Below are positions 1 through 41,799 of a stretch of 41,799 nt of DNA, one piece after another. The stretch comes from Moorena sp. SIO3I8. Lineage in GTDB: Bacteria > Cyanobacteriota > Cyanobacteriia > Cyanobacteriales > Coleofasciculaceae. The DNA is taken from the NCBI RefSeq assembly GCF_010692325.1, contig NZ_JAAHHW010000054.1, positions 1 through 41,799 on the forward strand. The letters are read 5' to 3'. Position 1 is the first letter of the stretch. Every line of letters begins with the position of its first letter. The notes beneath the pieces were generated by a model that saw nothing but the letters and a program-made list of their open reading frames with translations, was not told where the DNA came from and ran no database searches. The position numbers were made by a program, and so were the translations under genes.

Positions 1-7
1 CTATGCC

Positions 8-211
8 CTTTTCCCGACTCCCGCCTCCCGACTCCCGCCTCCCGACTCCCGACTCCCGACTCCCGACTCCCGACTCCCGACTCCCGACTCCCGACTCCCG
101 ACTCCCGACTCCCGACTCCCGACTCCCGACTCCCCACTCCCGACTCCCCACTCCCGACTCCCGACTCCCGACTCCCGACTCCCGACTCCCGACTCCCGAC
201 TCCCGACTCCC
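8..211. repeat. Heptamer tandem array (CTCCCGA)n
   Basis: About 29 units of a 7-bp repeat, CTCCCGA, with occasional CTCCCCA and CTCCCGC variants. This matches the short tandemly repeated repetitive (STRR) class known from filamentous cyanobacteria. It is open in one frame and would translate as a monotonous Pro/Asp/Ser/Arg/Leu repeat, which is a by-product of the array and not a gene. Similar arrays with other heptamers recur in the window. Confidence 0.9.
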
Positions 212-368
212 TGTTACCTTTGCTATTGTGATCCAGATCACACCAATCGGTTGAAAAAATCACTAAGGTGGGTGAGCTAAGTCGGTGCAGTGAAATTATT
301 GTGGACTGTAGTATATTCACATCAACTTTAAAGAAGTTTTAGATAACTGCTGGAGGAAATAGGTAATT

Positions 369-470
369 ATGAGTAGTCAACAGATTCGCTTCGCCACTAT
401 CACCGTTATTGATATCGCTCTGTTGTTTACAGCCCCCCTGTTAGTACAATTCATTTCACGGATGCCCTGA
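369..470 (+). CDS. 33-residue hydrophobic peptide, copy 1
   Basis: This small ORF has a good ribosome binding site (GGAGGAAA, about 9 nt before ATG). It encodes a 33-residue peptide with a polar start (MSSQQIRF), a central hydrophobic stretch of about 20 residues suited to one membrane helix, and the tail ISRMP. A second copy starts exactly 200 bp downstream. Coding differences between the copies are seven synonymous changes and only two conservative replacements (S2T, S3N), which is good evidence that the peptide is translated and under selection. I do not recognise the family. It resembles in size the single-helix subunits of photosynthetic or NDH complexes, or membrane-acting peptides, but nothing here proves either. 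Confidence 0.7.
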   Translation: MSSQQIRFATITVIDIALLFTAPLLVQFISRMP

Positions 471-568
471 AGGTGTTTCAAGGGAGCTAAGGCCGTTGGC
501 CACGCTTTGCGAACAGACCAGGGTTAAGAAAATTTAAGGTACCTTGATAAATGAGGAAATAAGTAATT

Positions 569-670
569 ATGACTAATCAACAAATTCGCTTCGCAACTAT
601 CACTGTTATTGATATCGCTCTGTTGTTTACAGCCCCCCTGTTGGTACAATTTATTTCTCGCATGCCCTGA
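569..670 (+). CDS. 33-residue hydrophobic peptide, copy 2
   Basis: Tandem copy of the upstream small gene. It starts MTNQQIRF and from residue 4 to the end is identical in protein sequence to copy 1, while seven codons differ silently (CAG/CAA, GCC/GCA, ACC/ACT, TTA/TTG, TTC/TTT, TCA/TCT, CGG/CGC). Its own ribosome binding site is GAGGAAATAAGTAATT before ATG. The post-stop sequence AGGTGTTT(C/G)AAGGGAG is also shared, so the duplicated unit includes both flanks. A GGCC/GCGAAC-type dispersed repeat lies between the copies. The copy lies antisense to the spurious 3' extension of the broken CHAT gene. Function unknown; one predicted membrane helix. Confidence 0.7.
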   Translation: MTNQQIRFATITVIDIALLFTAPLLVQFISRMP

Positions 671-680
671 AGGTGTTTGA

Positions 681-713
681 AGGGAGTAGGGAGTAGGGAG
701 TAGGGAGTAGGGA
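681..713. repeat. Heptamer array (AGGGAGT)n
   Basis: Four to five units of GGGAGTA directly after the second 33-residue peptide gene. It is the complement of the CTACTCC arrays near 3.6 kb and marks the broken 3' side of the CHAT pseudogene. Confidence 0.8.
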
Positions 714-804
714 AGAAAAATTATCAAAATTTCGACACGGATTGCTTTAAATATAATATAAAGCGCTATTTTCGATAACAATTGTTGTAAACTGAAAGTT
801 GTTG

Positions 805-2182
805 TTAAATTCAGCAATAAAGCAGTGGCAAGAGGATCGACTTTCCAGAGGGTGCTGACAACGCTAGGGCTACCTGCATAGAGAAAACCGCTAGGCAAAC
901 CAATATATTCATCTAAACCACTAGGTAAGCTAGAATCTTCTTCTTCGTTACTGGAAAGGGTCATCCCAGTTTCACAGGCAGAAAAGCCGACAATACGACA
1001 TTGATTGAGATCAAGTTTAAAAATTTTGTACAAGGTTAGGTCTGCATCTGCTAGAAGTAGGGCTGATTCTAGGGGAGATTTAGGCTCGAACTTGCCATGA
1101 CAAGAAAAGTGGACACAGTGAGCAGAGCGGAGTTGCTTGATATTTTGATTTAGTTTGGCTTCGGTTGCCTCTGCTTCAGCAAGAACTATACTGTGCTTGG
1201 GGTCAAAGTATTGTCGGATTTTATCAACTTCTAGTTTCGAGCCAGGCAAGGGTTTTGCTTCAGGTCTAGTTGGGTTTTGGATAGCAAATAAGTTATTGAA
1301 GTCGGGGCGATGTTGTTGTTTTGTTAGTTTCAGTAACTGGCTACTAGGGGCATAACTTACTCCTCTTTCAAAGCGATCGATAAGTAAATTATCCTTTGAT
1401 AAAGGTAAAGCATGGAGTGGAAACAGATGCAGGAAACGATGGGGCACTAGAATTAAGCGATCGCATTTACCCCCAACGTTCTCAAATACTCGATCAATCT
1501 CAGAAATAATGTTATCAATATCTAATATTGTAGCGAGTTCCGCGAGACGAGTGGATAGATTGGTTATCCATTGATTTTTTTGGTTGCGGTAGGCATTGGT
1601 ATAGTCTTTATCCCACTCTTCCAACCTTTCCAGCTTTTCAGCAGAGGATGACACAACTATGGGCTGCTGCTTGTGACTGCTGACAATAAAGGTAAGAATG
1701 TTATCCCTGGTAACATACCACTCGATCATAGCGGTGCCTGGATCAATCAGGCTTTGAATATCCCTAAACGGAATAGTTTCCACGGTTTGAGTTAGACTGA
1801 AACTGGAGTCATAGTTATCATTAATTTCTTTGAGCACCTGATTTAACTGCTGTCGCGACTGCTGTAATTCTTGCTGTAGTTGTTTCCATGACTCCTCTAA
1901 AGATTGTCGTTGCTGTTGTTGTTTGTCATCGCTATTTCCTGATAGTTTTCCAAAAACTACTTGTAACTTTTTTTCCAAGTATAGAATGTTTCGACGCAGT
2001 TGATCTAACTCGTTGATTATCTCTTGGGGAACATTACCTTTTGGATAAAGGTCGCGGTTGGTGAGCAGTTGCACTAGGTCCCGGGCTTTGCTGCGCTCGA
2101 CTGTTTCGATGGCTTTATCCTTCTGTTCTATATTGATATAGGCTTGCACTAGTTTGTGATAAACTGTTATTGCGTCAGCCAT
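805..2182 (-). pseudogene. CHAT-domain protease fragment (3' part of TPR-CHAT gene)
   Basis: The reading frame matches the C-terminal half of cyanobacterial TPR-CHAT proteins. It has a helical segment with long Gln/Glu-rich coiled coil, then a caspase-like CHAT domain with the catalytic His in HFSCHG and the Cys in FSACETG. Homology stops shortly after STLWKVDPLATALLL, near position 805. Downstream codons read through AT-rich DNA, a heptamer array and the antisense strand of a small peptide gene, so the CHAT C-terminus is lost. The apparent start (MADAIT) lies inside a TPR region, and TPR units continue upstream in another frame. In intact relatives TPRs sense a partner and the CHAT peptidase cleaves a target. 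Here the locus is dead or dying. Confidence 0.85.
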
Positions 2183-2230
2183 AATCTGTTGACGATTTGG
2201 TATGCTGTAATAGCATTTTTCGAGATTCTC

Positions 2231-2890
2231 TTACTTATCACCACGAATTCTTTCACTGTAGGCTGCGCCCAGATTGTTTTGAATCGTTGCCCACTTTTCG
2301 GGGAATTCTTTTTTGGTGTAAACGGACAAAGCTAGTTCGTATGCAGCAATCGCTTTTTGGAGATTCTCTGCTTTATCACCACGAATTCTGTCACTGTAGG
2401 CTGCGCCCAGATTGTTTTGAGTTGATGCCCACTCTTCGGGGAAGTCTTTTTTGGTGTAAACGGACAAAGCTAGTTCGTATGCTTCAATAGCAAGTTCTAG
2501 ATTCTCAGCCTTGTTGCCACGGATTCTGTTTCTGTAAGCAAGGCTCAGGTTGTTTTGAGTTGATGCCCACTCTTTGGGGAAGTCTTTTTTGGTGTAAACG
2601 GACAAAGCTCGTTGGTATGCTTCAATAGCAAGTTCTAGATTCTCAGCCTTGTTGCCACGGATTCTGTTTCTGTAAGCAAGGCTCAGGTTGTTTTGAGTTG
2701 ATGCCCACTCTTTGGGGAAGTCTTTTTTGGTGTAAACGGACAAAGCTCGTTGGTATGCATCAATCGCTTTTTCGAGATTCAATTCCCTGTCCCCACGAAT
2801 TCTTTCACTGTAGGCTGCGCCCAGATTATTTTGAGCCTTTGCCCAATCGATCGGGAAGTCCTATTCATTGTAAACTGACATAGCTAGGGC
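2231..2890 (-). pseudogene. TPR fragment of the broken TPR-CHAT gene
   Basis: At least four near-identical units of about 42 codons of the type NLE.AI.AYE.ALSVYTKKDFP.EWA.TQNNLG.AY..RIRG, typical of cyanobacterial TPR-CHAT proteins. Three lesions are visible. An in-frame TAG replaces a Lys codon in the VYTKKDFP motif near 2860. A stop follows RIRGDK at 2231. A one-base insertion just downstream (GAAAAATGCT where GAAAAAGCT is expected) shifts the frame into the CHAT part. The repeats themselves are well preserved at the DNA level, so decay is recent or repeat homogenisation continues. Confidence 0.85.
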
Positions 2891-2960
2891 GTGTCTGCAA
2901 AGTTAAAAGATCACCATGGAACTGTGATCGATATCACCTGCAACAGTAGAAAGAAGATTT

Positions 2961-3518
2961 CAACGCCCAACTTTTTGGGTTACTCTCACGGGTAAAAACT
3001 GTTAGCATCGTTTCGTAACCAGTAATAGCGATTTCTATATTATTGGCTTGATTACCGAGATAAAAATTTATGATTAGGTTGGATAATTTTCCAATAAATT
3101 ATGCAATGGTTTCTGCTAGTTCTGGTTCCAATTCTGATAATTTAGCAGTTGTCCCCCTTTGCAGAATATCTATAAAGTTATCATCGAGTTTGTCTAGGTT
3201 TACTTGCAGGAGTGGGTAGACAAATTTGGGGTCACCATTGCTGTTACGAGTTGATTCCAATATCTTTTTAAAAAATTGCAAATAGTCTTGGAATGAGGGA
3301 TTAGCATAGAAAATCTGACTCCTAAGATGGAGTAAAACATTAGCGCTATTTTGGTCGCCATTTGCTGCTAGTTGTTCTGCTACTTGTGCCATTACCTGCA
3401 ATAATCCCTCATCCACTAACTCGCGGTTGCTCTCAAGAATTTGGACTAGCTCACCGCTGGAAAAAGTTAGCAGTTGGTCGATCAGATTAAAGTATGCTTG
3501 TAATCTTTGTTCGTCCAT
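2961..3518 (-). pseudogene. N-terminal fragment of the broken TPR-CHAT gene
   Basis: Starts MDEQRLQAYFNLI, the recognisable N-terminal helical domain of cyanobacterial TPR-CHAT proteins (about 140 residues, ending in SELEPELAETIA). An in-frame TAA at 3099-3101 ends the frame. Past it the same frame continues with clear family homology (SNLIINFYLGNQANNIEIAI, then TVFTRE) to about 2961, where it degenerates. So the stop is a nonsense mutation and not the natural end. This is the 5' part of one gene spread over 3518-805. Confidence 0.85.
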
Positions 3519-3531
3519 TTTTCCTTACCCC

Positions 3532-3665
3532 TACTCCCTACTCTCTGCTCCTAGTCAGTAGTTCACCGAATTGATAATTTCTCTAACTATAGCGCTTTCT
3601 ACTAAAATCTAAATTTTCTTTTCTACTCCCTACTCCCTACTCCCTACTCCCTACTCCCTACTCCC
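3532..3665. repeat. CTACTCC heptamer arrays
   Basis: CTACTCC units occur at 3532-3545 and, as a clean array of about six, at 3622-3665. They lie upstream of the TPR-CHAT N-terminal fragment. The remaining sequence to 3947 is AT-rich and has no gene I can support. Confidence 0.75.
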
Positions 3666-3947
3666 TTTGGGATAAATAACAATAAAAAAAATTCGGTCAA
3701 GTTCTGGTTAACCCCAAGTCTTGACCGAATTCTAAAGTGTACACAAAAACGAGTACACAATAGGTCAACTCAATGAAATAAATTCTGATGACTAAAAACA
3801 TTCCACCAGAGTTAGTCAGCAATTGCTCGAAAGCAACCACATTCTAAACTCCGATTTATGCTATTCCATACTACTTCATCCCACTTCATAAAACAACCTT
3901 AAATCTTGATGGTGGCCAGGGCGTCAAAGCCCTGGCAAATTCCTATC

Positions 3948-4163
3948 CTAGTCTAGGTAAAAATATCCGACCAAAGTGGTCATCACCTCACCAGGCTTTT
4001 CAGTGGGCTCGGGAGTGCTCCACTCATAGGGATATGCATACTTAAGGGAATACAGGGCATTAATTGTATCGCGAACCTGTTGAGGAGTTCCGATCAACAA
4101 GAGCTTGGATTTCTTAGGTTGGCGACCTTGGTTGTCTGGGGTGGGGGGAATGTTTTCAGTCAT
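3948..4163 (-). CDS. Small conserved protein, paralog A (71 aa)
   Basis: Polar, Pro-rich N-terminus (MTENIPPTPDNQGRQP), a basic KKSKLLLIG patch, then a globular half containing DTINALYSLKYAYPYEWS and a C-terminus PGEVMTTLVGYFYLD. It is clearly homologous to the 84-aa protein at 25644-25898: shared positions include the NT-x-LYSL-x-YA core, (E/D)WS-x-P-(Q/E)PT, PGE-x-(M/I)TT and a final LD. Ribosome binding site AAGAGGAAAG precedes ATG. A TTGACA promoter with an A-rich upstream element lies at 4196-4245. I do not know the function; the size and promoter suggest an abundant small cytosolic protein or regulator. Confidence 0.7.
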   Translation of the reverse strand: MTENIPPTPDNQGRQPKKSKLLLIGTPQQVRDTINALYSLKYAYPYEWSTPEPTEKPGEVMTTLVGYFYLD

Positions 4164-4195
4164 GATAATCTTTCCTCTTAAGTGCTTATATTATT

Positions 4196-4245
4196 AATAT
4201 ATAAATAAATTAATTAAAATGTCAAGGGGTTTGGGATTTTTTTTT
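4196..4245 (-). promoter_or_regulatory. Sigma70-type promoter of paralog A
   Basis: On the minus strand TTGACA (4225-4220) is followed after 18 nt by TATATT (4201-4196), and the ATG is at 4163. Upstream is an A-tract (4237-4246) followed by CCCAAACCCC. Almost the same A-tract/CCC/TTGACA block precedes paralog B at 25.9 kb. Confidence 0.6.
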
Positions 4246-4369
4246 TATTACGAAATATGGCCAATAGTAGAATGTGGAAAGTGTGGAGAGTATGGCAAAA
4301 AGTAAGAGGTAATAGTATTAAAACAAAGCTGATAATTTTCTGGTGTTGTTATCATCAGCTTTTGGGTTG

Positions 4370-4520
4370 TAGCGTTTCTAGGATTTATGAGGTCAAAGTC
4401 CCCCTTGATAAGGGGGACCAACGGGGGATCCCTTTCTAGGATTTATGAGGTCAAAGTCCCCCTTGATAATAGGGACTTAGGGGGATACCTTTGTACCTCA
4501 TGGCATAGAGAATTGCTATA
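4370..4520. mobile_element. MITE-like element with IS630-type ends
   Basis: The left end TAGCGTTTCT..TTATGAGG and the right end GTACCTCATG..GAGAATTGCTATA are inverted relatives of the terminal repeats of the decayed IS630 element at 31.4-32.9 kb. The interior holds two copies of GGATTTATGAGGTCAAAGTC followed by G/C-run palindromes. No coding capacity. Confidence 0.55.
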
Positions 4521-4602
4521 TTTGGTTTATAATGTAAACTATCAGCTATCAGCCTTCAGCTGAAGGCTTACTTAATTCGAGTTATTATTGGTAATCAAAA
4601 AA

Positions 4603-4644
4603 TTAGCTTCCTGTCTTTTATGGCAACAAAAGACAGGAAGCTAA
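4603..4644. repeat. Perfect 17-bp hairpin
   Basis: TTAGCTTCCTGTCTTTT and its exact reverse complement flank the 8-nt loop ATGGCAAC. On the minus strand the stem is followed by AATTTTTT, so it could end a minus-strand transcript, although no gene lies just upstream. It may also be a small palindromic repeat. Confidence 0.6.
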
Positions 4645-4737
4645 AATAGCGATAGCATTTTTAGTTGAGATCTAAACAAGAGAATAGGGAACAGGAAAAA
4701 GTTGAGGGCATCATAGGATGGGATGAATGCGATTGAC

Positions 4738-4829
4738 CTAAGGTCACGCGGGGCGCGTTCGCATTTTGACCTTGAGGCGATCCCATGGTGAGATGAACAG
4801 GATTGGCCTAAGGCCACGCTACGCGAATG
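4738..4829. repeat. Dispersed GGCC/ACGCTACGCGAA repeats
   Basis: Two adjacent copies of the genome's dispersed motif (GGTCACGCGGGGCGCGTTCGC and GGCCTAAGGCCACGCTACGCGAA), each built from small palindromes. The same family recurs near 489, 19160, 22250, 24330, 25150, 26110, 29800, 30640, 31570 and 39910. Confidence 0.7.
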
Positions 4830-4956
4830 CAATAAAAATCTCCTCATCTCCCCATCTCCCCATTCCCCTCCTGGGAGGGGTTAGGGGTGGGTCCCCATCT
4901 CCCCACACTCTCTTCTCGAGGGGAATCATGAAATAGTCGTAATTGCCCGACCAATA

Positions 4957-5046
4957 TTAATTTGCAGGCCATAGCAACCCACTGGGCAAAAGCAGCTTCA
5001 GGATGAGCAGCTTAAACTCTTCAATAGTCAAGTCTTTAACTTGCAT
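4957..5046 (-). pseudogene. Possible N-terminal scrap of a small antitoxin-like gene
   Basis: The minus-strand frame reads MQVKDLTIEEFKLLI and then loses its pattern, ending after 29 codons. The opening resembles the start of small cyanobacterial antitoxin-like proteins that begin with a VK-x-LT-x-EEFK-x-LI motif. No matching C-terminal half or toxin is visible nearby. Weak call. Confidence 0.3.
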
Positions 5047-5059
5047 GGTCTTTCCCATC

Positions 5060-5624
5060 ACATAGTTACTCTATATTATAGCATTTTTTAGAGGAGATTG
5101 TCTTTCAGCAGTTTCTGGAATTGGACACAATTGGCTACCAAAAGTAAGCCGGTGTTTTTAATCCCTGCACTGCCTAACTTTTTCTGCACCGTAGGGACTC
5201 ACCATCCCAAGGGATTTTCTAAGATATCCGTGCCGACGTAAACTGATAAATTGCGTGCTGGTTCTGTTCACTATAAGTATGATCAACGCTATTAATTTGG
5301 TTTAATGGATTTACACAACTAGTAAAATTAACGTTGCATAATCTTGAAATTATACTACTTTTTGTTTAGAATTTAGTTGGAAAATTACTGTTGGTATTAC
5401 CCTTTTAATGAAGTTAAATAAAACCTTGAAAGTTTATGTTTAAAATTTCAAAATAAACAATTAATTATTGATTTTTTAACCCCCCTAATTTTGCCTAATC
5501 TTTAAATTATACCAAAAATAAAATAAAATAATTTGGGTGATTTTTGATAAACTAATTATAAGAGCCGACATAAATGAAGCCAATTCCGTAAACTGTCAAC
5601 GGTCAACAAATAGCAACTGAATCT
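5060..5624. other. AT-rich intergenic region upstream of metH
   Basis: No ORF with family resemblance was seen. The half next to metH is very AT-rich. I looked for a cobalamin-riboswitch core and did not find one, so metH control is not apparent from sequence. Confidence 0.5.
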
Positions 5625-8600
5625 ATGAATAGCCCTTTCCTCAATCACCTCCATAGCCCAAAGCGCCCGGTTATCGTATTTGATGGGGCAACTGGAACCT
5701 CTCTCCAAACCCAAAACCTTACCGCTGAAGACTTTGGTGGACCTGAGTACGAGGGATGTAATGAGTACCTTGTCCATACTAAACCAGAAGCAGTGGAAAA
5801 GGTCCATCGGGGCTTCCTGGAGGTGGGAGCAGATGTGATTGAAACGGATACCTTTGGCGGTACTTCGATTGTACTGGCAGAATATGATCTAGCTGACCAA
5901 GCCTATTACCTAAATAAAGCAGCTGCGGAACTAGGGAAACGGATGGCAGTGGAATACTCCACTCCAGAAAAACCTAGGTTTGTGGCAGGGTCCATGGGTC
6001 CTGGTACTAAACTCCCTACCCTGGGACATATTGATTTTGATACCTTGAAGAACGCCTATGTGGAACAAGCCTTAGGGTTGTATGATGGCGGTTCTGATTT
6101 GCTAATCGTGGAAACCTGTCAGGATGTGCTGCAAATTAAGGCAGCCCTGAATGCCATAGAAGAGGTTTTTGAACAAAAGGGGGCAAGACTGCCACTGATG
6201 GTATCGATCACTATGGAAGTGATGGGTACTATGCTGGTAGGGTCAGAAATTAATGCGGCGCTAACGATTCTAGAGCCCTACCCCATTGATATCCTTGGTC
6301 TTAACTGTGCCACTGGGCCAGAGCAAATGAAGGAACATATCAAATACTTGTCTGAATGTTCCCCATTTGTGATTTCTTGTATCCCTAATGCTGGATTACC
6401 GGAAAATGTCGGAGGGCACGCTCACTACAGGCTTACTCCCATGGAACTGCGGATGGCACTGATGCATTTTGTAGAGGATTTGGGAGTACAAATTATTGGT
6501 GGCTGTTGCGGTACTAGGCCAGCTCATATTCAACAGTTAGCGGAGCTTTCCAAAACCCTGACCCCGAAGGAGCGACATCCTAAGCATGAACCGTCAGCAG
6601 CATCGATTTACAGCTCCCAACCTTATGAGCAAGATAATTCTTTCCTAATTGTTGGTGAACGCCTCAATGCTAGTGGTTCTAAAAAGTGCCGCACCATGCT
6701 CAACGCAGAAGATTGGGATGGATTGGTATCTTTGGCTAAATCCCAAATTAGGGAAGGGGCTAACGTCCTAGATGTTAACGTGGACTATGTGGGACGGGAT
6801 GGAGTTCGGGATATGAACGAATTGGCCTCCCGTTTAGTCACAAATTCCACCTTACCCCTGATGCTGGACTCTACGGAATGGGAAAAGATGGAGGCTGGCT
6901 TAAAGGTAGTTGGGGGTAAGTGTATCCTGAACTCCACTAACTACGAAGATGGGGAACCTAGGTTCTATAAGGTACTGGAGTTAGCTAAAATCTATGGCGC
7001 GGGAGTGGTAATTGGTACTATCGATGAAGATGGTATGGCGCGGACAGCGGATAAGAAGTTTGAAATTGCTAAACGTGCTTATAACGATGCGATCGCATAT
7101 GGTATCCCAGCTCATGAACTCTTCTTTGATACGCTAGCGCTACCAATTTCCACAGGAATTGAGGAAGACCGGGAAAACGGCAAAGGGACAATCGAATCCA
7201 TTCGTCGGATTCGGGAAGAATTGCCTGGGTGTCATGTTATGCTTGGGGTTTCTAATATTTCCTTTGGACTAAACCCAGCAGCTCGAATTGTGCTTAATTC
7301 CATGTTCTTGCACGAAGCAATGCAAGCAGGGATGGATGCAGCAATTGTTAGTGCTAGTAAGATTTTGCCCTTAGCCAAGATTGAGCCAGAGCATCAAGAG
7401 GTTTGTCGAAAACTGATTTATGATCAGCGGCAGTTTGATGGGGATGTGTGTACCTATGACCCCTTGGCCGAGCTGACTACCCTGTTTGAAGGCAAAACTA
7501 CAAAACGCGATCGCTCCCAGGATGAAAACCTATCGGTAGAAGAGCGGCTCAAGCGTCATATTATTGATGGGGAACGGATTGGTTTAGAAGAACAACTGGA
7601 GAAAGCCCGAGAAAAATATCCTCCCCTGGAGATTATCAATACCTTTTTGCTCGACGGTATGAAAGTGGTAGGAGAACTATTTGGTTCCGGGCAAATGCAG
7701 CTGCCGTTTGTATTACAATCTGCTCAAACCATGAAGGCAGCAGTGGCCTATTTAGAGCCATATATGGAAAAATCTGAAGCAGGGAAGAATGCTAAAGGTA
7801 CCTTTGTAATTGCTACGGTGAAAGGAGATGTTCACGATATTGGCAAGAATTTAGTAGATATCATCTTGTCCAACAATGGCTACGAGGTGATTAACTTGGG
7901 GATTAAACAGCCAGTGGAAAATATTATTGATGCTTATGAAAAGCACAATGCTGACTGTATTGCCATGAGTGGGCTACTGGTGAAGTCTACCGCTTTTATG
8001 AAGGATAATCTGGCAACCTTTAATGAGCGGGGAATTACGGTACCAGTTATTCTAGGGGGTGCTGCCCTAACACCAAAATTTGTCCATAAGGACTGCCAGA
8101 ATACCTACAACGGTCAGGTGGTTTATGGTAAAGATGCCTTTTCTGACCTCCATTTCATGGATAAATTAATGCCAGCAAAATCAGCTGGTAACTGGGATGA
8201 TATTAAAGGCTTTATCGATGAGCTAGAGAATGGTGTAGCGGTTGAAGCTTCTTCCGAGTTGAAAGTTGACAAGTTACAGGAGAATGGTTCACAAAACAAC
8301 CTGCAACCATCTAACCTTCAACCTTCAACTCCCCCTTCAACTCCCCCAGATACTAATCGTTCGGAAGGGGTAACCTTGGATATTGAGCGTCCAACACCGC
8401 CATTCTGGGGAACCAAGATACTCCAGCCAGAAGATATTTCCTTCGAGGAAGTCTTTTGGTATCTGGATTTGCAGGCGTTGATTGCTGGACAATGGCAGTT
8501 TCGGAAGCCAAAGGACCAGTCGAGGGAAGAGTATAATCAGTTTTTGAAGGAAAAGGTTGACCCAATTCTGGCGAAATGGAAGGAAAAAACTCTTGCTGAG

Positions 8601-9230
8601 AACTTGTTACATCCCCAGGTAGTCTATGGATATTTTCCTTGTTTAGCTGAGGGGAATTCCTTGATAATTTATGATGCCCAAGGGATGAATCCTGAAGGCG
8701 CTAAAGACTCGAAGGAATTGCAAGAGGTGGCACGATTTGAGTTTCCTCGGCAACGGTCTGGTAAGCGTTTGTGTATAGCGGATTTCTTTTTACCGAAGGA
8801 GTTGGCAGAAGCAGGTCAATTCGATGTGTTCCCAATGCAGGCGGTAACTGTAGGTGATATTGCCACAGAGTACGCTAAGAAATTATTTGATGGTGATCAA
8901 TATACCGATTATTTGTATTACCACGGATTGGCGGTACAAATCGCTGAAGCCTTGGCGGAGTGGAGTCATGCTCGGATTCGTCGGGAGTTAGGGTTCGCAG
9001 ATCGAGAACCCGATAGCATTCGGGATGTGTTGGCTCAGCGCTATCAGGGTTCACGGTATAGTTTTGGCTATCCCGCTTGTCCAAATCTCCAGGATCAGTA
9101 CAAGCAGTTGGATTTGTTGGAATGCGATCGCATTAAGTTATACATGGATGAGAGTGAGCAATTGTATCCAGAGCAATCTACGACAGCAATTGTAGCTTAT
9201 CACCCCATCGCTAGATATTTTACTGCTTGA
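5625..9230 (+). CDS. metH: Cobalamin-dependent methionine synthase
   Basis: Transfers a methyl group from 5-methyltetrahydrofolate through cobalamin to homocysteine, making methionine in the cytosol. At 1201 residues it is close to the usual length (about 1200-1230). Domains in order: homocysteine-binding barrel (1-310) with zinc ligands Cys228 in GLNCATG and Cys294/Cys295 in GGCCGTRP; pterin-binding barrel (about 340-630); B12 cap and B12 domain with the DxHxxG motif at 735-740 and His737 as cobalt ligand; and the C-terminal reactivation domain that uses SAM and a reductant (about 910-1195, with RREL near the expected place). Start: ATG giving MNSPFLNHL. Residues 886-908 form a Ser/Pro/Asn-rich linker encoded by intergenic-type repeat DNA ([10 protein letters not shown]). 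Needs the corrin made by cbiET/cbiC nearby. Confidence 0.97.
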
Positions 9231-9235
9231 TGGCT

Positions 9236-9380
9236 GGCGTTGCTGATTATGGGTATGGTTTTGCCCCCCTAGCCCCCCAAGTTTGGGGGGAACAAGACTT
9301 TCAAAGTCCCCCAAACTTGGGGGATTTAGGGGGCTTGACCAAAACCAGATGATTGGACATTCATTCCTTGATTCAGCAAC
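9236..9380. mobile_element. MITE with 11-bp flanking direct repeats, abutting metH stop
   Basis: The ends are inverted: GGCGTTGCTGA on the left and TCAGCAACGC on the right, each followed inward by a GGTTTTG-type motif. The exact direct repeat GCTTGATGGCT flanks the element at 9225-9235 and 9381-9391, as expected for a target-site duplication. The left copy contains the metH TGA stop. The interior is a G/C-run palindrome (9263-9334) also found at 32897-32978. Confidence 0.65.
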
Positions 9381-9469
9381 GCTTGATGGCTTAGGTTTTT
9401 GAAATTTGAGTAAGCTAGCAAGATTTCAGTTGATTAACACTGGAATCTTGCATCATTTTTATTAATCTT

Positions 9470-9537
9470 AGGGTGGGCAGTGTTCATCAAGGTGCAAAGC
9501 CCAGCTTGGTGAAGCTGTATCAAGCATTGCCCACCCT
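9470..9537. repeat. Palindromic AGGGTGGGCA element
   Basis: AGGGTGGGCA and its complement TGCCCACCCT bound a 68-bp non-coding element. A related copy with GTAGGGTGGGCAAA ends lies at 19915-19980. The remaining sequence between metH and 9675 holds nothing else I recognise. Confidence 0.6.
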
Positions 9538-9674
9538 ACATAAACTGGTAACAGACTCGGAACAATGTCCACCGATTGAATATTTACTCTTTATAATATA
9601 TAATTATAAATTAGGTAAAACAACAAAATGAAAAGTCATCGAACGTCGATGATCATAACTTTTGGTAAAGTGGG

Positions 9675-10178
9675 ATGAGTGGTCAAGATAAAAGTCATAG
9701 GATAGAGATAATTGTCGCTGTAATTGGCCTGGTTGGTCTACTGGGGGCAGCTGTGATCCAGAATTGGCATAATTTGTTTCCTCCGGTGATCATCAAGAGT
9801 CAAAATTTTGGCCCAGAAGAAATATATTGTAATGGCAGTGGCCAAGTATGCAGTAACCGCTTCGCAATAGACGTAACAACGCGGGGTGTCTTAAAAGTCC
9901 AGTATGTCGTCCCCCCTACTCATTGCGGCCCAATTAAAATCCATTTCTACCTTGACGGTAAGCCTGTTAGTTCTACAGGTACCCTTGGGTGGAGGGGCGC
10001 ACCTGGCCAGTTCAGTAGCCTTCCCTTGACCTCACGTGAAATTGATCTCGGCCCTGTTTCCTCAGGAAATCATTCCATTAGTTTAGAGGCAGAAGGGGAA
10101 GCTGCGGGTTGTAATCCTGGGCGGCTCACTTCTTGGTTCGGTAATTTACAGGTCTGGACATCAGTTTTGGATAAGTAG
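9675..10178 (+). CDS. Membrane-anchored extracytoplasmic protein, unknown
   Basis: 167 residues. The N-terminus MSGQDKSHR is followed by one hydrophobic helix (about 10-28, IIVAVIGLVGLLGAAVI) with no signal-peptidase site, so the protein is probably a signal-anchored membrane protein. The remaining 135 residues are Gly/Ser/Pro-rich with alternating hydrophobic residues, suggesting a beta-sandwich exposed outside the cytoplasm. Four cysteines (in IYCNGSGQVCSN, THCGPI and AGCNPG) could form two disulfides. No family recognised; a carbohydrate- or ligand-binding fold is possible but unproven. It stands alone, and a palindromic repeat begins just after its stop. Confidence 0.65.
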   Translation: MSGQDKSHRIEIIVAVIGLVGLLGAAVIQNWHNLFPPVIIKSQNFGPEEIYCNGSGQVCSNRFAIDVTTRGVLKVQYVVPPTHCGPIKIHFYLDGKPVSSTGTLGWRGAPGQFSSLPLTSREIDLGPVSSGNHSISLEAEGEAAGCNPGRLTSWFGNLQVWTSVLDK

Positions 10179-10182
10179 TTCC

Positions 10183-10254
10183 GTAGGGTGCGTTAGGGGA
10201 GCCCTCATTTTCTCGGTAGCCAGAGTTGGGACAGTCCGCCCCGTAACGCACCAC
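10183..10254. repeat. Palindromic GTAGGGTGCGTTA element, copy 1
   Basis: Non-coding element with partly inverted ends (GTAGGGTGCGTTAGGGG / CCCCGTAACGCACCAC) and the internal stretch TCATTTTCT..TAGCCAG. The same sequence occurs in opposite orientation at 12486-12565. The rest of the gap to 10565 contains a dispersed CGTAGCGTGAC..GTGCGAAC repeat and no supported gene. Confidence 0.65.
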
Positions 10255-10565
10255 TGTTGGGTCAAATAATAAAAATGAGATCCACCCGAAAGTGCCAACC
10301 CTTTAATGTTTTGTGTGGTTTGATTGCCTATTGCTATCAGCTGCGATATTGTATAGCATTTGTAATAGAAAATCCCTCGAAGTCAATCCCATCAAAGTTA
10401 TTAGATTGCGTTGCCGTAGCGTGACTTTTCAGGCAAAGACCGACGCTGTGCGAACCGTCAATCGTTTAAGGGCGACCGGGCAAGCATCGCCATCAAGTAG
10501 CTTGGGTTTAGGCTGGCGTTACTCTACCATTACCATACTAAACCATTATGTCTTAAAATATAAAC

Positions 10566-10850
10566 ATGAATCAATTAGTTTTTGAGTGGGATAACGAAAA
10601 GAATCGAATCAATAAAAAAAAGCATGGTGTTTCATTTGAAGAAGCAAAATCGGTTTTTTATGATGAGAAGGCAATCCAGTTTTGGGACGAAGATCATTCT
10701 GAGATAGAAGACCGATTTTTACTCCTAGGCATAAGCTCGAAAATGCGAATCTTACTGATTATTCATTGTTACCGAGAGGAGGAATCAGTAATCAGAATCA
10801 TTTCAGCCCGCAAAGCCACCAAAAATGAAAGTAAACACTATCGAGGATAA
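10566..10850 (+). CDS. brnT: BrnT-type toxin
   Basis: 94 residues with the BrnT (DUF497) pattern: an FEWD-x-x-K opening, KKHGVSFEEAKSVFYD, then RFLLLG, a central strand set and a terminal RIISARKAT. BrnT proteins are RelE-fold ribonucleases that cleave RNA and slow growth. The family residues E/D, K and the ISAR..T motif all look intact. A BrnA-type antitoxin gene follows 4 bp downstream in the usual toxin-first order, so the pair should be one operon with autorepression by the complex. The start is the ATG at 10566. Confidence 0.9.
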   Translation: MNQLVFEWDNEKNRINKKKHGVSFEEAKSVFYDEKAIQFWDEDHSEIEDRFLLLGISSKMRILLIIHCYREEESVIRIISARKATKNESKHYRG

Positions 10851-10854
10851 AACC

Positions 10855-11064
10855 ATGAAACCAGAATATGACCTTGCCAATATGAAAAGCCGCCCCAATC
10901 CTTATGCCAATAAATTAAAGCAACCAGTAACTTTGCCTTTGAGGATTGATGTAATAGAATATTTTGAAGCCAAGGCGCAAGAAAAAGGAATTTCTTACCA
11001 AGAATTAATCAATTTATACCTTCACGATTGTGTTGTCAGTAAACGAGAACTATCGTTTGAGTAG
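10855..11064 (+). CDS. brnA: BrnA-type antitoxin
   Basis: From the ATG at 10855 the product is 69 residues: MKPEYDLANM, a linker with SRPNPYANKLKQPVT, and a C-terminal ribbon-helix-helix (PLRIDVIEYFEAKAQEKG, then SYQELINLYLHD) that binds DNA and the partner toxin. GAGGATAAAACC before this ATG gives a plausible ribosome binding site that overlaps the brnT stop. An upstream in-frame ATG at 10825 would overlap brnT by 26 nt and is less likely. BrnA neutralises BrnT and represses the operon. The following 230 bp have no recognised feature. Confidence 0.88.
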   Translation: MKPEYDLANMKSRPNPYANKLKQPVTLPLRIDVIEYFEAKAQEKGISYQELINLYLHDCVVSKRELSFE

Positions 11065-11299
11065 CGGAACTTAAACCAGGGTAAGCTAATGTAATTTTGT
11101 ATCCAAAAATACATAAAAAAGTTATTTTTTAGTATGATAAAACTTTTAATCTGATGCGTCTATGTCAATAAGCTGCCTCCATTATCAATAATTTCGAGAT
11201 TACAGTTAACCTGCATAAAAATCGGTGAAACTCTTGTGATAAGCTGTTCATAATTTCAATTACATATTCACAATTATAGAGCTTAAAGGATATTTTTTG

Positions 11300-12391
11300 A
11301 TGTCACAAGATATGTCACAAGATAATTACCTTGTTGTGGGTGGAGGAGATGTAGGTTTAGCCACAGCAGTTCACCTGAGTTCTCAAGGCCATAACGTTGA
11401 TCTGTTTTCTCGTCGTTCTTCTTCAATTAGTCAAACTAAGATTGTTCGTTCAACGGGTGTATGTTCACCGGGTAATTATCCAATTGCAGCTTGTTCTAAC
11501 CAGATTGAGGAAATTGCCGCCACTCATGATGGCAAATTACCCAATAATATTGTGATTGGCTGTCGAGGTCAGGATGTTGAATCTTATGCCCGGATTTTGG
11601 GGCAATATATGACCCCTCAAACCAATATTTTATTGATCTGTTCTAGCCGTTTTTCAGGTCGAGTTTTCTGCAAAGTGTGGCAAAAAGAATTTGGCATGAG
11701 TGAAACCCAATTACCCGCAGTTGCAGATGTAAATAATACCCCCTTTGCCTGCCGAGGTAACGGTGACGACCAAGTAGCTATAAAGAGGTTTAAAAAACAG
11801 TTCAAAGTCGCTGCCCAAAACTCGGATATGACAGAGCGGATTGTTGCTACCTATCAAGGTTTGTTCGAGAATTTGCGTCCACTGTCTTCGAGTTTAGAAG
11901 TAAACTTGGATAAATGTAATGATGTTTTTCACGTTCCCTTAATCATCGCCTCTTTAACCAGATGGGAGCTGGGAGAAAATTATAATATTTACCGAGGTAT
12001 GGGTCCTCGCACTGCTAATTTGATTGGTGATTTCGATCGCGATCGTCTAGCTATAGCCAAGGCATTAGGGTTTCCTGATCTAAGCGATATGTACGATTAT
12101 TTTAAGACAGCCTATGGAACTACTGGCCCATCTTTTTACGAACACATTCACCAGATCAAAGCACTTGACAATTCTACTCTCAGGAATCCTCATCATCGCT
12201 ATCTCTCAGAAGAATTACCCTTTGGGGCTTTTCCACTACAGGTGTTAGCCCGCCTAACAGGAGTAGATACCCCATTTTTAGATAGTTGTATTACTCTGGG
12301 GAGCAAGTTTATAGATGAACCTTTCACGTGGACTGCTGAGTTTCTAGAATTGGACACTCAATGGCTAGAGGAGCAACTAAGACATAAATAA
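11300..12391 (+). CDS. Opine/octopine dehydrogenase-family protein
   Basis: 363 residues. The N-terminal Rossmann domain has VVGGGDVGLATAVHL (GxGxxG-like NAD(P) site) followed by an Arg-rich loop (FSRRSS) that could prefer NADP. The C-terminal helical domain carries the opine-dehydrogenase pattern HHRYLSEELPFGAFPL and LARLTGVDTPFLDS, with a candidate catalytic His in the NPHHRY segment. Family members reductively join an amino acid to an alpha-keto acid, or run the reverse reaction. The ATG at 11300 follows AAAGGA; an in-frame TTG lies directly before. Convergent with a PLP-dependent synthase-like gene, so a small amino-acid-derived product is conceivable. Substrate unknown. Confidence 0.75.
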   Translation: MSQDMSQDNYLVVGGGDVGLATAVHLSSQGHNVDLFSRRSSSISQTKIVRSTGVCSPGNYPIAACSNQIEEIAATHDGKLPNNIVIGCRGQDVESYARILGQYMTPQTNILLICSSRFSGRVFCKVWQKEFGMSETQLPAVADVNNTPFACRGNGDDQVAIKRFKKQFKVAAQNSDMTERIVATYQGLFENLRPLSSSLEVNLDKCNDVFHVPLIIASLTRWELGENYNIYRGMGPRTANLIGDFDRDRLAIAKALGFPDLSDMYDYFKTAYGTTGPSFYEHIHQIKALDNSTLRNPHHRYLSEELPFGAFPLQVLARLTGVDTPFLDSCITLGSKFIDEPFTWTAEFLELDTQWLEEQLRHK

Positions 12392-12485
12392 AAAGAGTCG
12401 AGCTTGAATTTATGGAACTATGTAGCATTTTCTCTGGTTATACTGGGGATATATAGGGTATATCTCATTAAAGCTGTTTGATCCA

Positions 12486-12565
12486 GTGGTGCGTTACGGG
12501 GCGGGCTTTCCCAACCCTGGCTATGAGGTAGAAAATGACGGCGAGCCGCCCCTAACACACCCTAC
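12486..12565. repeat. Palindromic GTAGGGTGCGTTA element, copy 2 (inverted)
   Basis: Reverse-complement copy of the element at 10183-10254, with ends GTGGTGCGTTACGGGG and CCTAACACACCCTAC. The two copies bracket brnT, brnA and the opine-dehydrogenase gene. Confidence 0.65.
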
Positions 12566-12613
12566 GCAATATTTTCAAAAGTGAATAACAGCAAAGGGAA
12601 AATGCTTACGTGC

Positions 12614-13717
12614 CTAGTACATCCGTCCTCCAGTCACCATCAGCAAGCATTTTTCTTCAGGGGAAATCCACCCGTCAAGAATCAACTTTTTACAGGCTGC
12701 CAAAGACAATGCTCCAGTGTGACAAGCAGAAATACCAGCTTGCTGTAAAACCTCATAGCTTTTCAGAAGTTCTGCTTGGGTTGGGGCAACAACCGTTCCT
12801 TGAGTGTCTAGAATTAGATCCCGCAAATAAGAGTAGGTTGCGGTAGGATTGCCTCTAAGAATAGCCTCAGCCTTTCCAGTGGGGTTGCGGATAATATCCT
12901 CATCAGCAATTTGTTCTCTATTAGCATGAAATGCCGTATACACAGGAGCACAAGTATCTTGCTGCACACCAACAAAACGAGGCATTTTCTTAATATACCC
13001 ATTGGCTAAAAGCTGCTTGAAGCCAAAATATCCCCCATAAAACCCCATCCCGCTACTAATGGGTTGAAAGACTACATCAACTTGGAAGTCCATTTGGGTT
13101 GCTCCTTCCATATACCCTGTTTTGAGACCTTCCCGACGAAAGAAGTTGAAAAAGCCTCCTTCCCAAAATAGATTATGATCTTGAGCATAGTCTTTGGCCA
13201 ACTTGCCAGTTTCCACAAAATCTACATCTGTTTCATGGATGGTGGCATAGGGACTCTGAAATTTTAAGCGATGTCTATGGGTTGAGGGAACAAAGACATG
13301 AACCCTAATTTGACCTTCAAGCTCTTTGGCCCAATACATAAAGCTAGAAGAAGAGTTGCCTGTAGAGGAGACTACAAATTCTTTAACTCCACCCCATAAC
13401 AACCCTGGTGTTGCCATACAACTCTGTCTATATTTGGTGTTTCCGGTTGCTAAAGCCCCTTCTACTTTACAGTAAATGCCATCATGGTCAACATATTGAG
13501 CATTGTCGAATCGAATTAGAGGAGTTTCTGGACAATAAAATTCTGGCAGGGGTTTAATCGGAACAAAATCTTTAAAACGCTGCAGTCCGGAACCAGATTC
13601 TACCTTTTGATTACCTCTGTACACAACATTCAACACACCTCCATCGCAAGATTGGCAACGATAACGCAGTTCTAGCGGATATTCTTTACCACATACAGCA
13701 CATTGGAGATGAGCCAT
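12614..13717 (-). CDS. Threonine/cysteate synthase-like PLP enzyme
   Basis: Fold-type II PLP enzyme of about 367 residues. The start chosen is ATG giving MAHLQCAVCG; an in-frame GTG 33 nt upstream is an alternative. A rubredoxin-like zinc knuckle (Cys6, Cys9, Cys21, Cys24) opens the protein as in threonine synthases. The probable PLP lysine is Lys95 in ATGNTKYRQ, where classic threonine synthases have GSFKDR. The phosphate-binding loop looks like SSTGNSSSS, and the GISACHTGALSLAACKKL and VTGGRMY segments fit the C-terminal PLP-ring contacts. The altered lysine motif argues against ordinary threonine synthesis. Cysteate synthase, or an enzyme joining a nucleophile to a phosphorylated or acetylated amino acid, is possible. 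Confidence 0.75.
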   Translation of the reverse strand: MAHLQCAVCGKEYPLELRYRCQSCDGGVLNVVYRGNQKVESGSGLQRFKDFVPIKPLPEFYCPETPLIRFDNAQYVDHDGIYCKVEGALATGNTKYRQSCMATPGLLWGGVKEFVVSSTGNSSSSFMYWAKELEGQIRVHVFVPSTHRHRLKFQSPYATIHETDVDFVETGKLAKDYAQDHNLFWEGGFFNFFRREGLKTGYMEGATQMDFQVDVVFQPISSGMGFYGGYFGFKQLLANGYIKKMPRFVGVQQDTCAPVYTAFHANREQIADEDIIRNPTGKAEAILRGNPTATYSYLRDLILDTQGTVVAPTQAELLKSYEVLQQAGISACHTGALSLAACKKLILDGWISPEEKCLLMVTGGRMY

Positions 13718-13928
13718 AGAATTTGCTTCGATGTGTCCTGGTGTTAACACTTGCCAATACTCCGGACGTTTTTTTGACTGTTTTTTTGACTATTGTTCGA
13801 TAGTCTTCCAGTAGTAATAATATCAGTTAATGACACCGCAACTTCTGGAGAGATGGGGAGATTGGCAGATCGGGTATCAAAATTCAGCACTTACGAACTC
13901 AGCACTTATGAACTCAAGACTCTCAAAA

Positions 13929-15284
13929 TCAGCACTTCCAAGCCGTCACAATAGTGATCGGATTGAGAGGATTAAACCGAGTGAGCTTGCCCACAGGTAC
14001 CGACTTCGATAACTGCACCTGTAACCATTGATAATTCCAAGGATCCCCCCTAACCCCCCTTAATAAGGGGGGGAAAGAATCCCCCCTCCTTAATAAGGGG
14101 GGGAAGGAATTTGCTCTAATCCCGCGCTCGGAAGGAGGGAAACGTTTAGATTCAAACCAACTATAGGCTGTATTAATATGCTCTACAGTTGCTAATGCTA
14201 ACACTAAAATACAATCGAGGTCTAAGCGAGTATCACAGTAATCCAAAATTGAGTGCAAATTACCCCCACTACCGCCAATAAAAACCCGATTTGGTGTTGG
14301 TAAATTCTTCAAAACATCCGGTGCTGAACCATGAATTGAGGTAACATTAGTAACGCCCAAACGTTGACAATTTTGCTCAATCAAAGTACTCCCCATTGCT
14401 GTTTTTTCAATAGCATACACCTGAGAGGTGTTCGATAAACGAGCAATTTCAATGGAAACTGAACCTGTGCCTGCACCAATATCCCAAACTGTTTGCCCTG
14501 GTTTGAGGGCTAACTCTCCTAGTAACAGCAGCCTGATTTCTCGCTTGGTCATTAAACCAGGGCGATCGCTAAAACTAGTAAATGTCTGATCTGGTAATCC
14601 TAGTATCGGTAACGACTCTGGATCCAGGGATTGGTCAACGGAATCAGGGTGACGTAGTAATACCACCACATTCAGGGGCGCAAAGGTCTGGTTCAATACT
14701 GCTTCTACACCAAGACATTGCACCCGTTCATCCATACCTCCCAAATTTTCACATACCCAGAACTGGTAGCAACTGGGTAAATCTAGCGCTAGCAATAATT
14801 TAGCGATCGCTTCAGGTGTATTGGTGCCATCCGTCAACACCGCAATCTTGTCAACTCCCTGCTTCAAGGCTGGGATTAGTTGTTCCATAGAACGGCCATG
14901 AGCACTGATTACCTTAGCATCTTGCCAAGCAACCTTAATCCGACTGAAGGCCAGCTGAATCGCACTGACATGGGGATGAAACCTGAGGCTTGAGGGGGGA
15001 AGTTGGCTTAGGAGCAATCGTCCTAAGCCAAAAAACAATGGATCACCACTGACCAACACTACGATTAGGGTATCGTGATCCGCACCATCGAGCTGCTTAC
15101 GAATTAATTCAATAGCGTCAGTAAAATTCCCCAATACCACTTGTGACCCTTGGTGGTTGGGAAAATAACCTAAATGGCGCTGACTTCCAACCAATAGCGT
15201 CGCTCGTTCTACGAGCTGCTTGACTTGATCAGTTAAGCTAGCTGCTCCGTCTAAACCAATGCCCACTACGTTGATCGAGGTCAT
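13929..15284 (-). CDS. cbiET: Precorrin-6Y C5,15-methyltransferase (decarboxylating), CbiE-CbiT fusion
   Basis: Methylates C5 and C15 and decarboxylates the corrin ring intermediate in cobalamin synthesis. The N-terminal CbiE-type tetrapyrrole methylase has VVGIGLDG and the LVSGDPLFFGLG motif. The C-terminal CbiT methyltransferase has the SAM motif VWDIGAGTGSVSIEI. The start is the ATG giving MTSINVVGIG; upstream codons in frame are only heptamer repeat DNA. Near the C-terminus, about 34 residues (FPPSERGIRANSFPPLLRRG and more, encoded at 14041-14143) interrupt the usual ..WFES..YQWLQVQLS.. sequence. They come from an intergenic G/C-run repeat inserted in frame. Likely cotranscribed with cbiC. 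Confidence 0.93.
   Translation of the reverse strand: MTSINVVGIGLDGAASLTDQVKQLVERATLLVGSQRHLGYFPNHQGSQVVLGNFTDAIELIRKQLDGADHDTLIVVLVSGDPLFFGLGRLLLSQLPPSSLRFHPHVSAIQLAFSRIKVAWQDAKVISAHGRSMEQLIPALKQGVDKIAVLTDGTNTPEAIAKLLLALDLPSCYQFWVCENLGGMDERVQCLGVEAVLNQTFAPLNVVVLLRHPDSVDQSLDPESLPILGLPDQTFTSFSDRPGLMTKREIRLLLLGELALKPGQTVWDIGAGTGSVSIEIARLSNTSQVYAIEKTAMGSTLIEQNCQRLGVTNVTSIHGSAPDVLKNLPTPNRVFIGGSGGNLHSILDYCDTRLDLDCILVLALATVEHINTAYSWFESKRFPPSERGIRANSFPPLLRRGDSFPPLLRGVRGDPWNYQWLQVQLSKSVPVGKLTRFNPLNPITIVTAWKC
14041..14143. repeat. Intergenic-type repeat inserted in frame in cbiET
   Basis: GATCCCCCCTAACCCCCC and TTAATAAGGGGGGGAAAGAA motifs, repeated twice, as in intergenic elements near 4.4 and 30.4 kb. 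The insert adds about 34 codons with no stop. Confidence 0.75.
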
Positions 15285-15299
15285 GGTTTTGCTGCTATT

Positions 15300-15366
15300 G
15301 CAAAGGGAACAGGGAACAGGGAACAGGGAACAGGGAGTAGGGAACAGGGAACAGGGAGTAGGGAAC
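15300..15366. repeat. Heptamer array (AGGGAAC / AGGGAGT)n
   Basis: About nine units directly upstream of the cbiET start. The remaining 15367-15564 stretch has no supported gene. Confidence 0.85.
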
Positions 15367-15564
15367 AAAAATTATCACAATTCATTTAGGATTGCTATAT
15401 CTGATCTTTAATCTGTTTTCAGAATAATAGGAATTAAGCTGGGAGTGTATTATAGCAACTGGCAAGACACCAAGGACAGAAAGAATACACAAAAGGGAGT
15501 TAATCGAAATTTACTCATCTCTTTTTTAGTTACCTTCGGGTCTTGTGGGCTTTTGGGATGTTTC

Positions 15565-15705
15565 ATATCATGTTGAGATAAACAGTTATAAAAAAACATA
15601 GCTTCCTTCTGGTAGGTTATCTCCCTCCTCATCCCCTGTTCCCAGATCCGCTGTTCCCTGTTCCCTATTATTGAGTATTTATAACTGTTCAACCGAACAT
15701 GATAT
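15565..15705. mobile_element. MITE with TATCATGTT ends and heptamers
   Basis: Imperfect inverted ends of about 27 bp (ATATCATGTT..AACAGTTATAAA and TTTATAACTGTT..AACATGATAT) surround a non-coding interior with CCCTGTT heptamers. It ends two bases from the cbiC stop codon. Confidence 0.6.
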
Positions 15706-15707
15706 TA

Positions 15708-16322
15708 TTACTCACTCTCCCAAGCTAATACCATCAATCCATTCAAAATAGCTGCAGCCACTGGAGACCCTCCTTTAGCTCCTTCAACTCGAATCTGAGG
15801 GATGGATATCTTGGCCAAAGCAGCTTTCGACTCCAGCACTGAAACAAACCCAACGGTTGCGCCAATGACCAAAGCTGGTTTGACCTGAGAGTGGGACAAC
15901 TGCTCACATAAAGCCAACAATGCCGTAGGGGCATTACCAATCACAAAAATAGCCCCTGGAAATTGCTCGAAACATCGGAGTAAACCAGTTTCCGTGCGCG
16001 TCTTTCCCGGCAGAGCGACTGGTGCCTGGTCTACTGCTACGATCAGGGGATTACCAAAGGTTTTTGCCACCATACTAGCTATCCCCTGTTTGACCATTCC
16101 TACATCTGTAACAATTGGTGTTCCCTGGCTCAGTGCAGAGATACCAGATGCGATCGCATTTTCACTAAACCGAAGCAGTTGGGTAAATTCAAAATCCGCC
16201 GTACTATGGATTACCCTCCGCACAATCCCATACTCAGCTGGATTAAACTGATGCTCCCCAATCTGTTGGTCAATAATGGCAAAACTTTGCTCCATAATCG
16301 GATGCATCGACAATGCTTTCAT
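15708..16322 (-). CDS. cbiC: Precorrin-8X methylmutase
   Basis: Moves the C11 methyl group to C12 to give hydrogenobyrinate or cobyrinate in cobalamin synthesis. At 204 residues it has the usual size. Family features include RRVIHSTADFEF with the catalytic His, the GTPIVTDVGMVKQGI loop, and the C-terminal GFVSVLESKAAL and GAKGGSPVAAAILNGL motifs. The start is ATG (MKALSMHPIMEQSF); a second Met five codons in is an alternative. Same strand as cbiET, 423 bp upstream of its start, with a MITE and heptamers in between that may weaken cotranscription. Confidence 0.95.
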   Translation of the reverse strand: MKALSMHPIMEQSFAIIDQQIGEHQFNPAEYGIVRRVIHSTADFEFTQLLRFSENAIASGISALSQGTPIVTDVGMVKQGIASMVAKTFGNPLIVAVDQAPVALPGKTRTETGLLRCFEQFPGAIFVIGNAPTALLALCEQLSHSQVKPALVIGATVGFVSVLESKAALAKISIPQIRVEGAKGGSPVAAAILNGLMVLAWESE

Positions 16323-16377
16323 CTAAATCCCCACCCCATACTCTGCTCCAACTCAAACACTAAGCACGCGAAAGCAC

Positions 16378-17184
16378 TCAAAACTCCAAAACTGGCCATT
16401 CTGGTTCCCGCAAGAAGCGCATCATATCGTCAAACTTCCTTAATTGAGCCTGCCGAATCGATAGTACACTCCCTTCTACTTCTAAGGCTTGGCCACTTAA
16501 CTCGAATAGGATATTGCTAATGCGATCGCTATCCAACTCCTGGGGGATATCTCCGAAATATCCTAGAGTGATGTGAGCCGTAAAATGGTATTGCTGTTCA
16601 ATACCTAGAGCCATTAAATCAGAATTTTGATAAATACACCGACGAAGCTGGGAAATGCGATTGTATGCCTGTTCATCCTGGGGTGCTAGACATACACCAA
16701 TCGCCCTGGGCATCACCATTAAGCCCAATAGCTGCCAGCTAATAGGATTACCACCATTTGCTAAAGAGGTTTCCTGGCTGATACTGACAGACTTGTCAAA
16801 ACTTGCCTGTATCGACTTAAGCAGTTGAGTTTCAAACTGTGGATTTTCAGCCGTGGCATCTCGGTAGGCATTTTCCCAAATCAAGTCAGCCAAGGTTAAA
16901 TGAAAACTATCCGGGGGTATCGGTACCATTAAACCCGGGTCTAGTTGCTGGAGAAGCTCTTTTTGGAGCTGCTGCATGTTATCATAGAATGTTGAGTTAT
17001 TAGTCTCTTCCTCCCAAGGTGGTGTGATTACAGTGTAACCAGGAAAAGGGGCAGGCTCTCTGCTGCCATTAGGGAGACGTTTAAACTTGGGTGACTCTTG
17101 GATATTGAGTAACTGCGATTGATAGGTTGCGGTTAGGGTAAGCCGTGTGACCCGATTTAGATAAGTTTGATATGTATCGTCCAA
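16378..17184 (-). CDS. 2H phosphoesterase-like protein (DUF1868 type)
   Basis: Two His-x-Thr motifs, HLT in SFHLTLADLI and HIT in HFTAHITLGYFG, about 120 residues apart, mark the 2H phosphodiesterase fold of RNA-ligase-like and cyclic phosphodiesterases. Cyanobacterial homologs start close to DDTYQTYLNRV. I therefore place the start at the TTG at 17184, which gives LDDTYQTYL. The ATG at 17277 would overlap the divergent holA coding start by 69 nt and add 31 residues that look like antisense of holA. Probable substrate is a 2',3'-cyclic phosphate or a related nucleotide; the true one is unknown. Immediately upstream of cbiC on the same strand. Confidence 0.75.
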   Translation of the reverse strand: MDDTYQTYLNRVTRLTLTATYQSQLLNIQESPKFKRLPNGSREPAPFPGYTVITPPWEEETNNSTFYDNMQQLQKELLQQLDPGLMVPIPPDSFHLTLADLIWENAYRDATAENPQFETQLLKSIQASFDKSVSISQETSLANGGNPISWQLLGLMVMPRAIGVCLAPQDEQAYNRISQLRRCIYQNSDLMALGIEQQYHFTAHITLGYFGDIPQELDSDRISNILFELSGQALEVEGSVLSIRQAQLRKFDDMMRFLREPEWPVLEF

Positions 17185-17208
17185 TTTTGCCCCCTTACGT
17201 GTTCTGAT

Positions 17209-18201
17209 ATGGGAATTTACCTCTATTGGGGAAAGGATGACTTTGCCATGGCCCAAGCCCTGGACAAGCTCCGTCAATCCCTAGTTGACCCCAACTGGGC
17301 TAGTTTTAACTATGACAAAATTTCCCCAGACCAACCAGATGCCGTAATTCAAGCCTTGAATCAAGTCATGACTCCTCCGTTTGGCATGGGTGGACGTCTA
17401 GTGTGGTTAGTCGATACAACCGTTTGCCAGCAATGTTCGGACAATTTACTGGCAGAATTAGAGCGTACTATACCAGTCATTCCTAAACACTCCGTTTTGT
17501 TACTAACTACCCCCCATCGACCAGATCCACGACTCAAGTCCACGAAGTTACTGCAACAGTACGCCGAGATTCGGGAGTTTGCTCTGATTCCCCCCTGGAA
17601 GACCCAGCAGCTAGTGCATCGGGTCAAGTCGTACTCCGTTGAATTTGGAGTCAAACTAACCAATAGTGCAGCTGAACTCTTAGCCGAATCCGTTAGCAAT
17701 GACACCCGACAGTTATTCAACGAACTGGAAAAATTACGACTCTACGCGCTGTATGACAGCCAACCGTTACAAGAAAGTACCGTTGCCACCCTGGTAGTGG
17801 CTAATACTCAAAATACCTTGCAACTGGCAGAGGCGATTCGGGCAGGGGATGGGGCAAAAGCCTTGGAGTTGTTGGCTGCCTTGATCAACCAGAATGAACC
17901 TCCTTTAAAGATTGTCGCTACCTTAATTACTCAGTTTCGTACCTGGTTGTGGGTGAAGTTGCTGGTGAGTGAGGGCGAAACCGATCCAAATGCGATCGCT
18001 AACACCGCCAATATCAATAACCCCAAACGAGTTTACTTCCTCAAACAAGACGTGGAGTTCCTTTCCCCCAAGCAACTCATCTCCACTCTGCGGGTGTTGC
18101 TGGAGTTAGACCTCAACCTCAAAACGGGAGCAGACCCCCTTTCAACATTACAAACTAAGGTGATACAACTTTGTGAAATCTTTAACAGTTCAAGAGTTTA
18201 G
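17209..18201 (+). CDS. holA: DNA polymerase III delta subunit
   Basis: Clamp-loader subunit that opens the beta clamp during replication. From the ATG giving MGIYLYWGKDDFAM the product is 330 residues, normal for HolA. The N-terminal AAA-like domain begins with the cyanobacterial form YLYWGKDD of the YLLxGED motif. It continues with WLVDTTVCQQCSD, HSVLLLTTPHRPDPR and the helical C-terminal collar domain (LAEAIRAGDGAKALELLAAL, then EPPLKIVATLITQFRTWLWVKLL). An upstream in-frame ATG at 17167 adds 14 residues without family similarity. Confidence 0.93.
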   Translation: MGIYLYWGKDDFAMAQALDKLRQSLVDPNWASFNYDKISPDQPDAVIQALNQVMTPPFGMGGRLVWLVDTTVCQQCSDNLLAELERTIPVIPKHSVLLLTTPHRPDPRLKSTKLLQQYAEIREFALIPPWKTQQLVHRVKSYSVEFGVKLTNSAAELLAESVSNDTRQLFNELEKLRLYALYDSQPLQESTVATLVVANTQNTLQLAEAIRAGDGAKALELLAALINQNEPPLKIVATLITQFRTWLWVKLLVSEGETDPNAIANTANINNPKRVYFLKQDVEFLSPKQLISTLRVLLELDLNLKTGADPLSTLQTKVIQLCEIFNSSRV

Positions 18202-18404
18202 ACCAGTCAGTGGCTTCACCCAGGCTAGCTTTAAGGTTGAAGGTTAAATTTTTTTTATACTCATGCTTGATATTTATCCTGTCTGCACTTCCCAATTCCC
18301 AGAAGCTCTTGCCTTATGAGGAACTTATCCCCCATAAATTAATTCACATTAAACTAGCCCTTAGTGGTTTTGGTTATTGTTTATTTTGCTTTTAATTGAT
18401 CATC

Positions 18405-18917
18405 ATGCTCACTGCTAACTCTCTAAAACTTAGCTTGACCCAACTTTTCTCCCAATCTCTACTTGTCGGAGGACTTACTGCTATTAGTTTGCTATCTGGA
18501 TTTATCCCTGAGCTTTCTGAAGACTCTTATACCCTTGTTATTAGCACTTCAGCCTATGCTCAAGATGTCACCTCTGACATTAGTCCTAATGACGTCACTC
18601 AATATGCTGAAGTTCTATTACAAATAGAGCCTATTCGCGCATCTGCCTATGAAAAAATCACTACAATCCTAGGAGAGCCACCAGAAATTTTGTGCGATGA
18701 CTCCGAGAGCATCAATAAGCTCCCCTCGACCGCCCAAGAGATTGCTAAAGATTACTGCCAACAGTCAGAGGTAATTGTCTCTAAGTATTTTCCCGAAGGA
18801 GGAAATAAACGCTTCAACGAAATTACTATTGAGATGCAAGATAATCAAACTTTACGGGAACAGATTCAAAGTGAATTAGTGCGTATTCAACAAGCAAAAT
18901 TTGACGCTAGCTTTTAG
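18405..18917 (+). CDS. Secreted DUF4168-type protein
   Basis: About 170 residues. The N-terminal hydrophobic segment (LTQLFSQSLLVGGLTAISLLSG) followed by an Ala-rich STSAYAQD region resembles a signal peptide with a cleavage site after AYA. The mature part contains the DUF4168 pattern: VTQYAEVLLQIEPIRASAY, AKDYCQQSEVIVSKY, RFNEITIEMQDN, then LREQIQSELVRIQQ. Small, helical and extracytoplasmic; function not established. The start is the ATG at 18405 (MLTANSLKL). A lipoprotein paralog follows at 19227. No gene seen in 18918-19226 apart from a GGCAAAGCCGACGCTGCGCGAAC dispersed repeat split near 19160. Confidence 0.8.
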   Translation: MLTANSLKLSLTQLFSQSLLVGGLTAISLLSGFIPELSEDSYTLVISTSAYAQDVTSDISPNDVTQYAEVLLQIEPIRASAYEKITTILGEPPEILCDDSESINKLPSTAQEIAKDYCQQSEVIVSKYFPEGGNKRFNEITIEMQDNQTLREQIQSELVRIQQAKFDASF

Positions 18918-19226
18918 CTAGATATAGCTCTAAGAATCAGCAACTTATTCCCTTGAAGCATAACTTCAACCATAACTTCAACCATAATTAAATGTTTTTG
19001 GTTAAAGCGTAAGGCTCTCAACGTTCCTCTTGGGCAAGCAGTAAGACGAGTTGTACACCTGGGAATTATCAATCAAGTTTACACCGATAATGGTATAGTT
19101 ATCAGAAAAAGAACCATAATAGCTAGCCACTAGCAATAGTAAAAAATAGACTAATCCAGCTTTCGGCAAAGCCGACGCTGCGCGAACAGGCTAGCCAGTG
19201 CAGGTCGCTGATCTCCCAAAAAACTA

Positions 19227-19673
19227 ATGAGCAAATTTATCTATCCCTTGGGATGGCTTGCCGGAATGATAGTGGTTTTGGTTGGATGTTCTTCCAGTCC
19301 AGACCCTGACCCCACGGCAGCTATCCCCACAGTAGCCTCATCTGAAGTGAAGAGTCAGGAATTGAAGAATTACGCCAAAGCTGTTCTGGCGATCGATCAA
19401 AATCGTCAAGGTGTCTACGAGGATATTCAGGAATTAACCAAAGACAAGGACAAGATAGTTCCTGAAATTAACTGCACCCAAGTAAAAACCATAGCAGCTC
19501 TACGTCGAAATATCCGAGATCTGGCTGTAAACTACTGTAACCGCTCGAAAACCATTGCTGAAAGTCATGACTTGACCATATCTCGATTTAATTCAATTAC
19601 GGTTAGCGCTCAATCCGATCAGAAGTTACAACGGCGAATCCACAATGAACTAGTTCGCTTACAACAAAATTGA
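19227..19673 (+). CDS. DUF4168-type lipoprotein
   Basis: 148 residues. The signal peptide ends with the lipobox VLVGC, so Cys21 should be lipidated and the protein membrane-tethered outside the cytoplasm. The mature part repeats the neighbouring DUF4168 pattern: LKNYAKAVLAIDQNRQGVYE, LAVNYCNRSKTIAE, ISRFNSITVSAQSD, LQRRIHNELVRLQQN. It is therefore a tandem paralog of the gene at 18405. Two cysteines (about 87 and 105) may pair. Role unknown. Confidence 0.82.
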   Translation: MSKFIYPLGWLAGMIVVLVGCSSSPDPDPTAAIPTVASSEVKSQELKNYAKAVLAIDQNRQGVYEDIQELTKDKDKIVPEINCTQVKTIAALRRNIRDLAVNYCNRSKTIAESHDLTISRFNSITVSAQSDQKLQRRIHNELVRLQQN

Positions 19674-19688
19674 TAATATGTCAAGCTT

Positions 19689-19980
19689 GTAGGGTGGGCA
19701 AAAGCGGTCAGCGGTCAGCGGTCAGCCGTGAGCTAAAGGCTCACGCTGCGCGAACAGCTTTGTGGCACAGGCTTCCAGCCTGTGACTTCACTGAGATTAA
19801 ACCAATGCTTACCTGTTTTATTTCTTATTAAAAAGCTGATAGCTGATAGCTGATAGCTGATAGCTTACCTTTGCTCACCTTACTTTAATTGGTATTTTTT
19901 TTACACGCAAGCTTGTAGGGTGGGCAAAAACAGTTTGGTTCTTTTGAGTATTCACGATCAGATTACTTTGCCCACCCTAC
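19689..19980. repeat. Intergenic repeat cluster before ureE
   Basis: Contains GTAGGGTGGGCAAA at 19691, CAGCGGT units, an ACGCTGCGCGAAC repeat, a CACAGGCT/AGCCTGTG hairpin near 19765, CTGATAG units at 19837-19864, and a complete palindromic element GTAGGGTGGGCAAA..TTTGCCCACCCTAC at 19915-19980. No gene. Confidence 0.7.
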
Positions 19981-20024
19981 TTTAATTGGTATTTTAGTCT
20001 GAATTCAGCAATGGTCAATTTCCA

Positions 20025-20456
20025 ATGCTCACCTTTACCAAACGCCTCACAGCTAATCAGAATACTAAAGTCGGTTTTACCCTCTCCTTGACAGCGGAAG
20101 AACGTACCCGAACGCGCCACCGCTTTGAAACAGCGGATGGTGAAAATTTGTATTTGCGTTTGCCTAGGGGCAGTGTCTTGCAGGATGGGGATTTACTGGA
20201 AGCGGAAGATACAAAGGTGATGATCCGAATTGCTGCTAAACCAGAACCGGTACTCACTGTCACCTCCCAAAAACCGGTGAATTTGCTGCGAGCTGCTTAT
20301 CATTTGGGTAATCGCCATGTGCCTTTAGAAGTAACGGCTAGCTATTTAAGATTATCTCCTGACCCGGTTTTGCAGGCCATGTTAGAGCAGTTGGGGGTAG
20401 AGGTACACCAGGAAGTGGTACCGTTTCAACCAGAAATCGGTGCCTATCGACATTGA
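20025..20456 (+). CDS. ureE: Urease accessory protein UreE
   Basis: Nickel-binding chaperone that delivers Ni to the urease apoenzyme with UreF, UreG and UreD. 143 residues: an N-terminal beta domain ([31 protein letters not shown], in family pattern) and the C-terminal metal-binding ferredoxin-like domain with the conserved [12 protein letters not shown] motif holding the key His. The C-terminus ends ..GAYRH, short and without the His-rich tail of some species. No other urease gene is in this window, so ureE stands apart from a ureABC cluster. Confidence 0.93.
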
Positions 20457-20475
20457 GAACGTTTAAGAGAACTGT

Positions 20476-20502
20476 AAAAAAAAGGCACACCTAAGTGCGC
20501 CT
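20476..20502 (-). terminator. Intrinsic terminator after the 20508 gene
   Basis: On the minus strand AGGCGCAC, loop TTAG, GTGTGCCT is followed by a run of T residues, only 6 bp past the stop of the 20508-20897 gene. Confidence 0.8.
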
Positions 20503-20507
20503 CTTGA

Positions 20508-20897
20508 TCAATCCTTCGGAACAGAAGCCCGATGGTTAGCCTCTTGCCACAGCTGATAGAGAAAAAACTCAACAGCATAGTTCATTGCTGTTACAAAAAT
20601 TCCCTCTTCATCCTCTGGATCTGACGTTAGCCAGGTGCCTTGTAGGCTTACTTCAACATATTCCGCATCACAAATCGATAATGCGATCGCATCTGTTTTG
20701 TCTTGCCGCACAAACACCTCTAATTGCCTGAGGTGGGGCAAGTTAGCTGGTAGCAAAAATGAGGCAGTGCTGGGTTCGATATAGAAACTTGCACCCGCAC
20801 GGAGCGAGACAAGGGTTCGTGTGGTTACCCATTCTTCTAGGGATTGAGCCAAACGCTCTAGATAAAAGCTATTTTCGGTATAAATCAGTTTCAGCAT
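20508..20897 (-). CDS. Conserved cyanobacterial protein, unknown function
   Basis: 129 residues, start ATG after GAGGAGGTTACAGGTA, overlapping the end of the HNH gene by 29 nt, so translation is probably coupled. Acidic, mixed alpha/beta sequence beginning MLKLIYTENSFYLERLA with no membrane segment. There is a basic/hydrophobic VTTRTLVSLRAGASFYIEP stretch and a helical C-terminus FVTAMNYAVEFFLYQLWQ. I recognise it as a type of protein seen widely in cyanobacteria but know no function. The tight pairing with an HNH nuclease gene suggests a shared role. Terminator at 20476-20502. Confidence 0.72.
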   Translation of the reverse strand: MLKLIYTENSFYLERLAQSLEEWVTTRTLVSLRAGASFYIEPSTASFLLPANLPHLRQLEVFVRQDKTDAIALSICDAEYVEVSLQGTWLTSDPEDEEGIFVTAMNYAVEFFLYQLWQEANHRASVPKD

Positions 20898-21432
20898 TAC
20901 CTGTAACCTCCTCCTCTAACCGATTGATTTGCTGTTGACGCCAAAACTGTTCCGCAAAAGCAACAGCTGGATGCATGGGTGCTTTGGGCTGCCTGGGTAA
21001 TTTCATTCCCGCTTGGTGGGGAGTGCGGTTGCCTTTAAGGCTATTACAACTCTCACATGCCGTAACGACGTTGTCCCAACTGTGTTTTCCGCCTTTTGAC
21101 CGAGGAATGACATGGTCAAGGGTTAGCTTTTTGGTGCTGCCACAGTATTGGCACCGATGCTTGTCCCGTCTTAAGACCTCCCGCCGATTTACTGGAGGAA
21201 CTCGCCAAGTTGGTTCGGTTTCGGTAAGTATCAAGCGGATATGGCTTGGTACCAAGATCACTACACTAGGGGAACGGACTTTGTAGCCCTTACCACCAAA
21301 GAAATCGATTGGTTCAGCTTTGCCGGTAACCAACAGAGCAATCGCTCGTTTGATATTGACTCGATTAATAGGTAAGTAGTTTTTGGAAAAAACCACTACC
21401 GATTGCTTTAACACCTCAGTTGTGCTTGTCAC
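20869..21432 (-). CDS. HNH endonuclease
   Basis: The nuclease domain has CQYCGSTKKLTLDHVIPRSKGG, then NVVTACESCNSLKGNRTP. This is a zinc-bound HNH motif with both Cys pairs and the catalytic His in LDHV. The N-terminal 75 residues (SVVVFSKNYLPINRVNIKRAI, then VTGKAEPID) are the standard extension of a widespread cyanobacterial and bacterial HNH protein. I choose the GTG at 21432 because GAGGAG sits 7 nt before it; the ATG at 21447 overlaps that ribosome binding site. Possible roles are DNA repair or phage defence. Forms an operon with the downstream 129-aa gene. Confidence 0.85.
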   Translation of the reverse strand: MTSTTEVLKQSVVVFSKNYLPINRVNIKRAIALLVTGKAEPIDFFGGKGYKVRSPSVVILVPSHIRLILTETEPTWRVPPVNRREVLRRDKHRCQYCGSTKKLTLDHVIPRSKGGKHSWDNVVTACESCNSLKGNRTPHQAGMKLPRQPKAPMHPAVAFAEQFWRQQQINRLEEEVTGNAETDLYRK

Positions 21433-21455
21433 GGATTGACTCCTCATAAACCAAA

Positions 21456-21484
21456 CCCCCGCTTCTGTTTGTCAGGAGCGGGGG
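21456..21484. promoter_or_regulatory. GC-rich hairpin in HNH leader
   Basis: CCCCCGCT and AGCGGGGG form an 8-bp stem just upstream of the HNH start. On the minus strand it is followed by TTTGGTTT, so it may act as a leader attenuator or as a terminator for an upstream transcript. Confidence 0.45.
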
Positions 21485-21860
21485 CGTTTAAGATTTTTTA
21501 GGGTAGGCTGATTGCTATGTCAGTAGTGCTAGCGTTCGCCTATACCTCCCGCTGTGTCTATTTAGTTTCAGATTGATCTCTGGCCGACAATTGACTGGTT
21601 GTGAATCATGCCTTCTATACTCGACTGTTCTCTGTGCGATCGAGTCATATTTGCCCCTAAACAAAAGCTCCACCCATATTGCCCCGAATCCAGAACCGCC
21701 GAAGCAGTTGATATCTGAGCAATTGGTGGAGGAGGTTAAATGATGACTCATAGAAGATGAAATGTTTGAAGGCGAAATTTGTGAAAAACGATTTTCAAGC
21801 CGCTTTTTAAATACTACACTTGTATTACGGGAATGTCCAGATATTTGGAGGAAAAAATTA

Positions 21861-22202
21861 ATGCCTACACTCACCCGTCAAAACTCAACCACTGATATGG
21901 AAGTTACCAGCATCCGTCTGGAGCGACAGTTGAAAGATAAACTCAAAGAACTTTCTGGCACTCAGGGCTATCAAGCTCTGATTCGAGATATTCTCTGGAA
22001 CTATGTCCAGCACAAGTCTGGTGATTATCGACCTCAATTTTGTAAGTCTGATATCAGAGCCAGCATTCAAGCGATCGCTGAGCGCAAAGAGCGTTGTGTA
22101 CTAACTGGCAAGTATATAGAACCCCAAGAGCCCATGTTATTAGGACTTACGATCAACGGAGAGATGCTTCCCCTCAGTATCGGTAGTCTGTCCGACTGTT
22201 AA
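21861..22202 (+). CDS. Small RHH-like DNA-binding protein, conserved in cyanobacteria
   Basis: 113 residues from the ATG at 21861, which has GGAGGAAAAAATTA as ribosome binding site. The longer frame from 21762 adds 33 unlikely residues. The N-terminal half (MEVTSIRLERQLKDKLKEL, then GYQALIRDILWNYV) fits a ribbon-helix-helix: a strand followed by two helices. The C-terminal half (CVLTGKYIEPQEPMLLGL, then GEMLPLSIGSL) is a short beta domain of unknown role with a single Cys in CVLTGK. Probably a transcription regulator; its target is unknown. Confidence 0.72.
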   Translation: MPTLTRQNSTTDMEVTSIRLERQLKDKLKELSGTQGYQALIRDILWNYVQHKSGDYRPQFCKSDIRASIQAIAERKERCVLTGKYIEPQEPMLLGLTINGEMLPLSIGSLSDC

Positions 22203-22222
22203 GCATTTGCCTCGATACAAGT

Positions 22223-22298
22223 GAAGAGACATGCGTTCGCTGAAAGCGGGGCTGAGGCCTTTGGCCACGCTTCGCGAACGCCCATCGCATGTCTCTTC
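22223..22298. repeat. Inverted repeat around a dispersed-repeat core
   Basis: GAAGAGACATGCG (22223-22235) and its exact complement CGCATGTCTCTTC (22286-22298) enclose a GGCCTTTGGCCACGCTTCGCGAACG motif split by a second small palindrome. No T-run; a palindromic repeat and not a clear terminator. Confidence 0.6.
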
Positions 22299-22341
22299 TC
22301 AATCCTTGACTAGGCACTAACTAGGAACTTTTGTAGGTTAG

Positions 22342-23781
22342 TTAGCGAGTTGGAACCTTCAACTGTGGCACTTGCGGAAGCTCAAGTTTTGGTGCTTCTA
22401 GAACTGCTGGAGCTTCTGGTGTTGCTGGCATTTCTTCAGTGTCCATAGCTTCTGGGATTTCTTCAGTGTCCATAGCTTCTGGGGCTTCTGGCATTTCTGG
22501 CATTTCTGGCGTTTTAGTAGCTACTTGGAGATATAAATCAGAACCCAGTGTTAGTGGTAAATCATTTTCCGGATCAATGATTATAGGATTTTGCTGCTCC
22601 GGTTGTTGATTAGAATCACCACCAGTTAAGACACCAGTCAAAATATTAACCGCAGCACCTTCTAATGTTTGTGTCTCCGTATCATCAGGCTTAGCATCAG
22701 TAACCAGTTTCGAGGTAGCATTGATGGTGTTATAGGATAATTCACCAATTTTAAGTTTTTGAGCTACAAACTGAGTACCAAGAAACTCAGAACCACTATA
22801 CCGAGGTACTAATTGACCCTCAATCTCGCTGTCTTTTGGAATTAAGACTATTCCTTGATCATTTTTGATGTCCTCAGCTACTAACAGCGTCATATCAATA
22901 GTTTCACCACGCTCCACAGCCACCTTGTCTGATACTGTGTAGGCTACATTAATCATTGTGCCTTTGGAAACTTGATATTCCTTAGTTTCAAAGGAGTCAT
23001 CCTTACTAGTCATTGACTCAGTGGACTCAGTGGAATCAGTTTTTTCAGTTGTCTCAGTTGATTCCATCAGGCTGTCGTCACCCACAGGTTTAGTCTCTCC
23101 CGTCAGCTGAGCAATATATTGAGAGGCTGGATGTTGACTAGACAGGGGAGCTAATACCTCTTCATTCACTAAAGCTTGATGAATAAAGGCTGCCACTTCA
23201 GCACGGGTAGCAGGTTGACCAAAATCGAGATAGGTTACATTCGGGTAGTTAACCACCATAGCCTTTTCGGTAGCAGCCGCAACGCTATCTTTGGCATAGT
23301 CAGGGATTCGGGATAGGTCTTCATAGGAAGAGAGAGTGTTCTTGACTGAAGTGCTAGAGTATAAACCCAAACCATTGGTTAATGACACCAATACTTGTCC
23401 CCGAGATAGTGGCGAAGATGGACGTAGTTGGCTATTAGATTTATCCTGCTCAGTTAGGTTACGACTTACCCAATACTCAGCCACTTCACGATCAAATGTT
23501 TTGGGCAAGGCTAAATTATTTTCGCTGAAAGCTTGGCTCACCATCGCAGAGAACTGAGCGTAAGTAACAGCTTGATCAGGTTTAAAGGTGCCATTGGCAT
23601 ATCCATTTACCAGGTTTTCTGCTGCCAACCCTTCAATGAACGGTTTTGCCCAATGACCTTGAATATCAATAAAGCTAGTTTGGTTTGGAACCGCAATTAC
23701 CATCGGCGCAGTCACACCAGTTACTATTCCCAACAGCAACATGGCAGTGCTTGTGGAATTCCAAGTAGACGCACTAGACAT
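22342..23781 (-). CDS. S-layer-homology domain surface protein
   Basis: The ATG at 23781 follows AGGAGAG. About 479 residues: a signal-like segment (STAMLLLGIVTGVTAPMVIA), an SLH motif (FIDIQGHWAKPFIEGLAAEN..GYANGTFKPDQAVTYAQF) and further SLH-like units (..SPLSRGQVLVSLTNGL.., ..DYAKDSVAAATEKAMVVNYP..QPATRAEVAAFIHQAL). Next comes an acidic Ser/Thr linker (TESTESMTS) and a beta-rich domain (GTMINVAYTVSD..VLIPKDSEIEGQLVP) like those in VirB10/TrbI-type proteins. The C-terminus is rich in Pro and Glu with two PEAMDTEE units. SLH modules anchor proteins to peptidoglycan-linked polymers. Likely outer cell envelope. Confidence 0.87.
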   Translation of the reverse strand: MSSASTWNSTSTAMLLLGIVTGVTAPMVIAVPNQTSFIDIQGHWAKPFIEGLAAENLVNGYANGTFKPDQAVTYAQFSAMVSQAFSENNLALPKTFDREVAEYWVSRNLTEQDKSNSQLRPSSPLSRGQVLVSLTNGLGLYSSTSVKNTLSSYEDLSRIPDYAKDSVAAATEKAMVVNYPNVTYLDFGQPATRAEVAAFIHQALVNEEVLAPLSSQHPASQYIAQLTGETKPVGDDSLMESTETTEKTDSTESTESMTSKDDSFETKEYQVSKGTMINVAYTVSDKVAVERGETIDMTLLVAEDIKNDQGIVLIPKDSEIEGQLVPRYSGSEFLGTQFVAQKLKIGELSYNTINATSKLVTDAKPDDTETQTLEGAAVNILTGVLTGGDSNQQPEQQNPIIIDPENDLPLTLGSDLYLQVATKTPEMPEMPEAPEAMDTEEIPEAMDTEEMPATPEAPAVLEAPKLELPQVPQLKVPTR

Positions 23782-23963
23782 AGAACACAACTCTCCTGAT
23801 TTAGATAACTCTTCCAGATAGCTCAACTCCTTAGTTATCAGAGTTGATAGCCTCTCAAACACCATCCCCAGACGCACAGGTGACCTGAAAGTTCCCAGGT
23901 TTTCAAAAAAAGATCGGTAGAGGTAGGCGAGTCAGATCAAGTCCGGTTAATCAGTTACAAAAG

Positions 23964-24217
23964 GGAATCGGGAATCGGGAATAGGGAATAGGGAATCGGG
24001 AATCGGGAGTCGGGAATCGGGAATCGGGAATCGGGAATCGGGAGTCGGGAATCGGGAATCGGGAATCGGGAATCGGGAATCGGGAATCGGGAGTCGGGGT
24101 AAGACGAAAATTTACTGTACCTCGTCAGTATGATAAACGCTATAAAAATGTTTCCTATCTCCCTATTTCCCCATCTCCCCATCTCCCTACTCCCTGCTCC
24201 CTGCTCCCTACTCCCTA
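23964..24217. repeat. Heptamer arrays (GGGAATC)n and (CTCCCTA)n
   Basis: About 19 units of GGGAATC with GGGAGTC variants at 23964-24097, then a GTACCTCGTCAGTATGATAA..CGCTATA motif like the IS630-type ends (24119-24147), then CCCATCT/CCCTACT units to 24217. No gene. Confidence 0.85.
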
Positions 24218-24299
24218 AAACCCAGGACTTTCACGCCTCACCTATTTGATAAATACTATAAAAATACTATAGTCATGACTTATCGCCCAACAGCATCCA

Positions 24300-24436
24300 C
24301 TTTGTTAACGCACCCTACAAGATGGGCGATTGGCTTTGGCCTTTGGGCCACGCGGGGCGCGTTTGGCCACGCTACGGGATTTACCGTTCGCACAGCGTCG
24401 GGCTTTGCCCGAAAGGTCACGCTACGCGAACGCACT
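24300..24436. repeat. Dispersed repeat cluster
   Basis: GTTAACGCACCCTACAAGAT (also at 30609) and three GGCC/CACGC/GCGAAC-type units. ORFs across this region are repeat-derived and not genes. Confidence 0.7.
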
Positions 24437-24452
24437 ATGCAATACCATTATT

Positions 24453-24707
24453 TTATTCTCCATAATGAGTTTTGGCGCGGTGAATATAGATCAGGTTCTG
24501 CTCATTGTCAATTGTGTAAATAATTCTATCTTTATAACTTAAACGCATAGAAAAGAAACCAGCAAGATCCCCCACCAGCTTTTTACCAGCATAAGGATTT
24601 ATACTGATCGTGTCCTGAATCATTGTTTTGAGTTTTTGCTTTAATTTGGGCGTAAGTTTGGCAACATCCTTTTTAGCCTCTTTGGTAAAACGAACTTCGT
24701 AAACCAT
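24453..24707 (-). CDS. RelE/YoeB-type toxin
   Basis: 84 residues from the ATG that overlaps the antitoxin stop (TGATG). Pattern of RelE-superfamily ribosome-dependent mRNA endonucleases of the Txe/YoeB branch: VYEVRFTKEAKKDVAKL, KLKTMIQDTISINPYAGKKL, LAGFFSMRLSYKDRIIYTI, and the terminal RAKTHYGE with the His-Tyr pair that YoeB-type toxins use at the active site. Appears full length and intact. Coexpressed with the Phd/YefM antitoxin just upstream. Confidence 0.9.
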   Translation of the reverse strand: MVYEVRFTKEAKKDVAKLTPKLKQKLKTMIQDTISINPYAGKKLVGDLAGFFSMRLSYKDRIIYTIDNEQNLIYIHRAKTHYGE

Positions 24708-24967
24708 CAATCAATATCTCCCAAGACTTCATCTAGGGAGTAGGTTTCATTACTGTTTATTTGTTCAAGGGATCTTTGTAGGCTTTCCCTCATTCCAGGT
24801 ATTGAAAGTAATTCTAAGGTTTCTTGTAAGCTTTCATAGTTTTTTCGAGAAATTAAAACAGCAGAGCCATTAGAAATCTCTATTTCATAAACTTTGTTTT
24901 CTTCTGTAACTGATTCAACTAGGTTAATTAACTCTTTTTGGGCAGCAGTAACCGTCAGTTTTTCCAT
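24707..24967 (-). CDS. Phd/YefM-type antitoxin
   Basis: 86 residues. The N-terminal Phd/YefM DNA-binding fold (MEKLTVTAAQKELINLVESV, GSAVLISRKNYESLQETLEL) is followed by an acidic, flexible toxin-binding tail ending DEVLGDID. It should neutralise the toxin gene that overlaps its stop by one base and repress its own promoter. ATG at 24967; ribosome binding site weak (AGGAAATCAATAAA). Confidence 0.9.
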   Translation of the reverse strand: MEKLTVTAAQKELINLVESVTEENKVYEIEISNGSAVLISRKNYESLQETLELLSIPGMRESLQRSLEQINSNETYSLDEVLGDID

Positions 24968-25075
24968 TTTATTGATTTCCTATTTTTGTTATTATAGCAG
25001 TTTTAAATTCGGTAGAGAAGGAATATATTAGTCTGATCATATTTAGGAATCGCGTAAGCATTCAGCCGTCAGAAA

Positions 25076-25212
25076 TGAAACCGGCAAGATGCCGGTTCCA
25101 CCAAGATGCCCATTCCACAACAATATGCAATGCCTAATAACCTTGGCCTTGGCCTTTGGGCCACGCTACGGGAATGGCCACGCTACGGGAATGGCCACGC
25201 TACGCGAACAAC
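25076..25212. repeat. Hairpin and dispersed repeat cluster
   Basis: ACCGGCAAGATGCCGGTTCC hairpin, then three tandem GGCCACGCTACG(G/C)GAA units after GGCCTTGGCCTTTGGGCC. Repeats fill most of the 24968-25643 gap; no gene supported. Confidence 0.7.
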
Positions 25213-25250
25213 CTTCAACCTAATCACCTACCCTTCAAAAAGGCCAAAGG

Positions 25251-25444
25251 CGAACAAGTTAATAACCTTCAACATCCCAACCTTCAACCTTCAACCTTCT
25301 AACCTTCAACCTTCAACCTTCTAACCTTCAACATCCCAACCTTCAACCTTCTAACCTTCAACCTTCAACCTTCTAACCTTCAACATCCCAACCTTCAACA
25401 TCCCAACCTTCAACATCCCAACCTTCAACATCCCAACCTTCTAA
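25251..25444. repeat. AACCTTCAAC tandem repeat array
   Basis: Alternating CAACCTT, CTAACCTT and CAACATCCCAAC units. The same units appear inside the coding sequence of metH (8290-8345). Confidence 0.85.
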
Positions 25445-25643
25445 CCTACCCTACGGGAACGCCAAAGGCGAACAACTCCAAAAAAAAATAGCCGCAGAAA
25501 TACCTTCCACGGCTAGGAAATTTTACTATGCCTGAACTTTGTACACCAACCCAGAAATAATCCGATCCGATTGGCCAAAGGTCACCCTAGGCGAACAGAT
25601 TTGATTCTTGGGCTAGGGGGGGAACCCCCCCTACTAAGTTAGT

Positions 25644-25898
25644 CTAATCTAGAATTATGTACTTCGTCATAGTCGTGATGAATTCGCCAGGAATTCCAGT
25701 CGGCTGAAGGGGGCTCCAGTCGGAAATTTGGGCATAACGCAGTGCAGAAAGGGTATACATGGTGTTGCTTATTGCCCGGCGGGAGCCCTTCAGAATGTGC
25801 TGAACGGGGTATTTTTTTGGAGAAGGTTCCTGAGGAGTATTACTAGGAGTGATCTCCTCAGGATTGTTTTCTGGATTCGGGCGAAAGTTGTCAGGCAT
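25644..25898 (-). CDS. Small conserved protein, paralog B (84 aa)
   Basis: Paralog of the 71-aa protein at 3948. A longer polar Pro/Asn/Glu-rich N-terminus (residues 1-28) precedes the shared core: a KGSRRAISNTMYTLSALRYA helix-like stretch, SDWSPLQPTGIPGEFITTM and the end YIILD. The conserved parts are a basic patch, an NT..LY.L.YA motif, WS.P.PT..PGE..TT, and a terminal LD. No membrane segment. It is controlled by a strong promoter with a perfect palindrome (25920-25959). The ribosome binding site is weak. Function unknown; small regulatory or binding protein likely. Flanked on both sides by repeat DNA. Confidence 0.7.
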   Translation of the reverse strand: MPDNFRPNPENNPEEITPSNTPQEPSPKKYPVQHILKGSRRAISNTMYTLSALRYAQISDWSPLQPTGIPGEFITTMTKYIILD

Positions 25899-25919
25899 AG
25901 TTCAAAATTGGTTTTGAAG

Positions 25920-25959
25920 TTAAGGATATAATCATAACGATTATATCCTTAAGTGTCAA
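25920..25959 (-). promoter_or_regulatory. Promoter with perfect 14-bp palindromic operator candidate
   Basis: Minus strand: TTGACA (25959-25954), 17-nt spacer, TATGAT (25936-25931). The arms TTAAGGATATAATC and GATTATATCCTTAA (25920-25952, 5-nt centre) lie between the -35 hexamer and the transcript start and cover the -10 box. A repressor bound there would block RNA polymerase. An A-tract lies upstream at 25971-25981. Confidence 0.75.
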
Positions 25960-26099
25960 GGGTTTTTAGAAATTTTTTTTTGAGGGGTAATTGAAAGAAA
26001 TCGTACGGTAATGGAATGGAAGCTTGTTTGAAAAAAAAGGGAATATGGGATAGGGATTGTAATGGTTTTAAGTCACTTTATGAGATAGGAAATACTTAA

Positions 26100-26226
26100 T
26101 TGACCAAAGGTCAATCGCAAAGTGCCCCAGAATGCGATCGCGTAGCGGCTCGTACCGAGCATCCCGTAGCGGCTCGTACCGAGCATCCCGTAGCGTGACC
26201 ATTCGCGTAGCGTGGCTTAAAGGCCA
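26100..26226. repeat. Dispersed repeats with 24-bp tandem units
   Basis: Two tandem CGTAGCGGCTCGTACCGAGC-type units of 24 bp followed by CGTAGCGTGACC and CGTAGCGTGGC motifs. No coding sequence. Confidence 0.75.
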
Positions 26227-26280
26227 AGGTCAATCGCTTCCCAACAGAATTCCATAATCTTATATACTACTTTTTGAATG

Positions 26281-26552
26281 TAGAGAACCCAGAACCATGA
26301 AAAGCGATCACGATGGTCATCATCTCACCCTCGACTCATTCGAGAACGACAGGATCGTTCCCCTGCAATGGAAGGTAATTGGGACTGTTGCTGCCAGTAA
26401 CACTCAAACAACTGACAAAAGTCGTCTACTTCACAGAACATACGGGTGATATCCAAACGCGATAGAATATTGGTCATACCTGGCTCAGACTCAATTGCTT
26501 CAAATCTAGTCGAGCGCCTTTCTTTCACCTTTGTGCAGTTCGTCCAACTCAC
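26281..26552 (-). pseudogene. IS982-family transposase 5' remnant
   Basis: The minus-strand frame reads ITRMFCEVDDFCQLFECYW, then SRMSRG and a stop. The (F/I)C-x-VDDFCQ-x-F opening is typical of IS982 transposases. A one-base shift restores a further match (MMTIVIAFHGSGFSTFKK) to about 26281, after which it ends in a stop. The catalytic DDE region is missing. The remnant sits in the repeat-rich gap upstream of the SPFH gene. Confidence 0.75.
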
Positions 26553-26604
26553 GTTACAATAATAACGATTAAGGTAGCGAAAGAGTATTTTTTTTTCAAT
26601 TCAT

Positions 26605-26624
26605 TAGTTAACTAATTAACTAAA
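26605..26624. promoter_or_regulatory. Inverted repeat 10 bp before the SPFH-DUF4407 start
   Basis: TTAGTTAA, CTAA, TTAACTAA forms an 8-bp inverted repeat in an AT-rich leader without a Shine-Dalgarno. It could be a regulator site, or chance in AT-rich DNA. Confidence 0.35.
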
Positions 26625-26633
26625 TTTGTTGTT

Positions 26634-29600
26634 ATGGCAATTGATCGGGTACCTGGCGTTTATGTAATCTCTCAAGATGAGGTTGGAATTGTCTATAAAA
26701 AGTTTGGTAGTCCTTTACCATCTAATCGTCAAATTGCTCTTAATGGAGAAATGGGTTGGCAGGTTGATACTCTTGGTCCTGGACGACATTTCCGCTCTAG
26801 GTTGACCTATAAAGTTTTCAAACAAAAGGCTATACAGATTGATAAAGATGAAATTGGATTAGTAACAGCCAACGATGGTGCTTCTCTTCCCACAGGTAAA
26901 ATGTTTGGTAAAGTTGTCGAAGAATGTGATGACTTTCAAGATGGTCGTGCTTTTATCAACAATGGTGGTCAACGGGGTAGGCAGTTAGGTATTTTAAGAA
27001 ATGGTATTTATCGGATTAATCCTCAACTTTTTTCTGTTGAAATAAGGCCAATTACTCATATTAATGACTATGAAATTGGCTTAGTAGAAGCGAAAGATGG
27101 CAAGCCACTTCCGATTGGGGGAAAAACCTTTGGTGATGCTGTTGAATGCAACAATTTTGAGGATGCTCAAGCATTTATTGATAATGGGGGATCTAGGGGA
27201 CAACAGTTAAAGATTCTTACTACTGGCAAATACGCAATTAATACAGAACTTTTCAAAATTAAGAGAGTTGAACTTATCAAAATTGGAGTTAATGAAGTAG
27301 GGTTAGTGGAAGCAAGGGATGGTGAGCCACTTCCACTTGGTCAGAACTTTGGTAAAGTTGTTGAATGTGGCACTTTTCAGGACGCTGAAGCATTTATCAA
27401 AAACGGCGGTCAACAAGGGAACCAATTAGCAATTATTCCTCCTGGAATTCACTACATTAATACAGAGTTGTTTAAAGTTCACAATGTCCCACTAATTAAT
27501 ATTCGCTCAGGGGAGATAGGGCTAGTTATTGCTCAAGATGGTGCTGAACTACCACCAGGACAAATACTAGCTAAAGCTGTAGATTGCGAGAATTTTCAGA
27601 ATGCTGAAGCCTTTCTCAACAACGGTGGTCAACAAGGTAAACAGCGAGCAATTCTTACTGAAGGTTACTATAGAATAAACACTGAACTATTTACAGTAGT
27701 TACTACTGACAATGCCAAGCAATATGGACTGAATCCAGAACAATTAAAAGTTTACAGAGTTGAATCAGGTAAAATTGGTATTGTTACCACTTTTGATGGT
27801 AAGCCCTTACCAGGAGGGGACATTGCGGGAGCAGTTATTGAGGGACATAATAAGTTTCAGGAGCCACAGGAGTTTATTGATAAAGGTGGCTATCGAGGTT
27901 TACAAGAAGAATTTATCGAAGAAGGTTTTTGGAGTTTAAATCCTTGGTTTGTGGAAGTTGAACAAGTTCCTTTAACTAATATTAAAACTGGAACAGTTGG
28001 AGTTTTAATCTCAAATGTTGGTAAGAATAGCCAAGCAAATCAAGAGCAAACTACTTATGGTTCTCAGTTTAATATCGGGTATAAAGGGATTCAGAACATA
28101 CCAATAGAAGCTGGAACACATCCTATCAATACAAGAGTGAAAAGTATAGTAATAGTTCCTGTCCATGAAATAACTTTGGACTGGAGGACAGATAAAAATA
28201 AACCAGCAACCAACTACGATTCTAATTTGGAAACCTTAAAGCTTCGCTCAAAAGATGGCTTTATTTTGAATCTTGAAGTCACACAGGTTATTAATATTTA
28301 TCCCAAAAATTCCCCTAAAATGATATCTCGTGTGGGTTCACCAAATGCTAATAGTTATAAGCAAGTTGAGGAACAAGGAGGAGTTCTTAGCTGCTTGTCT
28401 AATGGTGCGGTTAAATATAGCTCCATTAAAAACCTTGTGAATAGGGTATTAGAACCGATGGTTGATAATTACTTCCGTAATTCCGCTCAAGAATATAATG
28501 TCTTAGACTTCTTACAACAACGGGATCAAATCCAGGAACGAGCTACAGAACATATCAAAAGTGCTCTTAATGCTTATGGTGTTGAAGCGGTTGGTACTTT
28601 TATCAACGAAATTGGCTTACCAGCTGAACTTCAACACCTAATACAGGCTCCAACAATTAAAGATAATTTAAATTCACTAGAAAAATTCTTGCTATGGTCT
28701 GCTGGTGCAGATCATGATATTTTGGCACAAAAAGAATGTTTGACAGAACGATATAAATATACAGCAATTGGTACCACGGTTTTGCTAACATCAACAACGG
28801 CTATTTTTTCCGGTGGTTATGCTCTTTTTACAGTATTCGGTTCTGTAGCAGCTTCTTGTGTAGGAGGAACTTTTTGGAGTTTTATAGTTTTTAACTTAGA
28901 TCGTTTTTTAATTTTAAGCTCTAAGAGAAGAAAATCGGATTCAAATTCAAACTTGCCATTTATTGCAGCAACAATTCTTCGATTAGTAATAGCCTTATTA
29001 TTGAGCTTTGTGGTTGCTAAACCCCTTGAATTGAGGCTTTTTGAAAAAGAAATTAACCAGAAAATAGAACAAGATAAAAATGAGATAAGAGAAGAAAAAA
29101 TTAACGAACCAATAAAAGAATTGGAGCAAGAAATTAAAGGATTAAATCAAGAAAAGGACAAGTATAAAAATGAATGGAAGGACGCCGAAAATGTGGCTAA
29201 TGCAGAAGCAGAAGGTACACAGGGAACAGGCCAATTTGGAAAAGGAATTGTTTATCAAGACAAACGAAATTATGCAGATGAAATAAAACAAAAATTTATT
29301 GAATTAGATAATAAAGTTAAGGATAAAGAGGAAAAAATAGAGAACCTTAGGCAAGAACGTAACCTGATTTTGCAGTCACCAGACAGTAACTTAGAACAAC
29401 TGAAAGAACAAATTGACAAAGAATCAGATGGCTTCTTAGCCCGTCTTGTTGCTTTAGAAGAACTATCTAAAGACGATCCGAATATTCGTAATATTAATTG
29501 GCTAATAACTGCCTTATTCGTCACTATTGAAATCTCACCTATATTAGTTAAACTTTTGTCTGGCAAAGGTCCTTATGATTATTTACTTGAACAGAAAGAA

Positions 29601-29711
29601 AGTCAGGAAAATTATAATGAATATTTCCGCATTAAAAAAGAACAAAGACTTCTATTATCTGAAGAATTATCAAAAAAATACATGAAAAAAATTAATGATT
29701 TTGAACAGTAA
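26634..29711 (+). CDS. Vault-like repeat + SPFH + DUF4407 membrane protein
   Basis: 1025 residues, intact. Residues 15-505 hold seven beta-type repeats starting near 15, 72, 146, 220, 293, 379 and 453. The five central ones share EIGLV-x-A-x-DG-x-PLP-x-GQ, FGKVVEC..F(Q/E)DA-x-AF(I/L)-x-NGG(Q/S)-x-G, and G-x-Y-x-INTELF. Next comes an SPFH/band-7 domain (about 505-665, opening VPVHEITLDWR, ending IGLPAELQHLIQAP). From 683 (LLWSAGADHDIL) it is DUF4407: two membrane helices (about 707-760) ending in FNLDRFLI, a third near 778-797, a charged coiled coil (about 803-943) and a fourth helix near 956-975. The order repeats, SPFH, helix/coil parallels eukaryotic major vault protein but with membrane segments added. 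No signal peptide, so repeats and SPFH are probably cytosolic. AT-rich compared with neighbours. Function unknown; a membrane-attached cage or scaffold is inferred. Confidence 0.8.
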   Translation: MAIDRVPGVYVISQDEVGIVYKKFGSPLPSNRQIALNGEMGWQVDTLGPGRHFRSRLTYKVFKQKAIQIDKDEIGLVTANDGASLPTGKMFGKVVEECDDFQDGRAFINNGGQRGRQLGILRNGIYRINPQLFSVEIRPITHINDYEIGLVEAKDGKPLPIGGKTFGDAVECNNFEDAQAFIDNGGSRGQQLKILTTGKYAINTELFKIKRVELIKIGVNEVGLVEARDGEPLPLGQNFGKVVECGTFQDAEAFIKNGGQQGNQLAIIPPGIHYINTELFKVHNVPLINIRSGEIGLVIAQDGAELPPGQILAKAVDCENFQNAEAFLNNGGQQGKQRAILTEGYYRINTELFTVVTTDNAKQYGLNPEQLKVYRVESGKIGIVTTFDGKPLPGGDIAGAVIEGHNKFQEPQEFIDKGGYRGLQEEFIEEGFWSLNPWFVEVEQVPLTNIKTGTVGVLISNVGKNSQANQEQTTYGSQFNIGYKGIQNIPIEAGTHPINTRVKSIVIVPVHEITLDWRTDKNKPATNYDSNLETLKLRSKDGFILNLEVTQVINIYPKNSPKMISRVGSPNANSYKQVEEQGGVLSCLSNGAVKYSSIKNLVNRVLEPMVDNYFRNSAQEYNVLDFLQQRDQIQERATEHIKSALNAYGVEAVGTFINEIGLPAELQHLIQAPTIKDNLNSLEKFLLWSAGADHDILAQKECLTERYKYTAIGTTVLLTSTTAIFSGGYALFTVFGSVAASCVGGTFWSFIVFNLDRFLILSSKRRKSDSNSNLPFIAATILRLVIALLLSFVVAKPLELRLFEKEINQKIEQDKNEIREEKINEPIKELEQEIKGLNQEKDKYKNEWKDAENVANAEAEGTQGTGQFGKGIVYQDKRNYADEIKQKFIELDNKVKDKEEKIENLRQERNLILQSPDSNLEQLKEQIDKESDGFLARLVALEELSKDDPNIRNINWLITALFVTIEISPILVKLLSGKGPYDYLLEQKESQENYNEYFRIKKEQRLLLSEELSKKYMKKINDFEQ

Positions 29712-29723
29712 ATTAGTAAGGAT

Positions 29724-29930
29724 TCAGGTCTCGAAAGAAGGGATGAGGGAAGGAGGTTCCGTTAAATGACCCGATTGAGCCATGAGAGCTTGCTCGTTCG
29801 CGTAGCGTGACCAAAGGTCAAAGAAATCCATCACCGACCGTTGTTGAAAACGACAAGTTTGGACTGGTCCCTGTTGACGCACTAATTGAACAGTTAAAGG
29901 AGAGACACCCATATCTGCTAAAAACTTCAT
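29724..29930 (-). pseudogene. DUF5615-type (PIN-like) toxin, truncated
   Basis: Starts MKFLADMGVSPLTVQLVRQQG, the standard opening of DUF5615 PIN-like toxins (Asp6 is a metal ligand). After residue about 22 the expected H..E..L....D..I sequence is replaced by unrelated codons including a TTCGCGTAGCGTGACC dispersed repeat, so the nuclease core is lost. The ATG overlaps the stop of the DUF433 gene by 4 nt (ATGA), the normal arrangement of this TA pair. Confidence 0.75.
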
Positions 29931-30274
29931 GCTGCACTTCTACTGAAGAGCCGAACTTGCTCACTAACTAAAAATGCTGCATACAGAAGACTAGCTTTAA
30001 TATCTTCTGCTTCTAGATAGGGATAAGCTTCAATAATTTCGTTGACATCCATACCGTCGGCTACCAAACTCAGTACTAGAGATACTGTAATCCTCATGCC
30101 TCGAATACAAGCACGTCCTCCCATTATTTGGGGATCAAAGCGATGCAGCAAGGGAACAGGGGAGGCAGCGCGGTCTTGGGGGTTCCCCCCATGAGCGACT
30201 GCCGTGGTTTCCCCCACTCGCGCTTTGCATCAAGACAGGTAATGCGTTCAAATACCAGTTTATTATCTGTCATA
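29927..30274 (-). pseudogene. DUF433-type antitoxin, 5' end split by a repeat
   Basis: The core HRFDPQIMGGRACIRGMRIT, VSLVLSLVADGMDVNEII and the C-terminal helix are intact DUF433 (antitoxin, winged-helix-like). The original start at 30274 reads MTDNKLVFERITCLDAK and then runs into a repeat insertion (30141-30232) that shifts the frame and stops it. The longest remaining frame to the core starts at a GTG (30217) inside the repeat and would give 96 residues. It may still make a functional antitoxin from that start. Its partner toxin is broken. Confidence 0.75.
30141..30232. repeat. GATGCAGC..GCTTTGCATC repeat inserted in DUF433 gene
   Basis: Contains GCGCGGTCTTGGGGGTTCCC, CATGAGCGACTGC and GGTTTCCCCCACTCGCG. 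The same modules occur at 31763-31795 and 32128-32263, the latter inside a transposase. Confidence 0.7.
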
Positions 30275-30286
30275 GCTCACACCTTG

Positions 30287-30466
30287 TATAGTGGTTTTTA
30301 ATTGAGTGAGGTACTTCAGTCCTGGGTTTTAGGGAACAGCGGATCTGGGAACAGGGAACAGAGAAGAGGCAAGAGGAATCCCCCCTAACCCCCCTTAGTA
30401 AGGGGGGCGGGCAAGAGGCAAGAGGGAAAAAATCCTGTGTACCTCATTAGGCTATAAATTGCTGTA
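30287..30466. mobile_element. MITE-like element with IS630-type ends
   Basis: Inverted ends TATAGTGGTTTTTAATTGAG and the complement of TATAAATTGCTGTA, each with GAGGTAC/GTACCTC inside. The interior is AGGGAAC heptamers and a G/C-run palindrome. It lies just upstream of the DUF433 start. The sequence from 30467 to 30737 holds a GTTAACGCACCCTACAAGAT repeat and a GGCC/GCGAACG unit. Confidence 0.55.
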
Positions 30467-30737
30467 TTTTTCTTCACTATATTAGTAATTCCCTTACTTG
30501 ATGGGATCAGCTCCGCTAGTGCCGTAGGCGATCGCAATTCCAAGAGCCCCAGATGATTTCCTACGATATTGTCGGGTGGACGGGTGAGTTTTCGGTGCGT
30601 TACACTTTGTTAACGCACCCTACAAGATGGGCGATTGACCTTGGCCTTGGCCTTTGGGCCACGCTACGCGAACGCACTTTGGAGTAATGACTTCCTAGTC
30701 AGTATTGCCAATTCACAAAGCAACTCACAAAGCAACT

Positions 30738-31085
30738 ATGAAAAAACCAACCTTAGATGCAGCCTCTAGAAAACCGACTGAAGAAAATCCCGAAGAAATA
30801 CGCCAAAAATTTACCGCTCTTGCTTCCCAAGGTCGTCAAGAAGTAGAGGCGTTATCCTCGACTGTCGAAATGTCAAAACATCCCGCTTATCAAGAAATCA
30901 TCAAGATGGGAGAAGGGGTAATTCCTTTTTTATTGGAAGATTTGCAGCAAAACCCGCTCTATTGGTTGCCTGCTTTAGGTCAGATTACCTAAGAAAACCC
31001 AGTTCTGCCAGAACAACGGGGAAAAATCAAACTAATGGCTCAAGCATGGTTAAATTGGGGAAGACAAAAGGGTTATATTGCTTGA
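30738..31085 (+). pseudogene. Small helical protein gene with internal stop
   Basis: From the ATG at 30738 (MKKPTLDAAS) the product is a charged helical protein: EEIRQKFTALASQGRQEVEAL, HPAYQEIIKMGEGVIPFLLEDL, WLPALGQIT. It stops at TAA 30990-30992, yet the same frame continues with natural-looking sequence (ENPVLPEQRGKIKLMAQAWLNW..KGYIA) to a second stop at 31085, 7 nt before the next ATG. So a nonsense mutation probably shortens the gene from about 115 to 84 residues. It may be the first half of a two-gene module with the next gene. Confidence 0.65.
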
Positions 31086-31092
31086 GTTTTTC

Positions 31093-31371
31093 ATGGGAGA
31101 AGCTATACACTTAGAGTTACGTTTTCCTAATTTAGCGCGGACTCAATATACTGTTACCAGTCCAAAATCCCAAGAATATAACTGTTTTGCTTGGGTGGCT
31201 GGCGATCGCGAAAGATGGTGGCAACCTACGCCAGAATATCAGTTTTATTGGGTTGAATGCGTACCGAAAGAAGAAACATTATCTGCCTATATTCAAGCCT
31301 ATCAAACATTGGGTTATACACCATGCCAGAGCGAGTTTCTAGAGTTTGGTTATGAGAAAATTGCGCTATAG
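31093..31371 (+). pseudogene. YNCFAW-motif protein, 3' truncated by IS630
   Basis: From the ATG at 31093 the product is 92 residues. The motif EYNCFAWVAGDRERWW is followed by a tyrosine/proline-rich strand, VECVPKEETLSAYIQAYQTLGY and FEFGYEKIAL-like sequence, a family usually longer at the C-terminus. Its TAG stop lies within the GCTATAG end of the IS630 element, so the gene is cut there. The upstream gene overlaps in reading order and is also damaged. The family's role is not known to me; a papain-like or toxin role is only a guess from the C..A pattern. Confidence 0.6.
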
Positions 31372-31545
31372 CAATTCTCATAGTCATGAGGTACAGTAAC
31401 AGCAGTGAGTAAACCAATTCCGAATATCTTCCTTAGTGACTTTTAAGATGGCATCGGCAATCCCCTCTATTAAATCTTTGTAAGTTCTGGCTTTAATCTT
31501 TTTCAAGATTGCTTTGACTTTTGACCAAAAATTTTCGATGTCTTG

Positions 31546-31800
31546 ATGCAATAGCGAGTGGTTTGTTCGCGTTCGCCTTTGGCGTGGCCTACGGCCAAGC
31601 GTCGGCTACGCCGAAGTTACCGTTTCGAGAGGGTCGCCTTATTAAAAAATATTTAACCAAAGGTGCGCTTTCCGTAGGCGAATTAAATTCGCCACGGGTC
31701 GCACCTCTTTTCTGCATAACCTGCTGACATTAAAGGCTCCACTCTCTAAGGTTTCGTCTCCGGGGAAACCCCCAAGACCGCGCTGCATCGCTTGGTGAAA
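31546..31800. repeat. Dispersed repeats within the IS630 element
   Basis: GTTCGCGTTCGCCTTTGGCG, GGCCTACGGCCAAGCGTCGG and GTAGGCGAATTAAATTCGCC units, and GGGGAAACCCCCAAGACCGC near 31763, interrupt the transposase reading frame. Confidence 0.65.
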
Positions 31801-32127
31801 ACTCGGGAGAATAGGGGGGTAAATAAATCAGTTTTGCTCCCGCTTGTTCAATTAATTCTCTAACCATTTCTCCTTCATGGATTTTAGCATTATCCATTAT
31901 TACACAGGCATTTTTACAGAAATAACTTAGTAACTAAATTTTTAGCAATAACTGCTTCAAAAGTTACTCGATTAACTCCTCCAGATATATTACTAGATGC
32001 CACGACTTTTTATAAAGATAAAGCACCTATTACGGAGATATTTTTGCCTCAGGCTCTTTTCAGTGGTTTTTTACCTCTGGCTCTTTTCCCTTTTAAGGCT
32101 CTAGCATACATCCTAACCATTGTCAAG

Positions 32128-32263
32128 ATGCAGTCGCTCATGGGGGAAACCACGGCAGACCGCGAGTGGGGGAGACCACGGCAGTCGCTCATGGGGGGAA
32201 CCCCCAAGACCGCGCTGCCTCCCCAAGACCGCACTGCCTCCCCAAGACCGCGCTGCATCGCTG
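32128..32263. repeat. GATGCAG..CTGCATCGC repeat block inside transposase
   Basis: Two GCAGTCGCTCATGGGGG..ACC modules and three CCAAGACCGC(G/A)CTGC modules in tandem, bounded by inverted GATGCAG/CTGCATC. Inserted between ESGVNLA and the MVRMYARALK codons of the IS630 transposase. Confidence 0.65.
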
Positions 32264-32896
32264 CTAAATTTACTCCCGATTCATCTATTAAAATCAAATA
32301 TTATGCCGGGATATCTCGGATATCTGACCAAAACTTTAGTCGTTTTATTTGGACTATTTCTGACTCTTTTTCCGCTGCATATAATGTTTTTTTTTAAGTA
32401 TAATCGAGTTGTTTGATTAGTCTTGCCATCGTGGCTCGACTTACGCGAATTTGGATCTTTATTTCTAGTAAATCACAAAGTTCAACTAACGTAGCATCAT
32501 TATTTGTTTCAATTATTTCTCCCAAATCTATTAATTGCTCGACCCTAAGTTTGCGTGGCGGACTTACCCCTTGACGTTGCTGTGCGACCCCGGTCGGGAA
32601 ACCCGACCTAGGGAATGCGCACCAAGAGAGGGGTTTAATATCTCCGGTTTCTCGATGTTGTTTTAGTAATTTTTGAATAAAGCTTTTGGCTACACCAAAA
32701 CGTTGAGCTAAGTTTCGGATTGATAAATTTTATTTTTTATGGATTTCTAGAATTTTTTGCCGAAAGTCAAGAGAGTAAGGTTTCATCCGAAATTTGTATC
32801 ACTAACTATCTAATCTATTTATTAGTGTACCTCATAGCTATGAGAAACGCTATAGCACTAAGAGGATATCTGAAAAGTTTTTTTATACTGAATTTT

Positions 32897-32978
32897 GCCC
32901 CCCTAGCCCCCCAACTTTGGGGGGAATAAGAGTCAATTTGCTTCTAAAAGTCCCCCAAAATTGGGGGATTTAGGGGGC
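32897..32978. repeat. G/C-run palindrome
   Basis: GCCCCCCTAGCCCCCCAA and TTGGGGGATTTAGGGGGC enclose a short spacer. It is the same element as the core of the MITE at 9263-9334. Confidence 0.7.
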
Positions 32979-33053
32979 TTGGATGTAGCAAATGAGACTT
33001 CTCAGACAACCTCTAAGATGGCAGATTAGGAAAGATTAGGACGTATAGATTTT

Positions 33054-33100
33054 CTTTGTGTTCTTTGTGGCTTTGTAGTGAGTTCTCCTCGTGTCCTAAC
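33054..33100. repeat. 47-bp direct repeat, copy 1
   Basis: CTTTGTGTTCTTTGTGG..AGTGAGTTCT..GTGTCCTAAC, 40 of 47 bases identical to 34193-34239; the two copies bracket the acyl-CoA-dehydrogenase-like gene. Confidence 0.8.
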
Positions 33101-33109
33101 ACCTAATAC

Positions 33110-34231
33110 CTAATTCACCAACTGAGCAAGAGTTGCTTCCATAACAGCCCTTGTTTGACCTAAGACTGTGAACACCAATGCCTCACGATATACTCGCTGT
33201 GCGCCATGATGTCGGTAATTAGCGGCACCACTAGAAACAGTAACTGCTGCTGCAGTACAACGTTGCGCTAAATTAATTGCCCAAGCGCGGAGTTGTAGCC
33301 GTTCTTCGCAAGACTGAGAATCAGGTGTTAGTGCCGCCATCATTGCTGATTGACAACGTTTGAGTTCTTCGTTGAAGGCATCAAATGCTTGCTTGATGAA
33401 GGGAAGTTGTTTAGTCTGGTAAACAGCCTCTATGATATCGAGACCTGCTCTAGTATTGCCCAAGCAGTCAAACCCGTGATTCAGAACATTCTTTCGATCG
33501 TTCTCATGAATTGCACCAGTGGGTTTAATGAAGACAACACGCTCTTCAGGTAAGAACCAATGAGTAAGCTCTGCCGTAACGGTATTGGTTGAGGACATTG
33601 CCCCTAATTCCATTGGCTTACTAAAAGTAATTGCTCCCCCAGTCTCTTGCATGGTTTCAATAAACGGCAACATACCATAAACTGCCCGACCATCGGGAAG
33701 TGTTGCACCCAAAATAAAATCTTGAAAGAAACCAAAACCCGTTACCCAAGGTACTTTTCCTTCTATCTGATACCCACCTGCTACAGGAATAGCTTTAACC
33801 ATTGACTTGCCTTGGCGTCGCAGATGGGAAAAGCCAATGCCAAGCAACACCTGTCCTTGGCTCATATAAGGCAGATATTGCCACTTTAAAGATTCATTGT
33901 CAGTGTTGGTGAGGAATTCTCCTGCACTTTGGTGTTGGGTGTGCAGAAATGCCAACGCACCAGAGTAACGGGGAATGAGCTGCTGGAAGTGGCGAAAGGT
34001 TAGCTCACTAACTCCAGTACCTCCCCAAACCTTAGGAATCTGCAGTGCCAATAAAGAGCGAGCACCCATTCCCTGAAGTGCCGCTCTTAATACTTCTGGA
34101 TTATCATCAATTTCTGACGCTACTGGTGCAACAAACTCCCGGAGATAAGACTCAGCAATTTCTAACAGCGCTTGTTGCTCATCTCGATTACTCTCTGTGT
34201 TCTCTGTGACTCTGTGGTGAGTTCTACTCAT
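33110..34231 (-). CDS. Acyl-CoA dehydrogenase-family flavoprotein
   Basis: 373 residues. N-terminal helical domain (LLEIAESYLREFVAPVASEID), middle beta domain (LLGIGFSHLRRQGKS..PVAGGYQIEGKVPWVTGFG, matching the FAD-contact and substrate-loop region) and C-terminal four-helix domain (RAGLDIIEAVYQ..SSGAANYRHHGAQRVYREALVFTVLGQTRAVMEATLAQL). No clear catalytic Glu of classic acyl-CoA dehydrogenases stands out, so it may belong to the monooxygenase/desulfurisation-type subgroup (SoxC/DszC-like) that uses reduced flavin. The first residues (MSRTHHRVTENTESN) are encoded by a dispersed 47-bp repeat; no other good start is near. Substrate unknown. Confidence 0.8.
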   Translation of the reverse strand: MSRTHHRVTENTESNRDEQQALLEIAESYLREFVAPVASEIDDNPEVLRAALQGMGARSLLALQIPKVWGGTGVSELTFRHFQQLIPRYSGALAFLHTQHQSAGEFLTNTDNESLKWQYLPYMSQGQVLLGIGFSHLRRQGKSMVKAIPVAGGYQIEGKVPWVTGFGFFQDFILGATLPDGRAVYGMLPFIETMQETGGAITFSKPMELGAMSSTNTVTAELTHWFLPEERVVFIKPTGAIHENDRKNVLNHGFDCLGNTRAGLDIIEAVYQTKQLPFIKQAFDAFNEELKRCQSAMMAALTPDSQSCEERLQLRAWAINLAQRCTAAAVTVSSGAANYRHHGAQRVYREALVFTVLGQTRAVMEATLAQLVN

Positions 34232-34239
34232 GTCCTAAC
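34193..34239. repeat. 47-bp direct repeat, copy 2
   Basis: CTCTGTGTTCTCTGTGACTC..GTGAGTTCT..ATGTCCTAAC. Contains the ATG of the acyl-CoA-dehydrogenase-like gene and supplies its first codons. Confidence 0.8.
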
Positions 34240-34326
34240 GTATTCCCATAGTGGTTAAAAACACCGAACTCAGGATGCTTTAGGAGCATCCCGAAGGGTA
34301 TGCACATCCTACAATCAGTAAATCAC

Positions 34327-34630
34327 CTAAGTAGTAGAAGTGTTAATCAATGCCTGCTGTAGGCGGATTTTGTCCCTACCGTGCTGATGGAAAATCACCC
34401 AAGATTCAATGAGATCGGGACCGTGAACATCTCCAGTGAGTGCAGCACGGAGCGATCGCACGAGGGATCCTTTTTTCACTTTCTGCTCTTTAGTGACCTT
34501 TTTAATAATCTGCCCAGCCTAATCTGCACTCAGCTGTGACAGATCACTAATAGCATCAAGGATGGCTTGCAGTACTTGTGAAGCACCTTCAGCTTGTAGC
34601 CGTTGAGCTGCTTCTTCACTAAATTCGACT
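34327..34630 (-). pseudogene. gltX: Glutamyl-tRNA synthetase 3' fragment
   Basis: The minus-strand frame gives EFSEEAAQRLQAEGASQVLQ, SDLSQLSAD, stop, AGQIIKKVTKEQKVKKGSLV, RSLRAALTGDVHGPDLIESW, FHQHGRDKIRLQQAL and ends TSTT. This is the C-terminal anticodon-binding part of cyanobacterial GltX, including the K-x-KKG-x-L-x-x-xLRxALTG signature. The N-terminal catalytic part is absent and an in-frame TAG interrupts it. So it is a partial duplicate, and a functional gltX must lie elsewhere. Confidence 0.85.
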
Positions 34631-34648
34631 CACTCAGTCAAGAACATC

Positions 34649-36637
34649 CTACTCATATCTACTGCTTCTGGCAAGCGAGTCAGACTCAGCCCAATCAAGT
34701 ATCCTCTTAAATGTGCCATCTGAATAAACCATTACTTCAGAAGGTAACTCTTTTCCTGGGAAACCTGAAGCCATTACTATTCCATAAGCCCCTGTATTTC
34801 TAATTGCCAGGATATCTCCTTCTTGTACTTGAGGTAGTTTTCTCTCTTTGCCTAAAAAGTCTGATTGCAATACAGTATTGCCTCTTATGTCATAAGTTTC
34901 TGTCTCTCCTGTTTTACCAACAGCCTCAATTTCGTGGTATGCTCCATATATTCTTGGTCTTGGAAATTCTCCGAACCCTGCATTGATTGATATCTGCTTT
35001 TTACCAGTCAATTGTTTAACATTTGTTACTTTGGCATAAAGTGTTCCTGCCGTTGCTACAACCGATCTACCAGGCTCTATTTTTAATTTTACATCCCTTC
35101 CAAGATGGTCTGATAATTCTTTTGTTAATCTTGAATAGTATTCTCCTATTCCAGCAAAATCAAATTTTGATTCAGTTTTTCTTCCAGGTACGCCAAAACC
35201 ACTTCCAAAATTTACATATTCTAAATCTGGAAATTGCTTTGCACATTCCATCAAATAATTTGAAGAGTGTATTAAAGGTTCTGACTCTAAAATATTAGAT
35301 GCGAGATATCCGTGTATTTCATTGATTCTACATCCATAATCTTGAGCAATTTGTTTTACTCTTGAAAAATAGTCTTGAGGTATACCTACATCTGAATCTT
35401 TTGGGGAATTAGTATAACCTTCAGGAAGTTCGATATCTTCTTTCATTTTAATTCTAATTCCAAAATTACCCCCTGCATTCAATTTACAATATTTCTCAAC
35501 CTCTTCAACTGAATCCAAATTTACTTGCACTCCTTCTTGAACTAATCTCTCTAAACTTTCACTATCCAAACCAGTTGAAGTAAAAGAAATATCCCCATTA
35601 CTGAATCCCACTTTCTTAACTAAATCAAGTTCGTGTATAGAATTTATTTGAACAAAGCCTCCTAATTGTAGGATTTTCCTTAATACCTCGCTATTACTAT
35701 TACACATAACGGCATAATGTACCTGTTTATTTTCATAAGGTATTGAATCTATGATTAGTTCAAAGTTTCTTTTAATCTCATTTTCTTCATAAACATAAAG
35801 AGGTGTTCCATTCTCATTAATTATATCTAAAATATTTTGATTATTCAATTCATATTTACCACTCCATTCTAATTTGACTGATTTCATTCTTCCAAGTAAT
35901 TCATCTGATAATCTCTCAATTGGGAAATTTTCAGAAACAAAATTAACTCCGACTCTACTTATTCCTCCTTTTGTACAAACATCATCTATTACTCTAAATC
36001 CAAATTCTTTTAACAAATCAGCAGTCTGATATAATGCATCAAAAATTATTTCTCTACCTTTCTCTTCATTTATTCCTTTTTTTGTAATTGATGTCAGATA
36101 TCCTCTGATAAATTCAGAGATTATTGCAGGAGAACAACTTGCAAGATGCGTATATTCATCAAGATGTTCTTCAGGGACACAATAGACATTAGCAATTTGT
36201 GACAAATCTAAATAAACTCTTTCTGATTCTTGAGATTTATCTGCTACAAAAAGAATTGTGCCTTTTATTTTGTTTGTTATACTTGGGATTATTCTAACTA
36301 ATTTTATTTTGCCTAAATTTTCATAGTAAGAATTTCTTTCTATAGATGCGACAGAAGTTACCAGAGTTTTTTCATTCAACTTTCCGTTTAAGTCTTGATA
36401 TACATCAGGCAAATCCTGTGGTTTCACACACAGGTAAATATAATCACAATTAGAAATAACTTCTTGATTTGTCCCTTTATTTATTCCTGTATATATGACT
36501 ATTCTTTTTAATCTTTCAGTACTTCTATTTGATGCATAGATTTGATCGGGATCGGCTACTCCGCTATCTACAAATCTATTAATTAGCATTTCACCAATTA
36601 TTCCTGTTCCTATAAATCCATAATTTATCTTTTTCAT
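34649..36637 (-). CDS. Fusion: P5C-reductase-like domain + inactive-looking PLP decarboxylase-fold domain
   Basis: 662 residues, intact. Residues 1-260 resemble pyrroline-5-carboxylate reductase (ProC): Rossmann motif GFIGTGIIGEML, CVKPQD, LVRIIPS and CTKGGIS in place of VTSPGGTT. Residues about 262-655 resemble fold-III ornithine/diaminopimelate decarboxylases: TPLYVYEE opening, NFGSGFG in place of GGGFG, EPGRSVVATAG for phosphate binding, SDFLGKERKLP, and NTGAYGIVMASGF near the C-terminus. The lysine that binds PLP (normally YAVKAN) is Met311 in HYAVMCNSN, and the catalytic Cys position before SDFLGK is Val589. Both changes predict no ordinary decarboxylation. The gene is markedly AT-rich. 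A natural-product, regulatory or PLP-carrier role is possible; the function is unknown. Confidence 0.78.
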   Translation of the reverse strand: MKKINYGFIGTGIIGEMLINRFVDSGVADPDQIYASNRSTERLKRIVIYTGINKGTNQEVISNCDYIYLCVKPQDLPDVYQDLNGKLNEKTLVTSVASIERNSYYENLGKIKLVRIIPSITNKIKGTILFVADKSQESERVYLDLSQIANVYCVPEEHLDEYTHLASCSPAIISEFIRGYLTSITKKGINEEKGREIIFDALYQTADLLKEFGFRVIDDVCTKGGISRVGVNFVSENFPIERLSDELLGRMKSVKLEWSGKYELNNQNILDIINENGTPLYVYEENEIKRNFELIIDSIPYENKQVHYAVMCNSNSEVLRKILQLGGFVQINSIHELDLVKKVGFSNGDISFTSTGLDSESLERLVQEGVQVNLDSVEEVEKYCKLNAGGNFGIRIKMKEDIELPEGYTNSPKDSDVGIPQDYFSRVKQIAQDYGCRINEIHGYLASNILESEPLIHSSNYLMECAKQFPDLEYVNFGSGFGVPGRKTESKFDFAGIGEYYSRLTKELSDHLGRDVKLKIEPGRSVVATAGTLYAKVTNVKQLTGKKQISINAGFGEFPRPRIYGAYHEIEAVGKTGETETYDIRGNTVLQSDFLGKERKLPQVQEGDILAIRNTGAYGIVMASGFPGKELPSEVMVYSDGTFKRILDWAESDSLARSSRYE

Positions 36638-36639
36638 TA

Positions 36640-36860
36640 TTTGTTATTGTCTAGTAGTCAACAGAATAAGTATAACTCAGATCTTGCACCTGATTTTTAA
36701 AACGTAAGAATTTAGGTCATCGGAATCAGGGAAGGATAAGAAACCGTTGGGGAAACGGTAGCCTCAAGAGCTTGTCGGAAAAACTCCATAGCCGAAGGAA
36801 CCTGGACACGGCAGGTTTGGATGACAGTGACATACTCCTACACTGACCTTTGCAGGTTCA
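36640..36860 (-). ncRNA. Candidate TnpB guide RNA (omega RNA) region
   Basis: In tnpB elements the guide RNA overlaps the 3' end of tnpB and runs to the transposon right end. This stretch follows the TnpB stop on the same strand, is non-coding and has several short complementary segments (AACGGTTTC / GAAACCGTT-type around 36740-36765). The exact right end was not determined. Confidence 0.4.
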
Positions 36861-38079
36861 GTATAGGCTTCTTCCCAACTCCACCTATCGGCTCGGATAC
36901 TCGGGAAGCTTTATTTCCGACGGGATGCCCCACCGCCAACTTCAATATGTTGATTGCCGCATTCACATCACGGTCTTCTGTGTATCCACAGTGAGGACAA
37001 GAATGGATGCGATCTTTTAGTTTTTTAGGTACTTTTGTCCCACAACTGGAACAGTTTTGACTGGTATTTTTGGGATTTACTGCCTTCGTGATCAAACCAG
37101 CATTTTCAGCTTTGCTTGATAGAATTGACAGAAATTGACCCCAACCAGCGTCAAAAATGGATTTAGCCATCTTAGTTCTGGCCAAACCTTTGATATTTAA
37201 CTTTTCGTGAGCAATTAGATCATGACTATCTAGTAAACCCTTCGCAGTTTTAAAATGAAAATCTTTTCGAGTGTCAGCAACCTTTTTGTGAGCTTTCCCT
37301 AATTTAGTGACAATTTTTTTTCTATTGTTACTACCTTTTTTAGATCTGCTGACAGTTTTTTGGATCCTCTTTAGTCGTTTTTGAGCTTTCCGATAATACT
37401 GGGGGATAGGAACCTCTGTTCCATCGGACTTGATCAAAAATGATTTGAGACCCATGTCTATCCCAATAGGGTTTGATACTTGTTCTATGGGAATCACACT
37501 AGGAACAGTATCGTCCTGTAGCGACAAGGTCACATAATACCCATCGGCTTTACGTGTGACTGTAGCAGTTTTGATTTTAAAACCGTCTGGAATAGGTCGA
37601 TGATAAACCATCTTGACCCATCCAAACTTAGGTAGATTCAACTTGTTTCCTTGGATAGGATTTTTCGAGAAAGCGGAAAAAGTTAAGGATTTGTACCTGT
37701 TCTTGCCTTTAAATCTAGGTCTACCGCTCTTCTTCCCATTACAATCGCCTTTCAGGTACCTTTTAAATGCCAGGTCTACCCTTTTAACGCAATCTTGTAA
37801 GACATTAGCATGGATAGTTTTGTACCAGTGCCTATCTTTCTTTAACTGAGGCAGAGTTCTCTTTTGAGAAAAGTAATCAGGGTTGTTTCTTAACTCTGGT
37901 AAGTGGCAGATCAAAGGGCAGGAGTTGATAGAACAGCGATTTTGCTCATACCAGTTAAATCTGTCAGCCAATAGATAGTTGTATTGGTGTCGCAGCAGAT
38001 CAAGCCATCTTTCTATTTCTGCTTCCTGTGATTTTGATAGCCTTAACCGATATTGATACGCTGTTCTCATTGTTGTCAA
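36838..38079 (-). CDS. tnpB: TnpB RNA-guided nuclease (IS200/IS605 family)
   Basis: 413 residues, full length. N-terminal basic domain; RuvC catalytic acids Asp208 in GIDMGLKSF, Glu292 in AHEKLNIKG and Asp371 in EDRDVNAAINIL all present; zinc ribbon Cys343/346 and Cys361/364. TnpB uses a guide RNA from the element's right end to cut DNA and keep the transposon in place. No TnpA (Y1 transposase) is nearby, so this is an IS1341-type stand-alone tnpB. A divergent ribbon-helix-helix gene starts 58 bp upstream. An earlier Met (MTTMRT) or the fourth residue are both possible starts. Confidence 0.93.
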   Translation of the reverse strand: MTTMRTAYQYRLRLSKSQEAEIERWLDLLRHQYNYLLADRFNWYEQNRCSINSCPLICHLPELRNNPDYFSQKRTLPQLKKDRHWYKTIHANVLQDCVKRVDLAFKRYLKGDCNGKKSGRPRFKGKNRYKSLTFSAFSKNPIQGNKLNLPKFGWVKMVYHRPIPDGFKIKTATVTRKADGYYVTLSLQDDTVPSVIPIEQVSNPIGIDMGLKSFLIKSDGTEVPIPQYYRKAQKRLKRIQKTVSRSKKGSNNRKKIVTKLGKAHKKVADTRKDFHFKTAKGLLDSHDLIAHEKLNIKGLARTKMAKSIFDAGWGQFLSILSSKAENAGLITKAVNPKNTSQNCSSCGTKVPKKLKDRIHSCPHCGYTEDRDVNAAINILKLAVGHPVGNKASRVSEPIGGVGKKPILNLQRSV

Positions 38080-38137
38080 TTCCTGTTTCTCGACCTATTA
38101 TTAATCTAGCAGTCGTGGCGACAAAAGTCAACCCGTA

Positions 38138-38308
38138 ATGAAAAGTAAAAAGCTTGTAGTTAGAGTTACCGAATTTGAAAAAAAGCAGTTACAGGAAGAG
38201 GCCGACAGAAGAGGAATGACTTACTCAGAATTGCTCAGAAGTTTTATAGCTCGTCTCCCACTCCCGAAAGACTCTGTGCAAAATTCCTCCCTGGAGACGA
38301 AACCTTAG
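38138..38308 (+). CDS. Ribbon-helix-helix protein divergent to tnpB
   Basis: 56 residues: MKSKKLVVRVTEFEKKQLQE, then ADRRGMTYSELLRSFIARLP and a short tail. The pattern of a beta strand (KLVVRVT) and two helices with the ..GMTYSELLRSFI.. second helix is that of CopG/Arc-type RHH DNA-binding proteins. It starts 58 bp from the tnpB start on the opposite strand, which suggests it represses the shared intergenic promoter. The stop overlaps a 15-bp inverted repeat that may be a terminator or an element end. Confidence 0.72.
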   Translation: MKSKKLVVRVTEFEKKQLQEEADRRGMTYSELLRSFIARLPLPKDSVQNSSLETKP

Positions 38309-38380
38309 ATAGTGGAGCTTTATTACAAAAGATTTAACCCTTTTGCGCATAACCGACTAACCATAAAAGCTCCACTATCT
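38307..38380. repeat. 15-bp inverted repeat after the RHH gene
   Basis: AGATAGTGGAGCTTT and AAAGCTCCACTATCT pair perfectly around 44 bases. Could be a terminator for the RHH transcript or the left-end structure of the tnpB element. Sequence from 38381 to 38640 has an open frame but no recognisable product. Confidence 0.6.
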
Positions 38381-38671
38381 TACGGTAACTTTAAGCACTC
38401 ATACTACGTATTGAGATGTGGGGCTCCTTTTGCCGGAAAGCTGAGTAAATCGGCTGTTTCCCGAAACCGTTCTATGGAACGGGAACCGCCACAGACCTTA
38501 CGTTTGGTCACTCCTGGACGCAATGCTCTTTCCGCTCGATTACTCGATTATTATCGGGTGGAACTTCTGGGTGGCCCTTGGAAATACCGGTCTTCAGTAT
38601 TTAGTATGCTATGTTAACGTAAACCTTAAATAAAATCAAAAAAAATTTATCAAAGTATAGCCCGAAATGCC

Positions 38672-38820
38672 AGGGTAAACGCATCTTGTTGGGTAAGCGG
38701 GGGTAGTTCTCAATAAACCTGGCCTTATTGTGCTTATTGACAATTGCTTTTCAACATATAGTGTTTATTTAATTTTAAAAACACTATATATAGGATAAAA
38801 AAATTAGATGCGTTTACCCT
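38672..38820. mobile_element. Intact MITE with 12-bp target duplications
   Basis: Terminal inverted repeats AGGGTAAACGCATCT / AGATGCGTTTACCCT are perfect over 15 bp. GCCCGAAATGCC directly abuts both ends (38660-38671 and 38821-38832). The interior is AT-rich with an inner hairpin (ATAGTGTTTA..AAACACTAT) and no ORF. Confidence 0.85.
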
Positions 38821-39032
38821 GCCCGAAATGCCGCTTTAGTTGACTTCTAAGGATGAGCTATTGTTCACTAGAACTATCAGGGAAGTAATTTGAGGATATA
38901 TAGCGTTGGGAGCATGTCAAATTCGCAGAACAAATGTACTAAAATAACTGATAACTGCTACTGAAGCCCCGAAAACACTTTAGTTCAAGCGTTTGTATTT
39001 CAAGTTTTCTTACAAAATTGACCTGCTCCCTA

Positions 39033-39168
39033 TATAGCGTTTCTTATAGCTATAAGGTACACAGAATTTTTTACCTATTCCCTCTTCCATCTTACCTGCT
39101 TCCTGCTCCCTGCTCCCTGCTCCCTAAAGCCGAGAATTTTGTACCTCATGACTATGATAAGTGCTATA
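39033..39168. mobile_element. MITE with IS630-type ends and internal heptamers
   Basis: TATAGCGTTTCTTATAGCTA..AAGGTAC and GTACCTCATGACTATGATAA..GTGCTATA are inverted and match the ends of the IS630 element. The interior carries CTGCTCC heptamers. Confidence 0.7.
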
Positions 39169-39216
39169 GTTACCCTTGTCAGCAAATTTTAATCAAAAGG
39201 AGGATTAGAGCAATTC

Positions 39217-39723
39217 ATGAAGTACGGTAAGTACTTTCTACACCTGGCAGCCTTTCTACTAGCACTAACTATATTAGTCTTGCCTCTGCCAGCCCAAGCC
39301 CAAAGCGCTGCCACCATTAACGCTGACTTTGAAAACAAGGATCTAAGCGGTAAGGATTTCTCCGGTAAAAACTTTAGTTACAAGGTTTTTAGCAATGTCA
39401 ATTTACAGTCAGCTAACTTGAGCAACGCTAAGTTTATAGGTGCGGATATTACCAAAGTTAATTTCACGAATGCTAACCTACATGGAGCCGATTTTACCTA
39501 TGCATTCATTAATGGATCTACCTTCAAGAAAGCAGACTTAACCGATGCAGTGTTTGAAGATGCATTTATGTCGAAATCTAAATTTAAGGGTGCAGATATT
39601 ACTGGCGCTGACTTCACGTTTGCAATTTTGGATTATAACCAAGACCGGAAGCTATGCAAAAAAGCTTCTGGTAAGAATACTATAACTGGTGTTGATACTC
39701 GCGATTCTTTATTCTGTTATTGA
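39217..39723 (+). CDS. Secreted pentapeptide-repeat protein
   Basis: 168 residues. Signal peptide MKYGKYFLHLAAFLLALTILVLPLPAQAQS, probably cleaved after AQA. The mature region holds about 17 A(D/N)LXX-type pentapeptides (FENKDLSGKDFSGKNFSYKV..ADITKVNFTNANLHGADFT..) forming a right-handed quadrilateral beta helix. It ends with a short Cys-containing tail (KLCKKA..SLFCY) that may form a disulfide. The form resembles thylakoid-lumen or periplasmic pentapeptide proteins of cyanobacteria. Ribosome binding site GGAGGATTAG precedes the ATG. Function unknown. Confidence 0.87.
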   Translation: MKYGKYFLHLAAFLLALTILVLPLPAQAQSAATINADFENKDLSGKDFSGKNFSYKVFSNVNLQSANLSNAKFIGADITKVNFTNANLHGADFTYAFINGSTFKKADLTDAVFEDAFMSKSKFKGADITGADFTFAILDYNQDRKLCKKASGKNTITGVDTRDSLFCY

Positions 39724-39737
39724 AATTAATCTAAGTA

Positions 39738-39965
39738 TTCAGCGGTCAGTGGTCAGCGGTCAGTGGTCAGTGGTCAGTGGTCAGCGGTCAGTGCTCAGCC
39801 TTTGGCCTTTGCCTGTTACTGTAGTTTGCGTGGCACAGGCTTCTAGCCTGTGATCTAGCCTGCATAAGCTGATAGCTGATACCTGATAGCTAATAGCTCT
39901 TAGCTAATAGCTGTTCGCGTAGCGTGCGCGTAGCGCTTAAGCTGATACCTGATAACTGAAAGCTG
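39738..39965. repeat. GGTCAGT and CTGATAG tandem repeats
   Basis: CAGTGGT/CAGCGGT units (39738-39797), a CACAGGCT/AGCCTGTG hairpin near 39840, then CTGATAG/CTAATAG units and a TTCGCGTAGCGTGCGCGTAG motif. Non-coding. Confidence 0.75.
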
Positions 39966-39975
39966 ATAGCTTAAC

Positions 39976-41799
39976 TTAATTCTCATCTAAATAAAAACGG
40001 TAAAACAAATAATCATCTCGGAAAGGATGATCATCTGCGACATGATGAATAATACCTCGATTAATCAGTATCTGTCCAATAGCAACTGCGTCTTCCCGAG
40101 TAGAATTACACCGTTTTACCAACCAATCTACCGCTTCTGAGCCAACAAAACAGCATCCATAGCTATTGAGACGATAGCGACGGTCTTTAATATCCAACGC
40201 TTCTGGTTGACGCATTTCTTCGACCAAGGTTTCAATGTCTAGTGTTATCATATCCTCTTGGAAAGGAGCCGTAGGGTAAGAGTCTTGATCTATCTCATCC
40301 ATAGGCTCTAGGAAACCTGAAACTAAGGAATCCTGGGGTAGCTGCTGAGACTGATACCCATTGGGAATATAGAGTTGGTTTTCGGGCGGTTTTGGCTGAC
40401 GTTCCCCTAGCCAAGCGGTCAGCAATTTCTCTAACTGAGGCGATCGCACATGGAGGTCTCGTTGAGGAAATGGTATATGGATATCATAGCGACGCAGACT
40501 TTTCTCAATCCGGTAGTTGAGGTCACTCTTGATTTTAGGCTGCCGCTTGGGGTCTCCAGTCCAGACCAACAGCTCAAACTTGAGGGCACTCTCACCAAAT
40601 TCCTGAAACCAAACTTGGGGATAGGGCCTTAGTAACACTTCCGGGTGACTCTTCGCAGCTGCCAACAGTGCCTTCTTGACCTGCTCCACATCAGATCCGT
40701 AAGCCACTCCTACAGGAATCTTGAGCCGGGAAATCGGGTTACCGTGACTCCAGTTAATCACCTCAGTTTCTAAAAAGCGGGCATTGGGCACAATTATTGT
40801 CACTTTATCCAAGGTGCAAATCTCTGTACTGCGGGAACCCATTCGCTGCACAGTTCCCACCAAATCGTTGACCTTAATAAAATCCCCCAGTTGAATCGGT
40901 CGCTCTAGGGTGATAATTAAGCCACTGATAAAGTTGTTAGCAATATTTTGCACACCAAAGCCAATTCCCACCCCTAAGACACTAGCAAAAATGGTTAGGG
41001 AACTTAAATCCAACCCAGAACTTTGGAGTATGATAATCATGCCCAAAAACGTCAGGACATACTGGATCAGGGTAGCAATCACCTCTTGCACCCCTGAATC
41101 AGCGCCAGTTTTCCCCAAGATGTAACGCCTCAATAGCCTGGTGAGGGCACTAACCCCAAACCATAGCACAACGGTTAATACCACCAACAGCAGCACTTGG
41201 ATCGCAGAATACTTGCTTTCTCCGGAACCAATTACAGGAGACTTGAGGAAGTTTAACAGTTCATAACGCCAACTGCGAACTTGGGGAAATAGGTCACTAA
41301 TGGTTAAGATAACTGTAGTCCACAGGATAAGCTGTAACCCTAACAGGGCTGCCCCGAGAAATAATTTAGCTGGGTCGTGCCAAGGGAAAAAAGGCGAAGC
41401 CGGATTCCCTAGCCAGGAGGTCAGTTTCCGCAAGGCAAATTGCCTGAAGACCCGTAACAGCAAGTACAACAGGATTAACAACACCAGCACTATGCTTGTA
41501 AACCTTACTGCCTGACGACTATAATCTGGCATCCGCTGTCGTTTGCCCTGCCGGATCGCCTTTTCAATCAGCTTCTCCCATTTTTCGGCTTGCTCAAGAG
41601 GATCAGTATCAGGAATTTGATCGGCCTTGGTAATCGTGACCAGAATCCGCTCGGTAAACTTGGTACGAAGAATCCCCTCGTTTTGCCCGACATATTCAAT
41701 GTCCACATATTCAGGTTTTTGTAGGGATTTCACCTCCCTTGCTAAGCGCTGATTGATCAGCTCGGCTCGCTCAGTAGCGCTAAAGTTGCCAGCGTTGCC
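39976..41799 (-). CDS. MscS-type mechanosensitive channel with DEP domain (5' end outside window)
   Basis: The reading frame is open to the window edge (..NFSATERAELINQRLAREV before VKSLQKPEYVDI), so the start lies beyond 41799. An N-terminal extracytoplasmic region with a (V/I)-x-I-x-V-type sensor part is followed by several membrane helices (IVLVLLILLYLLLRV, LFLGAALLGLQLILW, IQVLLLVVLTVVLWF). The pore helix and MscS core follow (LTIFASVLGVGIGFGVQNIANNFISGLIITLERPIQLGDFI), then the cytosolic cage (VPNARFLETEVINWSH). The last 80 residues form a DEP domain (YRLNSYGCCFVGSEAVDWLV..RGIIHHV). It releases osmotic pressure or senses membrane tension; DEP may link it to signalling. Confidence 0.92.
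   Translation of the reverse strand, partial: GNAGNFSATERAELINQRLAREVKSLQKPEYVDIEYVGQNEGILRTKFTERILVTITKADQIPDTDPLEQAEKWEKLIEKAIRQGKRQRMPDYSRQAVRFTSIVLVLLILLYLLLRVFRQFALRKLTSWLGNPASPFFPWHDPAKLFLGAALLGLQLILWTTVILTISDLFPQVRSWRYELLNFLKSPVIGSGESKYSAIQVLLLVVLTVVLWFGVSALTRLLRRYILGKTGADSGVQEVIATLIQYVLTFLGMIIILQSSGLDLSSLTIFASVLGVGIGFGVQNIANNFISGLIITLERPIQLGDFIKVNDLVGTVQRMGSRSTEICTLDKVTIIVPNARFLETEVINWSHGNPISRLKIPVGVAYGSDVEQVKKALLAAAKSHPEVLLRPYPQVWFQEFGESALKFELLVWTGDPKRQPKIKSDLNYRIEKSLRRYDIHIPFPQRDLHVRSPQLEKLLTAWLGERQPKPPENQLYIPNGYQSQQLPQDSLVSGFLEPMDEIDQDSYPTAPFQEDMITLDIETLVEEMRQPEALDIKDRRYRLNSYGCCFVGSEAVDWLVKRCNSTREDAVAIGQILINRGIIHHVADDHPFRDDYLFYRFYLDEN

Follow-up and report, generated by a model that had tools for sequence, protein, structure and literature searches.

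The open reading frame at positions 26634..29711 (+) of the window (the whole 41,799-nucleotide stretch of Moorena DNA analysed here) is complete from its ATG start, and encodes a 1025-residue protein that carries a repeat arm of predicted vault-like fold, an SPFH domain and a DUF4407 membrane domain. Taken as a whole, it is best explained as an in-frame fusion of two neighbouring cassette genes, seen here only in Moorena, combining a vault-like SPFH-repeat protein and DUF4407 in a membrane-held scaffold for a stress or infection signal, an explanation that we regard as somewhat more probable than improbable. Its architecture, the fusion, the likely topology and the cassette are supported by computation, and hint at membrane-tethered, vault-like cages in bacteria, with a possible role in stress or defence signalling. 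A bacterial protein that combines vault-like arms with a membrane domain, and whose split homologs lie beside signalling genes, would offer a tractable means of asking what vault-like cages do and how they dock.

Residues 9-446 form six tandem units, the first of them truncated, and a seventh is the first half of the SPFH (Band_7) domain (residues 450-677; 27981..28664, +), which scores above the Pfam gathering score (E 5.6e-23, 82.3 bits against a cut-off of 23.6) and is also recognized in the predicted fold. DUF4407 (PF14362) is matched over its full length at residues 701-988 (28734..29597, +; E 8.9e-69, 232.5 bits against a cut-off of 31.3). The architecture described in the initial annotation is real as regards the reading frame, the two Pfam domains and the tandem units, the latter recognized by a repeat HMM; by membership, this is an SPFH protein with DUF4407, and no MVP. 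It shares with the SPFH family (prohibitin, stomatin, flotillin, erlin, HflK/C) the SPFH domain, both by sequence and by predicted fold, but differs in its long N-terminal repeat arm and in a membrane domain located C-terminally to SPFH, whereas canonical members attach to membranes via parts N-terminal to SPFH (PMC13100048, available text). The frame is intact in five distinct Moorena genomes, counting as one L004 and G486, and as one L006 and the G360 contig, each pair corresponding to the same place. The protein is 97% identical to that of L004 over its full length and 89% to those of L005 and L006, the closest named record being Moorena bouillonii PNG (97% along the entire protein), and dN/dS values among Moorena loci are 0.38, 0.42 and, on few changes, 0.61.

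The fusion junction lies at residues 672-675 (28647..28658, +), as SPFH-repeat homologs align up to residue 671 and separate DUF4407 proteins from 676. What the initial annotation could not see is that the protein fuses two operon neighbours, found as separate genes in seven split cassettes (Roholtiella, L007; Nostoc mirabile, L008; G155, G312, G576, G579 and G560). These are ordered as a GUN4 gene, an SPFH-repeat gene (849-938 aa where intact, spread over two overlapping frames in L008) and a separate DUF4407 gene (402-445 aa), the last two on the same strand, and are preceded in five of the seven by a 159-aa gene with no Pfam family above cut-off. The Moorena protein retrieved L007, L008, G155 and G312, and a DUF4407 search G576, G579 and G560; the set is therefore selected in part for DUF4407 but not for GUN4, which adjoins the SPFH-repeat gene in all seven. 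In Moorena, the fusion replaces the helical tail of the split SPFH-repeat protein (about 190 residues). In the tree, Moorena groups with the cassette proteins and with L040; support is moderate (84/78), and long branches call for caution. Of 386 cyanobacterial genomes, 47 match the Moorena protein, 43 in the SPFH part and for the most part with a short form, while DUF4407 exceeds its cut-off in only six; in four of these (G000, G360, G155, G312) it is fused or adjacent to an SPFH-repeat protein, and G101 and G282 match in the DUF4407 part only. There is no DUF4407 match in G018 (L041, five units) or in G320 (L040, three units). The Moorena domain is a full-length DUF4407, but fused behind an SPFH-repeat protein, whereas most of the other loci observed encode DUF4407 as a gene of its own and two have it fused to class A penicillin-binding (PBP) domains.

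The arm had been described as seven units of 57-86 residues, and the spacing of the repeat motif (57, 74, 74, 73 and 86) confirms this count, provided that the truncated first unit and the N-terminal SPFH half are included. The repeat HMM was built from residues 66-361, so that the i-E values of about 1e-41 obtained at 67-139, 140-213, 214-286 and 287-359 are circular, all four being seeds: unit 2 (residues 66-139; 26829..27050; 128.8 bits; also in the 38-unit alignment), unit 3 (140-213; 27051..27272; 129.5 bits), unit 4 (214-286; 27273..27491; 129.8 bits) and unit 5 (287-359; 27492..27710; 129.1 bits), on the + strand as are all the others. Among non-seed units, the HMM finds the divergent unit 6 (373-446; 27750..27971) at 375-446 with an i-E of 6.2e-16, and two in a Streptomyces plasmid protein (4.8e-27 and 8.2e-23). 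Weak partial matches occur at 12-34 (i-E 0.012), within the truncated unit 1 (9-65; 26658..26828), the first beta unit of the model, and at 480-508 (i-E 0.07), within unit 7 (447-511; 27972..28166), the N-terminal SPFH half, which in the fold alignment belongs to the chain paired with MVP R1-R7 (to residue 511) and is aligned to prohibitin from 447. Thirty-eight units from eleven proteins share five invariant positions (G17, F41, G46, G49 and Q51 in reference numbering).

The vault-like character initially proposed for this arm is borne out by fold comparison: the predicted fold of the arm aligns with MVP R1-R7 across all seven units, and the order of repeat arm, SPFH shoulder and helical tail is that of MVP, the tail being present in the split homologs. 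The structure alignment leaves out phage, plasmid and Lak rows. The sequence does not support membership of the MVP family itself, as neither Pfam, MVP_shoulder nor profile comparison gives a match. No vault family is among the four Pfam families listed up to E 1 for the protein; the repeat profile, searched against the PDB up to E 10, has a calmodulin (E 0.36) as its sole match; and the arm profile reaches an hhalign probability of 0.2 against five cyanobacterial MVPs, that is, no detectable sequence homology, the whole split protein giving a single 48-column coil match (probability 92). The MVP alignment leaves aside a second, 473-aa MVP-like protein of G018 (L184). MVP also differs in having nine repeats before the shoulder (PMC13100048, available text), against seven units here, the seventh inside the SPFH domain, and in its cap helix after the shoulder, since in Moorena DUF4407 replaces the helical tail at 672-675 and the protein ends in a membrane domain. 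The vault itself is a closed barrel of 78 subunits. MVP_shoulder (PF11978), absent from the window protein and found in 5 of 292 genomes from the phylum, has its only match in this genome at C190, a separate, full-length MVP homolog of 879 aa (L130:631-3267, minus; E 2.7e-299 to a PDB MVP sequence). The Moorena genome therefore encodes two vault-type proteins, a full-length MVP homolog and a second, vault-like one, although two papers state that prokaryotes lack vaults or that only eukaryotes have them (PMC9778704 and PMC11855390, available text).

Could the protein simply be an ordinary flotillin-like membrane-microdomain scaffold, its extra repeats being spacers copied from the N-terminal half of SPFH, with no defence role? 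The likeness to MVP would then only reflect stacked SPFH-type beta units in both families. The arm has no sequence link to MVP, relatives are fairly common among cyanobacteria and mostly short, those on Rhizobium plasmids are annotated "flotillin family protein", and the neighbours scanned in part around three short-form loci (L045, L047 and L048) include no conflict-type partner, L045 having a kinase-WD40 gene and a hybrid histidine kinase alongside. However, the alignment with MVP R1-R7 extends over all seven units, seven-unit proteins occur in a conserved GUN4/DUF4407 cassette, and L038 (an 849-aa split homolog) and L039 lack any membrane segment by hydropathy, in contrast to those short relatives that carry one at the N-terminus, all of which makes this alternative rather doubtful. 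An NfeD-type operon partner is, for its part, a feature of flotillin (SPFH2) (PMC2636767, available text). As for how the window protein works, a vault-like mode is the best reading available.

Attachment to the membrane C-terminally to SPFH, another element of the initial proposal, is supported by hydropathy and by the DUF4407 alignment (24 rows, without L161, L167 and L168, two of which are open at a contig end or broken, and one partial). About four helices are predicted after SPFH, and four membrane helices are detected by hydropathy in L007 and L043; only three segments are resolved in the window protein, because TM1 and TM2 merge in the scan. With boundaries set by us, the predicted helices (all +) are TM1 at residues 711-733 (28764..28832; model helix 700-735), with a conserved SGGYA..T; TM2 at 735-757 (28836..28904; model helix 738-763), ending in NLDR, with D756 in all 24 rows and R757 in 23; TM3 at 777-799 (28962..29030; hydropathy 772-800), with R or K at R783 in all rows; and TM4 at 950-972 (29481..29549; hydropathy 954-972), with E or D at 966 in all rows. 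The coiled coil (about residues 804-947; 29043..29474, +; model helices 804-860, 872-914, 919-931 and 934-947) had been compared to the vault cap helix, a comparison that is not supported. It lies inside DUF4407, between TM3 and TM4, rather than between SPFH and the membrane domain, and is predicted by the topology argument to be extracytoplasmic; the helical tail belongs to the SPFH protein of the split homologs, and is missing in Moorena.

Two DUF4407 proteins are fused to class A PBP domains (L164:7521-10973 and L165:2177-5692), both with an extra hydrophobic segment between the two parts (threshold 1.4). Such domains act outside the cytoplasm; with the extra segment, and if there are four membrane helices, both DUF4407 ends would be cytosolic and the coil outside. 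The TM2-TM3 loop is net positive in 20 of 24 rows, and the other loops do not discriminate. In relatives with an N-terminal membrane segment, K/R residues are in excess on the repeat side, as seen in 39 of 40 proteins from phages and in 21 of 21 from cyanobacteria. Together with the segment-free L038 and L039, this bias and the DUF4407 topology suggest that the repeat arm is most likely cytosolic, as first supposed.

Another possibility is that DUF4407 acts as the effector, a protein that permeabilises the membrane or forms a channel, restrained by the SPFH-repeat scaffold and triggered by caspase, CHAT or TIR partners according to an abortive-infection logic. The charged residues conserved in or at its membrane helices (R783, E/D966, D756-R757) and the proximity of second-clade DUF4407 genes to CHAT-TPR proteins are consistent with such a role. 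On the other hand, its predicted model (pTM 0.48) has no fold match in the PDB at E<=0.001, and nothing convincing elsewhere, so that no channel fold is recognized, and the fusion to class A PBPs and an OmpA-domain neighbour fit an anchor or envelope organiser better; we consider an effector function unlikely.

A survey of homolog neighbourhoods for stress or defence genes had been suggested, and genes of this type do lie beside some homologs. A caspase-domain gene adjoins the GUN4 gene in L007 and, by BLAST, in L008; the L151 GUN4 protein also contains a CHAT segment; L040:8078-11692 encodes a single protein with SPFH repeats, SPFH, vWA and protein kinase domains, next to a GUN4-like gene (BLAST); and in a Streptomyces clavuligerus plasmid (L052:3624-7626), a TIR gene, a TIR-GUN4 gene and an SPFH-repeat gene stand in a row. 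Beside the Moorena gene itself there is no stress- or defence-type partner, nor a GUN4 gene in the window, L185, L186, L004 or L005, six GUN4 loci being found on other contigs of the genome; no family of the PADLOC defence catalogue matches the window protein at E 0.1 or below. GUN4 and scaffold domains of the Band7-like kind are both counted among the components of NTP-dependent conflict systems (Kaur et al. 2020, PMC7159879, available text). The present loci resemble such vWA-MoxR/VMAP ternary systems in these components, and in L040 joining SPFH-repeat, vWA and kinase parts, but differ in that the Moorena gene stands alone and that DUF4407 is not mentioned in the available text of that article.

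In the scaffold reading that we favour, subunits would associate laterally to form a ring or half-barrel in the cytosol. Its arms would project away from the membrane, at which the SPFH end and DUF4407 would sit, and the coiled coil would lie on the opposite side of that membrane. We infer this lateral assembly and orientation, the latter being that reported for membrane-bound Dictyostelium vaults, which turn their SPFH and C-terminal side towards the membrane, the reverse of classical SPFH cages (PMC13100048, available text). In the cytosol, the ring would gather or sense a signal of stress or infection, to be held at, or passed to, the membrane via DUF4407, as either anchor or effector; this role in stress or conflict is suggested by the GUN4, caspase, CHAT, TIR or vWA/kinase partners in homologous loci. 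In Moorena, the link between scaffold and membrane would be permanent, and any GUN4 partner would act in trans. More speculatively, vault-type arms may not be confined to the vault: a lineage of bacterial SPFH proteins might build half-vaults that dock cap-end on the membrane, as platforms for caspase/TIR/GUN4 immunity or cell-death signalling, the Moorena fusion being a hard-wired membrane-bound half-vault, an extension that we put forward tentatively. No published description of the SPFH-repeat/DUF4407 architecture was found in a search lying outside most subscription papers and bioRxiv, nor any literature linking DUF4407 with SPFH, or SPFH with huge phage, and the available portions of PMC7159879, PMC8195603, PMC7517822, PMC2636767, PMC13100048 and PMC12624060 make no mention of it.

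Relatives of each half also occur elsewhere. Of 388 genomes of the order, 27 match the L007 DUF4407 query, and many of these matches come from a second clade (L154, L156-L159 and others) located near CHAT-TPR proteins (by Pfam in L154 and L156, by BLAST in the rest) and near a gene of about 185 aa, for which the single copy scanned (L154) shows no Pfam family. In L163:539-7061, two DUF4407-like genes lie near a 661-aa OmpA-domain protein, and the DUF4407 part has tblastn matches in 15 Prevotella Lak phage records (MK250016.1, which is L051, and 14 others). A two-unit SPFH-repeat protein is present in viral contigs of 5-482 kb (L049:7905-9800 and, from IMG/VR, L090-L129) and in a further 642-kb phage record; of the viral stretches matching a pattern, 40 of 40 were confirmed, all two-unit and 39 bearing a membrane segment at the N-terminus. 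Among viral proteins, the best match by fold is an 802-aa giant-virus prohibitin-domain protein (Harvfovirus, BFVD A0A3G5A4K1; E 1.6e-11, 938 alignment columns). Elsewhere in the window, 34649-36637 (-) encodes a pyrroline-5-carboxylate-reductase-like part fused to an ornithine/DAP/arginine decarboxylase-type part.
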